From NCBI GenBank assembly GCA_002354335.1, contig DELI01000025.1:21322-85321 (forward strand): 64,000 bases of DNA, written 5' to 3'. The notes below the pieces were generated by a model. The model ran no database searches and was not told the origin of the DNA. It worked only from the letters and a program-made list of their open reading frames with translations. The first letter of the stretch is position 1; every line of letters starts with the position of its first letter. The translations under genes and the position numbers were made by a program. Origin of the DNA: Sphingobacterium sp. UBA2700. Its GTDB lineage: Bacteria > Bacteroidota > Bacteroidia > Sphingobacteriales > Sphingobacteriaceae. Below, in pieces: positions 1 to 64,000 of this stretch.

Positions 1-1
1 C

Positions 2-121
2 TCGGTACAGCAGATTCAACGACCAATTTATTATATTGTTTATGTGCCGCAATACGACGAGGATTACAAAGTTATAGACAAAAAGATCTATACCTATGGT
101 GAGATTCTGTGGAAGCCGTAA
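2..121 (+). CDS. C-terminal end of an unknown protein (partial)
   Basis: The reading frame is open from base 2 to a TAA at 119-121 and gives 39 residues ending in GEILWKP. The start lies outside the window. The tail is rich in Tyr and charged residues (YYIVYVPQYDEDYK). I do not recognise the family and assign no function. It is followed after 93 bases by a lipoprotein gene on the same strand, so the two may be co-transcribed. Confidence 0.5.
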   Translation, partial: SVQQIQRPIYYIVYVPQYDEDYKVIDKKIYTYGEILWKP

Positions 122-214
122 TGCTGTTAAGTTTTCGTAAAGTTTTTATCACTTACACGAAAAACAGTTAAAAATACGTTCATGTTAAGAACATCAACGT
201 ATTTAAAGCATCAC

Positions 215-1144
215 ATGACGAATAAGATCTCCTCGCTATTAAGCATTACTTTATTATCTATTTCCTTGTATTCGCTGAGTTCTTGCGTGAAAGACGATTT
301 CGACGCGAATCATCAGCTTGTTGACCCCAGTTTGTCGGAACAGAAAATCAATACCGGCTTCACCAAGCAAGATGTGCCGATCAAAGCTGACAATTGGTCA
401 ATTAGTTATGTAAAGGATGGAATAACAGGCGAGCCCTTAAAAAATAAAGCCGGGGAGCCCTTTAAACTATCGGAAGCCGGCGTGATGGAACTGGAAAGTG
501 GCTGGTTAAAGATGGAGAAGACTGCAGATAATAAACTGATCGTTTCCCTTTTAGAAAATTTTAGCGACCATCCCCGGAAATTTATCGTAGGATTAGTATC
601 TGATAATAAATTAGACGCGATCACTTATATCCAATCGCGAGGGGAAAGCTATGAAATCATAAAAAAAGATATACAGGAAGTTGAAGGCAGTAGAAAAGTC
701 TACCGCAGCACCGAAGGCTGTAGTACAATGACGATTACAAATGATACCGGCGTGGAAAAGAGCTTTGATATTACAGCAATCTTTGCCGGTGTAAAATATA
801 GTTCTGAATTTACGAGTGAAGATTATGGCGCCTTCGATTGGATCGCTGCGTCAGACTCCCTGATTACGATGGATCAACTTCTTGTTGACGGATCAGTTCG
901 CTGGAATGGTAAGGTCCTGTACAAAAAAGGAACGACGCTAGAAGATTTTGTGAAGGAAAGCAGTAAGGAGGAAATTAAAGTAGCTCCGAATACCACAGTG
1001 CAAGTCAGCGGAGAGATGGAATACTTGGAAAGAACGTGCGAATATACCTTTACCATAAAGAATGCTTCATCCGGTCATCAGTTTCCAGTTAGAGGAACCT
1101 GGAAACAAAAGGTCCCCTTAAGTCCACATACTAGAATAAATTAA
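215..1144 (+). CDS. hypothetical lipoprotein
   Basis: A protein of about 309 residues, family not recognised. From the ATG at 215 it begins with a typical lipoprotein signal: short Lys-containing n-region, hydrophobic stretch, and lipobox LSSC, then acidic residues (VKDDFD), as often seen in surface lipoproteins of Bacteroidetes. An in-frame ATG at 182 would add 11 residues ahead of the signal peptide, so 215 is preferred. The mature part is soluble and beta-rich in appearance, with no obvious catalytic motif. Probably anchored to the outer or inner membrane. The function is unknown. Confidence 0.65.
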   Translation: MTNKISSLLSITLLSISLYSLSSCVKDDFDANHQLVDPSLSEQKINTGFTKQDVPIKADNWSISYVKDGITGEPLKNKAGEPFKLSEAGVMELESGWLKMEKTADNKLIVSLLENFSDHPRKFIVGLVSDNKLDAITYIQSRGESYEIIKKDIQEVEGSRKVYRSTEGCSTMTITNDTGVEKSFDITAIFAGVKYSSEFTSEDYGAFDWIAASDSLITMDQLLVDGSVRWNGKVLYKKGTTLEDFVKESSKEEIKVAPNTTVQVSGEMEYLERTCEYTFTIKNASSGHQFPVRGTWKQKVPLSPHTRIN

Positions 1145-1249
1145 AAAAATAAAGCTGCCCTTCGATGCAATGCCCCCAAAAAGCAGCCGACAGCCTCGCT
1201 AACTAATAGCTAGCACCGATAAGCTTCGGTCGGGACTAGGACGTGTTAG

Positions 1250-1345
1250 TCCCAATGTAAACCCAATTCAAACCCAATACAAACCCAATGCATACCCAAA
1301 TCAAAACCGTTCTGAAAGGGCTATGATTTGGGTGTGTATGGTTTA
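1250..1345 (+). repeat. 11-bp-periodic AAACCCAAT repeat with hairpin, copy A
   Basis: ACCCAAT-type units start at 1261, 1272, 1283 and 1294, exactly 11 bp apart, with a degenerate unit at 1250. The last unit forms the left arm of a hairpin: ACCCAAATCA (1294-1303) pairs with TGATTTGGGT (1324-1333). A separate small hairpin, GGGACTA/TAGTCCC, lies at 1232-1253. The element sits between convergent genes. Related copies are near 31.0 kb and 43.2 kb, with different but still complementary arms. Confidence 0.75.
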
Positions 1346-1384
1346 ATGAAAGATTGTTATTGCATGAAGAATCGTCGTTGTATC

Positions 1385-2344
1385 TTAGCCCTTTTCGGCG
1401 CGTCGTTTCTCAACTGCTAGAATATTGCGTTGTATATCTTTCATTATCCATTTTGCCCAGATTCCTGCATAGAAGTTGAAAGTGGTATTCAAGGTGAAGT
1501 GGCTGTACAAATGAAGTCTGTATTTGTTTTGGCCGAGCTGCTCTAGCTCGTAAGTTCCGTTCAGGACATCGAAGAAATTTCCGCCGACGACAACGTGTTC
1601 ATCGAGCGTGGTCGATGGAATCTCATGAGGGTTAGCCTTTATTGTGAAGCTCATGCTTTTTTGATGATCGTAATGCGTCACTGTTTCGTGAAACACTAGG
1701 CCGTTCGTAAAAATGGCTTTTCTATAAGCACCGACACCCTCGTAGTTTAATTCTGCTTCTACGGGACGGGGAAAACCAAGCATGCGGTTTAGCCAGCCGC
1801 TATCTTCGGCCTCAGTAATTTTGGAAACGCGGGTTACCAATCCCCATATTTTGTCGGCTGGTGCTTCGATGTCTATGTAATTATAGGCTTTGAATTGCTC
1901 TTTGCTTCGTCCCATCCAGGCTTCTAAGGGGGCAGCGAATAAAGGCAAAAGAACCAGGACGCTTACCATGATGGTATCGTGTTTTTTCTGAAAACTTTTT
2001 CCCAGCAATCCTCCAATAGATGCGAATACCATAAAAATAGGGAAGACCATCATCCAACAAGCCCATCCTTCAAGCTCCACAAAAAGCGTAACGATTGCAA
2101 ATACGGTTAATGGGATCCACGGGAACAGTATGGTGAAAGCATTGTTTCTTGTTCGCTCGATTGGAGCGAAATAAACTGCTAAAGCCCCCATGACGAAAGG
2201 AACAACGAATAAAAAACTGATAGACATTAACGCGAATAGCGAGGACAAATTGGAGATATTAAAGAGGAATCTCATGAGCATTGCATATGCTACGGGCATG
2301 ACAATGGCGTGGAAGTATTGGTTTTTGATGATTTTGCTAAACAT
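1385..2344 (-). CDS. membrane protein with C-terminal SRPBCC-like domain
   Basis: A 319-residue protein. Residues 1 to about 150 hold roughly five hydrophobic helices. The rest resembles an SRPBCC/START-type helix-grip domain of the polyketide-cyclase kind: it opens with YNYIDIEAPADKIWGLV, followed by alternating strands and a closing amphipathic helix. Such domains bind lipids or other hydrophobic ligands, but the ligand here cannot be told. It is transcribed toward the repeat at 1250-1345 and divergently from rplU. The domain call rests on pattern recognition only. Confidence 0.6.
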   Translation of the reverse strand: MFSKIIKNQYFHAIVMPVAYAMLMRFLFNISNLSSLFALMSISFLFVVPFVMGALAVYFAPIERTRNNAFTILFPWIPLTVFAIVTLFVELEGWACWMMVFPIFMVFASIGGLLGKSFQKKHDTIMVSVLVLLPLFAAPLEAWMGRSKEQFKAYNYIDIEAPADKIWGLVTRVSKITEAEDSGWLNRMLGFPRPVEAELNYEGVGAYRKAIFTNGLVFHETVTHYDHQKSMSFTIKANPHEIPSTTLDEHVVVGGNFFDVLNGTYELEQLGQNKYRLHLYSHFTLNTTFNFYAGIWAKWIMKDIQRNILAVEKRRAEKG

Positions 2345-2381
2345 AGTTATGTGCTATGGATTAAAGATATCGAAAATAAGT

Positions 2382-2412
2382 TTGTTTGAATAAGAAATAT
2401 ATTCTATCTTTG
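2382..2412 (+). promoter_or_regulatory. Bacteroidetes sigma-A promoter of rplU-rpmA
   Basis: A -33 TTG at 2382-2384 and a -7 box TATCTTTG at 2405-2412 are separated by 20 bases, matching the TTG/TAnnTTTG consensus of this phylum. The rplU start codon is about 34 bases downstream. Confidence 0.7.
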
Positions 2413-2446
2413 CCACTCATTAAATAATAACAATTAATTCATAACA

Positions 2447-2758
2447 ATGTACGCAATAGTAAATATAGCAGGACAGCAATTTAAAGTTGCTAAAGACCAA
2501 TACCTTTTTGTACACCGTTTACAAGGAGACGAAGGCGCTAGTATTGAATTTGACAATGTATTGTTAGCAGAGGACGGTGGTAAATTTACTGTTGGTACGC
2601 CAAGTATCTCAGGTGCTAAAGTTTCAGCTACGATTTTGTCTCATTTAAAAGGTGAAAAAGTAATCGTTTTCAAGAAAAAACGTCGTAAAGGCTACAAGAA
2701 GAAAAACGGTCACCGTCAACAATTCACTAAAATCCAGATCACTGGTATCAGTTTATAA
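2447..2758 (+). CDS. rplU: 50S ribosomal protein bL21
   Basis: A 103-residue protein with the bL21 pattern: start [14 protein letters not shown], and a strongly basic central-to-C-terminal tract ([17 protein letters not shown]) that contacts 23S rRNA. The length is normal. It is followed 43 bases later by rpmA, the usual rplU-rpmA arrangement, and has its own good promoter upstream. Confidence 0.97.
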
Positions 2759-2801
2759 TTGAATTTTTAATCTGACGTAAGTCATAAATTAGAATAAAGA
2801 A

Positions 2802-3068
2802 ATGGCACACAAAAAAGGTGCGGGTAGTTCCAAGAACGGCCGTGAGTCACATAGTAAGAGATTAGGTATCAAGATTTTTGGTGGTCAACAAGCAATCGCT
2901 GGAAACATCATCGTTCGCCAACGTGGTACTCAACATAACCCAGATTCTAACGTAGGTATCGGTAAAGACCATACATTATACGCTTTAATCGACGGTACAG
3001 TAGTTTTCCGCAAAAAAGCTAACAATAAATCTTATGTTTCTGTATTACCTACAGAAGAGAACAACTAA
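2802..3068 (+). CDS. rpmA: 50S ribosomal protein bL27
   Basis: An 88-residue protein with the family start [20 protein letters not shown] and the conserved core [11 protein letters not shown], of usual length. bL27 lies near the peptidyl transferase centre of the large subunit. Gly and Ser follow MAHKK directly, so there is no sign of the N-terminal extension removed by a protease in Firmicutes. Second gene of the rplU-rpmA operon, ended by the terminator at 3089-3123. Confidence 0.97.
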
Positions 3069-3088
3069 GATATCTTAAGATCAAAAAA

Positions 3089-3123
3089 AGAGGCTAGCAC
3101 GATGTGTTAGCCTCTTTTTTTTT
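3089..3123 (+). terminator. terminator of rplU-rpmA
   Basis: A 12-bp stem (3089-3100 with 3104-3115, one G-T pair) and a 3-base loop are followed by nine T. It marks the end of the housekeeping operon and the left edge of the defence region. Confidence 0.9.
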
Positions 3124-3339
3124 GGTTCTATGTGTTGGATGTCTGTTTCCCTAATAGATGTCTTAATTTAAATGGGATATTTTCGAAAGAATGATGAGAA
3201 AATTTCATTAAATGTTTTGAATAGGAGTAACATAACTAATACTCAAGACCTAAATCGAATTTAAAGCTCAAGATTTTTTATTGCGTGATTTGAATGTTGT
3301 CTACTTAAAAAGTCTTTTAAAGATTTTTATTTTCATAAA

Positions 3340-4566
3340 TTGTTTTTTATTAAGATTGAACGACAATTGAAAGCATTTTCTTCTATCAAGCAACTATTGG
3401 GTACATTATCCCGTGAGCAGAAGCTCATTAGCGAAATATTCGAGAAACGCAAGTTGCTATCCTATAAATACAACGATGCACTTGAAGTACTAGACTTTGA
3501 TGAGGATAAACTTCGCATTCTTATAGAATTTAATGTTCTACGTGAGAATGGAGCATTTTTGGAACTGGATGATCAATTTTTACAGTTCTTCGAGCAGATA
3601 CTGGAAGTAAATGAAGAGATCAATGTGTTTTTTATTAATGAAAATCTACAGTCCATACATCAAAATATCGTGTATTACCTGCAAGAAAATAGTGAAACGC
3701 GACGCTACAACTATCTTAGGCAGATTAAGAATGCGCTTCGGAAAATAGGGCTTATTGCCATTCGGAATGTTGTTGATTTGAAAAGGAATATTGATAGTAC
3801 ATTCAAAAATGAACCTAACTATAAAATAAAGAAGTCCAAGCTAGAACACCTAGATGTTAAGCGAAACGATATCTCTACTCTGATAAACCTTGCAGATGCT
3901 TTAATCTCTGGAGATGAGGAACAGACTTTTTTTAAAGTGGCCATAGATGAAGAGCTGCAGCAAATCATTTTGTTTTTAAAGAGTCAACTCAATTCCTGCC
4001 GACATAATCTTATAGAAAATCAGAAGCAGATTATAGAGTACTTAAACAGACTTCGGGCCCAAAATTTAATGGTGGAGAAGATTCGTCAGCTTAAATATCT
4101 GAAGGACCAATTTGAGTTACGCTCAAAAACCGATATTCTCGAAATCCTTCGAACAGAAAATTCCTTACTTTTTGAGCCGAAACCGTCTTATTCGCTTAAA
4201 CTTTCAATTGAACAGCTCCAGAATGATGATGCAACCTTGGAATTGGTTAAAAAAGTTCATGCACTAAAAAGATTTGGTAGTAGCCTAAAACAATCTGTTG
4301 CAGAAACCGATCTTAGCGAGTATTTGTCTTCTGAATCGGAGCAAGTTCCACAGGTCAATTTAGAAGAAGTGAAAAATAGCTTTTTAGCTGGCAGCAATAA
4401 CCTTTTTGATTTTCTACAAACTTATGATTTTGGTATGGAGGTTAATTTTGAAGAAAGGTTGACTTTATACTGCCAGTTGGTTTCCCAGTTTGATATTTAT
4501 TTCAGGTTTACGGATGAATATAAGATTAAACATGAAACCGAATATTTAATGATATATCCTGCTTAA
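3340..4566 (+). CDS. jetA: Wadjet subunit JetA (MksF-like kleisin)
   Basis: A 408-residue, largely helical, Lys/Glu-rich protein and first gene of a four-gene operon. By position and type it is the kleisin (JetA/MksF) of a Wadjet SMC complex, which bridges the two SMC heads and carries the JetB dimer. The N-terminal part looks like winged-helix segments (about 1-90), followed by long helices. The sequence is divergent and the call rests mainly on the operon. The start is unclear: the frame has a stop at 3286-3288 and no ATG near it, so translation probably begins at TTG 3340, or at TTG 3367. The next gene starts 1 base after its stop codon. Confidence 0.7.
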   Translation: MFFIKIERQLKAFSSIKQLLGTLSREQKLISEIFEKRKLLSYKYNDALEVLDFDEDKLRILIEFNVLRENGAFLELDDQFLQFFEQILEVNEEINVFFINENLQSIHQNIVYYLQENSETRRYNYLRQIKNALRKIGLIAIRNVVDLKRNIDSTFKNEPNYKIKKSKLEHLDVKRNDISTLINLADALISGDEEQTFFKVAIDEELQQIILFLKSQLNSCRHNLIENQKQIIEYLNRLRAQNLMVEKIRQLKYLKDQFELRSKTDILEILRTENSLLFEPKPSYSLKLSIEQLQNDDATLELVKKVHALKRFGSSLKQSVAETDLSEYLSSESEQVPQVNLEEVKNSFLAGSNNLFDFLQTYDFGMEVNFEERLTLYCQLVSQFDIYFRFTDEYKIKHETEYLMIYPA

Positions 4567-4567
4567 T

Positions 4568-5140
4568 ATGAGTACAATACCCAAACATTCTGCCCATGTA
4601 TTTGAGATTCTGAATAAGGGTCAATTCATTTGTTCAAATAGTACTAAGGACAACATTCGAAAGCTTTATTTAGCAATAAATGAAGATTTTGATGCCTACT
4701 ATGACTATTTCCTTGGAATCAATATGATCCTCGAAGAAGGTGATGAATATTACCATTTTGTTCGATCGGAAAACCGAGCGGAACTCGAGCGAAAGCTGGA
4801 GATAGCGATGAAATGGATTGATATATTAGCCTTTTTAAAAACCTTCGATAATGGTTTTTGCGCAGGTATTCGTTTTAGAATGGCCGATATATTGGCGAGA
4901 TTAGGTGTGGATGCTGATCTTAAGAGTAAACTTGAAAGCCTGAAAAAATATACGTCAGGCAAGGACAAGCATTCAGAAATAATTGTAAAAATACTTGACC
5001 TATTGGAACGGGATAATTTTATTGAACTCGAGAATGATATATCTCAAGAATATAAAGCGTTGGCTTCGTTCGCATACTTGGAAAAGTTAGTTCTGGCTAT
5101 TAATATACCTGAGGAGATACAGTATGAGATACCTGAATAA
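4568..5140 (+). CDS. jetB: Wadjet subunit JetB (MksE-like KITE protein)
   Basis: A 190-residue protein resembling the MksE/JetB family of small winged-helix KITE subunits, which dimerise and bind the kleisin in SMC complexes. Residues about 10-70 (HVFEILNKGQFICSNS, then YDYFLGINMILEEGDEYYHF) look like a winged helix with a beta hairpin; the rest is helical. It starts 1 base after jetA and its end overlaps jetC by 17 bases, so the subunits are probably translationally coupled. No catalytic motif is expected or seen. Confidence 0.7.
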   Translation: MSTIPKHSAHVFEILNKGQFICSNSTKDNIRKLYLAINEDFDAYYDYFLGINMILEEGDEYYHFVRSENRAELERKLEIAMKWIDILAFLKTFDNGFCAGIRFRMADILARLGVDADLKSKLESLKKYTSGKDKHSEIIVKILDLLERDNFIELENDISQEYKALASFAYLEKLVLAINIPEEIQYEIPE

Positions 5141-8100
5141 AGTAGTATTTATAAATAGCGCGAGTATTGCATATGCCGAGATCGGCCTTTCGGGGAATGT
5201 CCATTTTATAGGAACCCAGGGTGTCGGCAAGAGTACATGTTTAAGGGCTATTTTATTTTTTTACAATGCGGATAAAATAAGACTAGGTATTGAAAAGGGC
5301 AAACGTTCTTTTGATGACTATTATTTGCCACATGCTAACTCATTCATTGTTTATGAGGTGATTACCGAGACAGGGCCTTTTTGTGTACTTGCATATAAAT
5401 CTCACGGTAGGGCGGCATTTCGATTTATTGACGCTGCTTACAAGAAGGAAAATTTTGTAGGTTCGGATTTTAAAGCAATGGTTTGGGAACAGATTAGAAA
5501 CACCTTCCCTCAAAATCTATTCTACAGCCGAAAGGTTGAGCGTTACGAAGAATATCGAGATATAATTTATGGAAATAATAAAGGTTTACCATCTACATTC
5601 CGTAAATACGCCTTAATTGAGAGTAAATCGTATCAGAATCTACCGCGGACGATTCAAAATGTCTTTCTCAACTCGAAACTGGAAGCAGAGTTTATAAAAC
5701 AGACGATAATAATGTCTCTGAATGAAGAGGATGTAAGAATAGACTTGGATCAATATTCACTACATCTTAGGAATTTCGAACAACAACTGGCAGATATAGG
5801 TAAATGGTCTGAGCAGAATAAGTCTGGAGAAATTGTTGTTCGAGTGTTGGCAGCAAATATTTCATCGCTGCATAGGATAGTCGGTTTTCTTTCTATCGAA
5901 AAGGGGCAACTTATCCAATCCTTAATCAACACTCACAGGTCTCTGGAGCAAACGCAGCCATTGTTGGTCAAGCAGCTTGATCAGCAGCAGGAAAAATATG
6001 TTGCTGTAGAAAATAAGTTAAAAGTTTCGGATGAGAAGTTTCAGGAGAGGAAAGATAATATCAATAAAGAGATTACGTTGATGGCTGGCAGGATTTCGGA
6101 CGCAAGGCGCAAGAATCAGGAGTATCAACTGATGGATATAACAGGCATCATTGACCGGATATCTAAGAAGGCACTGTGGGAAAATAAAAAGAATAATCTA
6201 CAGTCTGAACGCGATTTACTTTCTTTCCGTTATCAGGAAATTATGGATAAATATGCTGCTTTGCAGCAGCAGCTTAATAATCAACTAGATCAATTTATCA
6301 ATGAAAAAAACAAGGAAGGAAATAATCTAAAGTCAGATTCTTACTTAAACAAGGATACGATCAGAAAGCAGTATGAAAAGATTTCGGCTGACATTTTACT
6401 TGAACAAGCCGATATTAAACACAATGCGGAGATGAAATTGGTAGAAAAGGCGAAATCCAAACACCAATTTGAATTGCAAAGAAAAGCTGCCGAGTTCAAG
6501 CGTTGGTTTGAAGACGAATTGAAAACTGAAGAACAGATAATTGTAAGAACCCAACAAGAGTTGGTTGTGATTAAGAATGAGAGAGTAAGTAATCGTAAGC
6601 AAATTGAATCGCTTCAAAAAAGTTGGGGACTGGACGAAAAGACGGTTGAACTTGATTTTGAATCAAAGAAAGCTAAGCTTGATGAATTAATTGTTTCGGA
6701 AAATCGAAAAATTGAAAAATACAAGACAAGATTGGCAGCCAGCGGTAACTCCTTCTTTGAATGGCTCAATGACAATAAACCAGGATGGGAAGAGAATATT
6801 GGAAAAGTGATAAACGAGCAATCGATACTTTTCAATTCGGGGCTTAAGCCGAGAAATGTTTCATTACAGGGGCATTTGTTTTACGGTGTAGAGCTTGACC
6901 TTTCACAGGTAGAATGTAATATCAAAACTATAGCTGATTATGAAATGGATATCCGAAGAAGTAAGGAAGATATTGAGATATTACAGGGCAAACTTGCCGA
7001 TTTTACAGAACAGCACATCAAAGAAAAGGATAAGATTAGAAAAAAATATCAAACTCAGATAAAGGCACTGAAAGAGTTGATCGCTGTTGGTGATTATAAT
7101 GAAACAAAATTAAATGATGAGTATGCTAGAGCTATTGTGAATCGTGATGAATGGATAAGAAAGTCCCAAACAACGCAAAAGGCCGAGCTAGAGAAACTAA
7201 AAACGGCAATAATTGAAGCCGCTGAAGAAATGGCAATAGCAGAAGAGCATTTACTAGTAATACAAAAGAATATTAATAAGCGTTTGGATGAGAAAAAGCG
7301 GGAAAGAGATCAGAAAATTTCGGAAGTAGATCGAGCGTTAGTTGCTAACCTTGATAAAATAAACGTGACTATTGCCGAAGAGAAGAATAGGGTCCAAGGT
7401 CGAAAAAAAGATATTGAAGACCAGCAGAAAAGGGATTTGGAAAATGATGGTGCAGACGTAGTACGAATAGCAGCTATCGATGTTGAACTTGCGAGTATTG
7501 AGCAGGAGTTAAACTATATTGAAGCAAACAGAGATAAGTTGGCGGAATACAATAAAGACAAACGTGAGTTATTTGATCGTGTTGATGAATTTAAGGAAAA
7601 GAAAAAGCTCGCAGAAGTAAAGCTGTCAGGGGAACAGGAGCGGCATATGGTTGCAAAGACTAAGTTACAGGAAAGAATTAGCGATTTGAGAACTACTATT
7701 GCAGCCTTGGAGCTCGAGCATCGCGAAACAATGGAAGACTTAGAGGCATTCGACAACTTTAGCAAAACGGATCTCTATCTTAGCATGTTATCCGATGTAC
7801 CTAACATTGAGAAAAATAATCCTGTATCTATACGTCTGACTAAAATCATAGCATCTATTCATGAAAAAATCAATGAATCAACAACACGTATGACTGACTT
7901 ACGTAGCAATATAAACCGGTTTTTGAGTAATTTCTCTACAGGAAATATATTCGGATTTGAAACTATTCTCGTAGATGATGTGGAATATCGTCGCTTTGCC
8001 GACAACCTTAGTGAGTTTCTCGAAGAAAATAAAATTGAGGAATACGAGCGACGAACAAATGAACTTTTTGGAAGTCTGATTTCTCAGGTAGGAAAAGAGA

Positions 8101-8798
8101 CTACAGAGTTAGTGTCTAAAGAAGCGATTATTAGCAAGGTTATCCAAGATATTAATCGTGATTTTGTAGAGCGAAATTTCGCAGGGGTAATTAAGGGAAT
8201 TGAGCTTAGGATGACAAATAGCGCCAGTAAGATTGTAACTCTTTTGCAGGAGCTACGTGTTTTTAACGACGAATATGCATTAAGCTTAGGTAAAGCAAAC
8301 TTATTTAGCAACGAAGATTCAGCTCAGAATAATAAAAAGGCTGTGATCTATCTGAGGAGTTTCGCACAGGAGATTGCCTCATCTAAACAGAGTGAGGTAT
8401 CTCTTTCTGATACTTTCGAACTACAGTTTAAGATAGTTGAAAACGACAATGATAGTGGTTGGGTTGAGAAGCTGACAAATGTGGGTTCTGAAGGGACCGA
8501 TGTATTGGTCAAGGCAATGATCAATATTATGTTGCTGAATGTATTTAAAGAAAATGCTTCTAGGAAATTTAAGGACTTCAGGTTGCATTGTATGATGGAC
8601 GAAATTGGGAAATTGCATCCTAATAATGTAAAAGGTATTCTGAAGTTTGCCAACGACCGCAATATTGTGTTGATAAATAGTTCACCGACTTCATATAATG
8701 CTATTGATTATAAACATACCTATTTGTTGAGTAAGGATAAAAGACATACTACGATTGTAAAAAGATTGATTACTAACAATCAAATAAATGGAAATTAG
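5124..8798 (+). CDS. jetC: Wadjet SMC-like ATPase JetC (MksB)
   Basis: A 1224-residue SMC-type motor. Walker A is GTQGVGKST at residues 30-38. A very long coiled-coil part (about 250-1000, rich in Lys, Glu and Gln) follows. An ABC-signature-like stretch GSEGTD lies near 1121 and Walker B with the catalytic Glu in MMDEIGKLHP (D1159, E1160). The head halves sit at the two ends, as in all SMC proteins. In Wadjet the ATPase extrudes DNA loops and detects small circular DNA. The ATG at 5124 is preceded by a GAGGAG stretch and lies inside the end of jetB. Its last 11 bases overlap jetD. All ATPase residues appear intact. Confidence 0.88.
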   Translation: MRYLNKVVFINSASIAYAEIGLSGNVHFIGTQGVGKSTCLRAILFFYNADKIRLGIEKGKRSFDDYYLPHANSFIVYEVITETGPFCVLAYKSHGRAAFRFIDAAYKKENFVGSDFKAMVWEQIRNTFPQNLFYSRKVERYEEYRDIIYGNNKGLPSTFRKYALIESKSYQNLPRTIQNVFLNSKLEAEFIKQTIIMSLNEEDVRIDLDQYSLHLRNFEQQLADIGKWSEQNKSGEIVVRVLAANISSLHRIVGFLSIEKGQLIQSLINTHRSLEQTQPLLVKQLDQQQEKYVAVENKLKVSDEKFQERKDNINKEITLMAGRISDARRKNQEYQLMDITGIIDRISKKALWENKKNNLQSERDLLSFRYQEIMDKYAALQQQLNNQLDQFINEKNKEGNNLKSDSYLNKDTIRKQYEKISADILLEQADIKHNAEMKLVEKAKSKHQFELQRKAAEFKRWFEDELKTEEQIIVRTQQELVVIKNERVSNRKQIESLQKSWGLDEKTVELDFESKKAKLDELIVSENRKIEKYKTRLAASGNSFFEWLNDNKPGWEENIGKVINEQSILFNSGLKPRNVSLQGHLFYGVELDLSQVECNIKTIADYEMDIRRSKEDIEILQGKLADFTEQHIKEKDKIRKKYQTQIKALKELIAVGDYNETKLNDEYARAIVNRDEWIRKSQTTQKAELEKLKTAIIEAAEEMAIAEEHLLVIQKNINKRLDEKKRERDQKISEVDRALVANLDKINVTIAEEKNRVQGRKKDIEDQQKRDLENDGADVVRIAAIDVELASIEQELNYIEANRDKLAEYNKDKRELFDRVDEFKEKKKLAEVKLSGEQERHMVAKTKLQERISDLRTTIAALELEHRETMEDLEAFDNFSKTDLYLSMLSDVPNIEKNNPVSIRLTKIIASIHEKINESTTRMTDLRSNINRFLSNFSTGNIFGFETILVDDVEYRRFADNLSEFLEENKIEEYERRTNELFGSLISQVGKETTELVSKEAIISKVIQDINRDFVERNFAGVIKGIELRMTNSASKIVTLLQELRVFNDEYALSLGKANLFSNEDSAQNNKKAVIYLRSFAQEIASSKQSEVSLSDTFELQFKIVENDNDSGWVEKLTNVGSEGTDVLVKAMINIMLLNVFKENASRKFKDFRLHCMMDEIGKLHPNNVKGILKFANDRNIVLINSSPTSYNAIDYKHTYLLSKDKRHTTIVKRLITNNQINGN

Positions 8799-9648
8799 TA
8801 AGGCATTGGCAGATAAATTGGTGCGTTTGGCAAGGGGAGAGCGTTTGCCAGCCAGTTCCATGCGTTCGAAGCTTGTTTCTGAACTAATAATTGAGGGTAT
8901 TATCATTGATCAAAGAATAGCAAGGAGCAGAAGTTTGCTTTATGTGGCAGATGTTGATGCCTTGAACGGTTTCCTAAGGAATCATTTTTCGATACAAGAT
9001 ATTGAATCGTATGTAGCGGTTTTAAAACAAGTTGGATTTTCCAGAGCTGACCTTACGAGGAGCTCATCAGATTCCAAACTTGTTCCGGTTAGAACTTTTA
9101 AAGGGTTTCTCATAAACAGCTTTATGCCTATCCATGCTAGGTTAGATGATACTGAAATTATCATTCATCCAATTCCCGGTACTTTTCAATTTATCCACAA
9201 TTATGAGACATTCATTCCTGCGCCCGAAGTGATAGTTGTAAACGTTGAAAACTCTGAAAATTTTAGCCGTATAGCACAACAGCAGTTTCTTTTCCAAGGA
9301 TTGTCAGTCCTCTTCGTAAGTCGCTATCCTCAAAATCAGAATAAGGATTTATTAAAGTGGCTACAGAAAATTCCGAACAATTACCTGCACTATGGCGATT
9401 TTGACTATGCTGGGATAAATATTTATTTAAACGAGTATAAACAGAAACTTGGCGAACGTGCTAAATTCTTTATCCCGGACAATTTGGAATTGCTGCTTTC
9501 GAGCTATGGTAGCAAGGTACTTTACGATAGACAAAATCTAACTGTGGATGTGAGCGAAATAAAAGAAACTGGGATAACTGATCTTATCAAACTCATTCAA
9601 CTTTATAAAAAAGGCTTAGAACAAGAGGTGTTTATTGACCTCATTTAA
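8788..9648 (+). CDS. jetD: Wadjet nuclease subunit JetD (MksG), Toprim domain
   Basis: A 286-residue protein. The C-terminal part carries Toprim catalytic residues: a conserved Glu (E154 in VVNVENSENF) and the DxD pair D204/D206 in HYGDFDYAG. These are the metal ligands of topoisomerase-VI-like JetD proteins, which cleave plasmid DNA once the SMC motor stalls. The N-terminal 110 residues should be a helical DNA-binding arm. It is noticeably shorter than the 350-400 residues I expect for JetD, mainly in the N-terminal part. Last gene of the operon, overlapping jetC by 11 bases. Confidence 0.83.
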   Translation: MEISKALADKLVRLARGERLPASSMRSKLVSELIIEGIIIDQRIARSRSLLYVADVDALNGFLRNHFSIQDIESYVAVLKQVGFSRADLTRSSSDSKLVPVRTFKGFLINSFMPIHARLDDTEIIIHPIPGTFQFIHNYETFIPAPEVIVVNVENSENFSRIAQQQFLFQGLSVLFVSRYPQNQNKDLLKWLQKIPNNYLHYGDFDYAGINIYLNEYKQKLGERAKFFIPDNLELLLSSYGSKVLYDRQNLTVDVSEIKETGITDLIKLIQLYKKGLEQEVFIDLI

Positions 9649-10108
9649 TCTTAGTCGTCATTGGAAGTACCCTATGTCTACTGTAGGTGTTTTTGTTTTC
9701 GGCAAGCAGTGTTCTTTATTTGTTACAAATTGTGAAAGAATTGTCTAAATATGTAAAAGCTATTTCAGTTTCAAATCTGTGGGATTGTCATTCTTTCGTC
9801 TTCGTTAATTTCAGCTTATAGCTCCGTTCACGATTGCTCTAGAAATCTAATAACAACCATCACCCTAATTTAACCAGACACGTTTATACAACTTTTCGAT
9901 TTGTTGCAGAATTAGATTGTCTCTTGTAGATTGTAATTTTTCTTTCGTAATGGGTAAAATCTTTACTATGTTTGGCTATAATTGAGGCGGTTATATAAAA
10001 TTAATAATACATGCAAGGGTATTCGACTAGAGTTTCACCGACGAAATTAAACCATGACGGCGAAGAGAATGTCACAACGTATAACAGAACTTAAAAAAAC
10101 AGCAAATT
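9649..10108. other. intergenic stretch between jetD and the Panacea gene
   Basis: 460 AT-rich bases without a convincing gene. A weak imperfect hairpin followed by T-rich sequence lies at about 9669-9702 and may end the jet operon. Near the right end a 21-codon frame (10054-10119) overlaps the start of the next gene. No integrase remnant or tRNA-like repeat was found. Confidence 0.5.
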
Positions 10109-10119
10109 ATGAGCTTTAA
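10054..10119 (+). CDS. possible short leader peptide before the Panacea gene
   Basis: ATG 10054 opens a 21-residue basic peptide that begins MTAKRMSQRITELKK and ends with a TAA at 10117-10119. The frame overlaps the first 11 bases of the antitoxin gene, whose ATG is at 10109. That layout would allow translational coupling. There is no homology evidence, and a frame of this length may occur by chance. Confidence 0.25.
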   Translation: MTAKRMSQRITELKKTANYEL

Positions 10120-10627
10120 AATTGATAGGAGTAAAGCTATAAATTCAATGCTTTATATTATCGAATCACTTAATGATATAGGTATCCCATCGGACATCCA
10201 TAAGTTGATGAAATTAATGTATTTTGCTGATAAGGATCATTTGGTAAAATACGGCTTCCCTATTACAGGCGATACTTACATTAAACTCCCCTATGGTACA
10301 GTTCCATCATTTTCAAATTTTGTGTTAAAAAATGAAAATGACGACTTTAGGGATATTTTCACCAGATCCGGTTACATCATATCGTCCGAACAAAAGGCAG
10401 ATTTGGACGATCTTTCCGAGAGCGAAATTGAAAGTCTTAATTTCTCGATCGATAATTTTGGACATTACACGTTTGAAGAATTAACGAAAATTTCTCATGG
10501 ATATGCGTACGAATCCAGCGATTGGGATATTTCCTATGAGAAAATCGCAGAGGAGGGTGGTGCTGAAAACGATATGAAAGCTTTTATAAAAGAACAGATT
10601 CTTAACGATCATATCTCATTTTCTTAG
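10109..10627 (+). CDS. Panacea-domain (SocA-type) antitoxin
   Basis: A 172-residue protein with the SocA/Panacea (DUF4065-like) pattern: HKLMKLMYFADKDHLVKYG, then PITGDTYIKLPYGTVPS, with a helical remainder. Panacea domains are antitoxins that neutralise many unrelated toxins, usually encoded next to them. Six bases separate its stop from the next gene, a typical two-gene toxin-antitoxin layout, and it lies just behind the Wadjet operon. The protein should be cytoplasmic. The antitoxin role is inferred from family and context. Confidence 0.8.
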   Translation: MSFKIDRSKAINSMLYIIESLNDIGIPSDIHKLMKLMYFADKDHLVKYGFPITGDTYIKLPYGTVPSFSNFVLKNENDDFRDIFTRSGYIISSEQKADLDDLSESEIESLNFSIDNFGHYTFEELTKISHGYAYESSDWDISYEKIAEEGGAENDMKAFIKEQILNDHISFS

Positions 10628-10633
10628 TTTACA

Positions 10634-11086
10634 ATGAGTTTTGGTGATTTATTTCCGAAGAATTTTAAAGAAGAACATTTCAAGGGAATAGATTTAGGAA
10701 TCGCGATTTTGGTTGAAATTCCTAATTTTAATATTGATTACAAGAAGATTGCAATTTATTTCGCTAATGATAATATAATTGAGGGAAATTGCGGATTGGT
10801 CATTATAAACTCTGCAATAAATGAAAATGTAAACAGAAACCAATTCCTTCGATTGCAGCATATCCCCATTGATGTTGAGCGACATGATTTCTTAGAATAC
10901 GATAGTTATGTTGACTGCACTCAAATTCATAATAAGGTAATTCAAGAAATTGTAGATTTTTTAGTTCAAGATCCGAAGCGATTACTAGGGAATGTTGCTC
11001 CAGATGTTTTATTGAAAGTTCATGATAAATTAGTGAACAGTAGATTAATTTCTAGAAAGGAAAAATTAAGATACTCTTTAATATAA
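10634..11086 (+). CDS. candidate toxin partner of the Panacea antitoxin
   Basis: A 150-residue soluble protein, six bases after the Panacea gene. I do not recognise it firmly. The middle (FLRLQHIPIDVERHDFLEYD, then SYVDCTQIHNKVIQEIV) and the end (a segment with PKRLLGNVAPDVLLKV) recall MazF/PemK-type beta-barrel proteins in spacing: a strand with a Ser/Asp pair, then a helix pair with a Gly after Arg-Leu-Leu. This is a weak resemblance. As the neighbour of an antitoxin it is a candidate toxin, possibly a ribonuclease if the PemK-like reading holds. Confidence 0.5.
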   Translation: MSFGDLFPKNFKEEHFKGIDLGIAILVEIPNFNIDYKKIAIYFANDNIIEGNCGLVIINSAINENVNRNQFLRLQHIPIDVERHDFLEYDSYVDCTQIHNKVIQEIVDFLVQDPKRLLGNVAPDVLLKVHDKLVNSRLISRKEKLRYSLI

Positions 11087-11261
11087 GTCCTACCATTTCT
11101 AGGTTTATTTGTCAAAAAAAAGGGCGATTTCAATATTGCATGTTGTTAAGTAGTTACTCCAAGTAAATTCATAAAACTAAGCGTCGTTCAATACTTAGTG
11201 TGTTTGATCTAGGCTACCTCTTTAGGCTGAACGAAAGATAAAGGTAATATGGATTCAATAA

Positions 11262-11297
11262 AAAGAAAAAAGCGTTAAATTTTCTAAAAATAACGCT
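11262..11297 (-). terminator. terminator of tRNA-Ala
   Basis: On the minus strand, AGCGTTA and TAACGCT (11271-11277 with 11291-11297) form a stem followed by a T run (complement of the A-rich 11262-11270). It lies directly downstream of the tRNA. Confidence 0.6.
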
Positions 11298-11313
11298 TAA
11301 TATTACTACGGTG

Positions 11314-11387
<74 letters not shown>

Positions 11388-11412
11388 TTTTGGCTTTCAG
11401 CAAAGATATAAA

Positions 11413-11730
11413 TTAGTTTTGCTTTTTGTCGATTAACGGCAAAATATATCGGTAGGTGTCGCTGAACGTTGAATCTTTCATAAATTCACTGAATGCTGCA
11501 TAGCTTTCAGCGGGATATTCGCCCTCTTTAATTTGGATTTTTCTATAACATACCAGCTTCCGATCTTTCATTTTCATTGACATTTCATAATAGCGCATCG
11601 GGAGTTCGTTTTTTATATCTGCGGACTTAATTATACTATCCAAATTTGCTGGAAGTTCGATTTCAATCTCATCGATATCGCTGTAACCTCTGGTAATTTT
11701 AACCGGATTAATTGGCCTTGCTACTTTTTC
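11413..11730 (-). pseudogene. 3' remnant of a DUF3857/DUF3858 transglutaminase-like gene
   Basis: The minus-strand frame is open between a TAA at 11731-11733 and its stop at 11413. It reads like the C-terminal end of proteins with DUF3857, transglutaminase and DUF3858 domains: ITRGYSDIDEIEIELPA, then MKDRKLVCYRKIQIKEGEYP and AESYAAFSEFMKD. There is no ATG at its start, only a TTG at 11643, and the roughly 500 upstream residues of the family are missing. It lies directly behind the ABC exporter gene. It is probably a dead gene end left by a deletion or insertion. Confidence 0.65.
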
Positions 11731-11740
11731 TTAAATTAAT

Positions 11741-13513
11741 TTATGATTCTAATAATTGTTTTTCGTAAAGTGAGCTGTACTCTCCTTCTAAAGCGAGTAA
11801 TTCTTGATGGGTGCCGCGTTCAATGATACGCCCCTGATCGAGTACTAAGATCTGATCCGCATTCTTAATGGTTGAAATCCGGTGTGCAATGATGATTGAT
11901 GTCTTTCCTTCCATAATACGGCCAAGATTGTGAAGTATCTCTTCTTCAGTCTTCGTATCAACGGCAGATAAGCAGTCGTCAAAGATGAGGATATTTGGAT
12001 CTTTCACTAAGGCACGTGCGATAGAGACACGCTGTTTTTGCCCGCCGGAAAGGGTAATACCTCGTTCTCCAATATGAGTTTCAAAGCCTTCTTCAAAGCC
12101 CTTGATATTGTCATAAACGGCTGCATCCTTAGCAGCCTGCTCAATGCGAGGCATATCCACTTGGTCTAATCCAAAGGCAATATTGCGAGCAATGGTATCT
12201 GAAAACAGAAATACCTGCTGCGGGACAAAACCGATTTGCTCCCGTACGGCATGGGTTTTAAAGTTTTTGATGTTTTTATCATCATATAGAATTGCTCCGG
12301 AATCGACATCATACATACGCAGCAGTAAATTCGCTATAGTGGATTTACCCGACCCGGTCTTGCCTATGATTGCCATCGTTTTGCCGACCGGAATATGAAA
12401 ACTGATGTTGTCTATCGCTTTAATACCTGTATCCGGATATGTAAAAGATATATTATCCACACGAATATCGCCCGCTATTTTCGCTTCGCTGCTGCCTTCT
12501 TCAATCTCTGATCTCGTTTTTAAGAACTCGTTGATACGCTTCTGCGAAGCTGCGGCTCGCTGAACGAGCGATGTGACCCAAGCTAAAGACATCGCAGGAA
12601 AGGTGAGCTGATTTACATAGATAATGAATTCGGCAATATTTCCGGCGGTAATATTTCCGTCGTTTACCTCCAAGCCACCAATATATACCGTGATAATTGT
12701 GCTGAATCCTACTAAAAAGATAATCAATGGGAAAAAGATCGCCTGAACTTTTACCAAATTTAAGTTGATGTCTTTATAACGATCGCTTTCGACCTTAAAA
12801 GAATTCATCTTATCTTTTTCGCGTGTATAAGTTTTGATTACGCGAATTCCCGAGAATGTTTCTTGAACAAAAGAGGAAAGATGCGATAATTGACGCTGTA
12901 TCCGCTCGCTACGTCTGTTGATAACCTTATTTACAAACAGGATCAATATCGAGATAATGGGGATTGGAAGAAGGGAATAGGTCGCCAACTTGGCATTTAC
13001 GTTATACATGGCGTAGATAATCATGATCGACAATACCACCGTATTGATCGCATACATAATCGCGGGGCCTAAGTAATTTCTCACTTGATTAACATCTTCC
13101 GTCGCACGGTTCATCAAATCGCCGGTATTGTTGCGACGATAGAAAGCAAAGTCAAGCTCCTGGTAATGCTGGTAGATCTCGTTCTTTAAGTCGTATTCGA
13201 TATGGCGCGATGTTAGAATCAAAGTTTGGCGCATCATGAAGAGGAATATTCCTCTCAACAGGGCAAGCACGAGCACTACAATACCAAAGAATAACAGACT
13301 ATTTCCGAATATTTGATAGATTAATCCTTGTCGCTCGAATCCATCATATAAGCGATAGAGGTCGATATTCTCTTTCACCAAGTCAAAAGCTTCACGGATA
13401 ACCTGTGCCGGTAAAATACCAAAGTAATTCGATATGATGACGAAGATGACACCAGGGATAATTTGCCAGCGATATTTATAGAAAAACTTATTGAGGTAGG
13501 CGAGTTCTTTCAT
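11741..13513 (-). CDS. ABC exporter, transmembrane plus ATPase domains
   Basis: A 590-residue half-transporter of the MsbA/MdlB type. The N-terminal 330 residues form a six-helix exporter domain. The C-terminal ATPase has Walker A (IIGKTGSGKST, near residue 385), signature LSGGQKQRVSIARAL, Walker B ILIFDD and the H-loop AHRIST. The residue after the Walker B Asp is Asp (DDCLSAVD) instead of the usual catalytic Glu. This pattern occurs in the degenerate site of some heterodimeric exporters and may be normal in this clade. The substrate is unknown. It is a single gene with no partner half-transporter nearby. Confidence 0.88.
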   Translation of the reverse strand: MKELAYLNKFFYKYRWQIIPGVIFVIISNYFGILPAQVIREAFDLVKENIDLYRLYDGFERQGLIYQIFGNSLLFFGIVVLVLALLRGIFLFMMRQTLILTSRHIEYDLKNEIYQHYQELDFAFYRRNNTGDLMNRATEDVNQVRNYLGPAIMYAINTVVLSIMIIYAMYNVNAKLATYSLLPIPIISILILFVNKVINRRSERIQRQLSHLSSFVQETFSGIRVIKTYTREKDKMNSFKVESDRYKDINLNLVKVQAIFFPLIIFLVGFSTIITVYIGGLEVNDGNITAGNIAEFIIYVNQLTFPAMSLAWVTSLVQRAAASQKRINEFLKTRSEIEEGSSEAKIAGDIRVDNISFTYPDTGIKAIDNISFHIPVGKTMAIIGKTGSGKSTIANLLLRMYDVDSGAILYDDKNIKNFKTHAVREQIGFVPQQVFLFSDTIARNIAFGLDQVDMPRIEQAAKDAAVYDNIKGFEEGFETHIGERGITLSGGQKQRVSIARALVKDPNILIFDDCLSAVDTKTEEEILHNLGRIMEGKTSIIIAHRISTIKNADQILVLDQGRIIERGTHQELLALEGEYSSLYEKQLLES

Positions 13514-13782
13514 GCAAGAACAAAAGTAAGGGATAATTTTAATATTAGTAGGATGAAGGCAAACGATAGTGTTAAATAGATGTCAATATAGCTGCTGTTG
13601 ATAAAACAGAGACGGTAGCAAATTCATTTTATTTGTTACGTTTATTTAGCAGGATGATAACGCAACGCAACAAACCTTTTAGAATTTGAAGTAAATTGGA
13701 ATGCAAGCTATATAAAATTTCAAATCTACCGTCGGTAACCTAATTATTTGCTTGTGGATACGATTCCATGCAAAAATATTGC

Positions 13783-13790
13783 TACTTTTG
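13783..13790 (+). promoter_or_regulatory. -7 box of the leucine-dehydrogenase-family gene
   Basis: TACTTTTG fits TAnnTTTG and lies 23 bases before the ATG at 13814. No -33 TTG at proper distance was found. Its position argues against the longer TTG-started frame from 13748. The remaining intergenic DNA from 13514 shows nothing else. Confidence 0.45.
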
Positions 13791-13813
13791 TAGCTGTAAA
13801 ATTATGTTCAATT

Positions 13814-14884
13814 ATGCAAAGGGATAATTCCTCACTTTTCGACTTGATGCGTATATCTGACCATCAAAACCTATTTTTCTGTAACGACAAAGAGGTCGGA
13901 TTAAAAGCAATCGTAGCTATCCATGATACTACATTAGGGCCGGCGATCGGCGGGGTTCGTATGTTACCATACGCAACAGAGGCTGAGGCTATTGAGGATG
14001 CATTGCGTCTGTCAAAAGCTATTACCTATAAATCCTCATTGGCAGGATTAAATTTAGGTGGTGGTAGTGCAATCATTATCGGGAATAATAGAACGGAAAA
14101 ATCAGAAGTATTGATGCGTCGATTCGGACGTTTCATCAATGGTTTGAATGGTAATTTTATTGCATCTATCGATGTGGGTACTACGCAAAAAGATCTGGAG
14201 CACATCCACGCAGAAACAAACTACGTAGCAGGTTTGCCGACTTCATTGAATGGCGCTGGCGACACCACAGTTTTTGCTGCAAAAGGAGTTTATTATGGAA
14301 TTAAAGCTGCTATTAAGGAGCTTTATGGAGATGATAACCTGGCGGGCAGAAAAATCGCTGTGCAGGGTGTAGGAAGTGTTGGGGAGCATTTGGTATCCTT
14401 ATTACGTGCTGAGAATGCGCGTGTATATGTTTCTGACATGACAGAAGAACGTAAGATGAAGATTGCTGCGAAATATAAAGCGGAGCCTATCACTTACTCT
14501 ACAAGTTTTGAACTAGATGCTGACGTGTATGCGCCATGTGCGTTAGGTGGAACAGTTAACCCAGACACGGTTCCCCGTATGCGTTGTAAAATCATCGCTG
14601 GTTCAGCAAACAATCAGTTGTTAGACGAAGAGGTAACAACACAATTATTAAAAGATAACAATATTCTTTATACGCCAGACTTTTTGATCAACTCAGGAGC
14701 TTTAATTAGCTGCTTCTCGGAGTTGGAAGGCTATGGTGCAGATCGTACAGATTACTTGATCCGCCATATCTATACCGCGACAAGACACGTGATCCAAAAG
14801 GCTAACGAAGAAAACATTTCTACACATCAAGCGGCAAAAGAGCTTGCGGAAAAGCGTATTTCCGACATGAAGAAATTAAGATAA
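13814..14884 (+). CDS. Glu/Leu/Phe/Val dehydrogenase family protein
   Basis: A 356-residue member of the amino acid dehydrogenase family, closest to leucine dehydrogenase, which oxidatively deaminates branched-chain amino acids with NAD. Substrate-domain motifs are present (GPAIGGVRM, TYKSSLAGLNLGGG, IASIDVGTT). The NAD-binding part has IAVQGVGSVGEHL. The Lys of TYK (K73) and the Asp of SIDVGT (D120) match the known active site. The second catalytic Lys of the GGGK motif is Ser here (S85), see findings. The ATG at 13814 is preferred over TTG 13748 because a -7 box lies between them. Confidence 0.85.
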   Translation: MQRDNSSLFDLMRISDHQNLFFCNDKEVGLKAIVAIHDTTLGPAIGGVRMLPYATEAEAIEDALRLSKAITYKSSLAGLNLGGGSAIIIGNNRTEKSEVLMRRFGRFINGLNGNFIASIDVGTTQKDLEHIHAETNYVAGLPTSLNGAGDTTVFAAKGVYYGIKAAIKELYGDDNLAGRKIAVQGVGSVGEHLVSLLRAENARVYVSDMTEERKMKIAAKYKAEPITYSTSFELDADVYAPCALGGTVNPDTVPRMRCKIIAGSANNQLLDEEVTTQLLKDNNILYTPDFLINSGALISCFSELEGYGADRTDYLIRHIYTATRHVIQKANEENISTHQAAKELAEKRISDMKKLR

Positions 14885-14929
14885 TAGTATAATATCGTTC
14901 TTTATTAAACATTCGTTCTTTATAAAATT

Positions 14930-15880
14930 ATGCTAAATAGAAGACACCTTCGGGTTAAGGTTATGCAAGTATTGTATGCCTACAGTTTATCGGAAGATAA
15001 AAACCTTCCTGATTTTGAGAAAAGTCTACTGAAAAATGTAGAGGAAGTTGATGAGATGTACATATGGACACTGAATCTATTGGATGAGGTGGCCGAATAT
15101 GTATTGATAGACGTGGAAGGTATTGCCAATAAATGGATTCCTTCGGTGAAAGATCAGACGTTTTCTTCAACAAAATTAAACAGCAATACCTTCATTGAAT
15201 CTTTGCGTCAAAATCGCGAATATTTAGAGAAGGTAAAACGTTATAAAGTTGATTGGAGCTATGACCCTGAGATTGTTCGTTCCATCTTTGCCCAGCTTAA
15301 AGAGTCGGAGGCTTACTTAGAATACCTAGAACAAGAAGATCGCTCTATTTCAACAGAAAAAGATATCATCAAATATATCTTTAAGAAATTAATTCTTAAG
15401 TCGACCGATGTAGAACAAGCTTTTGAAGCCCGTTTTATCAACTGGCCAGTAGACCGCGAGGTTTTACAAGCCATGATTGCCAAAACATTCAAAAACTTTA
15501 GCAGTGAAGTCCCTGCAAAAAACCAACTTGCTGACTTAACGCCTAGTTGGATTGAGGATAAAGATTTTATCCTTGACCTCTTAAAGCAGACGATTAAATA
15601 TGCAAAGGAATATCAGGACCTTATCTCGGAAAAGACTAAGAATTGGGAAGCTGATCGTATCGCATTAATCGACAACTTGTTGATGCGCATGGCTATTACA
15701 GAGTTAATTCATTTCCCAACCATCCCGGTAAAAGTAACAATAAACGAGTATATCGAACTTTCTAAGGCATTTAGTACCTTAAAAAGTAGTACCTTTATCA
15801 ATGGTATCTTAGACAAGATTTTATCCGACCTCACTACTCAACGTCGTATTAAGAAAGAGGGTAGAGGTCTAATCGCATAA
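14930..15880 (+). CDS. nusB: transcription antitermination factor NusB
   Basis: A 316-residue protein. It opens with the NusB-type stretch MLNRRHLRVKVMQVLYAYSL, and its C-terminal half (about 170-310) carries the core of NusB (NWEADRIALIDNLLMRMAIT, then VTINEYIELSKAFS and FINGILDKI). NusB binds boxA RNA with S10 and supports rRNA transcription. It is about twice the length of E. coli NusB; an inserted central region is common in Bacteroidetes. It is followed 5 bases later by a DUF1573 gene and then yajC, probably one operon. Confidence 0.9.
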   Translation: MLNRRHLRVKVMQVLYAYSLSEDKNLPDFEKSLLKNVEEVDEMYIWTLNLLDEVAEYVLIDVEGIANKWIPSVKDQTFSSTKLNSNTFIESLRQNREYLEKVKRYKVDWSYDPEIVRSIFAQLKESEAYLEYLEQEDRSISTEKDIIKYIFKKLILKSTDVEQAFEARFINWPVDREVLQAMIAKTFKNFSSEVPAKNQLADLTPSWIEDKDFILDLLKQTIKYAKEYQDLISEKTKNWEADRIALIDNLLMRMAITELIHFPTIPVKVTINEYIELSKAFSTLKSSTFINGILDKILSDLTTQRRIKKEGRGLIA

Positions 15881-15885
15881 TTACT

Positions 15886-16323
15886 ATGAAAAAGTTAAGT
15901 CTCGTATTGTTTGCAAGCGCTTTAATGTTTACAGCTTGCAACAACAACAGTAAAGAAAATACAAACGGAAACCAAGATTCTACTACAGTAGCTGGTACCC
16001 AAGAGGGAGCCGGAAAAATGGAATTTGAAGAAGATGCATTCAACTTCGGAACCATCAAAGAAGGCGAAGTTGTAGAGCATGTTTTCAAATTTAAGAATAC
16101 AGGTGATTTCCCAGTTGTATTAGCGCAAGTTTCGGCGAGCTGCGGTTGTACCACGCCGACTTACACTTCTACGCCTGTAAAACCGGGAGAGTTTGGAGAA
16201 ATCTCGGTGAAGTTCGATAGCAACGGCCAAATAGGACAACAACAGAAAATTATTACGATTGTTTCTAACGCAGAAAAGCCCGTAACAACGGTGCAGCTTA
16301 AAGGCGAAGTGGTAGTGAACTAA
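15886..16323 (+). CDS. DUF1573 family lipoprotein
   Basis: A 145-residue protein with a lipoprotein signal (MKKLSLVLFASALMFTAC, lipobox FTAC). A low-complexity Asn/Ser linker precedes a single DUF1573 beta-sandwich: FEEDAFNFGTIKEGEVVEHV, FKNTGDFPVVL, then SASCGCTTP. DUF1573 proteins are abundant in Bacteroidetes and have an Ig-like fold; the exact role is unknown. It lies 5 bases after nusB and 30 before yajC. Confidence 0.88.
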   Translation: MKKLSLVLFASALMFTACNNNSKENTNGNQDSTTVAGTQEGAGKMEFEEDAFNFGTIKEGEVVEHVFKFKNTGDFPVVLAQVSASCGCTTPTYTSTPVKPGEFGEISVKFDSNGQIGQQQKIITIVSNAEKPVTTVQLKGEVVVN

Positions 16324-16353
16324 AAGCAAACAAATAAATTATAATAAAACAAG

Positions 16354-16668
16354 ATGATTTCAACTATTTTATTACAAGCAGCAAGTGGTGGTGGATTGAT
16401 GCAATTCCTTCCAATTTTATTGATGGTAGTGGTATTCTATTTTTTCATGATTAGACCACAAATGAAAAAGCAAAAAGACCATAAAAAATATATCGAAGAA
16501 TTAAATGTTAACTCTAAAGTGGTAACTACAGCAGGTATCCACGGTAGAATCGTTGAAGTAGGTGATACTACGTTCTTAGTAGATGTAGGTAATGGTGTAA
16601 AGATCCGTTTTGATAAAACTGCCATTGCATTAGATGCTTCCAAAGCTGCAAATGCGAAAACTGCTTAA
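16354..16668 (+). CDS. yajC: preprotein translocase subunit YajC
   Basis: A 104-residue protein with one N-terminal membrane helix (FLPILLMVVVFYFFMIRPQM) followed by the basic KKQKDHKK stretch and the conserved domain (GIHGRIVEVGDTTFLVDVG). YajC associates with the SecDF part of the Sec translocon. It has normal length and is the last gene of the nusB operon, ended by the terminator at 16693-16723. Confidence 0.95.
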   Translation: MISTILLQAASGGGLMQFLPILLMVVVFYFFMIRPQMKKQKDHKKYIEELNVNSKVVTTAGIHGRIVEVGDTTFLVDVGNGVKIRFDKTAIALDASKAANAKTA

Positions 16669-16692
16669 GCAGTACATATTAAGTTATAAAGA

Positions 16693-16723
16693 AAAGGGCT
16701 ATCTGCATGTTAGATAGCCCTTT
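16693..16723. terminator. bidirectional terminator between yajC and rlmF
   Basis: A 12-bp perfect stem (AAAGGGCTATCT with AGATAGCCCTTT) with a 7-base loop lies between convergent genes. T-rich sequence follows on both strands, so it can serve yajC and rlmF. Confidence 0.85.
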
Positions 16724-16725
16724 CC

Positions 16726-17613
16726 TTATTTCTTATCACTTAGTTTCCATGCAAGGATCCTATTGATCTTATTGCCCTGCGACATATTGATCACTTGTAT
16801 GTCTTTCACTTTATGGTATTCAAGAATAGCACGCAGTGGTTTTATATTCTCCTTGTTGGATACCAAGGTTGTACAATATCCGATCTGATCTTTATAGGTG
16901 AAGCTGTCGTAGATTAGCTGAGTAATAAATTTCTTCTCTCCGCCATCTGTCCAAAGCTCGGTCGAGAGGCCTTGGTAGTTTGAGTTCGCATCCTGCGAGA
17001 TTCGAAGGTTCCTATTTTTTCTCGATACCTGTGCTTCGTGATCCTCTTGTGATTTGAAAAAAGGTGGATTGCACATAATCGCATCATAATATTCCTTCGG
17101 AAGAATGATACCCTTCAGTATATTTTTCGGATTGCTCTGCTGTCTTAAACGGATGGACTTCGCTAATTCGGGATTGTCTTTGAGGATCGCATTGCCATTC
17201 GTAAGGGAAGGGACATGTGTTTCAGAACCCGTAAATAGCCAGCCATATTCTTTAACTCCTAAAATAGGATAGATGATGCTTGAGCCCGTTCCTATATCCA
17301 AAATATGAACGCCTCTACCTGTTTTCCCACCCAGCAGATCCGCTAGATAATGTATATAGTTTAGACGGCCAGGAACCGTAGGTACTAAACTTTTCGGCAA
17401 TACACGCCATCCTTTGATACCATAGGTTGTTTTCAATAGCGCCTTATTGAGATGGAATACGGCCTCTGGCTGCGTGAAATCTATCGACAGGTGGTCATGG
17501 TCCACCTGAACAACATACTTGCGCAAATCGGGCGTATTCTTAGCCAGTTGTTCAATATTGTAAGCTTTATTGAACTTATTTCTGGGATGTAAGTTTTTTG
17601 AGATATTTTCCAT
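16726..17613 (-). CDS. rlmF: 23S rRNA (adenine-1618-N6)-methyltransferase RlmF
   Basis: A 295-residue protein that methylates A1618 of 23S rRNA. Seen: the N-terminal HPRN motif, then SIDFTQPEAVFHLNKALL, VPGRLNYIHYLADLLG, the SAM-binding ILDIGTGSS and the catalytic NPPF motif of N6-adenine methyltransferases. Family length is about 300. The ATG at 17613 is chosen; a GTG five codons upstream is possible. It is convergent with yajC and divergent from the antiporter gene 33 bases away. Confidence 0.92.
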   Translation of the reverse strand: MENISKNLHPRNKFNKAYNIEQLAKNTPDLRKYVVQVDHDHLSIDFTQPEAVFHLNKALLKTTYGIKGWRVLPKSLVPTVPGRLNYIHYLADLLGGKTGRGVHILDIGTGSSIIYPILGVKEYGWLFTGSETHVPSLTNGNAILKDNPELAKSIRLRQQSNPKNILKGIILPKEYYDAIMCNPPFFKSQEDHEAQVSRKNRNLRISQDANSNYQGLSTELWTDGGEKKFITQLIYDSFTYKDQIGYCTTLVSNKENIKPLRAILEYHKVKDIQVINMSQGNKINRILAWKLSDKK

Positions 17614-17646
17614 TAATTTTATGCACACAAAGATACCTATTAATAA

Positions 17647-19248
17647 ATGATTGAATCTAATATTTTGTTAGTCATGGTCTTATTTTTCTTCATGGCCATG
17701 TTGTTCGTGATTAGTCAACGCTTTAGTATTTCTTATCCTATCCTGTTGGTAATTGGTGGATTGGCGATATCGTTGATTCCCGGAATGCCGGAAGTTAGCA
17801 TCAATCCTGATATTGTTTTTCTTATTTTTCTGCCACCCTTACTCTTTGAGGCGGCCTGGTACACCTCATGGCATAGCTTCTGGAAGTACAAACGATCAAT
17901 TATGATCATGGGCTTTGGGTTAGTATTTGTTACATCGCTAGCCGTTGCTTATCTTTCGGTGCAGATTATTCCGGGTTTTACGCTAGCCTTAGGTTTTCTC
18001 TTGGGCGGGATTATTTCACCGCCGGATGCTGTTGCTGCCACCTCTGTTCTCAAAGGTGTCAATATGCCGAAACGTGGCATTACGCTGTTGGAGGGGGAAA
18101 GCTTGGTCAACGATGCGGCCTCATTAACCGTATTTCGATTAGCTTTAGCGGTCATCATTACCGGAAGTTTCGAGCCTCAAGAAGCCATCGTCAATTTCTT
18201 TACCCTTGCCGTTATGGGGATATTTGTTGGCCTTGTAATCGGACATATTCTCTATTTTTTCCTGCGCTATGTTGCTAAATCCTCAAGTATTACAACACCT
18301 ATCACACTGATCGCACCATATATCATGTACATCGTCGCGGAACATTTCGAATGGTCCGGTGTACTTGCTGTTGTAGCAGGGGGATTGTTTTTATCTTTTC
18401 GCTCGAAGGATTATATGGATTATCATACGCGCATCCAAACGCGTGAGGTATGGGATACGGTAGGATTTCTGTTGAACGGATTCGTATTTATACTCATTGG
18501 TCTGGAGCTTCCGATAATTATTGCCGGTATTGAAGATGTCTCGATGGAATGGGCAATAAAAATGGCCTTGTGCATTACTGCGATCATCATCGTAATTCGA
18601 ATCGTATTTATCTATGGCGCTGCCTTTATCCCGAGAATGATTTTCAAAAGCGTACGAAAGAATGAGTCTTCACCCGGATGGAAACTTCCCTTGGTCATTG
18701 GTTGGGCCGGTATGAGGGGGGTCGTGTCGCTTGCCTCCGCACTAGCCATTCCGCTGACGTTGAGCGACGGAACGGCATTTCCGCATCGCAACCTTATCCT
18801 GTTTATTACCTTCGTCGTGATTTTGATTACGCTGGTCGTCCAGGGGCTTTCCCTGCCATGGCTTATCAAAGGGATAAAACTTGAGGGCAATTCGGAAGAA
18901 ATTCCTGAGGAGGTACAGATCGAGGCGATCCGCTATCGCTTGGCACGAGAGGGAATGAAGCTTGTCGAAGAGAAATATGCCGATGAATTGCGAGAGAGTT
19001 TTACGGTAAAGGCGATTTATACACAGATGAAGAGGCGATTAGATACCTCGGCATCCAGCATCGATCAAGAATCTAAGATCCGCATAGCCAATGAGAAAGA
19101 CCTTTATAAAAGAGTAACACAAGACGTCATCGATCAACGCAGGAAGACCTTATACGCCATGCACACAGAGAAAAAATATGATGATGCCCTTCTCAGAGAG
19201 TTGGAACATAATCTTGATTTAGAGGAATCTAGATTAAACCGGAAGTAA
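17647..19248 (+). CDS. Na+/H+ antiporter, CPA1 (NhaP) family
   Basis: A 533-residue protein with about twelve membrane helices and a cytoplasmic helical tail of about 120 residues. Hallmarks are FLPPLLFEAAW, GGIISPPDAVAATSV, the LLEGESLVNDAASL motif with the ion-binding Asn-Asp, and GWAGMRGVVSLASALAIPL. CPA1 carriers swap cytoplasmic Na+ for protons and help with pH and salt balance. It appears monocistronic. No frameshift or missing motif is seen. Confidence 0.92.
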   Translation: MIESNILLVMVLFFFMAMLFVISQRFSISYPILLVIGGLAISLIPGMPEVSINPDIVFLIFLPPLLFEAAWYTSWHSFWKYKRSIMIMGFGLVFVTSLAVAYLSVQIIPGFTLALGFLLGGIISPPDAVAATSVLKGVNMPKRGITLLEGESLVNDAASLTVFRLALAVIITGSFEPQEAIVNFFTLAVMGIFVGLVIGHILYFFLRYVAKSSSITTPITLIAPYIMYIVAEHFEWSGVLAVVAGGLFLSFRSKDYMDYHTRIQTREVWDTVGFLLNGFVFILIGLELPIIIAGIEDVSMEWAIKMALCITAIIIVIRIVFIYGAAFIPRMIFKSVRKNESSPGWKLPLVIGWAGMRGVVSLASALAIPLTLSDGTAFPHRNLILFITFVVILITLVVQGLSLPWLIKGIKLEGNSEEIPEEVQIEAIRYRLAREGMKLVEEKYADELRESFTVKAIYTQMKRRLDTSASSIDQESKIRIANEKDLYKRVTQDVIDQRRKTLYAMHTEKKYDDALLRELEHNLDLEESRLNRK

Positions 19249-19450
19249 TATATGCCCGTACAGGTATCTTCAAGGTAACTGGAAACCTTTAGTAACCCAT
19301 AGTGTAGGATTCAAATAAAGATTGTAACTTAATGAATAATTAATAATAATCGTTTTTAGGGAGTTTATTTTATAAGATCCCACTTTCATGAGATATAGTT
19401 TCCACACTGTATATTAATATAAACGACGTTTTTAAAATGGTAATTAGAAT
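19249..19450 (+). other. untranslated stretch after the antiporter gene, possible sRNA
   Basis: About 200 AT-rich bases with no open frame of note, ending in a good intrinsic terminator. It may be the 3' untranslated region of the antiporter mRNA or an independent small RNA. No promoter box was found with confidence. Confidence 0.3.
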
Positions 19451-19483
19451 AGCTATCCTCGAAAGAGGGTAGCTGTTTTTTTT
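19451..19483 (+). terminator. intrinsic terminator
   Basis: AGCTATCCTC and GAGGGTAGCT pair around a GAAA loop and are followed by G and nine T. It lies about 200 bases after the antiporter stop. Confidence 0.85.
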
Positions 19484-19854
19484 AGTACTAAGTACTTAGT
19501 ACTTAGTATTTAGTAGTTAGTAGTTAGACCTATAGTTGGATATTGGAGTGTATTGTCTTGAACCAGAAAATGAAGGATTTAAGGATGAGCAGGATATCAC
19601 GCATAGGTCTAATTACTAAGTACTAAGTACTAACTACTATTTTGAAAGGAAGGATTTAAGGATGAGCAGGATATCACGCATAGGTCTAATTACTAAGTAT
19701 TAAGTACTAACTACTATTTTGAAAGGAAGGATTTAAGGATGGTCAGGATCAAGCAGAAAGGAAAAAAGACTTTGATCGGGTCTAAAATCTCATGTCTAAT
19801 ATCTAACATCTAATGGCCCGGCATAGGTCTAACTACTAACTACTAACTACTAAC
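19484..19854. repeat. TTAGTA-heptamer element, locus 1, with 77-bp tandem repeats
   Basis: The left arm (19484-19530) is made of 7-bp units TTAGTA(C/T/G) ending TTAGACCTAT. The right arm (19821-19854) is its inverted counterpart, CATAGGTCT followed by AACTACT units. Between them, 77-bp units start at 19572, 19649 and 19726. Each has a core GAAGGATTTAAGGATG; the first two also hold another right-arm copy, and the third diverges. The core is preceded by TTGTCTTGAACCAG at its left edge. The right arm supplies the stop codon of the small gene at 19836-20063. Confidence 0.8.
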
Positions 19855-20063
19855 TTGATTCGTTTCTGAAATAGAAAATAAAATAGACTTCCGAAAAAAG
19901 GAAGAATTACAACGATCAAAGCAAGAAGAATTGAGTTGAACAGATTCAGTTGTTTGTTTCTGGCAATTTGAATCAAAGCCACGATGGTCATAAGCAAGGC
20001 ACAGATTACAAAACATTGCCATAGGAATAAAGGAGATGAGAATGGATTTAAAATAGCGGTCAT
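19836..20063 (-). CDS. small membrane protein, PLDc_N-like
   Basis: A 75-residue protein with two membrane helices and the sequence ILPFFGSLFYFLFQKR, typical of the short PLDc_N domain found at the start of cardiolipin synthases and as stand-alone peptides. The function of stand-alone forms is unknown. Its last six residues (KLVVSS) and stop are encoded by the TTAGTA repeat arm, so the original C-terminus may have been changed by the repeat. Confidence 0.6.
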   Translation of the reverse strand: MTAILNPFSSPLFLWQCFVICALLMTIVALIQIARNKQLNLFNSILLALIVVILPFFGSLFYFLFQKRIKLVVSS

Positions 20064-20102
20064 AATCTAAGGATCTTACTAGGTTAAAGATAGGAATTTA
20101 AT

Positions 20103-20984
20103 TTATCTTTCAAATCTTTGGTATTGCGTTTCAAAGAATTGCAGGGTCTTGTCGGGTAAAGTATGGTTCAGAACGATTTCAAGGTTATTTGCAACTTCAG
20201 CTGCAAACAGCTTAAACACCTTCAACATGGCGAACGAAGCCTTCCAATTATCTTTCATATCGGCACCTGCAAATGTGGCTTTCACGAGCATCCATTCTTC
20301 CTTGGATAGATATTGCTCAAACAAGCGCCCATGCTTATTGCTGCTGACTTCCCAATTGTTTTTGGAACCAATATACCACTCAATCATTGGCTCCAGATAT
20401 TCAATACGAATGATATGTTCAAACATAAACTTATAATAGAACAAATCGCCACGATTTAGGCATTTCGGTAGATAGCTCACGTCCCACCAGAAATCACTAT
20501 AGACTTTGTGGAATTGGGCTGCGCTGGGCTTATGGATGAGCGAAACCTGATAGGAGGGCGGCGCAAGATCTTTCGTAAGATTGTCTTTGTCGATTAATAT
20601 ACGATAGCCAATATCCCAGTCCTCGGGAAGTTTGCTCTTCCTGGTTTCGGCAATAAATTTTTCCTTATCGTATAACTTAAAGTCTATCTTATCTGCATCT
20701 ACGAATTGCACCATTTTCATTGCATGTACATTATTGAAATAGCTTTCATCCTCTTCATAAATGTTCAAGGGCTCCCCAAACTGATAAATCCATTCGGAAC
20801 TGTTTTTATAGGGCGTTAGATCGTCGAATACCAACTCAATATCCAGGTCGCTATACGCATCGACGGGAGCCAAGGGATTAACAAGCGAACTCGTCAATAG
20901 GGCAGCTCGAATATCAGGATTGCTAGCAATCCAATATTCGACGGCTTTAAGTTTTTCAACTCGGCTAGACATTTCTTTATCCAT
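20103..20984 (-). CDS. aminoglycoside 6-adenylyltransferase, ANT(6)-like
   Basis: A 293-residue protein resembling streptomycin adenylyltransferases, which transfer AMP to the 6-position of streptomycin. Seen: the nucleotidyltransferase Asp pair in AYSDLDIELVF, KIDFKL, LIDKDN, then KPSAAQFHKVYSDFWWDVSY and HIIRIEYLEPMIEWYIG. The Gly-Ser of the usual GSxx motif reads TSS here. The ATG at 20984 is chosen; a TTG 3 codons earlier also exists. No mobile element flanks it, so it may be an intrinsic chromosomal gene; activity on drugs is not proven by sequence. Confidence 0.83.
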   Translation of the reverse strand: MDKEMSSRVEKLKAVEYWIASNPDIRAALLTSSLVNPLAPVDAYSDLDIELVFDDLTPYKNSSEWIYQFGEPLNIYEEDESYFNNVHAMKMVQFVDADKIDFKLYDKEKFIAETRKSKLPEDWDIGYRILIDKDNLTKDLAPPSYQVSLIHKPSAAQFHKVYSDFWWDVSYLPKCLNRGDLFYYKFMFEHIIRIEYLEPMIEWYIGSKNNWEVSSNKHGRLFEQYLSKEEWMLVKATFAGADMKDNWKASFAMLKVFKLFAAEVANNLEIVLNHTLPDKTLQFFETQYQRFER

Positions 20985-21100
20985 GAGATACAATTTAACG
21001 AAAAAAACTGATTTGCTACCGGAGATATGTCTTTCATGGTTTCCATTGTAACAGCAGGATGAATGAAAGTTCTAGACGATGTTTGAAAACAAACACTTGG

Positions 21101-21141
21101 AGAAAAAACAAGGGGCTCTCTTTTCAGAAAGCCCCTTGTTT
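21101..21141 (-). terminator. terminator of purL
   Basis: The minus strand has AAACAAGGGGCT pairing with AGCCCCTTGTTT (21106-21117 with 21130-21141), followed by a T run. It is 21 bases downstream of the purL stop. Confidence 0.85.
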
Positions 21142-21161
21142 CATATTGCGTTATTTCCAAC

Positions 21162-24100
21162 TTATTTGTTTTGATTTTCAATCCATTGGCGAGCATTAAC
21201 AAATGCTTCCAACCAAGGCGTTACTTCGTCCTGACGTCCTTCCGGGTAGTTTGCCCAGTTCCATTGGAAAGTCGAACGTTCGATGTGTGGCATAGTCACT
21301 AAGTGGCGACCAGTTTTATCACACATCATTGCAGTGTTGAAGTCAGAACCGTTAGGGTTATGCGGATACTGATCATAAGCATACTTCGCTACGATGTTAT
21401 ATTGATCTTCTGATTGTGGAAGATTGAATTTTCCTTCACCATGTGAAATCCATACCCCTAAAGTACTTCCTGCTAATGTTGACAACATAATCGAATTGTT
21501 CTCTTGCACTTTCACGGATACAAAGTTCGATTCGTGTTTCTGCGAGTCGTTGTGTAGCATCTTGCCATGAACCTCATGTTCTGGGTTGATCAATTCCAAC
21601 TCCATGAACAATTGGCAACCATTACAGATACCAACAGATAAGGTATCTGGGCGAGCAAAGAATTTATCCAATGCTGTCTTTGCTTTCTCATTGTATAAGA
21701 ATGCACCAGCCCATCCTTTTGCCGAACCCAATACGTCTGAGTTGGAGAAACCTCCAACAGCTCCAATAAATTGGATATCTTCTAAAGTCTCGCGTCCGCT
21801 GATTAAGTCGGTCATATGCACGTCCTTCACGTCAAAGCCTGCTAAATACATCGCATTTGCCATTTCACGCTCTGAATTAGAACCCTTCTCGCGAATGATA
21901 GCTGCTTTCGGGCGTGCCTTGTTTCCATCAATCGCAGGTTTCTTACCATCAAAATGCGATGGGAAAGTAAATTGCAACGGTTGGTTTTTATAGTTGTCGA
22001 AACGTGCTTGCGCTGTTCCGTTCTTGGACTGTTTCTGATCTAAAAGGAAAGAAGTTTTGAACCAAGTATCGCGGGTCTCCGCAACATCGAATGCGAAAGT
22101 GTCCGCATTGTTTTTGATGTTTATAGAAGTACCTTCAATAGCTTGTCCGATCTTCACTGCATCAATCTGCGCCTCTGCCATAGCTTTTTCAAATACGGCA
22201 TCGTCTTTTGCTTGAAGGACGATTGCAATATTTTCGTTGAATAAAGCTTTTACACTGTCTTGCTCGTTCAATCCGCTTAGGTCGTAGTTTGCAGCAAGAT
22301 TAACATCTGCAAAACACATCTCTAACAGAGTGGTAATTAAACCACCAGAACCGATATCATGACCCGCAGCAATTTGATCTTCTTGAATAAGGTCTTGAAT
22401 GGTATTGAATGCGTTTTTGAAGAAATTGGCATCTTTTACAGTTGGTACTTCCGAACCGATCTTATTGTTGATCTGTGCAAAAGAAGAACCTCCTAATTTG
22501 AAGCCATCCTTCGAAAGGTTGATATAATAGATAGAACCTGCTTTTTTGTTCAAGGTAGGTTCAACTACTTTATTAATGTTTGTACAGTTACCTGCTGCAG
22601 AAATAATCACTGTTCCTGGCGCAATAACACTTTCTCCATTCGGATACTTCTGCTTCATCGACAAGGAGTCCTTACCCGTTGGGATATTGATGCCTAAAGC
22701 GATTGCAAAGTCAGAACAACCTTTTACCGCTTGGTACAAACGAGCGTCTTCGCCTTCGTTGTTACATGCCCACATCCAGTTAGCCGATAAGGAGATACCG
22801 CTTAATCCGTTTTTAATCGGAGCGAAGACAATGTTAGATAATGCCTCTGCAATTGCGTTTCTCGAACCTGCTACCGGATCAACTAATGCCGTTAATGGCG
22901 AATGTCCTACCGTAGTAGCAATACCCTCAGTCGACTTATAATCCAGCGCCATCACGCCCACATTGTTCAACGGTAATTGCAATGGACCAGTACATTGTTG
23001 CTTCGCAACACGTCCGCCCACACAACGGTCAACTTTATTGGTTAACCAGTCTTTTGCAGCTACGGCTTCCAATTGCAGCACTTGATTTAAATATGCAGGG
23101 ATTTGATCTGCGGAGTAAGATAGGTCAGCATACTTGCGCTCCACTTTCTTATCGTTCATGATGGTCTTTGGCGATGATCCAAAGAAATCCTCTAACGCGT
23201 AGTCCATTGGTTTCACACCGGTAATCGCTGATTCGAAAGTAAAGCGATGATCGTTTGTCACATCACCTACAGCATACATAGGAGCGCGTTCGCGATCAGC
23301 AACATCTTTTAACTTCTGAATATCTTCCTGCGCAATAACCAATCCCATACGTTCCTGAGATTCATTACCAATAATTTCTTTTGCTGATAAAGTTGGGTCT
23401 CCAACTGGAAGTTTATCAAGATCGATTAAACCACCCGTATCTTCTACTAATTCAGATAAACAGTTTAAGTGTCCACCAGCACCGTGATCATGGATGGATA
23501 CAATCGGGTTATGATCGGACTCCACAAATGCACGGATAGCATTCGCAGCACGCTTCTGCATCTCAGGGTTTGAACGTTGAATCGCATTCAACTCGATACC
23601 TGATCCGAAAGCGCCAGTATCTGCTGAAGACACCGCTGCACCGCCCATACCGATGCGGTAGTTTTCACCACCTAGGATAACGATCTTGTCGCCAGCCTCT
23701 GGTTGATGTTTTTTCGCTTGGTCTAATTTCCCATAGCCAATACCACCAGCTTGCATGATCACCTTATCGTATCCTAATTTACGGCCATCTTCCTCATGTT
23801 CGAAAGTCAATACGGAACCTGTAATCAATGGCTGTCCGAATTTGTTTCCGAAGTCCGAAGCTCCATTTGATGCTTTGATCAAGATGTCCATTGGCGTTTG
23901 GTAAAGCCATTTACGCTCTTCCATTCCGTTTTCCCATGGTCTATCTGCCAATAAACGAGAATAAGCCGTCATGTAGATTGCTGTACCTGCTAAAGGCAAT
24001 GCACCTTGACCACCAGCTAAACGGTCGCGGATTTCACCGCCAGAACCCGTCGCTGCGCCTGAGAAAGGCTCAACAGTGGTAGGGAAGTTATGTGTTTCTG

Positions 24101-24836
24101 CTTTTACAGAGATAACCGAGTCAAACTCTTTCTCTTCGTAGAAGTCAGGTTTATCACCTGATTTAGGTGCAAACTGTGTAACTCGTGGCCCCTTGACAAA
24201 AGCCACGTTGTCTTTATAGGCAGAAACAATATCGTTAGGATTTGTCTCTGATGTCTTTTTGATCAATTTGAATAGGGAAGTAGGTTGCTCTTCGCCATCG
24301 ATAATGAATGTGCCATTAAAGATCTTGTGGCGGCAATGCTCCGAGTTTGCTTGTGAGAAAGCAAACACTTCCGAGTCGGTTAACTTACGACCGATCTTTT
24401 CGGAAAGATTGTTTAGATAATCTACTTCTTCCGGGCTTAATGCTAAGCCTTCAGATTTGTTGTAAGCTGCTATATCATCGATATCCAAGATAGGTTCTGG
24501 TGTGATATTGATGGTAAACATATCTTGTGTCAATGCGCTATACTTTTGAGAGATCATAGGATCGAACTCATGGAATTCCGCATCAACTGCTTGAAACTCT
24601 TCGATACGAATAATACCTTCAATGCCCATGTTTTGAGTAATCTCTACAGCGTTAGTACTCCATGGAGTAACCATAGCAGCGCGAGGCCCTACATAGTAGT
24701 CATTTAAAGTTTGATCGTCTAGTTTGTTAGCATTTCCAAAAAGCCAGTTTAGTTTAGCGATATCCTCGGTAGAAAGGTCTTTCTGGGTTTGAACAGCATA
24801 TACTGTGTTCGATTGGTTCACGAAGAAATGAATCAT
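21162..24836 (-). CDS. purL: phosphoribosylformylglycinamidine synthase (single-chain)
   Basis: A 1224-residue large-type PurL that converts FGAR and glutamine to FGAM in purine synthesis. The N-terminal part contains DSEVFAFSQANSEHCRHKIF. Two AIRS-type ATP-binding halves follow, with the motifs VKAETHNFPTTVEPFSGAAT and PTGKDSLSMK. The C-terminal class I glutaminase (about 950-1224) has the nucleophile Cys in GICNGCQLF and the late His-Glu pair (SHGEGKF, PHIERS). The length is typical of the fused form. It is monocistronic with its own terminator and -7 box. Confidence 0.97.
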   Translation of the reverse strand: MIHFFVNQSNTVYAVQTQKDLSTEDIAKLNWLFGNANKLDDQTLNDYYVGPRAAMVTPWSTNAVEITQNMGIEGIIRIEEFQAVDAEFHEFDPMISQKYSALTQDMFTINITPEPILDIDDIAAYNKSEGLALSPEEVDYLNNLSEKIGRKLTDSEVFAFSQANSEHCRHKIFNGTFIIDGEEQPTSLFKLIKKTSETNPNDIVSAYKDNVAFVKGPRVTQFAPKSGDKPDFYEEKEFDSVISVKAETHNFPTTVEPFSGAATGSGGEIRDRLAGGQGALPLAGTAIYMTAYSRLLADRPWENGMEERKWLYQTPMDILIKASNGASDFGNKFGQPLITGSVLTFEHEEDGRKLGYDKVIMQAGGIGYGKLDQAKKHQPEAGDKIVILGGENYRIGMGGAAVSSADTGAFGSGIELNAIQRSNPEMQKRAANAIRAFVESDHNPIVSIHDHGAGGHLNCLSELVEDTGGLIDLDKLPVGDPTLSAKEIIGNESQERMGLVIAQEDIQKLKDVADRERAPMYAVGDVTNDHRFTFESAITGVKPMDYALEDFFGSSPKTIMNDKKVERKYADLSYSADQIPAYLNQVLQLEAVAAKDWLTNKVDRCVGGRVAKQQCTGPLQLPLNNVGVMALDYKSTEGIATTVGHSPLTALVDPVAGSRNAIAEALSNIVFAPIKNGLSGISLSANWMWACNNEGEDARLYQAVKGCSDFAIALGINIPTGKDSLSMKQKYPNGESVIAPGTVIISAAGNCTNINKVVEPTLNKKAGSIYYINLSKDGFKLGGSSFAQINNKIGSEVPTVKDANFFKNAFNTIQDLIQEDQIAAGHDIGSGGLITTLLEMCFADVNLAANYDLSGLNEQDSVKALFNENIAIVLQAKDDAVFEKAMAEAQIDAVKIGQAIEGTSINIKNNADTFAFDVAETRDTWFKTSFLLDQKQSKNGTAQARFDNYKNQPLQFTFPSHFDGKKPAIDGNKARPKAAIIREKGSNSEREMANAMYLAGFDVKDVHMTDLISGRETLEDIQFIGAVGGFSNSDVLGSAKGWAGAFLYNEKAKTALDKFFARPDTLSVGICNGCQLFMELELINPEHEVHGKMLHNDSQKHESNFVSVKVQENNSIMLSTLAGSTLGVWISHGEGKFNLPQSEDQYNIVAKYAYDQYPHNPNGSDFNTAMMCDKTGRHLVTMPHIERSTFQWNWANYPEGRQDEVTPWLEAFVNARQWIENQNK

Positions 24837-24873
24837 TATGAAAGTGAATTTTGAACGTCCTTCAATTAAAGCA

Positions 24874-24881
24874 CAAAGTTA
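24874..24881 (-). promoter_or_regulatory. -7 box of purL
   Basis: On the minus strand the sequence TAACTTTG fits TAnnTTTG and lies 37 bases before the purL ATG. A TTG only 13 bases upstream is too close to be a regular -33 box. Confidence 0.4.
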
Positions 24882-24994
24882 CATATTATTTTATCAATAT
24901 GATGCTGAGGGTAGGGAACTTTTTGCCTATCAAAGTGCTTTTTTTACGGTAATCGGACGATAGTCCAACGATGTGATTTTTAGATTCAAAATAG

Positions 24995-25002
24995 TACATT
25001 TG
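24995..25002 (+). promoter_or_regulatory. -7 box very close to the ybbR-like start
   Basis: TACATTTG fits TAnnTTTG. Transcription would begin at about 25007-25009, that is at or just after the annotated ATG 25007 and before the in-frame ATG 25013, which suggests a leaderless or near-leaderless mRNA. Confidence 0.45.
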
Positions 25003-25006
25003 TAAA

Positions 25007-25954
25007 ATGGCGATGAGGCGAATCAGTAAAGTGCAAAGACGTAAATTATCTATTTTTTTACGATGCATTCTTATTTCATTTCTAGCGTGGACACTATTTG
25101 CTATCTCTAGCGACTACACCTTTTCAAAGAAGGCGAGCATGTCCTACGTGAATCTGCCGGAAAACAAAGCCTTTCACCCCCTGCAATCAGACACTGTTAC
25201 GGTTAAATTGAAGATGACAGGATGGAAAGTCCTGATGGAGCGTATTCGTCCCGATACGGCGAAGATCCAAGTAGATTTGAGCGGATTGAAAACCAGAAAC
25301 TTTATCGTTTTTGGAAGTCAGATAGGCTTTATCAACAGGCAGTTTCGCCAGGAGGAGCAGGTTGTTGCTGTATCTCCCGATACCCTTTACTTCGATTTCT
25401 CTAAACAAACCCAGCGCAAGGTTCCTGTTAAGGCGGTGCATAGTCTAACTTTTCAGAAACAATATGGCATCATTGGCGCAACCAAAGCTAGCCCTGAATA
25501 TGTTACCATCACTGGACCTTTAGAAGATGTTGCCAGCATTGAATACTTAGAGACGGATACCATCAAAGGAAAAGATGTCAATACCGATGTCCGTACGGTT
25601 GCTTATCTAAATAAGCAGCAGCGGACCAATATTACCATTTATCCAACATTCTCTGAGATTGTCATTCCTGTTGGAGAAATCACGGAGAAGGTGATCGAAT
25701 TACCGATAAAGGTGGAGAATGGAAAGCAATACACTTCTGTTCGTATCCTGCCGGGTAAGGTGAAAGCGACCATTCTCGTTGCGGTAAAAGACTATAATAA
25801 ATGGACATCTCGAGATTTTGAAGCCGTGGTAGATTTAGAGGCCTGGAAGGATCATAGTGTAGAGAGCCTACCGGTCATACTAACTAAGGTTCCCGAATTC
25901 TGTCAGGTGCTGAGTATAGAACCTCAAAATGTTGATTTCTTTGTTCGAAAATAA
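25007..25954 (+). CDS. YbbR-like domain protein
   Basis: A 315-residue protein with one N-terminal membrane helix (FLRCILISFLAWTLFAI), then extracytoplasmic beta-rich repeats of the YbbR type: YVNLPENKAF at the start, then RKVPVKAVHSLTF, ASPEYVTITGPLEDVASI, and a closing segment PQNVDFFVRK. In other phyla YbbR (CdaR) regulates the diadenylate cyclase, but no cdaA is next to it here. Its stop codon is one base before the coaE ATG. Start 25013 is an alternative. Confidence 0.8.
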   Translation: MAMRRISKVQRRKLSIFLRCILISFLAWTLFAISSDYTFSKKASMSYVNLPENKAFHPLQSDTVTVKLKMTGWKVLMERIRPDTAKIQVDLSGLKTRNFIVFGSQIGFINRQFRQEEQVVAVSPDTLYFDFSKQTQRKVPVKAVHSLTFQKQYGIIGATKASPEYVTITGPLEDVASIEYLETDTIKGKDVNTDVRTVAYLNKQQRTNITIYPTFSEIVIPVGEITEKVIELPIKVENGKQYTSVRILPGKVKATILVAVKDYNKWTSRDFEAVVDLEAWKDHSVESLPVILTKVPEFCQVLSIEPQNVDFFVRK

Positions 25955-25955
25955 G

Positions 25956-26546
25956 ATGGGATTAAAGATTGGAATTACCGGTGGCATAGGTGTCGGCAAA
26001 AGCATTGTAACGAAGCTTTTTAAAGTTCTTGGTATAGCAACCTATGACGCGGACAGGGAAGCAAAGGACATCATGATCAAAAGTGATGATGTTAGGAAAG
26101 CGCTGATTGAGACTTTTGGCGAAGAGGTTTATTTCGAAGATGGTTCTCTAAACCGTGCTTGGTTGTCATCCCGTGTTTTTAAGGATGAGGCAGAACTCAA
26201 AAAACTAAATGCCATCGTGCATCCTGCGGTGATTAAGGCTGCGGATGATTGGGCAGCAGCGCAAGAAGGTCCTTATAGCTTAAAAGAAGCGGCTTTATTG
26301 TTCGAGAGCGGCTCATACAAAAGTTTAGATTATTGTATCCTGGTAAGCTCGCCTGAGGATGTTCGCATACAACGCGTAATGGAGCGCGACATGGTGAGCG
26401 AGGAAGAGGTTCGTCACAGAATGAGCAAACAGATGCCAGAAAAAGAAAAGGAGGCATTGGCCGACTTTATGATATTTAACGATGATCAGCACAGCTTAAT
26501 TGAACAAGTGATGTTGCTTCATCAACAATTCTTATCGAGTAAATAG
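25956..26546 (+). CDS. coaE: dephospho-CoA kinase
   Basis: A 196-residue P-loop kinase for the last step of coenzyme A synthesis. Seen: Walker A GITGGIGVGKSIV at the start, YDADREAKDIM, AIVHPAVI, the ESG of LLFESGSYKSLDY and the lid region RMSKQMPEKEK. The ATG at 25956 is one base after the ybbR stop, indicating coupling. A longer frame from 25929 would overlap ybbR and add unrelated residues. Confidence 0.95.
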   Translation: MGLKIGITGGIGVGKSIVTKLFKVLGIATYDADREAKDIMIKSDDVRKALIETFGEEVYFEDGSLNRAWLSSRVFKDEAELKKLNAIVHPAVIKAADDWAAAQEGPYSLKEAALLFESGSYKSLDYCILVSSPEDVRIQRVMERDMVSEEEVRHRMSKQMPEKEKEALADFMIFNDDQHSLIEQVMLLHQQFLSSK

Positions 26547-26550
26547 CTGT

Positions 26551-27522
26551 ATGGCTGAAATAATTGAAGATTTTCTAGTAAAAAGAGATAAAGGTTACTA
26601 CTGTGCTTATGGCGACTTTTATGTAGATCCCCTGTACCCAGTGCAACGAGCGGTGGTATCCCATGCACATGGTGACCATGCAAGTCCCGGGCATCGGGAA
26701 ATCTACTGCACTAAAGCCACAGCGGCTTTTATGCAGGTCCGTTATCCAAAACAACCAATACAATCCTACCGTGTTTTTGACTTCGAAGAGGGCTTCAATA
26801 TCAATGGGGTAGAGATTGTATTTATTCCTGCCGGGCATATATTGGGTTCTGCACAGTTACTGATGGCTTACAAAGGCGTTAGATACCTCTATACCGGCGA
26901 TTATAAACTGCAGGAGGATCCAACTTGTGAGCCCATCAAGATCATCGAAGCGGATGTATTGATAACCGAGACCACCTTCGCTGATCCGAATGTGAAGCAT
27001 CCAGATCCAAAAGAGGAGATATTGAAATTGGATGTCCCAAGCAATATCATGCTGGGTTGTTACTCGCTCGGAAAGGCACAGCGCATTACCGCCTTGATGA
27101 ACCTTTATCTTCCCGATCGTGAAATCCTGGTGCATCATAGCATGCTGCCGCTTCATCGCATATACGATAGCTATGCAAATTTCCCGATGAAATATGCATT
27201 ATATAACAGGAAGTCGATGAAAGGGGATGAAAAAAACAAGGTATATTTAGTGCCGCCATTAACGTTCAATAGCTATAGACGGGCAAAAAACGTGGTACGT
27301 GTGTTTGCGTCGGGCTGGGCAAGATTACAGGCTAGTAATGATATTAGTTTATATCTCTCGGACCATGTTGATTGGCAAGATATATTGACCTTTGTTAGTG
27401 CTGTTAAACCTAAGGCAATCTGGACCTTACATGGCGACGGTCGTCAGCTGCATGCACATTTGTCAGAAAATTTAATAATTCGCGACATATTCGAGCAAAC
27501 ATATAGACCTGATTATTGTTAG
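26551..27522 (+). CDS. metallo-beta-lactamase-fold exonuclease
   Basis: A 323-residue protein of the MBL superfamily close to mRNA 3'-end-processing and ligase-associated exonucleases. Metal ligands are visible in SHAHGDHASPGH, the AGHILGSAQ loop and YTGDYK. The end contains SLYLSDHVDWQDILTF and IWTLHGDG, as in the beta-CASP-like relatives. It starts 4 bases after coaE. Whether DNA or RNA is the substrate cannot be told; no DNA ligase or helicase gene is adjacent. Confidence 0.78.
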   Translation: MAEIIEDFLVKRDKGYYCAYGDFYVDPLYPVQRAVVSHAHGDHASPGHREIYCTKATAAFMQVRYPKQPIQSYRVFDFEEGFNINGVEIVFIPAGHILGSAQLLMAYKGVRYLYTGDYKLQEDPTCEPIKIIEADVLITETTFADPNVKHPDPKEEILKLDVPSNIMLGCYSLGKAQRITALMNLYLPDREILVHHSMLPLHRIYDSYANFPMKYALYNRKSMKGDEKNKVYLVPPLTFNSYRRAKNVVRVFASGWARLQASNDISLYLSDHVDWQDILTFVSAVKPKAIWTLHGDGRQLHAHLSENLIIRDIFEQTYRPDYC

Positions 27523-27554
27523 TTAATAAATACTAACAATAATAGGAGAGCTAT

Positions 27555-27671
27555 ATGAACAAATTCTTTAGAGCATTAATTGCAGGATGGGGAGCCAAAA
27601 AGATGGGCTTAGGATGTTTCGGAACCATCATTGTCTTTATTATTATCTATTACCTTTTAGGATATTTGTAG
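27555..27671 (+). CDS. 38-residue membrane peptide
   Basis: ATG 27555 to TAG 27671 encodes a peptide with a short amphipathic start (MNKFFRALIAGWGAKKMG), a Gly/Cys turn and one membrane helix (TIIVFIIIYYLLGYL). An AGGAG-like ribosome site at 27543-27549 supports translation, which is notable in a phylum with weak Shine-Dalgarno use. Its composition and clean single-helix layout suggest a real small protein. The function is unknown. Confidence 0.6.
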   Translation: MNKFFRALIAGWGAKKMGLGCFGTIIVFIIIYYLLGYL

Positions 27672-27729
27672 GCGACAAAATTTTCAATCCTTCGACAAGT
27701 TTAAAAGATTTTGCCGGGGATTGATTAAG

Positions 27730-27762
27730 ACAAAAAATGGCTAGTTGATTTGACTAGCCATC
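27730..27762 (-). terminator. terminator of the sulfatase gene
   Basis: ATGGCTAGT and ACTAGCCAT (27737-27745 with 27753-27761) form a stem. On the minus strand it is followed by six T. The remaining 160 bases to the sulfatase stop show no gene. Confidence 0.65.
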
Positions 27763-27925
27763 CCTATAAAACTAATACCCGAGCGGGTCAACATGAAACA
27801 AGCCTTGCGTCAGGCTGTTTACCAAATTTAACTATTCGATCTTGAGTACCTTGGTCTAAAGAAGAAGGGCCTTCTTACCGTATATTGAGATCTAAGTTAC
27901 CTAAATCCTAAGCCTTCCGAAATAC

Positions 27926-29338
27926 CTATTGTTGGGTATTTTTCTTCAATAATGGGAATATTTCGCTCTCGCTATGCTGCTCTTCAATAAGCTTTAACAT
28001 CTTTTTAGCCAGTTTAGTGTTTTGCACGGGTTTCTTTTCCTGAGGATCCCTCTTTAAATCATATAACTCGTAATAACTATTTTCTGGGTCCTTAACTTTG
28101 AATTTAATCAATTTATAATTTTTATATCGGACAGCTTGGCGACCGCCATCTTCATGAAATTCCCAATATAGATGCTTGTGCTTTTGTTGTCTACCCTGAT
28201 TTAGCAAGGAAGGAAGTAAGGAGATGCCGTCGGTTTGCTCCCTTCTGCCGTGCTTCGTTAAGTCCTGGACTGTCGGTAGGATATCCCAAAATGCCCCGAT
28301 ATGTTCGGTCGTTGTCCCGGCAGGTATGTGGCCCTTCCAACTAACCAGTAAGGGGGTGCGGATGCCGCCCTCGTATAGATCTCGCTTATAGCCTCGAAAA
28401 CCAGCCGTGCTGTTGAAAAAGTCGGGATCTGCGCCACCTTCACGATGTGCGCCATTGTCGCTGCTGAATATAATAATTGTATTCTCTAAAAGACCTAATC
28501 GGTCTAGCTTGTCAATAATCTCCCCGACATAATGATCCATGCGACTAACCATCGCTGCATAGGTTGCTCTAGGTTTTTCAACGGGGGCATAGCCCGCGAT
28601 GGTTGCTTTAGGGCCATAATCATTGCCATGATGTGCTTTTTCTTCAAAGGCATGCTCATATTTTTTATAAAACTCATCTTCCGGACCCGCTAGCTCGGCA
28701 TGGGGGAGGACCGTAGGAACGAATAGGAAAAAGGGCTGCTCCTTATTACGGTCGATAAAAGCTAGGGTTTGTTCCTGAATCAATGCAGGCGCATAGATGG
28801 CCTTTTTTGATAAGTCATTGCCCTTCAACTCTACGCGCTGATTGTTATGCCATAGATGTGTGGGATAGTAACGATGCGATTGTCGCTGGCAATTATAGCC
28901 GAAAAATTCGTCAAAACCCTTGCGATTGGGGTCGCCACTGCTGCCCACCATGCCCAATCCCCATTTTCCAAAAGCGCCTGTTTGGTAGCCTTGTTCGTGT
29001 AATATCATCGCGAAGGTGCGTATGCTGTCTGCTAGTGGTTCCTGGCCTTCAGGTTCTATTTCCTTATTCCCCCGAATATGGGTGTGTCCAGTGTGCTGAC
29101 CGGTCAACAGAGCCGATCTTGACGGGGCACATACCGATGTGCCAGCATAGAATTGGGTAAAGCGCATGCCCGAAGCTGCGAGTTTATCCAGATTCGGTGT
29201 GCTGATTTTTTGCTGTTTATAACTGCCTAAGTCGCCAATCCCTAAGTCATCGGCAAGGATGAAAACGATATTGGGCTTCTGATTTTGAGCATGAAGTTGA
29301 AAGGTAACAAGAAAAAGTAGGGTTAGGAGACGTTTCAT
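27926..29338 (-). CDS. secreted arylsulfatase, formylglycine-dependent
   Basis: A 470-residue sulfatase of the S1 type. A signal peptide (MKRLLTLLFLVTFQLHAQ) precedes the core: NIVFILADDLGIGDLG with the metal-binding Asp pair, STPNLDKLAASG, and the activation motif CAPSRSALLTG whose Cys is converted to formylglycine. Later metal ligands are in FSSDNGAHREGG. It removes sulfate from glycans or small esters in the periplasm. The ATG at 29338 is chosen because the longer frame runs into tRNA-Phe. There is no adjacent susC/susD pair. Confidence 0.9.
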   Translation of the reverse strand: MKRLLTLLFLVTFQLHAQNQKPNIVFILADDLGIGDLGSYKQQKISTPNLDKLAASGMRFTQFYAGTSVCAPSRSALLTGQHTGHTHIRGNKEIEPEGQEPLADSIRTFAMILHEQGYQTGAFGKWGLGMVGSSGDPNRKGFDEFFGYNCQRQSHRYYPTHLWHNNQRVELKGNDLSKKAIYAPALIQEQTLAFIDRNKEQPFFLFVPTVLPHAELAGPEDEFYKKYEHAFEEKAHHGNDYGPKATIAGYAPVEKPRATYAAMVSRMDHYVGEIIDKLDRLGLLENTIIIFSSDNGAHREGGADPDFFNSTAGFRGYKRDLYEGGIRTPLLVSWKGHIPAGTTTEHIGAFWDILPTVQDLTKHGRREQTDGISLLPSLLNQGRQQKHKHLYWEFHEDGGRQAVRYKNYKLIKFKVKDPENSYYELYDLKRDPQEKKPVQNTKLAKKMLKLIEEQHSESEIFPLLKKNTQQ

Positions 29339-29362
29339 AAAGGCAAGATAGGCAAAAAGGCA

Positions 29363-29394
29363 TAAAAAAAACCCAATCGGATGAGATTGGGGTT
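29363..29394 (-). terminator. terminator of the tRNA-Phe pair
   Basis: On the minus strand AACCCCAATC pairs with GATTGGGTT around a 6-base loop and is followed by eight T. It lies six bases after the tRNA and before the sulfatase start, insulating the two. Confidence 0.75.
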
Positions 29395-29399
29395 TTCTG

Positions 29400-29472
29400 T
29401 GGTGCCAGCTGGATTCGAACCAGCGACACAAGGATTTTCAGTCCTTTGCTCTACCAACTGAGCTATGGCACC
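29400..29472 (-). tRNA. tRNA-Phe (GAA), copy 2 in transcription order
   Basis: A complete 73-base cloverleaf. Acceptor GGTGCCA pairs with TGGCACC, and loop CTGAAAA between AAGGA and TCCTT gives anticodon GAA. T arm has GGTTCGAATCC. Identical to the copy at 29517-29589. CCA is not encoded. Confidence 0.95.
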
Positions 29473-29516
29473 TTTTCAAGTTTTTGTTTGGAATCTGTTA
29501 CTTGTCAGATTTTTCG

Positions 29517-29589
29517 TGGTGCCAGCTGGATTCGAACCAGCGACACAAGGATTTTCAGTCCTTTGCTCTACCAACTGAGCTATGGCACC
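29517..29589 (-). tRNA. tRNA-Phe (GAA), copy 1 in transcription order
   Basis: The same 73-base sequence as 29400-29472, separated by 44 bases. The two are probably transcribed together from the box at 29623-29630. Confidence 0.95.
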
Positions 29590-29622
29590 TTTTATTGCAC
29601 TTCCGTTACCGAACTTGCGTTG

Positions 29623-29630
29623 CAAATGTA
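29623..29630 (-). promoter_or_regulatory. -7 box of the tRNA-Phe pair
   Basis: TACATTTG on the minus strand fits TAnnTTTG and lies 33 bases before the first tRNA base. Confidence 0.5.
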
Positions 29631-29728
29631 CCGTCTTTTTTCGAATTCTAAAACTTTTGCACTAATATTTTTAAACCTTTTTAGCAAATGGTTGATTTTG
29701 ATTGAGATAAAATTACATCAAATAAACA

Positions 29729-29757
29729 TTGGTATTCCCCATTTTACGGTATCTTTG
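29729..29757 (+). promoter_or_regulatory. sigma-A promoter of mnmA
   Basis: TTG at 29729-29731 and TATCTTTG at 29750-29757 are 18 bases apart and match the phylum consensus. The mnmA ATG follows 17 bases later, so the leader is very short. Confidence 0.7.
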
Positions 29758-29774
29758 CACTTCAATAAAATAGT

Positions 29775-30872
29775 ATGAGTAAAAAAGGAAGAGTTTTGGT
29801 AGCCATGAGTGGCGGGGTGGATAGCTCGGTAGCGGCGGTTATGCTTCATGAACAAGGCTATGAGGTCATCGGTATAACGATGAAAACATGGGATTATGCT
29901 AGTTCAGGAGGCTCTTCAAAGGAAACTGGATGCTGTAGCTTAGATAGTATTAACGACGCCAGAACCTTAGCCGTAAACTACGGTTTTCCTCATTATATTC
30001 TAGATATCCGCGACGAATTCGGTGATTATGTTATTGATAACTTCGTAGATGAGTATATCGCAGGAAGAACGCCAAACCCTTGTGTGTTATGTAATACCCA
30101 TATCAAATGGGAAGCATTAATAAAGCGTGCTAACAAGTTGGAATGCGAATTTATTGCAACCGGACACTATGCAAACATCCGTCTGCACGATAATGGTCGT
30201 TATGTTATCTCTAAAGGTAGGGATGAAAATAAAGATCAGTCCTATGTATTGTGGGGTGTATCGCAGGAGAACCTTGCACGTACGCAGTTTCCGTTAGGAA
30301 GTTTTACGAAGGCCGAGATTCGTCAGATGGCTTTAGAAATGGGACAACATGAAATTGCAAACAAATCAGAAAGCTATGAAATCTGCTTTGTACCGGATAA
30401 CGATTACCGTTCATTCTTAAGACATAAAAAGCCAAACTTGGATCAAGAGATTGGCCCTGGAAACTTTATTCTATCCGACGGTACGGTCGTAGGTCAACAC
30501 ATCGGATATCCATATTTCACTATCGGGCAACGTAGAGGCTTAGGTATTGCATTGGGGAAACCCATGTTCGTTATCCAAATCTTACCAGAAAGCAACTCCG
30601 TTATGCTAGGGGAGGAACATGAATTGGAGCGTTCGCAAGCATTCGTACGCGATATCAACTTAGTGAAATATGCTTCTATCGACGAACCAATGGAAGCTGT
30701 AACCAAGATCCGATATAAAGATGCTGGTGCTATTTCTACTCTGACGCAGCATGGAAATATCATGCAGGTAGATTTTACCCATAACGTAAAAGGTATTGCA
30801 CCGGGTCAGTCTGCTGTTTTCTATGAAGGCGATGATTTGTTAGGTGGCGGTTTCCTGATGAAGGAAAACTAA
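29775..30872 (+). CDS. mnmA: tRNA-specific 2-thiouridylase MnmA
   Basis: A 365-residue enzyme that places sulfur on U34 of Lys, Glu and Gln tRNAs. Seen: the PP-loop SGGVDSSVAA, catalytic Cys in NPCVLCN, second Cys in ESYEICFVPDNDY, HIGYPYFTIGQRRGLG, and the C-terminal barrel ending APGQSAVFYEGDDLLGGG. The length is normal. The gene has its own promoter and terminator, so it is likely monocistronic. Confidence 0.96.
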   Translation: MSKKGRVLVAMSGGVDSSVAAVMLHEQGYEVIGITMKTWDYASSGGSSKETGCCSLDSINDARTLAVNYGFPHYILDIRDEFGDYVIDNFVDEYIAGRTPNPCVLCNTHIKWEALIKRANKLECEFIATGHYANIRLHDNGRYVISKGRDENKDQSYVLWGVSQENLARTQFPLGSFTKAEIRQMALEMGQHEIANKSESYEICFVPDNDYRSFLRHKKPNLDQEIGPGNFILSDGTVVGQHIGYPYFTIGQRRGLGIALGKPMFVIQILPESNSVMLGEEHELERSQAFVRDINLVKYASIDEPMEAVTKIRYKDAGAISTLTQHGNIMQVDFTHNVKGIAPGQSAVFYEGDDLLGGGFLMKEN

Positions 30873-30898
30873 GACAGTAAACAATAGTAGTAAAAGAG

Positions 30899-30936
30899 AG
30901 CGGTGCTATCCAAAAAGGTAGCAGCGCTTTTTTTGT
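30899..30936 (+). terminator. terminator of mnmA
   Basis: A stem of about 11 bp with one mismatch (30899-30910 with 30917-30928) and a short A loop is followed by seven further T. Confidence 0.8.
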
Positions 30937-30995
30937 TTTTCAATAGGAGAGCCAGAGGGATTCAACGGACATGCTATAGGTTATTGTCATTCTAT

Positions 30996-31068
30996 ACCCA
31001 ATATACACCCCAATCATAACCCTATCGAAGCGGTTATGATTGGGGTTTGTATTGGGTTTACATTGGGT
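30996..31068 (-). repeat. 11-bp-periodic AAACCCAAT repeat with hairpin, copy B
   Basis: In minus orientation. ATTGGGT units end at 31046, 31057 and 31068, 11 bp apart. A 15-bp perfect stem pairs ACCCCAATCATAACC (31007-31021) with its complement at 31032-31046. An outer ACCCAATA/TATTGGGT pairing extends the arms to 30996 and 31057. Lies between the convergent mnmA and gapA genes. Confidence 0.8.
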
Positions 31069-31176
31069 TTGAAAGGGCTTTATGCAGAACCAGTGTCGTT
31101 AAAGACCTTTCGTATTTTAATTGCAATACCAATGGGTTTGAATATTCTTGATGGCCTTTGAAAGCATATACTTTTA

Positions 31177-31207
31177 GAAAAAAAAAGACTCCGCCCAGTG
31201 CAGAGTC
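31177..31207 (-). terminator. terminator of the pfkA-gapA operon
   Basis: On the minus strand GACTCTGC pairs with GCGGAGTC (31200-31207 with 31187-31194) and is followed by a run of about nine T. It lies after the separate hairpin at 31218-31248. Confidence 0.75.
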
Positions 31208-31217
31208 CATATATACA

Positions 31218-31248
31218 AGAGAGGCTGTCCATTTTGGACAGCCTCTCT
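31218..31248. other. 13-bp perfect hairpin after gapA
   Basis: AGAGAGGCTGTCC and GGACAGCCTCTCT pair around a 5-base loop. There is no strong T tract on either strand. It may stabilise the gapA mRNA end or act as a second termination signal. Confidence 0.6.
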
Positions 31249-31271
31249 ATTTTAATAAGGTTTTATTAAGC

Positions 31272-33124
<1,853 letters not shown>

Positions 33125-33127
33125 AGA

Positions 33128-34111
33128 TTAAATGTTCATTACTTCGGAAATCGTTATCAGTTCTTCATCTAGCTTAAACTCCTTATTTCTAAGCGCTTCT
33201 TCTAGACTGGTTGAGGTGATTTTACTGCCCCGGATTCCTACAGTTCCTCGAGTATTGCCTCGCAGCAGTTCGTTAACTGCAAAATAGCCCATACGGGTTG
33301 CTAATATTCTATCGAAACTGCTTGGTGATCCCCCACGTTGCAGATGTCCTAATATACTAACTTTTGTGTCATAAAAATCAAATTTTTCTTTCACCCGTTT
33401 TGCTACATTGTAGGCTCCGCCGTTTTTGTCGCCCTCTGCCACAATAACGATCATGGAGGTCTTATTACGATCTTTCGCAACTTCCAGCATATCGATCAGT
33501 TCATCGATCGCTGTATCCTTCTCTGGAAGCATAATCGCTTCAGCACCGCCCGCTACGCCTGCGTAAAGAGCGATACTTCCTGAATCCCTACCCATCACTT
33601 CAACGAAAAATAATCGATTATGTGATGCGGCAGTATCTTTTATTTTATCGATTGATTCGATAACAGTATTGTTTGCTGTGTCAAAGCCTAAGGTATAATC
33701 GGTACCATAAAGGTCGTTGTCGATTGTGCCAGGAATGCACATTACCGGAATGTCATATTCTTTAGAAAAAATCTCAGCGCCGGTGAAAGTACCGTCCCCG
33801 CCTATAGCGACTAAAGCATCTATGTTGGCCGCTTTGATATTATCGTAGGCCTTCTTACGACCTTCCGGCGTTCTGAATTCGGGACAGCGCGCCGACTTGA
33901 GCATGGTTCCACCTTTTTGCAGGATAGAACTTACCGAACGGCTTACTAAGTTTTTAAAGTCACCCTCAATCATCCCCTCGTATCCTCTGTATATTCCTGT
34001 AACTTCTAAATTATGATATAATGCAGTTCTGACGACGGCTCGAATGGCAGCGTTCATACCCGGAGCGTCACCTCCAGAAGTATAAACTCCAATTCTTCTG
34101 ATGTTATTCAT
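33128..34111 (-). CDS. pfkA: 6-phosphofructokinase (ATP)
   Basis: A 327-residue PFK-A enzyme. Seen: GVYTSGGDAPGMNAAIRA, GGDGTFTGAEIF, the catalytic PGTIDNDLYGTDYTLGFDTA, and EVMGRDSGSIALYAG. It phosphorylates fructose 6-phosphate. Gly follows GGD in the ATP site (GGDGT), as expected for ATP-dependent enzymes. First gene of the cluster ending in gapA. AGAGGA lies a few bases upstream of its ATG. Confidence 0.96.
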   Translation of the reverse strand: MNNIRRIGVYTSGGDAPGMNAAIRAVVRTALYHNLEVTGIYRGYEGMIEGDFKNLVSRSVSSILQKGGTMLKSARCPEFRTPEGRKKAYDNIKAANIDALVAIGGDGTFTGAEIFSKEYDIPVMCIPGTIDNDLYGTDYTLGFDTANNTVIESIDKIKDTAASHNRLFFVEVMGRDSGSIALYAGVAGGAEAIMLPEKDTAIDELIDMLEVAKDRNKTSMIVIVAEGDKNGGAYNVAKRVKEKFDFYDTKVSILGHLQRGGSPSSFDRILATRMGYFAVNELLRGNTRGTVGIRGSKITSTSLEEALRNKEFKLDEELITISEVMNI

Positions 34112-34252
34112 TAGGTTCCTCTATTTTTATGATTTACGAATATAATGTGTATTTCTTACACTATTAAATTTTTTTGGTAATTTGTTTGTTGATTTATATA
34201 ATTGTTAGGATTATCGAATAATCCATATTAATCAAACAAATAAATTTAGATT

Positions 34253-34915
34253 TTGCAGACGCATTTTACCATTGATTGTGTGATCTTTAGTTTCGATGAA
34301 GGTCAATTAAAAATACTTTTAGCAGAAAGAAACGAATATCCGTATAAAGAATGGTGGGCTTTGCCCGGCTATTTTGTCAACAAATATGAAGAAATGGAAG
34401 ACGCCGTTTCTCGTATCCTTTTGGAGATGACAGGCCTAAAAGACATCTATATGGATCAATTGGCGGCTTTTGCTGGAGTTAAGCGACACCCGGAGGGTAG
34501 AATTCTTACGGTCGCTTATATGGCTTTGGTACAAATGGAGGAGGTGAAAAATAAAATTGCGCCAACCTCAGATTATATGCGTCAGTTAAAATGGTTTCCA
34601 GTTTCTGAATTACCGGAGCTCGCATTTGACCATCGCGATATTATTACGTTAAGTTTAGAAAGATTGAAGAAGTCTGTTACATACTCGACGGCTCCCTATG
34701 AATTATTGCCAACCAAATTTACCCTCACACAACTGCAACAAGTCTATGAGTCTATTCTGAATAAAAAACTCGATAAACGTAACTTCCGGAAAAAAATCAA
34801 CAACCTAGGGTATCTAAAAGAGTTGAACGAATATCAGAAAGGAGTGTCCTATAGAGCAGCCAAACTGTACTCTTTTGACAAAAGAAAGTTCCATAAACAA
34901 TTTTCACAAGACTAA
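34253..34915 (+). CDS. NUDIX-fold transcriptional regulator (NrtR-like)
   Basis: A 220-residue protein: NUDIX fold (about 1-145), then a winged helix (LLPTKFTLTQLQQVYESILN to the end), the layout of NrtR-type regulators. The NUDIX box is degenerate: GYFVNKYEEMEDAVSRILLE lacks the second Gly, and Ile and Met replace two of the metal-binding Glu, so it should sense a nucleotide or sugar derivative without hydrolysis. There is no ATG: after a TAG at 34247 the first usable start is TTG 34253. It is divergent from pfkA across 141 bases and may regulate it. Confidence 0.75.
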   Translation: MQTHFTIDCVIFSFDEGQLKILLAERNEYPYKEWWALPGYFVNKYEEMEDAVSRILLEMTGLKDIYMDQLAAFAGVKRHPEGRILTVAYMALVQMEEVKNKIAPTSDYMRQLKWFPVSELPELAFDHRDIITLSLERLKKSVTYSTAPYELLPTKFTLTQLQQVYESILNKKLDKRNFRKKINNLGYLKELNEYQKGVSYRAAKLYSFDKRKFHKQFSQD

Positions 34916-35027
34916 TAATCATTTATTTTTTCTGTTAAATTTTTTCGTTTTATGCCTTGCTGGCGTTAAGAAAGTGTTAATAATCACTTTTTTGACAATG
35001 GCGTGATATTATTTGCTATCATTTCTT

Positions 35028-35060
35028 TACTTTTGAACAATTTTTGAAAAAAGTCAAAAG
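35028..35060 (+). promoter_or_regulatory. -7 box and possible TetR operator
   Basis: TACTTTTG at 35028-35035 fits the -7 consensus. It overlaps the left arm of an inverted repeat, CTTTTGA (35030-35036) and TCAAAAG (35054-35060), 17 bases apart. That is a plausible autoregulatory site for the TetR gene starting at 35077. No regular -33 box was found. Confidence 0.4.
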
Positions 35061-35076
35061 ATAAAAAAGGAGAGAA

Positions 35077-35673
35077 ATGGAAAATCGTAAGGATCAAATC
35101 ATCGAAGCAGCGCTAAAACGCTTCTCGCATTTTGGTTTTCAAAAAACCACAATGAACGAGATTGCTGATGATTTGCGAATTACCAAAGCAAATCTGTATT
35201 ACTATTATCCCGACAAAACAAGCCTTATTCTAGCCGTTTTGCACCATGTGATTGATGAGATACATGCAGATGAGCTTAAACTTATCAACAAGTACAAAGG
35301 TAATCTAATTGACACTTTAATAGGCATATTGGAAATGCGAGCTTCCTTTCTACGGAAGTACTATGTGCTTCATATCGCCGAGAATTTAGATTGGTTGAAG
35401 GGCATGGATATTCAATGTACCATGGAAGCTTTTTATAACCGCGATATTGAGTGTATCGCTGTATTGTTTGAAAAGGCGATTGCAGCGGGAGAGGTGGAAC
35501 TCGAAAATGCGCAAGATGCTGCGGCTGCCTATGTAGAGCTGACAAAAGGGGTAAGTATTTTGCATACGGTGTCGGATATTATTACCGGCATACCGAACGA
35601 ACAGAATGTAGAACTCATATTAGCCAGCCAGATACGAGCAACCAAGTTAATATTTGCAGGAAAAATTAAATAG
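35077..35673 (+). CDS. TetR/AcrR-family regulator of the efflux operon
   Basis: A 198-residue repressor-type protein. The N-terminal helix-turn-helix (TTMNEIADDLRITKANLYYY) is typical, and the C-terminal part is a helical ligand domain. It is the first gene of an operon followed 12 bases later by TolC, adaptor and RND pump genes, so it very likely controls its own efflux system in response to an unknown compound. An AAGGAGA ribosome site is present. Confidence 0.92.
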   Translation: MENRKDQIIEAALKRFSHFGFQKTTMNEIADDLRITKANLYYYYPDKTSLILAVLHHVIDEIHADELKLINKYKGNLIDTLIGILEMRASFLRKYYVLHIAENLDWLKGMDIQCTMEAFYNRDIECIAVLFEKAIAAGEVELENAQDAAAAYVELTKGVSILHTVSDIITGIPNEQNVELILASQIRATKLIFAGKIK

Positions 35674-35685
35674 AATTACACATAA

Positions 35686-37026
35686 ATGAAAAGGATAAAT
35701 ATAATCACACTGTTATTAGCAGGAATTTTTTCGGGTTCTATGCTACATGCGCAGGAGACCTTGACACTTCAAGAAGCTATAAAGTTTGCATTGGAGAACA
35801 AGGCCGAAGCAAAGAAATCCAAGCTGGATCTTGAGAATGCGCAATACAAAATTGATGAGGTGCGCGCTGGAGCACTTCCACAGGTAAACGGATCGGCATC
35901 ACTGACCTACAATCCGATGATTCAGAAAAACGTCATCACGATGACAGATCAGGCTACTGGGACGGTGAATACCATCGTTGCTGAGTTCGGTCAGCCATGG
36001 AATTCACAAGCGGTATTGCAGGTAAATCAGCAATTATTTAATCAATCACTTTTCACAGGCTTGAAAGCGGCGAAAACTACACGTGAGTTTTACCAAATCA
36101 ACGACCAACTAACGGATGAGCAGTTGATTGAGAAAGTTGCGAATGCTTATTACGAGGTATTCCAATCGGATCTGCAACTGAATACCTTAGAAACCAACTT
36201 AAATAATACCACAAAAACCCGCGACATCCTCAAAGGACTGGTAGATGCGGGCTTGATGAAGAAAATAGACCTTGACCGTACAGAGGTTGCTATCAATAAT
36301 ATGTTAGCACAAAAGCAACAGTTGATCAATGCACAACAACTTCGCGAGAATGCATTGAAATTTGCGATCGGAATGGATATCCGAGAAGATATCGAATTGC
36401 CGAAAGAAACTTTCGATGTCGACGTGAATGTTGCAGCAGAACAATACAATGTGGATGCTCGTACGGAGGTCAAAATATTGGAAAAACAAATCGAACTATT
36501 GGAGCTGAACAAAAAAGCTAAGGTTTCTGAATTCTACCCATCATTGGCATTTACGGGTAATCTAGGTTATGTAGGCTTTGGTCCGCAATTCCCACTCTTC
36601 AACGATAAGACCAATACGTCAAAGTTCTCTGCATTAGGCTTGAACTTAACGATTCCAATCTTTAACGGTGGAGCAACGCGTGCCAAGGTAAATCAAGCAA
36701 ACGTCGATATTCTGAAAGCTAGAGTTGATTTGGAAGATACGAAATTAGGCTTGAACTTAGCCAGCGAAAACGCAAAATCACAGATCAGAAACAGCTTATT
36801 AACTGTCGATAACAATCGTCGTAACGTTGATTTAGCAAGACAAGTGTTAGATGACACCAACAATAACTATAGAAACGGCTTAGCGACATTGACGGAGTTA
36901 TTAGACGCAGAGAATGCATTATCTGACGCGCAAAATAACCTGAACACTTCGCTGTTAAACTACAAAGTTGCTGAGATCCAGTTGATCAAGGCGAATGGAA
37001 ACTTAAAAACATTAGTAAACGAATAA
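35686..37026 (+). CDS. TolC-family outer membrane channel
   Basis: A 446-residue outer membrane efflux protein with a signal peptide ending in HAQ. Two repeated halves of long helices are visible: LTLQEAIKFALENKAEAKKS opens the first, and the end has NGLATLTELLDAENALSDA, typical of OEP domains. It forms the trimeric outer channel for the pump encoded downstream. Normal length, 21 bases before the adaptor gene. Confidence 0.94.
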   Translation: MKRINIITLLLAGIFSGSMLHAQETLTLQEAIKFALENKAEAKKSKLDLENAQYKIDEVRAGALPQVNGSASLTYNPMIQKNVITMTDQATGTVNTIVAEFGQPWNSQAVLQVNQQLFNQSLFTGLKAAKTTREFYQINDQLTDEQLIEKVANAYYEVFQSDLQLNTLETNLNNTTKTRDILKGLVDAGLMKKIDLDRTEVAINNMLAQKQQLINAQQLRENALKFAIGMDIREDIELPKETFDVDVNVAAEQYNVDARTEVKILEKQIELLELNKKAKVSEFYPSLAFTGNLGYVGFGPQFPLFNDKTNTSKFSALGLNLTIPIFNGGATRAKVNQANVDILKARVDLEDTKLGLNLASENAKSQIRNSLLTVDNNRRNVDLARQVLDDTNNNYRNGLATLTELLDAENALSDAQNNLNTSLLNYKVAEIQLIKANGNLKTLVNE

Positions 37027-37047
37027 TCACAACTCTTAATACTCATT

Positions 37048-38106
37048 ATGAAACGCGCTTTAATAACAATTATAGTCATTGCATTAGCCCTAGGCGGTAT
37101 ATTCTATATCCTAAACAAGAACAAGGCTAAGGTAGAGCAAGAAACTGCTGTCGTAGCACAGAAAAATGCAGCTGTTGCCGTACGTATCGACACGGCTGTA
37201 AATCAACAACTGAGCTTAGCGTATCAGGCCAACGGTACGTTTATGCCTAAACAAGAAGTGACTGTTGCTGCTGAAACTGGCGGCCGGGTAGTACGAGTGT
37301 TGGTAGACGAGGGTTCTCGTGTATCTGCAGGCCAAACATTGGCGGTAGTAGAAGGCGATAAGCTGAATGTAAATGTAGCTAACGCACAAGCTGCTTATGA
37401 TAATGCAAGAGCGACTTTGCAACGCTACGAAAGTGCATTAGCGACAGGTGGTGTTACCCAACAACAAGTTGATCAAATGCGTTTGCAATTTGAAAACTCG
37501 AAAAACAACTTAAAGAGTGCCAAATTAAACGCAGGCGATGTAACGATCAAGACTTCGGTTAGTGGTATTGTAAATTCTCGTAAGATTGAACCCGGAGCTT
37601 ATGTAAGCCCAGGTACACCAGCATTTGATATCGTTAATGTGAGCACGTTGAAATTACGTGTGAATGTAGACGAGAAAAACGTTGCTACCTTACGTGTTGG
37701 GCAAACTGTTAAAGTATTGGCAAGCGTATATGTAGATAAAACATTCAGCGGAAGAATTACTTTTATTGCTCCTAAATCAGATGGAAGCTTAAACTTCCCG
37801 GTTGAAATCGAGATTGCTAATAATCCTAACAACGATCTACGTGCAGGTATGTACGGTACTGCCGTATTTGGAGGCGAAGGTACAGCATCAGCATTGGTAG
37901 TTCCAAGAACAGCATTTGTGGGAAGTATCTCCGACAACAAAATCTTCGTATTGAAAAATGGCAAAGCCATTGAAACAAAAGTAACATCAGGAAGAAGCTT
38001 TGGTGATCAGATTGAAGTGACTAGCGGTTTAGCTGCTGGCGACCAAGTGATCATCTCTGGTCAGATCAACTTGATCGACCAAGCTCCTGTGGAAGTGATA
38101 AAATAA
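37048..38106 (+). CDS. RND efflux periplasmic adaptor
   Basis: A 352-residue membrane fusion protein with an N-terminal membrane anchor (ALITIIVIALALGGIFYIL). A lipoyl-like domain follows (AETGGRVVRVLVDEGSRVSA and its second half TIKTSVSGIVNSRKIEPGAY), flanking a short helical hairpin rich in Gln, then beta-barrel domains. There is no lipobox. It links the inner RND pump with TolC. Confidence 0.94.
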   Translation: MKRALITIIVIALALGGIFYILNKNKAKVEQETAVVAQKNAAVAVRIDTAVNQQLSLAYQANGTFMPKQEVTVAAETGGRVVRVLVDEGSRVSAGQTLAVVEGDKLNVNVANAQAAYDNARATLQRYESALATGGVTQQQVDQMRLQFENSKNNLKSAKLNAGDVTIKTSVSGIVNSRKIEPGAYVSPGTPAFDIVNVSTLKLRVNVDEKNVATLRVGQTVKVLASVYVDKTFSGRITFIAPKSDGSLNFPVEIEIANNPNNDLRAGMYGTAVFGGEGTASALVVPRTAFVGSISDNKIFVLKNGKAIETKVTSGRSFGDQIEVTSGLAAGDQVIISGQINLIDQAPVEVIK

Positions 38107-38131
38107 TTTGTGCTATTACGAAAAATAAAAC

Positions 38132-41100
38132 ATGAAGATTACTGAAATATCAATAAAACGCCCCAGTCTGATCATCGTATTATTTATAATACTGACCTTG
38201 GGCGGGATATTCTCATACTCCCAATTGGGGTATGAGCTAGTACCAAAATTTGAGGTAAACGTAATTACCATCCAAACGGTTTATCCGGGAGCATCGCCTA
38301 CTGAGGTGGAGAATACGGTTACCAAAAAAATCGAGGATGCCGTTTCCTCTCTAGAGAACATCAAGAAGTTGGAATCCACTTCGATGGAGAACGTTTCTGT
38401 CGTGATGATTACCTTGAACGATGGAGCCGATGTCAACTTCCTCTTGACGGATGCACAACGTAAGATTAATACGATCCTGAAAGACCTTCCGGAAGACGTT
38501 GATCCGCCGTCGTTGAATAAATTCTCATTAGATGACGTTGCGATCATGAGCTTGGCCGTAACATCGAAACTATCCGAGAAAGAATTATACGACTTATTGG
38601 ATAACAAGATTCAGCCTATTTTCGCACGTATAAATGGTGTGGCAAAGGTAGACTTAATCGGTGGTGAGGAACGTGAGATCCAAATCAGTGTGGATGCACA
38701 GAAGTTGGAAGGATACGGTCTATCGATTGGCCAGGTTCAACAAGTTGTCGCACAATCAAACTTAGACTTCCCTACAGGTAATGTGAGTACGCGCGATAGC
38801 AGAACGACTATTCGTTTGGCTGGTAAAGTGACAGATGTGGAAGAGTTGAGAAACCTTCCGATCACAACACCTGCAGGCGTTACGATTTTCCTACGCGATG
38901 TAGCTGACGTGCAAGATGGTATCAAAGAGATTGAAAAAATTGCTCGTTTAGATCAGAAAAACACAATCTTATTGCAGGTATTCAAACAATCGGATGCTAA
39001 CGCGGTAGAAGTATCTAAACTAGTAAAAGAAACGATTGCAACAGTTGAGAAAGATTATGCAACCGATAACATCAAAGTATTAGTAGCGAATGACTCGACC
39101 GATTATACCCTAAACGCGGCAAACAACGTAATGCATGACTTAATGATTGCGATTGCCCTGGTAGGTTTCATCATGTTGTTCTTCTTACATAGCTTGCGTA
39201 ATGCGGCGATTACCATGGTGGCCATCCCATTATCATTGATCGCAACCTTTATCGGTCTATTATTGATGGGCTATACCTTGAACTTGATGTCCTTGTTGGG
39301 ATTATCACTCGTGGTAGGTATTCTTGTCGATGACGCGATCGTTGTTATCGAGAATATTCACCGCCACATGGAGATGGGTAAAAATAAAGTGCGCGCGGCT
39401 TATGACGGAGCAAAAGAAATCGGATTTACGGTATCTGCGATTACCCTAGTAATTGTGGTGGTATTCCTACCGATTGCGATGTCAACAGGTTTAGTAGCGA
39501 ATATCCTAGCACAGTTCTGTGTAACGGTTATTATCTCTACCTTACTATCCTTATTGGTTTCCTTCACCGTTGTTCCATGGTTATACTCTCGATTCGGTAA
39601 GTTAGAACATATCAATGCGAAGTCTTTCTTCGGACGTATTATCGTTGGCTTTGAGGCTGGACTAACGAAATTCACACACTGGATTACAGGTATCTTAGAG
39701 TGGTGTTTGAAGAGCAGAGGTACGAAATTAGCTACCCTTGGTCTTTCCATCTTACTGTTCGTAGGCTCATGTAGTTTAGTGGGTATGGGTTATATCGGTT
39801 CTGACTTCTTCCCGGCATCTGATAAAGGTGAGTACTTAATCCAATTGGAATTAGAGAAGGACGCATCTTTAGAGAAAACTAACTTCTTAACCCAAAAGGC
39901 AGAGGCTATAATCTTAGCTAAGCCAGAAGTTGAACGTATCATTACTTCCGTAGGTCAGTCGTCCGATGGGGTTATGTCTACATCAGGTTCTCGTTATAAA
40001 TCAGAGATCCACGTGATCATGAAAGATACCTATACAGAAAACTCGAAGGTTTATGCTGCGGTATTACAACGAGAATTGGAAAATAAATTGGTTGGTGCAA
40101 AGGTAAAATCCGTAAACATGGGTTTAATGGGAGCGGAGCAAGCACCATTGAAGCTAACGATTATCGGTTCTGATGTGAAAGACGCGGGTGAGTTTGCTGA
40201 AAAAGCAGCTGGGCTATTGCGTAATGTGCCTGGTGCAACCAACGTGAAGTTATCTTCTGAAAGTGGTAACCCGGAAATCAACGTCAAAGTAGACCGTGAG
40301 AAAATGACTTCATTAGGTCTTAACGTGGCAACTGTGGGTATGACCATGCAGACTGCGTTCTCTGGTAATACAGACAATAAATTCCGTGCTGGAGACAACG
40401 AATACGATATCAATATCCGTTTTGATGAGGCTAGCCGTTCCAATATATCCGACGTTAGAAACTTGAAATTCATCAATCAGCAAGGAACGCCAATTTCTTT
40501 AGAGCAATTTGCTGAAGTGAGCTATAGCTCAGGACCAACCTTATTGGAACGTCGTGATAAATCGCCGGCAGTATCTGTTCAGGCTTCTATCGTAGGACGT
40601 ACATTAGGTGAGGTTGCAGGTGAGTGGCAGGCAGAGTTTGAAAAACTAGAGCGCAAACCAGGGGTTGTCTACATCTGGGGTGGTAACATGGAGAGCCAAC
40701 AAGAAGGTTTCGGTACCTTAGGAGTAGCCTTATTAGCATCGATCTTGTTAGTTTACTTAGTAATGGTTTCACTTTACGACAGTTTCTCTACGCCATTCGT
40801 CGTGATGTTCTCTATTCCGTTATCCTTCATCGGAGCGCTATTGCTACTTGCACTGACAGGGCAATCATTGAACATCTTTACCATCTTAGGTATCATCATG
40901 TTGATTGGTTTGGTGGCGAAGAATGCGATCTTATTGGTCGACTTCGCGAACCACCGTAAAGAACATGGCGATAGTACACACGATGCCCTAGTTGCTGCCA
41001 ACCATGCGCGTCTTCGTCCGATCTTAATGACGACGATTGCGATGGTATTCGGTATGATTCCAATTGCCATGGCGACAGGTGATGGTGCGGATATGAATAG

Positions 41101-41302
41101 AGGTCTTGCGATCGTAATTATCGGGGGTCTATTATCATCCCTTCTTTTAACCTTGGTCGTTGTTCCTGTAGTCTATTCTATCTTCGACAGTATCGGAAAA
41201 CGCTTCGGTAAGAAAGAAAAAACGAATTACGAAGAGTTGATGACTGAAGATTTCGTGATGAACGAAGACTATGTTGACGAAATGGACGTTAAACATACAT
41301 AG
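38132..41302 (+). CDS. RND efflux transporter permease
   Basis: A 1056-residue AcrB/HAE-1-type pump with twelve membrane helices and two large periplasmic loops. Proton relay residues are present: Asp-Asp in VGILVDDAIVVIENIHRHME and Lys in LVAKNAILLVDFA. The start MKITEISIKRPSLIIVLF and PGASPTEVENTVTKKIED are typical. It exports drugs or other toxic compounds through TolC using the proton gradient. Last gene of the operon, with a terminator 30 bases on. Confidence 0.95.
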   Translation: MKITEISIKRPSLIIVLFIILTLGGIFSYSQLGYELVPKFEVNVITIQTVYPGASPTEVENTVTKKIEDAVSSLENIKKLESTSMENVSVVMITLNDGADVNFLLTDAQRKINTILKDLPEDVDPPSLNKFSLDDVAIMSLAVTSKLSEKELYDLLDNKIQPIFARINGVAKVDLIGGEEREIQISVDAQKLEGYGLSIGQVQQVVAQSNLDFPTGNVSTRDSRTTIRLAGKVTDVEELRNLPITTPAGVTIFLRDVADVQDGIKEIEKIARLDQKNTILLQVFKQSDANAVEVSKLVKETIATVEKDYATDNIKVLVANDSTDYTLNAANNVMHDLMIAIALVGFIMLFFLHSLRNAAITMVAIPLSLIATFIGLLLMGYTLNLMSLLGLSLVVGILVDDAIVVIENIHRHMEMGKNKVRAAYDGAKEIGFTVSAITLVIVVVFLPIAMSTGLVANILAQFCVTVIISTLLSLLVSFTVVPWLYSRFGKLEHINAKSFFGRIIVGFEAGLTKFTHWITGILEWCLKSRGTKLATLGLSILLFVGSCSLVGMGYIGSDFFPASDKGEYLIQLELEKDASLEKTNFLTQKAEAIILAKPEVERIITSVGQSSDGVMSTSGSRYKSEIHVIMKDTYTENSKVYAAVLQRELENKLVGAKVKSVNMGLMGAEQAPLKLTIIGSDVKDAGEFAEKAAGLLRNVPGATNVKLSSESGNPEINVKVDREKMTSLGLNVATVGMTMQTAFSGNTDNKFRAGDNEYDINIRFDEASRSNISDVRNLKFINQQGTPISLEQFAEVSYSSGPTLLERRDKSPAVSVQASIVGRTLGEVAGEWQAEFEKLERKPGVVYIWGGNMESQQEGFGTLGVALLASILLVYLVMVSLYDSFSTPFVVMFSIPLSFIGALLLLALTGQSLNIFTILGIIMLIGLVAKNAILLVDFANHRKEHGDSTHDALVAANHARLRPILMTTIAMVFGMIPIAMATGDGADMNRGLAIVIIGGLLSSLLLTLVVVPVVYSIFDSIGKRFGKKEKTNYEELMTEDFVMNEDYVDEMDVKHT

Positions 41303-41331
41303 TAAGAACAATTAGAAATACCATATATGCG

Positions 41332-41357
41332 AGGGCTGTCTTTTTAGGCAGCCCTTT
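41332..41357 (+). terminator. terminator of the efflux operon
   Basis: A 10-bp stem with one G-T pair (41332-41341 with 41346-41355), a T loop and a following TTTCTTT. Confidence 0.75.
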
Positions 41358-41388
41358 CTTTGTGATAGTTAGATCTAACGCGACGTTG

Positions 41389-41422
41389 TTGGAAATAAAA
41401 TATGATCTAATCTTTATGTTTG
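41389..41422 (+). promoter_or_regulatory. possible sigma-A promoter of the 41463 lipoprotein gene
   Basis: TTG at 41389-41391 and TATGTTTG at 41415-41422, 23 bases apart; the ATG follows 40 bases later. The spacing is slightly long. Confidence 0.4.
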
Positions 41423-41462
41423 AGTAATTTTATCGCTATTCTTAAGATTAAACACACAGATA

Positions 41463-42053
41463 ATGAAATTTTTCTTATTTACGCCCATACTATTGTTCAT
41501 TCTTTTATCCTGCCAGTCTGGCAAAAAGCCACAGGAAGTTAAAGATACAGCGCGAACATTGCCAAAGCTAGATACCCATGTTAGGGATATCCCGCAGGAT
41601 GGAGGTTCAGCAATCGACCTAACAGCAATTCCGGAGAAGTCGCTACCCTATACCGACTCGACCAATTTTGATAATTTCAACAATCATGGAATCTCCAATC
41701 CAGCATTGATTAGCGCAATAAAGTTCGAGGGAGAATTCGAAAATGTGCAGGATGTCAGGATTCGTTATAAATTAAATTTTTCAGATGATATCACCGGCCT
41801 GGTTGTGACTTATCCAATAGGCGAGCACGAGCTCAATACCACCCTTTTATTGCTTAACAAGGAACTGAAGTTGGTCGATCAGATGGACATCGCTTATGAC
41901 GAAATTGCCGAGTCAGCGATACGTGAAATTAGCCTGATTGAAAAAGAGAAGCTAAGCATAGAACATTGGAATTACTTCTCCGACGAACCTACGGTAGAGA
42001 AGAAGGTTTATCAAATCCGCCAAGATGGAAAGTTGCAGTCTATCAAAAATTAA
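41463..42053 (+). CDS. hypothetical lipoprotein
   Basis: A 196-residue protein with a lipoprotein signal (MKFFLFTPILLFILLSC). The mature part has no family I recognise; it contains VRIRYKLNFSDDITGLVVTY and a charged, partly helical end. Its TAA overlaps the stop codon of the convergent EamA gene (shared bases 42050-42053). The function is unknown. Confidence 0.7.
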   Translation: MKFFLFTPILLFILLSCQSGKKPQEVKDTARTLPKLDTHVRDIPQDGGSAIDLTAIPEKSLPYTDSTNFDNFNNHGISNPALISAIKFEGEFENVQDVRIRYKLNFSDDITGLVVTYPIGEHELNTTLLLLNKELKLVDQMDIAYDEIAESAIREISLIEKEKLSIEHWNYFSDEPTVEKKVYQIRQDGKLQSIKN

Positions 42054-42889
42054 TGGTTACGGCTGAACAGAGTCGTGCCTATGCTTGCCAGGACGACGCA
42101 GGCAATAGATAACCACTGCAATCCTGTCAAGGTCTCGTTCAGAAATAATAATCCAGATAGTGCCGCAAATGCGGGCTGAAGACTAGTCAAGATAGAAAAA
42201 GTCTTGGCGGGCAATTGTTTTAAAGCGACCATATCCAAAGAAAAAGGAAGAGCGCTTGATAGAATAGCAACGCCTAAACCCTGAGCAAATAACAAAGGGG
42301 TAATCTTCGCAAGTTGACCATCCCAAATCGCAAAAGGAATAATAAAGGCAGCAGCAATCAGCATTCCTGTAGATACCGCATCTTTGCTATTCATCACTTT
42401 AGAAACTTTGCCTCCCATGATGATGTAGAGTGCCCAAAAAGCGCCAGCCAAAAAGGCGAGGAATAAACCCAGTAGATCCAGATCTCCGGTTCCCCATGGA
42501 ACAATAAGCAAAATACCTGCGCAAGCCAACATCGCCCATACGATATCCAGAAGCTTTCTAGATAGGACCAATGCTAAAAACAAAGGACCAACAAATTCTA
42601 TCGTGACACCCAAACCTAAAGGAATCCGCTGAATTGCCATGTAGAAAATAAGATTCATGGCCGCAATCCCCAAACCATATATCGCACAATAGAGCCATTG
42701 TTTTTTGCTAAAGCTGCTGAACTTCGGCCGATTGATGAAGTATAATATCACCGCCGACAGCCCAATTCGTAACGTACTTGTGCCGATAGCACCTAATGCT
42801 GGAAAAAGTCTTTTCGCAAGGGAAGCACCGCCTTGAACGCAAATCATCGATGCTAATGCAGCAGGAACGGCTAGGTTTTTATTCTTCAT
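42050..42889 (-). CDS. EamA/DMT-family transporter
   Basis: A 279-residue protein with about ten membrane helices in two EamA repeats. Seen: LGAIGTSTLRIGLSAVILYF in the first repeat, and ALSGLLFLNETLTGLQWLSI in the second, the conserved Glu motif of drug/metabolite transporters. The RhaT/RarD-like type often exports amino acids such as threonine or homoserine; the substrate is unknown. The 3' end overlaps the lipoprotein stop by four bases. Confidence 0.88.
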   Translation of the reverse strand: MKNKNLAVPAALASMICVQGGASLAKRLFPALGAIGTSTLRIGLSAVILYFINRPKFSSFSKKQWLYCAIYGLGIAAMNLIFYMAIQRIPLGLGVTIEFVGPLFLALVLSRKLLDIVWAMLACAGILLIVPWGTGDLDLLGLFLAFLAGAFWALYIIMGGKVSKVMNSKDAVSTGMLIAAAFIIPFAIWDGQLAKITPLLFAQGLGVAILSSALPFSLDMVALKQLPAKTFSILTSLQPAFAALSGLLFLNETLTGLQWLSIACVVLASIGTTLFSRNH

Positions 42890-42913
42890 AATTTTCAGGG
42901 TAAAGGTAAGGTT

Positions 42914-43190
42914 TAGAATAGTATTTAGTAGTTAGTATTTAGTATTTAGACCTAGGGCGGGTCTAGAGATTAGCCAATAGATTTTAGATATATAAGTATT
43001 GTTTCTTCCATTTGTCTCTGAACCAGGAAAGGAAGGATGCGAGGATTAGCAGGATCCTGTTTATCCTAAAATCCTTCCTTTCCTGGTTCAAGACAAAATT
43101 TCCTAACTTTACTGATTCAGAAACCTGTATTAGCCGCCATAGTTCTAACTACTAACTACTAAATACTAGCTACTAAATACCAAGTACTAC
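42914..43190. repeat. TTAGTA-heptamer element, locus 2, with an 87-bp hairpin
   Basis: The left arm at 42914-42955 (TAGTATT/TAGTAGT units ending TTAGACCTAGG) and the inverted right arm at 43143-43190 (TTCTAACTACT units) enclose a long palindrome at 43011-43097. TTTGTCT, then GAACCAGGAAAGGAAGGAT, is matched by its complement with almost no loop. The core AGGATTAGCAGGAT resembles the core in locus 1. No open frame is inside. Confidence 0.8.
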
Positions 43191-43205
43191 TCATTCCCCT
43201 TTCAA

Positions 43206-43268
43206 ACCCAATGCTTACCCAATGTAAACCCCTATCAGAACCCTTTCGGAAGGGCTATGATAGGGGTT
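43206..43268 (+). repeat. 11-bp-periodic AAACCCAAT repeat with hairpin, copy C
   Basis: ACCC units start at 43206, 43217 and 43228, 11 bp apart. The last one opens a hairpin: AACCCCTATCA (43227-43237) with TGATAGGGGTT (43258-43268), and inside it CCCTT with AAGGG around TCGG. Confidence 0.78.
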
Positions 43269-43318
43269 AGATTAACTTAATAATAGGGTATAACTCGTAC
43301 TAGTGTGCTTTACTTTCC

Positions 43319-43474
43319 CTAATCATGGTCGTCGACCTTGTTCGGGTTTGGCGGCAAAGGGTTTGTGTCCTTTTCCGGGCGTTTTCCGGTATCATGTTCG
43401 ACATCTGTTTTTGTTTCTTCTTCTTTTGGATATTTTTTTTCCTCTTCTTCCTGTAGGGTTTCTTTCTTGCTCAT
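43319..43474 (-). CDS. 51-residue highly charged protein
   Basis: Minus-strand ATG at 43474 to TAG at 43319. The product is very rich in Lys, Glu and Asp, and is probably disordered: start MSKKETLQEEEEKKYPKEEE, end LPPNPNKVDDHD. It contains no hydrophobic stretch. The composition argues for a real frame rather than a chance one. The function is unknown. It lies between the repeat cluster and the DUF421 gene, divergent from the latter. Confidence 0.55.
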   Translation of the reverse strand: MSKKETLQEEEEKKYPKEEETKTDVEHDTGKRPEKDTNPLPPNPNKVDDHD

Positions 43475-43585
43475 CTTGATTTATTTTGTTCTGCTTATAA
43501 AACAAACGACTAGGGAAAAGGTTCAGGCCGCAGTTTAAAACCTTCTGAGAAATTAAATGTTCCTGATATAGAAAAAACAAATGCT

Positions 43586-44269
43586 ATGATCGATGTACAA
43601 AGTATCTTTTTGAAGGATGTGGAGCTCTCCTTCGTCTTGGAGATTATCAGTCGGACGTTGATGATGTTTCTAATCATCTTGATTGTATTGCGTTTATCGG
43701 GCAGGAGAGGAGTTCGGCAACTTACGCTATTCGAGGTGGCCATTATTCTCGCCATGGGATCTGCTGCCGGCGATCCGATGTTTCAGGAGGACATCCCGAT
43801 ACTATATGGTTTTATTGTTTTATTCTCGATTATTCTTTTTTATAAGTTCATCACTTGGCTAACCCAAAAGAATCGCTTTTTTAATGAGCTGATGGAAGGC
43901 AAGCCCATGTGCGTTGTGAAGAATGGGATGTTTGAAGTCAAAAAAGAGAGCGACAGTGATTTCTCACAAATGGAGTTCTTTGCCGAGCTGCGCAATCAAT
44001 CCATAGAACATCTGGGGCAGGTTCGAGTGGCATTGTTGGAGGTCGATGGAACGATGAGCGTTTTATATTATTCGGACGAGGAGGTCAAATATGGACTACC
44101 CTTATTTCCGGATGATCAGTATAAAATTACCAGCTTGGAGGAAAAAGGACCGTTCGCTTGCCTGTATTGTGGCAATGTCAAATCAATTTTGCAGACTTGC
44201 AACGACCGATGCGATCGCTGTGGCAAAAAGAACTGGGCAAATGCGATAAATTCACGTAGGATAGGCTAG
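43586..44269 (+). CDS. DUF421 (YetF-like) membrane protein with zinc ribbon
   Basis: A 227-residue protein. N-terminal helices carry the DUF421 signature RLSGRRGVRQLTLFEVAIIL, followed by a soluble part with KPMCVVKNG and the motif FFAELRNQSIEHLGQVRVAL. The C-terminus holds four Cys in CLYCGN and CDRCGKKNW, a likely zinc ribbon not usual for DUF421 as I know it. The function of DUF421 is unknown; some members are linked to sporulation or stress in other phyla. It is followed 66 bases later by a YihY gene. Confidence 0.82.
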   Translation: MIDVQSIFLKDVELSFVLEIISRTLMMFLIILIVLRLSGRRGVRQLTLFEVAIILAMGSAAGDPMFQEDIPILYGFIVLFSIILFYKFITWLTQKNRFFNELMEGKPMCVVKNGMFEVKKESDSDFSQMEFFAELRNQSIEHLGQVRVALLEVDGTMSVLYYSDEEVKYGLPLFPDDQYKITSLEEKGPFACLYCGNVKSILQTCNDRCDRCGKKNWANAINSRRIG

Positions 44270-44335
44270 AGGGGGATTTTCAAAACAATTTGTAAAGCCA
44301 CCTGTTAAGTCTTAAAGAAAAAAACAACTATTTAC

Positions 44336-45310
44336 ATGGAAGAAAAAAAGAAAGCCAATTTCTTTAAAGACAGTTTTAGCATACTGAAAAACTCCGTTAT
44401 GGGGTTTATGAACGAGGATAGTTTAAAATACAGCGCCTCTCTAGCCTATTATACCATCTTCTCGTTGGGGCCAATCTTGGTGCTGATGATTTCTCTAGCA
44501 GGCATATTTTTTGGTGAAGAAGCAATACGAGGAAAAGTATTTACGGAATTGAATGGTTTGGTTGGGGCGAGTGCGGCACGACAGATTCAGGAGGTGATCA
44601 AAAACTTAGAACTCTCCGGTAAATCGAGCATGGCCTTGATTATCAGTATCGTGACCTTAATTATTGGTGCTACGACTGTATTCGGCGATATTCAAAACTC
44701 CATCAACAAGATATGGCATGTTCGTGCTAAACCTAAAAAAGGCTGGTTAAAGCTGATTACTGATAGACTTTTATCCTCTTCCTTAGTGATTGGGTTGGGA
44801 TTCCTTTTGGTTGTGACCTTAGTTGTCAACGGGGTGATCTTAACACTGACGGACCGTTTGCTGCGTTATTTTCCGGATATGACGGTATTCGTTATGGATG
44901 CCATCAACTTCTTACTATCCTTTGCAATCACCTTCGTCTTGTTCGCTGTGATCTTCAAGGTTTTACCTGATGTAAATATTAAGTGGAAAACAGTTCGTGC
45001 TGGAGCTTTATTCACGGCCGTTCTTTTTATTTTCGGTCGATTTGGGATCGGATTATATCTTCAGAATTCAGATACCGAGACTACCTATGGAGCAGCAGGA
45101 TCAATCGTGTTGATCTTGTTATGGGTTTATTATACAGCGGCTATCCTTTATTTTGGGGCTGTCTTTACCCGTGAGTATGCCACCTACAAAGGCGTTAGCA
45201 TAGAACCTTCGGAATTCGCAGTACATGTAGAAACGAAAGAAATAGAAAGAAATGTGGATGAAATCCCCCCCGCGCCATTGACGACGGAGGAGACTGTCAT
45301 TGAAAAATAA
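44336..45310 (+). CDS. YihY/BrkB-family membrane protein
   Basis: A 324-residue protein with six membrane helices. The YihY pattern is clear: SLKYSASLAYYTIFSLGPIL, TVFGDIQNSINKIWHV, then LLWVYYTAAILYFGAVFTRE. The C-terminus is an acidic Pro-rich tail. It was once misnamed ribonuclease BN; the true function is unknown. Its stop is one base from the stop of the convergent ATP-grasp gene. Confidence 0.92.
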   Translation: MEEKKKANFFKDSFSILKNSVMGFMNEDSLKYSASLAYYTIFSLGPILVLMISLAGIFFGEEAIRGKVFTELNGLVGASAARQIQEVIKNLELSGKSSMALIISIVTLIIGATTVFGDIQNSINKIWHVRAKPKKGWLKLITDRLLSSSLVIGLGFLLVVTLVVNGVILTLTDRLLRYFPDMTVFVMDAINFLLSFAITFVLFAVIFKVLPDVNIKWKTVRAGALFTAVLFIFGRFGIGLYLQNSDTETTYGAAGSIVLILLWVYYTAAILYFGAVFTREYATYKGVSIEPSEFAVHVETKEIERNVDEIPPAPLTTEETVIEK

Positions 45311-45311
45311 G

Positions 45312-46331
45312 TTAATCAGCGTCGATGGCTGCATAGAAGTTTTCGACGCGTTTTTCTAGGTCGGCAATGATTGCACCGGCGAAATCTTTCTTACCCAGCT
45401 TTATGGCATGGTAAAGTGCGCCGGGACTGAATACATTGACTTCCATAATTTTATCCCCTACGATATCTAAACCGACTAAATACATGTTGTCATTCTTTAA
45501 GGTCAGTGATACTTGTTTTGTCAGGTTCAGGATATCTTCGGTTATTTCGGCAGCTTGCGCCGTTGCGCCCTGATGGATATTGCTACGGATCTCATTTTCC
45601 GGTTGAACGCGTTGTACCGCAGCATAAACGCCATCAACAACAAGGGGCTCTCCGTCCAACATAAAGAAACGAATATCGCCTTTATGAGCTTCAGGAAGGT
45701 ACTCCTGCGCAATAACATAACCATCACGGGCAATGGCTTCAACAGTTTGCTTCAAGTTTTGTCGCTCATCATATTTTATCATAAAGACATTCTTTCCGCC
45801 AGAGCCTTTCAATGGTTTAAGGATGATTTTATCGTTCTGCTCCTCTAGAAAGCGTAAGATATCCTCGTGATTTCTTGTAACCATGGTCTTTGGACGAACG
45901 CCTTTGGGGAAGTTTTCTAAATATAGCTTGTTATTGGCCTGCACCAGATTATCAGGGTCGTTGATGACGAAACCACCGTTTTTCTTTACCAACTGGGCAA
46001 ACTGTATTCCGCTCGCCGCAGCCCAAGGTCGATTAATCATATCCAAGGTTGGATCGAAGCGAAGCCATAACACCTCCACCGTAGAAAGATCGATTAAAGT
46101 TTTCTTGCTGTCTTTTAGATGCTTCATCAATTTATCGCCGGTATCAATTTGCTGATTGGGCTCCACGACTCTACAGTGAGCTAGCACGCGTTGCTCGTCT
46201 TCATAGACAAAATCAGCAAGCCCAATATACAACACGGTATGACCTCTTTCTAGCGCCTTCAGCGCAAGGATAGTGGTGGTAAATTTTTCCTCTTCCTTAT
46301 GGGTTTGATTTATTAAAAATGCAATTTTCAT
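45312..46331 (-). CDS. ATP-grasp ligase, glutathione synthetase-like
   Basis: A 339-residue protein resembling prokaryotic glutathione synthetase. Seen: pre-ATP-grasp WLRFDPTLDMINRPWAAAS, the ATP loop ILKPLKGSGGKNVFMI, IAQEYLPEAHKGDIRFFMLD and the metal-binding MEVNVFSPG. Such enzymes join an amino acid or peptide to a carboxylate. It is the third gene of an operon with an amidohydrolase and a QEGLA metallopeptidase, and no gamma-glutamylcysteine ligase is near, so the substrate may not be glutathione. Confidence 0.82.
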   Translation of the reverse strand: MKIAFLINQTHKEEEKFTTTILALKALERGHTVLYIGLADFVYEDEQRVLAHCRVVEPNQQIDTGDKLMKHLKDSKKTLIDLSTVEVLWLRFDPTLDMINRPWAAASGIQFAQLVKKNGGFVINDPDNLVQANNKLYLENFPKGVRPKTMVTRNHEDILRFLEEQNDKIILKPLKGSGGKNVFMIKYDERQNLKQTVEAIARDGYVIAQEYLPEAHKGDIRFFMLDGEPLVVDGVYAAVQRVQPENEIRSNIHQGATAQAAEITEDILNLTKQVSLTLKNDNMYLVGLDIVGDKIMEVNVFSPGALYHAIKLGKKDFAGAIIADLEKRVENFYAAIDAD

Positions 46332-46349
46332 ATATACAATCGGATTAGA

Positions 46350-48182
46350 TTATTCAACTAGTTTAAATATGGATCCTTTTTGAGTTACTTCCTGCCATTT
46401 GGGTTTATAGTCGGCAGACATATAGCGTGGTATAACTGCGGGCGGTATGAGAACGCCCCGTTGTAGCAAGTCTTTGATAATCGGTAGGTAATCCTTGCGA
46501 ATTTTACCCATCATCAACAGGTCGACTTCATTTCCTTCTTTGATGTAATTCAACAGTTCGATGATGCCTTTCAGATAGAGTGCATCTTTGGTTAATCCAC
46601 CCCCACGATATACGCGCATGGTTAAGTTAAAAGCTGTTTCGGGAAGAAAAAGATATTGATCGACGAGCATGTCGAAGGTATCGGTGAAGGTATTGCCCAA
46701 TAACATATGGTGAACAGCAATAACGCGCGCAGCAATAATTCGTAGCCTATCGTTGTTCAAACCATTGACGATGTATTCTGACAATACAGCGAGTCCTTCC
46801 TGCAGTTCCTCATAACCCGGTACGCCCAAACTGAACAGGTTGAGTGGCTGCTGTCGTCCGTTGAAGTAAGTAACTACATGAGTGCCGATTTCATGCTGTA
46901 TCAATGCCATCGCCCGTGAGCGGGTCAATTTATACTCCTGACTAATATTTAAGGTTCCACGGTTGACCATGACACCAGATATGTCTTCACGAACGCGAAC
47001 AGGACTATTGAATTCATTATTCTGTTTTTGTAAATATCGTATTTCCTCTCGCGCCATCTTTGCGAAGTCGTTTGCTGAGATAATATCATCCGATTTCTTA
47101 GCAACCTCCTCCGGCTCTGTCATCATTAGGAGCGCCAATGCAGAATTATATAGCTTCTCCGAGACGTTTCCAAATACCTGTAAGCTGCCATGCAGGAAAT
47201 CATCCTTTCCACGATCGGCAAGCATAGTAATCATAGAATCGAGCTCGGCACGCTTATCCCGAAAGATGTAGGCCATCGTTGGGTCGTATATATCCTCAAT
47301 GCGAAGGTTGTAAAGTCTGCGTTTTACGAGATCTGGATCAACGTGCATGGGTCGATACAGGAACTTCGGTGCTTTCCAGAACTTGTCTTTTTTAAACTGC
47401 AACCAAGCTTCGTGTGCATTGAGCGGAGTAACCATGAGCAGGAAGTCGAACTTCTTCGTCTCCTGCGCCAATGCCTGATCAATTTCTACCATTAATGGGG
47501 TCAATTCCTGATGCACATTAATTCGCTGAGCAGTGGCATTCAGATGCGTATAGACCCTTAGGAATTCAAAAAAAAGACGGGAAAGCGACTTCGCCAAAGA
47601 CTCTCTGTAAATCCGCATTAATAGAGGAAGCACGTTGTCGGCATCGTCGAGGTAGTTTTGTTTGATGGAGATCCCCATAAGCAAGATCTGCTTGTTTTGC
47701 AGCTCCTTTTTAGAAAACAATTGCTTTGTTTCCGGCGGGTGGGGGATATGTTGATCCTTTTCGATACCAACCCTGATTTCAGGCGCCTCTAAGCGAATGT
47801 TTTTTTCGAGGTATTCCGCTAGGGGTAACAGGTCTTTTTGTGCTACATGGACTTCTATATCGTCTTTCTGGCTATCTTCGGCAATCCATACCTCAATAAG
47901 CAGGCATGCACCGAATTCCTCAGCGAGCTTCTGCGCAATGGGGCGTATCCATTCTTCCAATGGAAAACCCGAGGACTTGCAGACAATACTTGCATTCTCA
48001 GTCTTTGCCAAGTCAACGAGCATTTTATCGCGCTTCTCCATCTCGGGAACCCGATATATAAAAATATAAGGTACGATCTTGTTGAAGATAAACTTTCCAA
48101 CATTTGGAATTTGATAATGAATAGCCGATCGCTTGTTGATAGCGTTTAGAATCCTTTGCAGTGGTTTATTCTTTTCGGTCAT
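46350..48182 (-). CDS. QEGLA-motif metallopeptidase, DUF1704 / tyrosine carboxypeptidase-like
   Basis: A 610-residue protein of the family named flavohemoglobin expression-modulating QEGLA motif protein (DUF1704). Seen: HEIGTH (H430, H435) as zinc ligands and the family motif ELQEGLAVLSEY about 30 residues later. Eukaryotic relatives (MATCAP) are tubulin tyrosine carboxypeptidases, so a carboxypeptidase-like action is plausible. The N-terminal 200 residues are a separate region. ATG 48182 is chosen; a TTG two codons upstream is less likely. It overlaps the upstream amidohydrolase gene by 17 bases. Confidence 0.83.
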   Translation of the reverse strand: MTEKNKPLQRILNAINKRSAIHYQIPNVGKFIFNKIVPYIFIYRVPEMEKRDKMLVDLAKTENASIVCKSSGFPLEEWIRPIAQKLAEEFGACLLIEVWIAEDSQKDDIEVHVAQKDLLPLAEYLEKNIRLEAPEIRVGIEKDQHIPHPPETKQLFSKKELQNKQILLMGISIKQNYLDDADNVLPLLMRIYRESLAKSLSRLFFEFLRVYTHLNATAQRINVHQELTPLMVEIDQALAQETKKFDFLLMVTPLNAHEAWLQFKKDKFWKAPKFLYRPMHVDPDLVKRRLYNLRIEDIYDPTMAYIFRDKRAELDSMITMLADRGKDDFLHGSLQVFGNVSEKLYNSALALLMMTEPEEVAKKSDDIISANDFAKMAREEIRYLQKQNNEFNSPVRVREDISGVMVNRGTLNISQEYKLTRSRAMALIQHEIGTHVVTYFNGRQQPLNLFSLGVPGYEELQEGLAVLSEYIVNGLNNDRLRIIAARVIAVHHMLLGNTFTDTFDMLVDQYLFLPETAFNLTMRVYRGGGLTKDALYLKGIIELLNYIKEGNEVDLLMMGKIRKDYLPIIKDLLQRGVLIPPAVIPRYMSADYKPKWQEVTQKGSIFKLVE

Positions 48183-48951
48183 TGTCAAAATAATTCGTTA
48201 GATTTTTCAACGTGTTTAGTAACAGTTGCTTGCAGGCTGTAATTTTGCTGGGGTCTGGAACACCCGTCCATTCATCCATAAAGTCTTTTCGGAACTCTAT
48301 GGATATCACGCAACCCGACTGCCCATATTGGCTGTTAAGGTGTTGATTGAGATAACCTCCCTTAAATTTAACGTTTTCTCGTATATCAATTGTCTCCCCC
48401 TCAAGGGTTTCTTTCTGAAAAGTTTCGCTGAATAGGTCGATGACGTGTCGCCACTTGGGTTGGATAAATGCTGTGCCCAGATTTATCTGCGGATTAGCTT
48501 CTTTATCGATTTCCTCTGCGGGACCTTCGCGCTTTGCATTGTAACTATGGATATCAAAGATGAAAAAGAAGCCATATCGATCAATGGTACTTTGTATCAA
48601 TGCTTCTATTTCCTGATAGATCATCGCATGTTCTTTTCGAAGGCGGTTCACCGCCGCGTCGGGCAGCTGGTTCCATACATGCAATCCCCAGGCCTGCTCC
48701 GGCGTCAGGTAGATTGCATTTTCTAAATTTCTATTGATATCCAATTGAAACCTGGAGCTCCCAACGATGAATTGGTTGATGGGTAATTCCGCCATTGCCG
48801 CGGTAAACGGATCTTCTTCGCGAAGACGTTCTGTTTCCGACAGCCGCATATACGGCATCAGCTCTTCTTCAATTTGATGCCCATCATGTATGGCAAAAGC
48901 CCAAAAAGGACTATCAACTCGGTTGATATGATATTTCGTCATTTGATTCAT
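48166..48951 (-). CDS. N-formylglutamate amidohydrolase-family protein
   Basis: A 261-residue protein of the FGase (HutG) family. Seen: AIHDGH at the start, DINRN, FFFIFDIHSYNAKREGP, and IEFRKDFMDEW late in the sequence, with His, Asp and Glu suitable for zinc binding. It is the first gene of an operon with a QEGLA peptidase and an ATP-grasp enzyme. No histidine-degradation genes are nearby, so a role in hydrolysing an amide of a modified peptide or small molecule is more likely than histidine use. Confidence 0.8.
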   Translation of the reverse strand: MNQMTKYHINRVDSPFWAFAIHDGHQIEEELMPYMRLSETERLREEDPFTAAMAELPINQFIVGSSRFQLDINRNLENAIYLTPEQAWGLHVWNQLPDAAVNRLRKEHAMIYQEIEALIQSTIDRYGFFFIFDIHSYNAKREGPAEEIDKEANPQINLGTAFIQPKWRHVIDLFSETFQKETLEGETIDIRENVKFKGGYLNQHLNSQYGQSGCVISIEFRKDFMDEWTGVPDPSKITACKQLLLNTLKNLTNYFDNDRKE

Positions 48952-49089
48952 ACGTGTTTTTATTGGAAATGCCCGTAATGTTTAAACAGCTAAATAGGGG
49001 AATGGTTTGTCTATTAAAAAAATAGAACAATATACTAGCAGCTGTGTTCATACGTTGTAAAGGTATAACCAATTAAAAAGGAGGTTGTT

Positions 49090-49536
49090 ATGAACCTAAT
49101 CGAACGCATTGAGCATTGGGGTGATGCACATCACCCTCGCTGGATAGACTTCGTCCGCATTTCCCTGGGACTGGTCATCTTCGCAAAAGGAGTTAGCTTT
49201 ATCATGGACAGAGATTCCGTCGCATCGCTAATCGAACAAACACATTTTCAATTGTCTATTTGGTCGGCAGTACATTATGTGGTGTTTGCACATATTGTGG
49301 GTGGGATTTTTATTATTCTTGGTCTCCGGACGAGACTTGCCGTGGCCTTACAAATCCCAATTCTGATTGGGGCTGTTTTCTTTGTGAATATTACAAAGGG
49401 ATTTAGCTTTCTAAATTCAGAGTTTTGGCTTTCCTTAGTGGTACTAATGCTGTTGATCTATTTTTTCATCGTAGGGTCTGGGCCGATGTCCTTAGACAAG
49501 GAAATGGATAAACCGGGGTATAAGCGAAGAATCTAA
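49090..49536 (+). CDS. DoxX-like membrane protein
   Basis: A 148-residue protein with four membrane helices in the DoxX/SURF4-like layout: RISLGLVIFAKGVSFIM, HIVGGIFIILGLRTRLAV, then a helix with GAVFFVNITKG and a last helix. It is preceded by a strong AAGGAGG ribosome site, rare in this phylum. The exact role is unknown; relatives are linked to redox and respiratory functions. Confidence 0.8.
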   Translation: MNLIERIEHWGDAHHPRWIDFVRISLGLVIFAKGVSFIMDRDSVASLIEQTHFQLSIWSAVHYVVFAHIVGGIFIILGLRTRLAVALQIPILIGAVFFVNITKGFSFLNSEFWLSLVVLMLLIYFFIVGSGPMSLDKEMDKPGYKRRI

Positions 49537-49564
49537 GCCGGTTTACTGCTGATTTAAGGTTGAC

Positions 49565-50275
49565 TTAAACGAGGTCGAATGCGATTGCGAATTTCAGGAA
49601 TGCTGCAAAGGTTTTGCAGTCGAGTTTCTGTATTATGTTTTTTCTGTGTGTATTCACCGTATGAACGGAAACGAATAGGCTGTCGGCAATTTCTTTTGAT
49701 GAGGCGCCATTCGCAATAAAGCGAATAATTTCTTTTTCGCGTTTCGTTAATGCCGCATATTGGCGATAATGCTGCTTAACAAAATCATGATCGTCAAGAA
49801 CTTTATTTACTTTATTCACCATATTGCCACAACCTTCAATTGGCGTCGCAATAATCATTAGCTGGTCGGCGAGTTTGTGGTTTTCGGGATTTTGAACGAG
49901 TTTGCAAATAGTATAGAACCATTTAAACTCCACTTCGTTATGAAGTTTTACCTGTTGAAAAAAGGAGTATTGTTGATTTGGGTCTTTCTCTGAGATATAT
50001 TGTTGCAATCCTGAAACACATTGCTCAACCTCTTCTTTCACAAAGTACTTCTCATAATAGGCGAGGCCCAGCTGATTAATTTCTTCGACAGAAGTCCCTA
50101 AAAGGTTACAACCAAACTCACTCATATAGCTTACCCGAACCGGTGTATCGTCTATAATATCATGCATCATGATAGCGGCAGGAATTTGCTCCCCAATTTC
50201 TTCGATATTCAATTTAGCGCTTGACATCCCCTTTCCTAGAGAGGCGATACGTCCGGCTATTGCGTAGCTGAGCAT
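49565..50275 (-). CDS. LuxR-family regulator with PAS-like sensor
   Basis: A 236-residue protein. The N-terminal 150 residues look like a PAS-type domain (MMHDIIDDTPVRVSYMSEFG). The C-terminus has a GerE/LuxR helix-turn-helix: LTKREKEIIRFIANGASSKE then VSVHTVNTHRKNII. It has no receiver domain, so it is not a response regulator. An in-frame ATG at 50227 is an alternative and perhaps better start. Its target is unknown; the copper operon is a same-strand neighbour about 240 bases upstream. Confidence 0.85.
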   Translation of the reverse strand: MLSYAIAGRIASLGKGMSSAKLNIEEIGEQIPAAIMMHDIIDDTPVRVSYMSEFGCNLLGTSVEEINQLGLAYYEKYFVKEEVEQCVSGLQQYISEKDPNQQYSFFQQVKLHNEVEFKWFYTICKLVQNPENHKLADQLMIIATPIEGCGNMVNKVNKVLDDHDFVKQHYRQYAALTKREKEIIRFIANGASSKEIADSLFVSVHTVNTHRKNIIQKLDCKTFAAFLKFAIAFDLV

Positions 50276-50467
50276 GGTTTGGATATAAATTTTACTTCGG
50301 GTTAATTAATTTGTTAATGTAAATCTAAGGTGCTTTTTTAGTCAGGACAATATATTTTATCAAAATACCTAAAATGTGGTATATGCTTTTGGTATTCGAG
50401 AGAATAGCAGCTTGTAGGATAGAAAGGGCAGCTAGGCTGTTGAGCCTATTCATTTTCGGAACGACAT

Positions 50468-50508
50468 AACATAGTGAAGCCGCCCTGAAAAGGCGGCCTC
50501 GCTATGTT
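50468..50508. other. long imperfect hairpin after the multicopper oxidase gene
   Basis: AACATAGTGAAGCCGCC pairs with GGCGGCCTCGCTATGTT with one mismatch and one G-T pair, and a 7-base loop. It lies 11 bases after the oxidase stop. There is no T tract on either strand, so it may protect the mRNA end rather than terminate. Confidence 0.55.
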
Positions 50509-50518
50509 TATGGAACTA

Positions 50519-52870
50519 TTAGTAGTTAAGAGACAGTCCGACCCCGAATCCCATATCAGAGTCGTAATGCGTTCGAACACCGACGTGGCGAGTAATGATA
50601 TATCTTAGATCGGCCATATATTCCTTATCGGAGTTGACCATAAATCCACCCCTCAATCTTTTGGAGAGTGGAATATCTTCACGCATAAGCTGTAGCCTCA
50701 CATTTCCATCGTGGTAGAGCTCGGCTTGAAAGCGTATCAACATCGGCAAGGTATAAACAAAGCCCGCCGAGAAGAGCGCTCTTTCATTTTTACTGTTCGT
50801 TTGCCCGAAGATATTGGTCTCGGGGCCATGCTCTTTCATGTTTCTATAGCGCCAGTCGAATCCAATAAATGGCATAAACCATTGCATGCGATCTACGAAG
50901 CGCCCTAAATGGGTTTCTACTTCATAACCATGCATATCCTGGTAGCCCAATCTCCATTCGGAGGTTAACTGCCAGCGCGCATTATGCAGCATGAGTTCGC
51001 CATCATTTCCATTGGTTGCAAAGTCGTTTTGAATCATAAAATGTGGCATGTTGCTCTCGTGCTGAAGCATGCGATAGACTTTTTCCTTGTTCGGTAGTTT
51101 CGGGTTATCAGGCTGTCCTTCGGTGCTGAACACCCTGTTCATGCCCGCCATCATGTGGTATAGAATATGGCAATGGAAGAACCAGTCGCCATGTACATTC
51201 GATTCGAATTCGATGGTATCTGTCTCCATCGGCATAATGTCCAACACATTTTTTAGTGGCGCGTAATCTCCCTGTCCATTCAACACACGAAAGTCATGAC
51301 CATGCAGGTGCATAGGATGGCGCATCATGGAATTGTTGTATAAGATAATTCGCAGGGCTTCTCCTTTTTTGATAGGGATTTTGTCAACTTCGGACAGCAC
51401 TTTATTGTCTAAACTCCACACATAGCGGCTCATATTCCCAGTCAATTCAAACTTCAGCTCTCTAACCGGGGTTCCTTCTGGAAATTTAGTTGAATGGGGC
51501 GAGCGCAGCATTCCGTAATTTAAAGTGACAATATCGCTGTTTTGATGTTGCGCATGTGGGGCCGCCGTGCCAGACTGCCCATGCTTTGTCATATTTTGAT
51601 GGCCAGTATGCGCCTCTTTTTGCTTCCCATGATTCATTCCTTGATGCTCCTGATGAGCTTTGTCCTCTTTCTTCTCAGCTGAGGAATGATCCATGTTCTG
51701 ATGATCTCCATGCTGCATAGCTTTCCCCTCCATTTCTGGATACATGACGCTGTTCATATCCATGCGCTGCATAGACATCTTCATCCCCATATCGTCCAGA
51801 TCGCCGTTCATCTTCATCATGTCGTTCATCATTTTCATCCCCTCGAAGTACTTCAACTTGGGAAGTGGAGCGACCAATTGTTTAACGCCCGAACCCAGGT
51901 AAATTGATGCATTTTTTGTTCTGTCCTCTGCTGTCGCCATAAACTCATAGGCGAAACCATCCTCCGGAATCTCAACGACGACATCGTATGTCTCGGAAAC
52001 TGCGATCAACAGCCTATCAACTTTAACGGGCTCAACATCATTTCCATCATTCGCTACTACCGTAATCTTTCCTCCAGCGTAGGTTAACCAGAAGTAGGAG
52101 GATGCTCCCGCGTTGATAACGCGCAGCCTGACCTTATCGCCCGCTTTGAAATCTGATAGCAACTGTTCGCTGCTGCCATTAATGAGAAAGCGGTCGTAGT
52201 AGACATCGCTGACATCCATCGCTAGCATGCGCTTCCATTCATTGGTTACTTTAGTCTTAAAGTGACCTTCTTTGATGGCTTCTGCATAACTCTGTGTCGC
52301 GTTCTTTTTAATAGCAAACCAATCATTGGCATTGTGCAGCATGCGATGTACATTGTCGGGATTGAGGTCTGTCCATTCGCTTAGTATAATGGGAATGGTA
52401 GGCAGATCGTCAATGCCTTTGCGATTGTACTGATCATCTTCGCGCTTTTTCAGAATCATAGCACCATACATCCCAATCTGCTCCTGCATGCCGGTATGGC
52501 TATGATACCAATGGGTGCCGTTTTGAATAATCGGGAATCGGTAAATGTAAGTGCTCTTTGGTTTTATTGGCATCTGTGTGAGGAACGGCACGCCGTCTTC
52601 GGGGTTGGGAAGATAGACGCCATGCCAGTGCATCGAGGTGGGCTCGTCCATTTCGTTATGCACGTGGATCTCCGCTGTGTCGCCCTCGGTAAAGGTCAGC
52701 GTAGGCATGGGGATCATCCCATTGACCGCAATAGCGCGCTTCTCCTTGCCACTATAATTGACCAGTGTATCCTTCACATACAAGTCGTACCTGATAACCT
52801 TTTGCGCCATAGCGGAAAAGCTGAAAAGTAGGAGTATGCTAAGGATGTTATATATTCTTAGCTTTTTCAT
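50519..52870 (-). CDS. multicopper oxidase (CopA-like) with C-terminal barrel-like domain
   Basis: A 783-residue protein with a signal peptide (ILSILLLFSFSAMAQ). All copper sites are seen: HWHGVYLP, HWYHSHTG, HPMHLHGHDF and HCHILYHMMAGM. A Met/His-rich segment (about 345-455) is typical of copper- and silver-handling oxidases. The last 180 residues resemble CopB-type outer membrane proteins: alternating strands, RYIITRHVGVRTHYDSDMGF and a terminal Tyr. Probably oxidises Cu(I) to Cu(II) in the periplasm. Last gene of the copper operon. Confidence 0.87.
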   Translation of the reverse strand: MKKLRIYNILSILLLFSFSAMAQKVIRYDLYVKDTLVNYSGKEKRAIAVNGMIPMPTLTFTEGDTAEIHVHNEMDEPTSMHWHGVYLPNPEDGVPFLTQMPIKPKSTYIYRFPIIQNGTHWYHSHTGMQEQIGMYGAMILKKREDDQYNRKGIDDLPTIPIILSEWTDLNPDNVHRMLHNANDWFAIKKNATQSYAEAIKEGHFKTKVTNEWKRMLAMDVSDVYYDRFLINGSSEQLLSDFKAGDKVRLRVINAGASSYFWLTYAGGKITVVANDGNDVEPVKVDRLLIAVSETYDVVVEIPEDGFAYEFMATAEDRTKNASIYLGSGVKQLVAPLPKLKYFEGMKMMNDMMKMNGDLDDMGMKMSMQRMDMNSVMYPEMEGKAMQHGDHQNMDHSSAEKKEDKAHQEHQGMNHGKQKEAHTGHQNMTKHGQSGTAAPHAQHQNSDIVTLNYGMLRSPHSTKFPEGTPVRELKFELTGNMSRYVWSLDNKVLSEVDKIPIKKGEALRIILYNNSMMRHPMHLHGHDFRVLNGQGDYAPLKNVLDIMPMETDTIEFESNVHGDWFFHCHILYHMMAGMNRVFSTEGQPDNPKLPNKEKVYRMLQHESNMPHFMIQNDFATNGNDGELMLHNARWQLTSEWRLGYQDMHGYEVETHLGRFVDRMQWFMPFIGFDWRYRNMKEHGPETNIFGQTNSKNERALFSAGFVYTLPMLIRFQAELYHDGNVRLQLMREDIPLSKRLRGGFMVNSDKEYMADLRYIITRHVGVRTHYDSDMGFGVGLSLNY

Positions 52871-52911
52871 AAAAATCCTTAGAAATAAAATAAATTACCT
52901 GTGCTTTAGTT

Positions 52912-53796
52912 TTAGATTTTTTCTTTTACTTCGCCACAGTTCATCATTTTAGATCCGAAATAAGGATTCTTTATGGCATCTTCTGCACTTAGCCAATAGG
53001 CACCCTTGTTATTGTTTGCCATCGGACAGAATTGCCAATACAATGCGGTTGAAGCCTTTGATGCTTTAGCCAAGGGGTACAGATGATTGGATAATGCCCT
53101 GAAGCTATTACGTTGTTTCGCAATATCGTTGGACTTCTCAATTGCTGTTGCTTCCGTCTGTATTCCCTTCATCACTTTCATCCACACTTCATGTTCCTCG
53201 TGCGCTAGCTTGCCCATTTCAACCTTGCCAACGGATGCGGTTAATGCCTTTGCAGCGGTCGCTGCAGCCTTCGCGTCTGTCGCTACCAAGGCATTCTTCA
53301 CAGCAAGATAGCTCTCGAAAACAGGTGCTAACTGCGTACTTGCGGTTGCAATGTCCTCGTGCTGGCTGTGATCCATATTGGCATGCTCCTTAGCGGAAGC
53401 TTTATGTTGGCTATGATCCATAGCCTGATGTTCACTATGATCAGCTTTGGCTACCGTATGGTCGCGCTCGTACAAGCAACATTCGTGAAGTTTTGCATAC
53501 ACTTCATCCGGCGCACGGAACGTTTGGTTGTCATATCCGGCTTGAGCAATTCTTTTCAGTATGGCTTTTTCAGATGTTTTATCAGGATTGAAAGTAAGAA
53601 CTCCCCGATGGGTATCTTCATTCCATTCAGCTTTGGAGACCTTCGGTTCGTATGCCGCAGCTTCGATAGTTTTCTTGCACATTGCACAGTTGCCGTTGAT
53701 TTCAACTCTGCTCGTTTTTGCGTTCTTAATCTGTGCATTGACAGATAGGGAAGATATAATGATGATAGAGGCTAAAAATGCCTTAAGATTTTTCAT
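52912..53796 (-). CDS. HMA-DUF3347 copper-binding protein
   Basis: A 294-residue secreted protein. A signal peptide (MKNLKAFLASIIIISSLSVNAQ) is followed by a heavy-metal-associated domain with CAMC in NGNCAMCKKTIEAA (about 25-95). A His/Met linker (DHSEHQAMDHSQH repeats) and a DUF3347 domain (about 155-294) with YWQFCPMANNNKGAYWLS follow; the pairs are typical metal-binding sites. It probably binds and delivers copper to the oxidase encoded 41 bases downstream. The ATG at 53796 is preferred to a TTG upstream. Confidence 0.85.
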   Translation of the reverse strand: MKNLKAFLASIIIISSLSVNAQIKNAKTSRVEINGNCAMCKKTIEAAAYEPKVSKAEWNEDTHRGVLTFNPDKTSEKAILKRIAQAGYDNQTFRAPDEVYAKLHECCLYERDHTVAKADHSEHQAMDHSQHKASAKEHANMDHSQHEDIATASTQLAPVFESYLAVKNALVATDAKAAATAAKALTASVGKVEMGKLAHEEHEVWMKVMKGIQTEATAIEKSNDIAKQRNSFRALSNHLYPLAKASKASTALYWQFCPMANNNKGAYWLSAEDAIKNPYFGSKMMNCGEVKEKI

Positions 53797-53873
53797 TTCA
53801 AGTATTTTTAAATAGACAATTGACAAGCATTATTCATGCTTGTATATTAAATAACCAATAAAATAGTAGGTAA

Positions 53874-54263
53874 TTAGGCTATTTTAGGCGGGATAAAAAT
53901 ACTTGAGAACCCATTAGAAACAACAAACTGTTGTATTTCGGTATTTTGGATATTAAGTGTATAGGATGGGATTTCGAATTCGAATAAGAAATTACCAAGC
54001 TGCAAATGCCCAATCATGGGGGTAGCACAACAACATAGTCCTTTGCCGGCACAGCCCATCGGACGCTCAGTCGAACTACTGCTTTCCTTTGAGTGCTCAG
54101 CATCCTCATGACAACAGGTATGCTTTTCAGCTTCCTTCTGTTCAATAGTTTGATGTTCGCAATGTTGTGTCTCCTCTTTTTCATGAGGAGCCTCACAAGC
54201 AACCCCGAGCGATGGAATAAACATCGCAAGCACGAGTAGGCCTATGAGAAACAACGATTTCAT
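53874..54263 (-). CDS. small Cys/His-rich secreted protein of the copper operon
   Basis: A 129-residue protein with a signal peptide (MKSLFLIGLLVLAMFIPSLG) and a mature part rich in Cys, His and Glu: HTCCHEDAEH, GLCCCATP. This composition suggests binding of soft metals such as copper. I do not recognise a family. It is the first gene of the operon with the HMA-DUF3347 protein and the multicopper oxidase, 77 bases upstream of the former. The role as a metal sponge is an inference. Confidence 0.65.
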   Translation of the reverse strand: MKSLFLIGLLVLAMFIPSLGVACEAPHEKEETQHCEHQTIEQKEAEKHTCCHEDAEHSKESSSSTERPMGCAGKGLCCCATPMIGHLQLGNFLFEFEIPSYTLNIQNTEIQQFVVSNGFSSIFIPPKIA

Positions 54264-54313
54264 GTATACAGTAAACAGCGTCTTTTCTAAAAAGTTTTAT
54301 TTGTCTGGCAGAA

Positions 54314-54922
54314 CTACTTTTTTATCAAATTTATAAATAATTCCGAACCCTGCCGCGGTTGAATACTATTGTAGCAAGCCTCCATTTTGTGGATATCGAA
54401 ATAAGCTGCAAAGGCAGGGTGATATTCAGCGATATGCCCACCAAAAGGAGGTCCTTCTTTTTCAAAATCAATATTGAATAATACCCCGACTAATCGTCCG
54501 GATGGTTTTAGCAGCGATGCCATCTTCTGTATGTATTGCGGCCGCAAGCTAGGGTCTATCGCGCAGAAGAAGGTCTGCTCTAGGATCAGATCATACAGTT
54601 CCTCAAGCTCGAAGAAGTTCCCCAATATAACCTTTACCTCAGGATGGTCTTTAAATTTTTCTTGCGCATTAGCCACCGCGATGGGAGCTATGTCGATTAA
54701 GGTAATATTCGAAAATCCCCTAGCTATCAGATAGGAAGCCTCGTAAGCATTTCCACAGCCTGGAATTAGGATAGCGATGTCCTTATCGGTTAGCCCATCA
54801 ATATATTGCGTGAGTGCAGGCGAGGCATAACCTATATCCCAACCCGTCTGTCGATTTTCCCAACGTGCATTCCAGAAAGACTGAGTAGCTTGTGGATCTC
54901 TTAATTCCTTATTCCCTTCCAT
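54314..54922 (-). CDS. SAM-dependent methyltransferase, thiopurine-methyltransferase type
   Basis: A 202-residue protein of the TPMT-like family. Seen: FWNARWENRQTGWDIGYASP, SAM-binding ILIPGCGNAYEASYL, and FCAIDPSLRPQYIQKMASLL. Family members methylate thiols, thiopurines or halides. ATG 54922 is chosen because it starts the domain; the frame upstream to 54997 adds unrelated residues. Not clearly in an operon with the copper genes, though on the same strand. Confidence 0.85.
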   Translation of the reverse strand: MEGNKELRDPQATQSFWNARWENRQTGWDIGYASPALTQYIDGLTDKDIAILIPGCGNAYEASYLIARGFSNITLIDIAPIAVANAQEKFKDHPEVKVILGNFFELEELYDLILEQTFFCAIDPSLRPQYIQKMASLLKPSGRLVGVLFNIDFEKEGPPFGGHIAEYHPAFAAYFDIHKMEACYNSIQPRQGSELFINLIKK

Positions 54923-55008
54923 AGTGACTGATGTTGATGCCAAATTATCAATATTTTGCGAGAAGTAAATCGACCTACTGTCATTTCTTGAACACAAAAA
55001 TGCTGCTA

Positions 55009-56223
55009 CTAATGCTTTTGAAAAAGCATCACCGTATGTTTATCGTTGGCATCGTAGGGGATAATCGTCGATTTGAGCAGTTTGAAGCCTCTAATTTTTA
55101 ATTCTTTCTGCAATTCTCTTTCGCGATGGAAGTAAAATTTTACGCTGCCCAAAGGATTGCTCTTGACTTCCGGTGCTGTCGGGTCGCCCTCCACAAAAGA
55201 TAGATAGAGTAAGCCTTTGCAATTCAATTTTTCTGCAGCGTCATCTAGAAATTGTTCCGTTTCGAAGGTATTGAGGTAGGGGATACAGAAACCTGCTATG
55301 ACAGCATCGAATTCACCATTCAAGATGCTGATCGCACGCGCATCCAATAAATAAAACTCGCCCGTAGGCACATGCTTTCTTGCGATCTCCAACATATTCT
55401 CAGCAATATCAATTCCAACAATCTGCAAGGATGGATAAAACTTCAGTAAGTATCGCGCTATATTCCCAGGGCCACAGCCTACATCAAGTATCCGACCTTG
55501 CTTATGAGGAAGCTGCTTTAAAAGTTCGTCATAAGTGCCGTTATAAATATCCATATCCATGAACTTGCTCTCATAGATTTCAGCAATATTGTTCCAGGTA
55601 TCGAAGGTTTCAGATTTATCTTCTAATTCTTTCTTCTCTTTCAGAATATAACAACCAGCCTCACTAGGATGATCGAGTACCAAACTCTCTGAATCTTCTT
55701 TTCGCACCAGGTTGATGATCATCGCATCACCAATAGCAACGAGTGTGAAAATAATGGCAAGCGTGAGTAGTGTCGGGCTACCTATGGCAATAGCGACGAT
55801 TGCCGGCAAAACGCCCATGAGTAAACCCGGCATAGCCGCACCAATCATATAATGTTTGAGTTTTAATGGCTCGGTACAATGGCAATAGGGCGTAAGCATC
55901 TTTTTCAGAATTCCATATTTCATGGCCTTATGCCCGCCTTTTGCAAAGATGCTCCAGGTCAATCCATGTATCGCTTCGTGAATGACAATTCCAACGATCA
56001 ATATCAAGAAAAAGCCTATGCCGTTTAAAACCGCTGTACCAGATCCCATGCTGTTCAATGTCTGTTTTATCGAATCTTTCGTAAGCCGATCCGACCAGAT
56101 CAGCACGTAAGGCACGATGTAAACGAGTGCAATCGGAAACACAGCCAGACAGCCGAGTGTGTTTGCTTTTACTAAGTCAATAATGCGCTTTTTCTGATGA
56201 TATTTCGATAGGTCGATTTCCAT
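55009..56223 (-). CDS. DUF3267 zincin-like membrane domain fused to a methyltransferase
   Basis: A 404-residue fusion. Residues 1-175 form about five membrane helices with HEAIHG (H82, H86), the metal motif of DUF3267 putative zincin peptidases. Residues 205-404 are a class I SAM methyltransferase with ILDVGCGPGN (245-254) and IAENMLEIARKHV. There is no sign of a stop or frameshift between the halves. The combination could couple proteolysis or a membrane step to methylation, but its substrate is unknown. Confidence 0.8.
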   Translation of the reverse strand: MEIDLSKYHQKKRIIDLVKANTLGCLAVFPIALVYIVPYVLIWSDRLTKDSIKQTLNSMGSGTAVLNGIGFFLILIVGIVIHEAIHGLTWSIFAKGGHKAMKYGILKKMLTPYCHCTEPLKLKHYMIGAAMPGLLMGVLPAIVAIAIGSPTLLTLAIIFTLVAIGDAMIINLVRKEDSESLVLDHPSEAGCYILKEKKELEDKSETFDTWNNIAEIYESKFMDMDIYNGTYDELLKQLPHKQGRILDVGCGPGNIARYLLKFYPSLQIVGIDIAENMLEIARKHVPTGEFYLLDARAISILNGEFDAVIAGFCIPYLNTFETEQFLDDAAEKLNCKGLLYLSFVEGDPTAPEVKSNPLGSVKFYFHRERELQKELKIRGFKLLKSTIIPYDANDKHTVMLFQKH

Positions 56224-56231
56224 AAATTTAA

Positions 56232-56669
56232 TTAGTGTTCTTGATAGACCATATAGATCATGTCAATGCCCGGCGCCCAATAGTCTTTGTGCTGCTCCTT
56301 AATTTTGAAGCCGTTCTTTTCATAAAAACCATAAGCAAATTGAGAAGTACGAACAATTATTCTTCGTATGTTATCCTGTTCTTTAATTCTTTCCAAACGG
56401 TGTTGCAGCAACTTTTTCCCTATCCCAGTCCCATGCGTAGAGGCGTCGACAAAGTCCCAACTGATGTAAGCATCCTGTTCCTTGTAGTTGATCCCACCGG
56501 CGGCAACAATACGATTACCTTGTTCTACCACGTAATATTCTTCGATTTCATGGACTAAGTAAGTTTTCAAATCGCCATATTCCTCAGGAGCGAAATAGGC
56601 AGGAATATTAGTATTTAACAAAGCTAATACTTCGGAAAGATCGGTCTGCTGATAGGGTCTGATTAACAT
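56232..56669 (-). CDS. GNAT-family N-acetyltransferase
   Basis: A 145-residue protein with the GNAT fold: start MLIRPYQQTDLSEVLALLN, acetyl-CoA binding STHGTGIGKKLLQHRL, and the final strand region YGFYEKNGFKIKE. The substrate is not evident. Eight bases upstream of the fusion gene on the same strand, so probably co-transcribed. Confidence 0.87.
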   Translation of the reverse strand: MLIRPYQQTDLSEVLALLNTNIPAYFAPEEYGDLKTYLVHEIEEYYVVEQGNRIVAAGGINYKEQDAYISWDFVDASTHGTGIGKKLLQHRLERIKEQDNIRRIIVRTSQFAYGFYEKNGFKIKEQHKDYWAPGIDMIYMVYQEH

Positions 56670-56689
56670 TTCTAATGTTTTAATGTAGA

Positions 56690-57826
56690 TTAAATTTCGC
56701 CATTAAACTTATCGAAGCTACGCCAGTATTTGTCTTTGTAGATATCGAATTCTATACGGAAATGTTCTGCATATTTTACGGTCATCTCCTCCATCACGCG
56801 CGAAGGTTTCCGGAACTCCCGACAGGCGAAATTTATCTCGCGAAGCCCATTTCCTGTCTCTCGAATGAGATTGATGTAACCATCAACATCCTTTAAACGA
56901 TCCATCAATTCCACTTCCAGATCTTCCATCAGTTTGTAGATTTTATCGTTTGGCAGACCGGTTTCCGGATCGGCATCATAATGAACCATGACCACGAGGA
57001 TCCAGGGATGTGAAGCCTTGTGTTCCCAATTGAGGAGGGTATGGTTGACGATTGCAAAGATAGGCATGCCATTTTCTAATTCTCCCTCGTAAGAACCATA
57101 GTGATCATCTTTGGAATAATGGGTAATGTCGGTATAACGCTCTACAAATTCCTTTTCCCGCCAAAGTAAGTAGGCATCAAGCTTTTCTATAGGTATCAGC
57201 TCGGTGATATCATCGCCCGGCCCTCTTACCCGCATATTGTCGATCATGGTAATAGACTTTAACTCGCCAAGCGCGTTGTCTAAATAAATACATACGCCAT
57301 TGAAGATGTCATCGTGATCTTTCTCATCGTAGTCGTCATAGACAGCCATAATATCAATTTCATCCGGAAATTCAGGATGTTCCACCGGGTAGAATTGTAT
57401 ATTCTTGTTACTGAAATCTCGTCCAAACATCTTGACATCAAAGCCTTCCACATCGCTAGCTTGCTTCAAAGCGACAAACTGCCACTTCTCTACCTGCGGA
57501 GCTTCCTTTACCAAGTCTTCTACGAAGGCGATATTGCGTATTATCGCATCCGGCGTAAACGTAAGTTCAGCAATATTCGTTTCTTTATTGATGCCTACCA
57601 AAAAGAAGATGCGTTCATGCAGTTTGTAGAGCTGGTCGGCAAGTGGACTGAAGAATTTATTCTCAATATCAGTTCCTTCGTCAATCGCGCGGTAGAATAA
57701 ATCAGCATGGCGTTCAAACCATTTCCAAAAATCTGCAATTGTTGCTATAGGACTGTCATCGGAATAGTTGCTCTCGAAAAGCTTCTCAAATACGCTCATT
57801 ACCTCTTGTTTAGTGCTAATTGACAT
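56690..57826 (-). CDS. DUF695-family protein
   Basis: A 378-residue soluble protein. The C-terminal third has the DUF695 pattern: NHTLLNWEHKASHPWILVVM then ETGLPNDKIYKLMEDLE. The N-terminal part contains acidic helices without known motif. The frame extends upstream to a TTG at 57901, but ATG 57826 is preferred. DUF695 has no established function. It is 20 bases upstream of the GNAT gene. Confidence 0.72.
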   Translation of the reverse strand: MSISTKQEVMSVFEKLFESNYSDDSPIATIADFWKWFERHADLFYRAIDEGTDIENKFFSPLADQLYKLHERIFFLVGINKETNIAELTFTPDAIIRNIAFVEDLVKEAPQVEKWQFVALKQASDVEGFDVKMFGRDFSNKNIQFYPVEHPEFPDEIDIMAVYDDYDEKDHDDIFNGVCIYLDNALGELKSITMIDNMRVRGPGDDITELIPIEKLDAYLLWREKEFVERYTDITHYSKDDHYGSYEGELENGMPIFAIVNHTLLNWEHKASHPWILVVMVHYDADPETGLPNDKIYKLMEDLEVELMDRLKDVDGYINLIRETGNGLREINFACREFRKPSRVMEEMTVKYAEHFRIEFDIYKDKYWRSFDKFNGEI

Positions 57827-57944
57827 CAATTTAATAAGAATACGCGGATAATTAAATTCTATCTCATAATTACCCCCATATCTTTCAATTTTGCTCCCCA
57901 ACCTATCAAGGATGAAAGTTCTCGGCTAGATCGAAAACAGATCA

Positions 57945-57976
57945 TGCAAAAAAAGCACCTCCGAGGAGGTGCTTTC
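57945..57976 (-). terminator. terminator of the DUF5606 gene
   Basis: AAAGCACCTCC pairs with GGAGGTGCTTT (57952-57962 with 57965-57975). On the minus strand a T run follows. It lies 18 bases after the stop. Confidence 0.88.
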
Positions 57977-57993
57977 GTGTATGCTTATACCGC

Positions 57994-58398
57994 TTATGCT
58001 AAAGGAGCAGGTGCTTCTTCTTCAAACAATGGCAATTCTTTGATGATATGGTACCAAGTAATCACTTTTTTGATATCTGAAGAGTACACTCTCTGTTCGT
58101 CATGACCTGGAGCTACCTCTCTAAAGAAGTTTCTCAATGTATCGCCATCTGCTTTTGCATCAGGTGTATTTCCATCATTCGCTTTGATTGCTTCAAAAAC
58201 ATCGATCAAACGGATCTCATCATCTTCACCATAAATAGTGATGTCTTCTAATGTCGCCATCTTGGTTGTCGACAAGTTAACTACCGATTTAATCTTTGCT
58301 TTATCTAAAGTTTCTAGAATGAAGCCACCTTTATTTTGTCCGATTAACTTAAATAATCCTGGTTTTCCAGTTACGGAAACTAATCCTCTTAAATTCAT
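57994..58398 (-). CDS. DUF5606-family protein
   Basis: A 134-residue protein. The start MNLRGLVSVTGKPGLFKLIG and a C-terminal HIIKELPLFEEE are typical of DUF5606 proteins of Bacteroidetes. Function unknown; it may be a small RNA- or protein-binding factor. It follows the cyclophilin gene by 11 bases. Confidence 0.83.
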   Translation of the reverse strand: MNLRGLVSVTGKPGLFKLIGQNKGGFILETLDKAKIKSVVNLSTTKMATLEDITIYGEDDEIRLIDVFEAIKANDGNTPDAKADGDTLRNFFREVAPGHDEQRVYSSDIKKVITWYHIIKELPLFEEEAPAPLA

Positions 58399-58409
58399 CT
58401 TTCTCTTTA

Positions 58410-58868
58410 TTAATCTTCAATAACTTCAATACCTAAGATACGATCGCCTTGACGGATATCGTCTACCACATCTACATTCTCAATTACTTTACCAAAACAA
58501 GTGTGGTTTCTGTCTAAGTGTGCCGTATTGTTGCGGCTATGGCAGATAAAAAATTGTGATCCACCGGTATTGCGACCAGCATGTGCCATAGATAATACAC
58601 CGCGGTCGTGGTATTGGTTATTTCCGTCTAATTCACAGTCAATTTTATAACCCGGACCACCAGTACCTGGCATTCCTGTTGCACCTTCGCGCGTATTCGG
58701 ACAACCACCTTGGATTACGAAATCATTGATTACGCGGTGAAACGTTAATCCATCGTAATATCCTGATTTAGCCAATTTAATAAAGTTCGCTACTGTATTC
58801 GGTGCATCTTCTGTGTAAAATTGCACAGTCATATCACCTTTTTCTGTTTTGATAATTGCTTTACTCAT
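58410..58868 (-). CDS. peptidyl-prolyl cis-trans isomerase, cyclophilin type
   Basis: A 152-residue cytoplasmic cyclophilin without signal peptide. Seen: [15 protein letters not shown] with the catalytic Arg, GSQFFICHS, and [17 protein letters not shown]. It catalyses proline isomerisation and helps folding. A -7 box (TATCTTTG) lies upstream. It precedes the DUF5606 gene. Confidence 0.94.
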
Positions 58869-58895
58869 AAGTTCAATTCATTCGAAAAATATTTA

Positions 58896-58903
58896 CAAAG
58901 ATA
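58896..58903 (-). promoter_or_regulatory. -7 box of the cyclophilin gene
   Basis: TATCTTTG on the minus strand matches TAnnTTTG and lies 27 bases before the ATG. No clear -33 box. Confidence 0.5.
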
Positions 58904-59018
58904 AGGTTTTAGGCTAAAATAGGAAGTTATCCGTTTAAGATGTTGATATTGAATGTGTTTAAGTCTAATTGAATTCGTATCTTTATAAGGAATCGATTGT
59001 TAATCAAACAGATATCAC

Positions 59019-59708
59019 ATGGTTCAAAAAATGGTCATCCGCGAATGGGCAGAAGCCGATCGACCGAGAGAAAAACTACTTGAACGAGGCCGTCGGGCAG
59101 TAACTGATGCCGAGCTGTTAGCTATCGTCATCGGCTCTGGCTCTCGAACAGAAACAGCCGTCGAACTTTGTAAGCGGCTTCTAGCGAGTGTAAATCATAA
59201 TCTTCTTCAACTCTCCAAACTCGAGGTGCACGACCTCTGCCAATACAAGGGTATAGGTGAAGCGAAAGCAATCAGCATTATTGCGGCCTTGGAGCTGGGA
59301 CGTCGTCGACAAGAAACCCTACAGACCGACATTCCTATCCTCAATTCCAGTAAGCTGGTCTACGAGTTCTTCCGCTCGAAACTGCAGGATTTACCCCATG
59401 AAGAGTTCTGGACGATTTATCTCAATACCGCATGCAAAGTGGTCGATACACAGTTGATAGGACGTGGCGGAAATGATTTTACGCCGGTTGACATTCGAAC
59501 GATCTTTCGCTTCGCCCTGCTCAATAAAGCCCATTCCGTTATTCTGGCACATAATCATCCCTCCGGCACTCTGAAAGCCAGTGATACCGATATGAAGATA
59601 ACCCAAAAGATTGTCCGTGCTGCCGAGTTGATCGATATCCGCGTCCATGACCATCTAATTTTCACCGACAGTGCCTACCTAAGCTTTCGCGATGAAGGAT
59701 TACTATAG
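59019..59708 (+). CDS. radC: RadC family JAB-domain protein
   Basis: A 229-residue protein with the RadC layout: IREWAEADRPREKLLERG, a helix-hairpin-helix region (QYKGIGEAKAISIIAALELG) and the JAB metal motif ILAHNHPSG with Ser and Asp following. It was named for DNA repair, but the role is doubtful. Length normal. ATG 59019 fits; an ATG five codons later is possible. Confidence 0.93.
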   Translation: MVQKMVIREWAEADRPREKLLERGRRAVTDAELLAIVIGSGSRTETAVELCKRLLASVNHNLLQLSKLEVHDLCQYKGIGEAKAISIIAALELGRRRQETLQTDIPILNSSKLVYEFFRSKLQDLPHEEFWTIYLNTACKVVDTQLIGRGGNDFTPVDIRTIFRFALLNKAHSVILAHNHPSGTLKASDTDMKITQKIVRAAELIDIRVHDHLIFTDSAYLSFRDEGLL

Positions 59709-59791
59709 CCTTTGAAATTCTTATCCTACATCAATGCCCCAGCAAACTCTTTTGTTCAAGTTTGCGTTATCAAATAAGAAGGATTCAAATT

Positions 59792-60505
59792 ATGGCAAAG
59801 TATATTTATCACGAAGCAGATTCAAGAGGCGATGCAAACCACGGTTGGTTGCACTCCAGACATACATTTAGTTTTGGAGGATATATGGACGCAGAGCGCA
59901 TGAACTTCGGAGTACTGCGCGTACTGAACGACGACTATGTATCCGGTGGGATGGGATTCGGAAGACATCCACATAGCAATATGGAAATTATCTCGATTCC
60001 ATTAGAAGGCGAGCTTGCACATAACGATAGTATGGGCAATGGTTCGGTCATCAAACCTGGCGATATTCAGGTGATGAGCGCGGGGACGGGTATTGAGCAT
60101 AGCGAATACAACCATTCGGAAGTAGACCCTGTGAAATTCTTGCAGATTTGGGTTATCCCCAACAAGCAGAACGTAGAGCCTCGCTACGACCAACAAGCAA
60201 TCGACAAAGAAAAAACACACAATAATTTCTTACAAATCTTATCACCAAATGCCGATGACGAAGGCGTATGGATCCATCAAAACGCTTGGTTCCACCTCGC
60301 AGCATTCGACGCAGGATACACCCGCGAATACGTATTGAAAGATCCCAATAACGGTCTTTATGTTTTCGTGCTAAAAGGAGATATCGAAGTCGGTAGCCAG
60401 TTGATGCACAGCCGCGATGGCCTAGGCATTATGGGCGAGAAGCATGTGTCTATCAAGGCTAGCACCAATGCAGAGTTTTTGTTGATGGAGGTGCCGGTGG
60501 GGTAG
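59792..60505 (+). CDS. pirin-like bicupin protein
   Basis: A 237-residue bicupin of the pirin family. Seen: the N-terminal HSRHTFSFGGY, FGRHPHSNMEIISIPLEGEL, GDIQVMSAGTGIEHSEYN with His and Glu metal ligands, and a weaker second cupin. Some relatives show quercetinase activity. The ATG at 59792 has AAGGA upstream; the TTG at 59762 is less likely. Its TAG stop is followed one base later by a heptamer repeat. Confidence 0.92.
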   Translation: MAKYIYHEADSRGDANHGWLHSRHTFSFGGYMDAERMNFGVLRVLNDDYVSGGMGFGRHPHSNMEIISIPLEGELAHNDSMGNGSVIKPGDIQVMSAGTGIEHSEYNHSEVDPVKFLQIWVIPNKQNVEPRYDQQAIDKEKTHNNFLQILSPNADDEGVWIHQNAWFHLAAFDAGYTREYVLKDPNNGLYVFVLKGDIEVGSQLMHSRDGLGIMGEKHVSIKASTNAEFLLMEVPVG

Positions 60506-60506
60506 C

Positions 60507-60630
60507 AGTAGTTAGTATTTAGTAGTTAGTATTTAGACCTATGCTGGCTACTAAAAAAAATAGTTAGTACTTAGTGTTAAAACCATCTTTCCAGGTCTTA
60601 ATACTAAGTACTAACTACTAAATACTACCT
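60507..60630. repeat. TTAGTA-heptamer element, locus 3
   Basis: The left arm 60507-60543 (AGTAGTT/AGTATTT units ending TTAGACCTATG) and the inverted right arm 60592-60630 (CAGGTCTTAATACTAAG, then ACTAACTACTAAATAC) enclose about 50 bases. The whole of the space between the pirin gene and the phosphatase gene is this element, and it touches the stop codons of both. Confidence 0.82.
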
Positions 60631-62038
60631 AAAATTCCCAACCAGCAACTTTGCCCAATGTTCTTGGGATATCTACATTATCCATTTTGTGGCTGAAGTT
60701 TTCAGCACCTACACCGATGGCATAAACCGGGATGTAAGCTGCGGAGTGGCTTCCTGAAGCCCAACTGATAGAAGATGCTTTGTTTAAAGCGTTGATTGCT
60801 AGGGATGCGATTTTATCGTTGTTCGCGTATAAGCTTTTTGCTGTTTCGTTTTGGTGATTGACGAAGCTTTTCTCATAGGCTGCGAAGATTTCTTTCTCTT
60901 CCTTTTCGCCCACTTTCACGTTCGTCCATAGGCCTGTTTGTTCGCTCAATAGGGCTTTCACCTGTTCCCAAGCTGCGCTATTGTTTTTCTCACGAAGCGC
61001 ATTGATCTTTGTGGAAAGCGCTTCTTGCGAAATCTTCTGATTCTTGATGTTATTGATACGAAGCGTAGAACCACCGTTGCCAACACCCATACCACCGGTT
61101 TCGTGGTCAGCAGTAACAATGATTAATGTTTCCTCTGGATGTTTTTGATAAAAATCATAAGCTTTCTGAACGGCTTTGTTGAAGTCGATCACTTCCTGGA
61201 TGGCTGCCGCGCCATCGTTCGAGTGGCAAGCCCAATCGATCTTTCCACCTTCAACCATTAAGAAGAATCCTTGGTTTCCTTGGCTCAAAGTTTTAATTGC
61301 TGCTTCGGTAATGTTCGCAAGGTTCATATCGTTTGCTTCCTGATCGATCGCAAATTTTAACGATACAGGCGAAGTTCCTTGATTGTTCATCAAGATCAAC
61401 TTGTTCTGTCCGCTTTTTACTTTGTTGAAATCATTCATCCCATAAAGCATGGTGTAGCCCGCTTTTTCTAATTGCGGAATCAAAGGTGCTACTTTTTCAC
61501 CTTTCGCGTTGGTCTCAGGTTTTAAGAATCCAGAACCGGCGAAGAAGTCGAAATTAGATTTGATAATATCTTGACCGATTTCATAATACATGTCGCGGTC
61601 TTTTTGATTCGCAAAGAATGATGCAGGTGTTGCATGGTCGATACTAACGCTAGTTGTAATACCTACCTTCATGCCTTTTTTCTTCGCTTTGTAGGCGATA
61701 CTTTCATATGCTTTCACACCAGCGCTATCCATACCGATCACGCCGTTCTTGGTTTTATAACCTACGGCTAAAGCGGTACCACCAGCACCCGAATCCGTTA
61801 CGCCATGCGATAAAGAGTGCGATGTGGCGTGGGTTGCATAGGGGAAAGTGCTGAATACCATCGGCACCGTACTATTCTTATTTTGCTGGCTCGCTAAAAA
61901 CACCTCGGCTGCTTGTACTTGGTTTAAGCCCATTCCATCACCAATCAGATAGAAAATATACTTCGGTTGTTTCTGTCCAAAGCTTAGTCCGACGCATAAA
62001 ACAAACGCAAAGAAAAAGCTTATACTTTTTTTGATCAT
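60629..62038 (-). CDS. phoA: alkaline phosphatase
   Basis: A 469-residue periplasmic enzyme with a signal peptide ending SFGQ. Seen: YLIGDGMGLNQV with a metal-binding Asp, the nucleophile Ser in DSGAGGTALAVG, ITTSVSIDHATPASF and VTADHETGGMG with the later metal ligands. It releases phosphate from monoesters. Usual length. The TAG stop abuts the right arm of a heptamer repeat. No PHO-box-like site was recognised. Confidence 0.93.
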   Translation of the reverse strand: MIKKSISFFFAFVLCVGLSFGQKQPKYIFYLIGDGMGLNQVQAAEVFLASQQNKNSTVPMVFSTFPYATHATSHSLSHGVTDSGAGGTALAVGYKTKNGVIGMDSAGVKAYESIAYKAKKKGMKVGITTSVSIDHATPASFFANQKDRDMYYEIGQDIIKSNFDFFAGSGFLKPETNAKGEKVAPLIPQLEKAGYTMLYGMNDFNKVKSGQNKLILMNNQGTSPVSLKFAIDQEANDMNLANITEAAIKTLSQGNQGFFLMVEGGKIDWACHSNDGAAAIQEVIDFNKAVQKAYDFYQKHPEETLIIVTADHETGGMGVGNGGSTLRINNIKNQKISQEALSTKINALREKNNSAAWEQVKALLSEQTGLWTNVKVGEKEEKEIFAAYEKSFVNHQNETAKSLYANNDKIASLAINALNKASSISWASGSHSAAYIPVYAIGVGAENFSHKMDNVDIPRTLGKVAGWEF

Positions 62039-62170
62039 GTGTAATAATATTTGATTTTTTTCAAAAATACGGTTAGGATGTTAATATAAGGTTAATTTAA
62101 TAATGTGTCTTCATGCAAACAAAAATATTACACTGCTTGTTAATTCAACATATCAATTTATATAAACAGT

Positions 62171-63514
62171 ATGGAAAATAGTTTATTAACAACCGCTCGG
62201 TCATATTTTAATGATCAGGTCTTCGACAACCTAGCCGCAAAGCACGGCGAGTCGTCAGACAACGTTCGCAAAGGTTTAGACGCCGTAATTCCTTCTTTAT
62301 TTCTCGGATTGCAGAGCAAATCTCCGTCGGAGCAAAGTGGAATTTTCGATGTATTAAAGCAATATTTTTCACAGATAAACTTTTCAGATCTGGGTTCCGT
62401 GTGGAACAGAGTGGATAATGATCCCGCAGATGCTGAGAAAGGATCGCACTTGATCTCTTCCATTTTTGGTGGAGGCTTAGATCAGGTGATCGCCACAATT
62501 TCAGGATTCCTACACACAAATGGTAGCTCGGTTATGCAGCTCTTCAAAACAGCATTGCCTGGCGTTATCGGAGCCCTAACAAAGAATGGTACCGATTGGG
62601 ATACGAGCCGTATCGCAGGATTGTTGGACAATAATAAGTCTGATTTCTTGGCAGCATTGCCTTCCGGATTAAATTTAGGCGTATTGGGTTCTTCACTGCT
62701 ATCGCAACCAGGCGTTGTGGAGGGAAGACCAGTAACACCGCCTTCAGAGCGTGAGCCTATCGTTGACCCGGTTAGAGATGTAGTCGTAGATGATCCTATT
62801 GTTCCACCGGTAACACGTATGGAAAACCGCGTCGAAGATCGCCCGGTAGCACATATTCGTGAGGAGGAGCGTAAAAAAGGCGGTGGCTTATGGTGGTTAT
62901 TGATTCCATTGTTGCTGCTGTTATTATGGTTCTTGTTTGGAAAAGGATGTAGCCGTGAAAATGAAACAGCGACAACGGATACCATTCCAGCGACAGTTGC
63001 TCCTGTGGATACCATCGTTGATACAGTGACAACGGCGCCAGTGCGCGAGTCGATCATGGTGACTCTACCAGACAATAGCACAATCAATGCTTATAAGGGC
63101 GGTATTGAAGATCAGCTAGTGGCATTCTTGAATAGCGACTACAAACAGTATTCGGAGGATCAGCTTAAAGACCGTTGGTTCGACTTTGATAACTTGAACT
63201 TTGAAACCGGAACTTCTAAAATCACTGCCGAAAGCCAAACACAATTGCAAAATCTTGCCGATATTTTGAAGGTTTATCCAGATGTAAAGGTGAAGATCGG
63301 TGGATATACAGATAAAACAGGCGATGAAGCTTTCAACTTGAAATTATCAGGCGAACGTGCCGATGCTGTGAAAGCCGTTTTAGATAGAATGGGCGTAGGA
63401 AACAGGGTAGTAGAAACGGAAGGCTATGGTTCTTCATTAGCGAAATATGAAGCTAATGCTCCAGAGTCTGACCGTATTAAAGACAGACGAGTATCAATCA
63501 GTGTTAGAAAATAA
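62171..63514 (+). CDS. DUF937-OmpA family protein
   Basis: A 447-residue protein. Residues 1-185 resemble DUF937 (SYFNDQVFDNLAAKHGESSD, then GLDAVIPSLFLGLQ). A Pro/Val/Asp linker leads to one membrane helix (LWWLLIPLLLLLLWFLFG, about 243) and a C-terminal OmpA domain (about 330-447) with GGYTDKTGDEAFNLKLSGER. The single helix places DUF937 in the cytoplasm and the OmpA domain in the periplasm, where it likely binds peptidoglycan. No signal peptide is seen. It is followed by a terminator. Confidence 0.87.
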   Translation: MENSLLTTARSYFNDQVFDNLAAKHGESSDNVRKGLDAVIPSLFLGLQSKSPSEQSGIFDVLKQYFSQINFSDLGSVWNRVDNDPADAEKGSHLISSIFGGGLDQVIATISGFLHTNGSSVMQLFKTALPGVIGALTKNGTDWDTSRIAGLLDNNKSDFLAALPSGLNLGVLGSSLLSQPGVVEGRPVTPPSEREPIVDPVRDVVVDDPIVPPVTRMENRVEDRPVAHIREEERKKGGGLWWLLIPLLLLLLWFLFGKGCSRENETATTDTIPATVAPVDTIVDTVTTAPVRESIMVTLPDNSTINAYKGGIEDQLVAFLNSDYKQYSEDQLKDRWFDFDNLNFETGTSKITAESQTQLQNLADILKVYPDVKVKIGGYTDKTGDEAFNLKLSGERADAVKAVLDRMGVGNRVVETEGYGSSLAKYEANAPESDRIKDRRVSISVRK

Positions 63515-63540
63515 GTTAAGTTTTTTTCTAAATTAAATTG

Positions 63541-63584
63541 TCGGCGCACATATTCTTCGTTGAAGAATGGTGCGCCGATTTTTT
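63541..63584 (+). terminator. terminator of the OmpA-family gene
   Basis: TCGGCGCAC pairs with GTGCGCCGA and an inner ATTCTTC with GAAGAAT; six T follow from 63579. Confidence 0.9.
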
Positions 63585-63613
63585 AAACCATTTTAAAACC
63601 TTGTACTAATCAT

Positions 63614-63621
63614 TACTTTTG
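63614..63621 (+). promoter_or_regulatory. -7 box near the 63626 gene
   Basis: TACTTTTG fits TAnnTTTG. It ends four bases before ATG 63626, so transcription would start near or after that codon; internal in-frame ATGs at 63641 and 63647 would then be used. Confidence 0.35.
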
Positions 63622-63625
63622 TGCT

Positions 63626-63934
63626 ATGTTAACAGCTACCCAAATGAATATGCTACAAGGGGATTTCGAAAAATTCCTTAGCCATCTCAGATCGCAAAAG
63701 AAGACCTTAACCTTCGAACTCTTTGGCGACTACGCTGGCTCGGTATTAAATTTCTACCTCGGGAGCTCACTCATTAGCCCCACAGAAAAATTGGAAGCCG
63801 CACAAGTCCTAACAGGCTTGTTCAACGCAGGCCTCAAAAATATAATCTCCCCAACAGACCTGATGGAAATAGCAGAAAGTATCGCCCAAGATACAACGCT
63901 AGAGTATGGGGTAATTCGGGTAATCTTTGAATAG
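63626..63934 (+). CDS. hypothetical helical protein
   Basis: A 102-residue soluble protein predicted to be mostly helical; family not recognised. It has LTFELFGDYAGSVLNFYLGS in the middle. Starts at 63641 or 63647 would fit better with the -7 box at 63614. Its TAG stop is the first base triplet of the heptamer repeat running to the window end. Confidence 0.6.
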   Translation: MLTATQMNMLQGDFEKFLSHLRSQKKTLTFELFGDYAGSVLNFYLGSSLISPTEKLEAAQVLTGLFNAGLKNIISPTDLMEIAESIAQDTTLEYGVIRVIFE

Positions 63935-64000
63935 TAGTTAGTATTTAGTAGTTAGTATTTAGTAGTTAGTATTTAGACCCATGTCTGTCCCTGAATAGTG
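63932..64000. repeat. TTAGTA-heptamer element, locus 4 (partial)
   Basis: TAGTAGT and TAGTATT units alternate from 63932 to about 63976 and end TTAGACCCATG, the same arm as at the other loci. The second arm would be beyond the window. Confidence 0.8.

What the first reader, a model, noticed from the sequence alone, without database searches (positions are those of the whole stretch)
3340..9648. Complete Wadjet (JetABCD / MksFEBG) anti-plasmid operon
Four overlapping or 1-base-spaced genes have the order kleisin, KITE, SMC ATPase, Toprim nuclease. The SMC carries intact Walker A, signature-like and Walker B motifs, and the last gene has E154 and D204/D206 of a Toprim site. Wadjet senses small circular DNA by loop extrusion and cleaves it. 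The kleisin and KITE proteins are divergent and start at a non-ATG codon, so this may be a less studied Bacteroidetes branch.
Basis: partly seen in the sequence, partly recalled or inferred. Interest (0 to 1): 0.75.

Follow-up and report, generated by a model that had tools for sequence, protein, structure and literature searches.

The report
Divergent compact Wadjet anti-plasmid operon
Four overlapping genes in a Sphingobacterium-like bacterium encode a divergent relative of the Wadjet machine, which in other bacteria reels in small circular DNA and cuts it; the lineage is found across many genera but is scarce, and the defence-gene models tried here barely recognise it.

Summary
KITE JetB matches Pfam MksE (1.8e-37), SMC JetC matches DUF3584 almost end to end (2e-61), and JetD matches DUF7281 and PADLOC JetD1; the JetD model resembles MksG, JetD and Topo VI-A. 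JetA has no family match, but its model is MukF-like. Of 72 related loci, 60 keep A-B-C-D order; the four genes co-diverge, and the catalytic residues are invariant in all aligned near-full-length rows (70 JetD, 64 JetC). It is a separate branch: JetA and JetB match no PADLOC model, whereas three type I operons of the same phylum match that library strongly. Distinct traits are a 286-aa JetD without the DUF3322 arm, a ~399-aa kleisin, and an S-x-G-T-D signature in place of SGGE/Q. In the window it lies in an 8.2-kb insert between rpmA and tRNA-Ala that a genome with 98%-identical flanks lacks. Anti-plasmid activity is inferred. Verdict: new variant of a known kind.

The parts
   Evidence: length and start agree with relatives; no Pfam match above cut-off, no PADLOC or NCBIfam match; model pLDDT 78.1, best Foldseek match MukE-MukF entry 3euh_B, E 5.1e-4
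4568..5140 (+). jetB / mksE: KITE, 190 aa, ATG start
   Evidence: PF21980 MksE 1.8e-37; no PADLOC match
5124..8798 (+). jetC / mksB: SMC ATPase, 1224 aa
   Evidence: PF12128 DUF3584 2.1e-61 over residues 18-1194; PADLOC JetC1 4.6e-5 over residues 1-54 only, and DruD1 0.0028
5211..5237 (+). Walker A of JetC, GTQGVGKST (residues 30-38)
   Evidence: G30, G35, K36 and S37 in 64 of 64 rows
8484..8501 (+). ABC signature of JetC, G-S-E-G-T-D (residues 1121-1126), non-canonical
   Evidence: G1121, S1122, G1124, T1125 and D1126 in 64 of 64 rows; residue 1123 is E (46), D (12) or N (6)
8598..8603 (+). Walker B acid pair D1159-E1160 of JetC
   Evidence: 64 of 64 rows
8788..9648 (+). jetD / mksG: winged-helix plus Toprim nuclease, 286 aa
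9247..9249 (+). Toprim acid E154
   Evidence: 70 of 70 rows
9397..9405 (+). Toprim D204-x-D206
   Evidence: 70 of 70 rows
9616..9627 (+). C-terminal L-E-Q-E motif of JetD (residues 277-280), as R-L-E-Q-E in longer JetD proteins
   Evidence: Q279 and E280 in 70 of 70 rows, residue 278 E (41) or D (29); same motif in 6 of 6 Bacteroidota JetD of alignment A5
3126..11311 (.). 8.2-kb insert between the rpmA terminator and tRNA-Ala that carries the operon
   Evidence: G001 (98% identical flanks) has 1153 bp of unrelated DNA here and G003 has 25 bp
3083..3121 (+). terminator hairpin behind rpmA, left edge of the insert
   Evidence: identity to G001 ends at 3125
11313..11387 (-). tRNA-Ala(GGC), right edge of the insert

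Best explanation
A complete, probably functional Wadjet-group (JetABCD = MksFEBG) system of a divergent branch. JetA (kleisin), JetB (KITE) and JetC (SMC) would form an ATP-driven dimeric DNA-loop extruder; on a small circle the two motors run out of DNA, stall, and present bent DNA to the JetD dimer, whose Toprim metal site (E154, D204, D206) and C-terminal LEQE acids cut it. Shown here: gene content, order, ATPase and Toprim motifs, the JetD Toprim fold, co-divergence of the four genes, and presence/absence between near-identical genomes. Inferred from type I Wadjet: loop extrusion, circle recognition, cleavage and the anti-plasmid effect. The short JetD lacks the DUF3322 arm, so its docking on JetABC is probably simpler than in type I.
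For: Family matches of B, C and D; MukF-like JetA model; JetD model closest to MksG 8b7f, Topo VI-A and JetD 7til. A-B-C-D order in 60 of 72 loci. Pairwise divergence of the four proteins correlates at 0.89-0.97 over 59 operons (58 loci and the window) against a largest shuffled value of 0.20. Catalytic residues in 70 of 70 JetD and 64 of 64 JetC rows. The LEQE motif is shared with longer JetD proteins. Insert absent from a genome with 98%-identical flanks. Type I mechanism and the JetD/Topo VI DNA bend: passages of PMC10586767, PMC13040014 and PMC12287153.
Against: JetA and JetB match no PADLOC model at E <= 1, and JetC matches JetC1 only over its N-terminus. None of six PDB sequence or profile searches with JetA-D found a Wadjet chain. 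Profile comparison with other Bacteroidota Jet operons is weak: JetB probability 73%, JetD 26% (E 7e-4), JetC 4%, JetA 1%. The helical part of the JetA model also aligns with syntaxin, STAT and CorA helices at about the same Z. Some relatives sit on plasmid records. No functional data.
Confidence: 0.85

Rival explanations
1. Same machine, different main target (this overlaps with the best explanation): it restricts phage or other replicating DNA forms rather than small plasmids.
For: Three relatives carry nuclease-type or other accessory genes inserted between jetB and jetC (L018, L057, L072), some neighbours are restriction components (no background control), and the missing JetD arm and the JetA/B proteins are where it differs most from type I.
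Against: Characterised members of the group act on plasmids (PMC10123090, PMC12287153; passages). Nothing here points to a phage trigger; no JetD match in 50,697 phage records and, of 44 stretches matching a pattern in viral contigs, none confirmed.
Confidence: 0.15
2. A chromosome-organising MksBEF condensin in which the Toprim protein helps resolve chromosomes, not a defence system.
For: JetB falls in the Pfam family named after condensin MksE; MukBEF folds the E. coli chromosome (PMC7617805, passage).
Against: The insert is missing from a genome with 98%-identical flanks. No convincing JetD of this type in 296 Bacteroidota genomes (a lower bound, since the distant G187 copy was not listed). 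The nuclease is co-inherited with the SMC genes.
Confidence: 0.06
3. A decaying or silent copy.
For: Some relatives are broken (L017 in fragments, L069 a JetD remnant).
Against: All four window ORFs are full length with intact motifs. JetB dN/dS against L001 is about 0.04, but at dS 2.4, so it is rough; for the other three silent sites were saturated and no ratio was obtained.
Confidence: 0.05

Closest known systems
Wadjet type I (E. coli GF4-3, P. aeruginosa PA14; Bacteroidota controls L094, L095, L101)
   Same: gene order kleisin-KITE-SMC-nuclease in the controls, Toprim E/DxD and LEQE motif, Toprim fold
   Different: no JetA1/JetB1 match; JetD 286 aa without DUF3322 against 380-403 aa in the three controls; kleisin ~399 against 482-486 aa; SMC signature S-x-G-T-D against SGG(E/Q); JetC in Pfam DUF3584, which L095 JetC does not match at E <= 0.01
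MksBEFG of Corynebacterium glutamicum (a Wadjet type I system per PMC10123090)
   Different: 12% identity in that alignment; the N-terminal part is not covered
MukBEF
   Same: JetA model matches the MukE-MukF entry 3euh (Foldseek E 5.1e-4); KITE and SMC layout
   Different: MukBEF lacks the MksG/JetD nuclease (PMC7617805 passage)
Pfam DUF7281 (PF23947)
   Same: JetD is a member above the curated cut-off (31.0 against 27 bits); relatives are named after it
   Different: no paper in the library holds the word DUF7281; among the 120 listed relatives of 1218, NCBI calls one Wadjet JetD (P0077)
   Same: JetD 263 aa with LEQE, SMC with S-T-G-T-D, MksE-like KITE
   Different: gene order SMC-JetD-398 aa-KITE and an SMC of only 887 aa

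Membership tests
Wadjet / MksBEFG group | four-gene operon kleisin, KITE, SMC, Toprim nuclease | tested here: met
   60 of 72 loci keep the order; the kleisin is the least certain member (see below)
Wadjet / MksBEFG group | MukB-like SMC with Walker A, signature and Walker B | tested here: met
   the signature is a variant, S-x-G-T-D
Wadjet / MksBEFG group | KITE of the MukE/MksE kind | tested here: met
   PF21980 129.6 bits against cut-off 27
Wadjet / MksBEFG group | MukF/JetA-like kleisin | tested here: inconclusive
Wadjet / MksBEFG group | JetD with winged-helix (CAP) and Toprim domains, acids E and DxD | tested here: met
Wadjet / MksBEFG group | no catalytic tyrosine in the CAP domain | tested here: inconclusive
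   Y75 is kept in 65 of 70 rows, T/A/I in 5; not superposed on the Topo VI tyrosine
Wadjet / MksBEFG group | restricts plasmids in vivo | not testable with these tools
   needs transformation assays
Wadjet type I | JetA1 (DUF3375), JetB1 (DUF4194) and full-length JetC1 model matches | tested here: not met
   none, none, and residues 1-54 only; positive controls L094, L095 and L101 match
Wadjet type I | JetD N-terminal DUF3322 domain | tested here: not met
   no PF11795 match at E <= 1; PF09983 18.2 bits, below cut-off 22; L095 JetD matches both
Wadjet types II and III | matches to the PADLOC models of types 2 and 3 | tested here: not met
   JetA, JetB and JetC none, JetD only JetD3 at 0.0039; no type II or III operon was found as a positive control (searched JetD2 in 198 genomes; its 4 matches include two type I loci)

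The most novel reading that the evidence does not exclude
This is a fourth, undescribed Wadjet type, defined by a mini-JetD (winged helix plus Toprim, no DUF3322 arm), a kleisin just under 400 aa and an SMC with an S-x-G-T-D signature, exchanged across Bacteroidota, Nitrospirota and gill-symbiont bacteria, and possibly reading a different DNA length or topology than type I. A recent census of the group kept only kleisins of 400-1200 aa and may have dropped most of it.
Probability: 0.4. Interest if true: 0.55.

Novelty: new variant of a known kind. Interest (0 to 1): 0.42.

Why it matters
Mechanistic work on Wadjet rests mostly on type I (said in PMC10586767, passage). A branch with a nuclease about 100 residues shorter and an altered ATPase signature is a natural minimal version for asking which parts sense DNA circles and which license cutting. 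It also means that surveys built on models like PADLOC's probably miss a lineage for which one search of the kleisin returned 2399 relatives (candidates capped at 7998, 120 listed).

Tried and rejected
Kleisin and KITE replaced by a metallophosphoesterase and a PD-(D/E)XK nuclease in L018 and L057: this looked striking but is wrong. JetA and JetB lie 8.0 and 8.4 kb upstream of jetC on the same contigs, so the operon is split by inserted genes, as also in L072. L018/L057 jetC and jetD evolve under purifying selection (dN/dS 0.16 and 0.15).

A JetD tyrosine nucleophile as in Topo VI (Y75): not supported as essential, since 5 of 70 rows lack it.

A conserved fifth gene: none seen; the commonest neighbour cluster (RhuM family, 8 genes) occurs at 7 of 72 loci. 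Neighbours were looked at without a background control: 123 of the 129 nearest neighbours within 2.5 kb were scanned and 6 dropped for length. RhuM in 8, WYL in 4, N6 methylase in 2, HsdR-N in 2, GmrSD in 2 of 123; only the 25 commonest of 129 families are shown. I treat this as description only.

Searches of 296 Bacteroidota genomes with PF23947, profile A2 and PF12128 gave 0, 1 and 8 genomes with matches. The single A2 match covers 36 residues of a frame of about 1590 aa. The PF12128 matches are all below its cut-off; the best is the SMC of L097 (G187). These understate presence: PF23947 rang in no control genome, and A2 did not list the copy in G187 that a local profile search finds.

Sequence and profile searches of solved structures gave no Wadjet chain and only what I take as chance matches. 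Rfam finds only the tRNA. Promoter-like sites are about as frequent as in shuffled sequence (30 against 27.7).

Full report
What is there. Four + strand genes run from 3367 to 9648: JetA 3367-4566, a 1-base gap, JetB 4568-5140, a 17-bp overlap, JetC 5124-8798, an 11-bp overlap, JetD 8788-9648. Of 62 single JetA ORFs, 49 are 396-399 aa and 51 are under 400 aa, and starting at TTG 3367 gives 399 aa, the length and start codon of five close relatives.

Family evidence. JetB is Pfam MksE (1.8e-37, 129.6 bits against a cut-off of 27). JetC is DUF3584 over residues 18-1194 (2.1e-61). JetD is DUF7281 (2.4e-7, above cut-off), with JetD_C at 0.0016, below cut-off. JetA matches nothing above cut-off. 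PADLOC gives JetD1 for JetD (1.9e-8), JetC1 for the first 54 residues of JetC (4.6e-5; also DruD1 at 0.0028), and nothing for JetA or JetB at E <= 1. NCBIfam and PHROGs give nothing for the four. As positive controls, operons found through MksE in other Bacteroidota (regions) were scanned with PADLOC: all four proteins of L094, L095 and L101 match JetA1, JetB1, JetC1 and JetD1 strongly, while those of L093 and L096 match nothing at E <= 0.01. The window operon therefore falls outside what these models call type I. No type II or III operon turned up as a control, so for those types the statement rests on the models alone. Profile comparisons with five or six Bacteroidota operons (L095, L101 and, for JetD, L094 typed as type I; L098, L099, L100 and L102 not typed) gave JetB probability 73%, JetD 26% (E 7e-4, spanning the E, DxD and LEQE motifs), JetC 4% and JetA 1%.

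Relatives. One scan of 84,980 species genomes with JetD found 72 loci. By record titles (lineages recalled) 70 are Bacteroidota and 2 (L056, L070) are Bathymodiolus symbionts; the protein searches also list Nitrospirae MAGs. Of the 72, 60 have single A, B, C and D in order on one strand (this includes L072, with two genes between B and C). Of the other 12: L018 and L057 have A and B 8.0 and 8.4 kb upstream of C; L025 and L059 have the kleisin inverted downstream (L059 is also cut at the contig start); L017 is in fragments; L069 is a remnant; L005, L015, L016, L051, L066 and L070 are cut by contig ends. Over 59 operons (58 loci and the window) the pairwise divergence of the four proteins correlates at 0.89-0.97, against at most 0.20 in 999 shuffles per pair. 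Relatedness of the host species alone would also produce such a correlation, so it shows co-inheritance, not contact.

Motifs. Rows outside 0.9-1.15 of the window's length were dropped, leaving 62 JetA, 60 JetB, 64 JetC and 70 JetD rows, the window included. JetC keeps G30, G35, K36, S37, D1159 and E1160 in 64 of 64 rows. Its signature is G-S-(E/D/N)-G-T-D, all but the bracketed residue invariant; the five JetC of alignment A8 have S-G-G. JetD keeps E154, D204, D206, Q279 and E280 in 70 of 70 rows, and residue 278 is E or D. The C-terminal LEQE matches the R-L-E-Q-E motif kept in 6 of 6 longer JetD proteins of the phylum. Two conserved glutamates of JetD, corresponding to E349 and E351 of MksG, have been proposed as nucleophiles (PMC10123090, passage); that they are these LEQE acids is my inference.

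Setting. The nearest held genome, G001, is 98% identical on both sides but has 1153 bp of other DNA between the rpmA terminator and tRNA-Ala where the window has 8186 bp; G003 of the same genus has 25 bp there. The site is a variable slot and the operon is accessory. The same insert carries a Panacea-domain gene and a 150-aa partner. Closest named relatives are Sphingobacterium (S. hotanense JetD 86%; S. humi 70%); that the window is a Sphingobacterium is inferred.

Mechanism. From work on characterised systems (passages of PMC10586767, PMC12287153, PMC13040014 and PMC10123090), JetABC extrudes loops on circular DNA until stalled, and JetD cuts the bent segment. The parts needed are present here. 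Missing relative to type I is the DUF3322 arm of JetD (present in L095), so coupling between motor and nuclease must differ in detail.

Novelty. Six library searches that could have shown a Bacteroidota or new-type Wadjet and one for DUF7281 showed no description of this branch in their listings; I read passages of six papers only, and the library holds open-licence papers only. Wadjet in the phylum as such is not new: PMC10123090 counts 4.2% of its DUF3322-plus-DUF2220 proteins in Bacteroidetes (passage), an architecture this JetD lacks. NCBI already names one member Wadjet JetD (P0077), while the named kleisin relatives among the 120 listed are called hypothetical or uncharacterized protein. 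A 2025 census of the group (PMC7617805, methods passage) kept kleisins of 400-1200 aa, which would exclude 51 of the 62 single JetA ORFs here as I called them; its operon list was not seen. I therefore call this a new variant of a known kind. Function is unproven.

Noticed in passing
window 10109-11086: A Panacea (SocA-like, PF13274 5.4e-22) gene followed 6 bp later by a 150-aa gene with no Pfam match: a likely toxin-antitoxin pair of unknown toxin type in the same insert as the Wadjet operon.
   Followed up: partly
window 3126-11311; L078, L079: The rpmA/tRNA-Ala interval is a variable slot: 8186 bp in the window, 1153 bp with other small ORFs in G001, 25 bp in G003.
   Followed up: yes
L093 4735-10826 and L096 6001-12123: Another four-gene MksBEF-like operon (kleisin 456/437, KITE 224/215, SMC 1056/1080, fourth gene 305/317 aa) with no PADLOC match; the L093 SMC matches MukB_N above cut-off and the L096 fourth gene is weakly JetD_C.
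   Followed up: partly
L097 7279-12454: Rearranged sister operon in the order SMC (887 aa), JetD (263 aa), 398-aa gene, KITE (182 aa), with the same S-x-G-T-D signature and LEQE motif.
   Followed up: partly
L018, L057, L072: Genes inserted between jetB and jetC: 8.0 kb in L018 and 8.4 kb in L057, both with REase-ARP and metallophosphoesterase genes (RhuM and TPR genes too in L018), and a DUF1016/YhcG nuclease pair in L072; the B/C junction may be a recurrent insertion point.
   Followed up: partly
L114 (Persicobacter plasmid pPP6, 157 kb) and L115 (Phocaeicola massiliensis, 65 kb): JetD relatives of this branch on plasmid records (4 of 72,556); on pPP6 four consecutive genes of the expected sizes lie at locus 2574-8858, the L115 record has no annotation. 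Why a plasmid would carry an anti-plasmid system is open.
   Followed up: partly
window 1248-1300, 31040-31081, 43204-43223: Arrays of an 11-bp unit around AAACCCAATNN: 8 matches in the window against 0.14 expected, and 34 places in G001 similar to window 1251-1364 in a capped list; an unexplained interspersed repeat.
   Followed up: no
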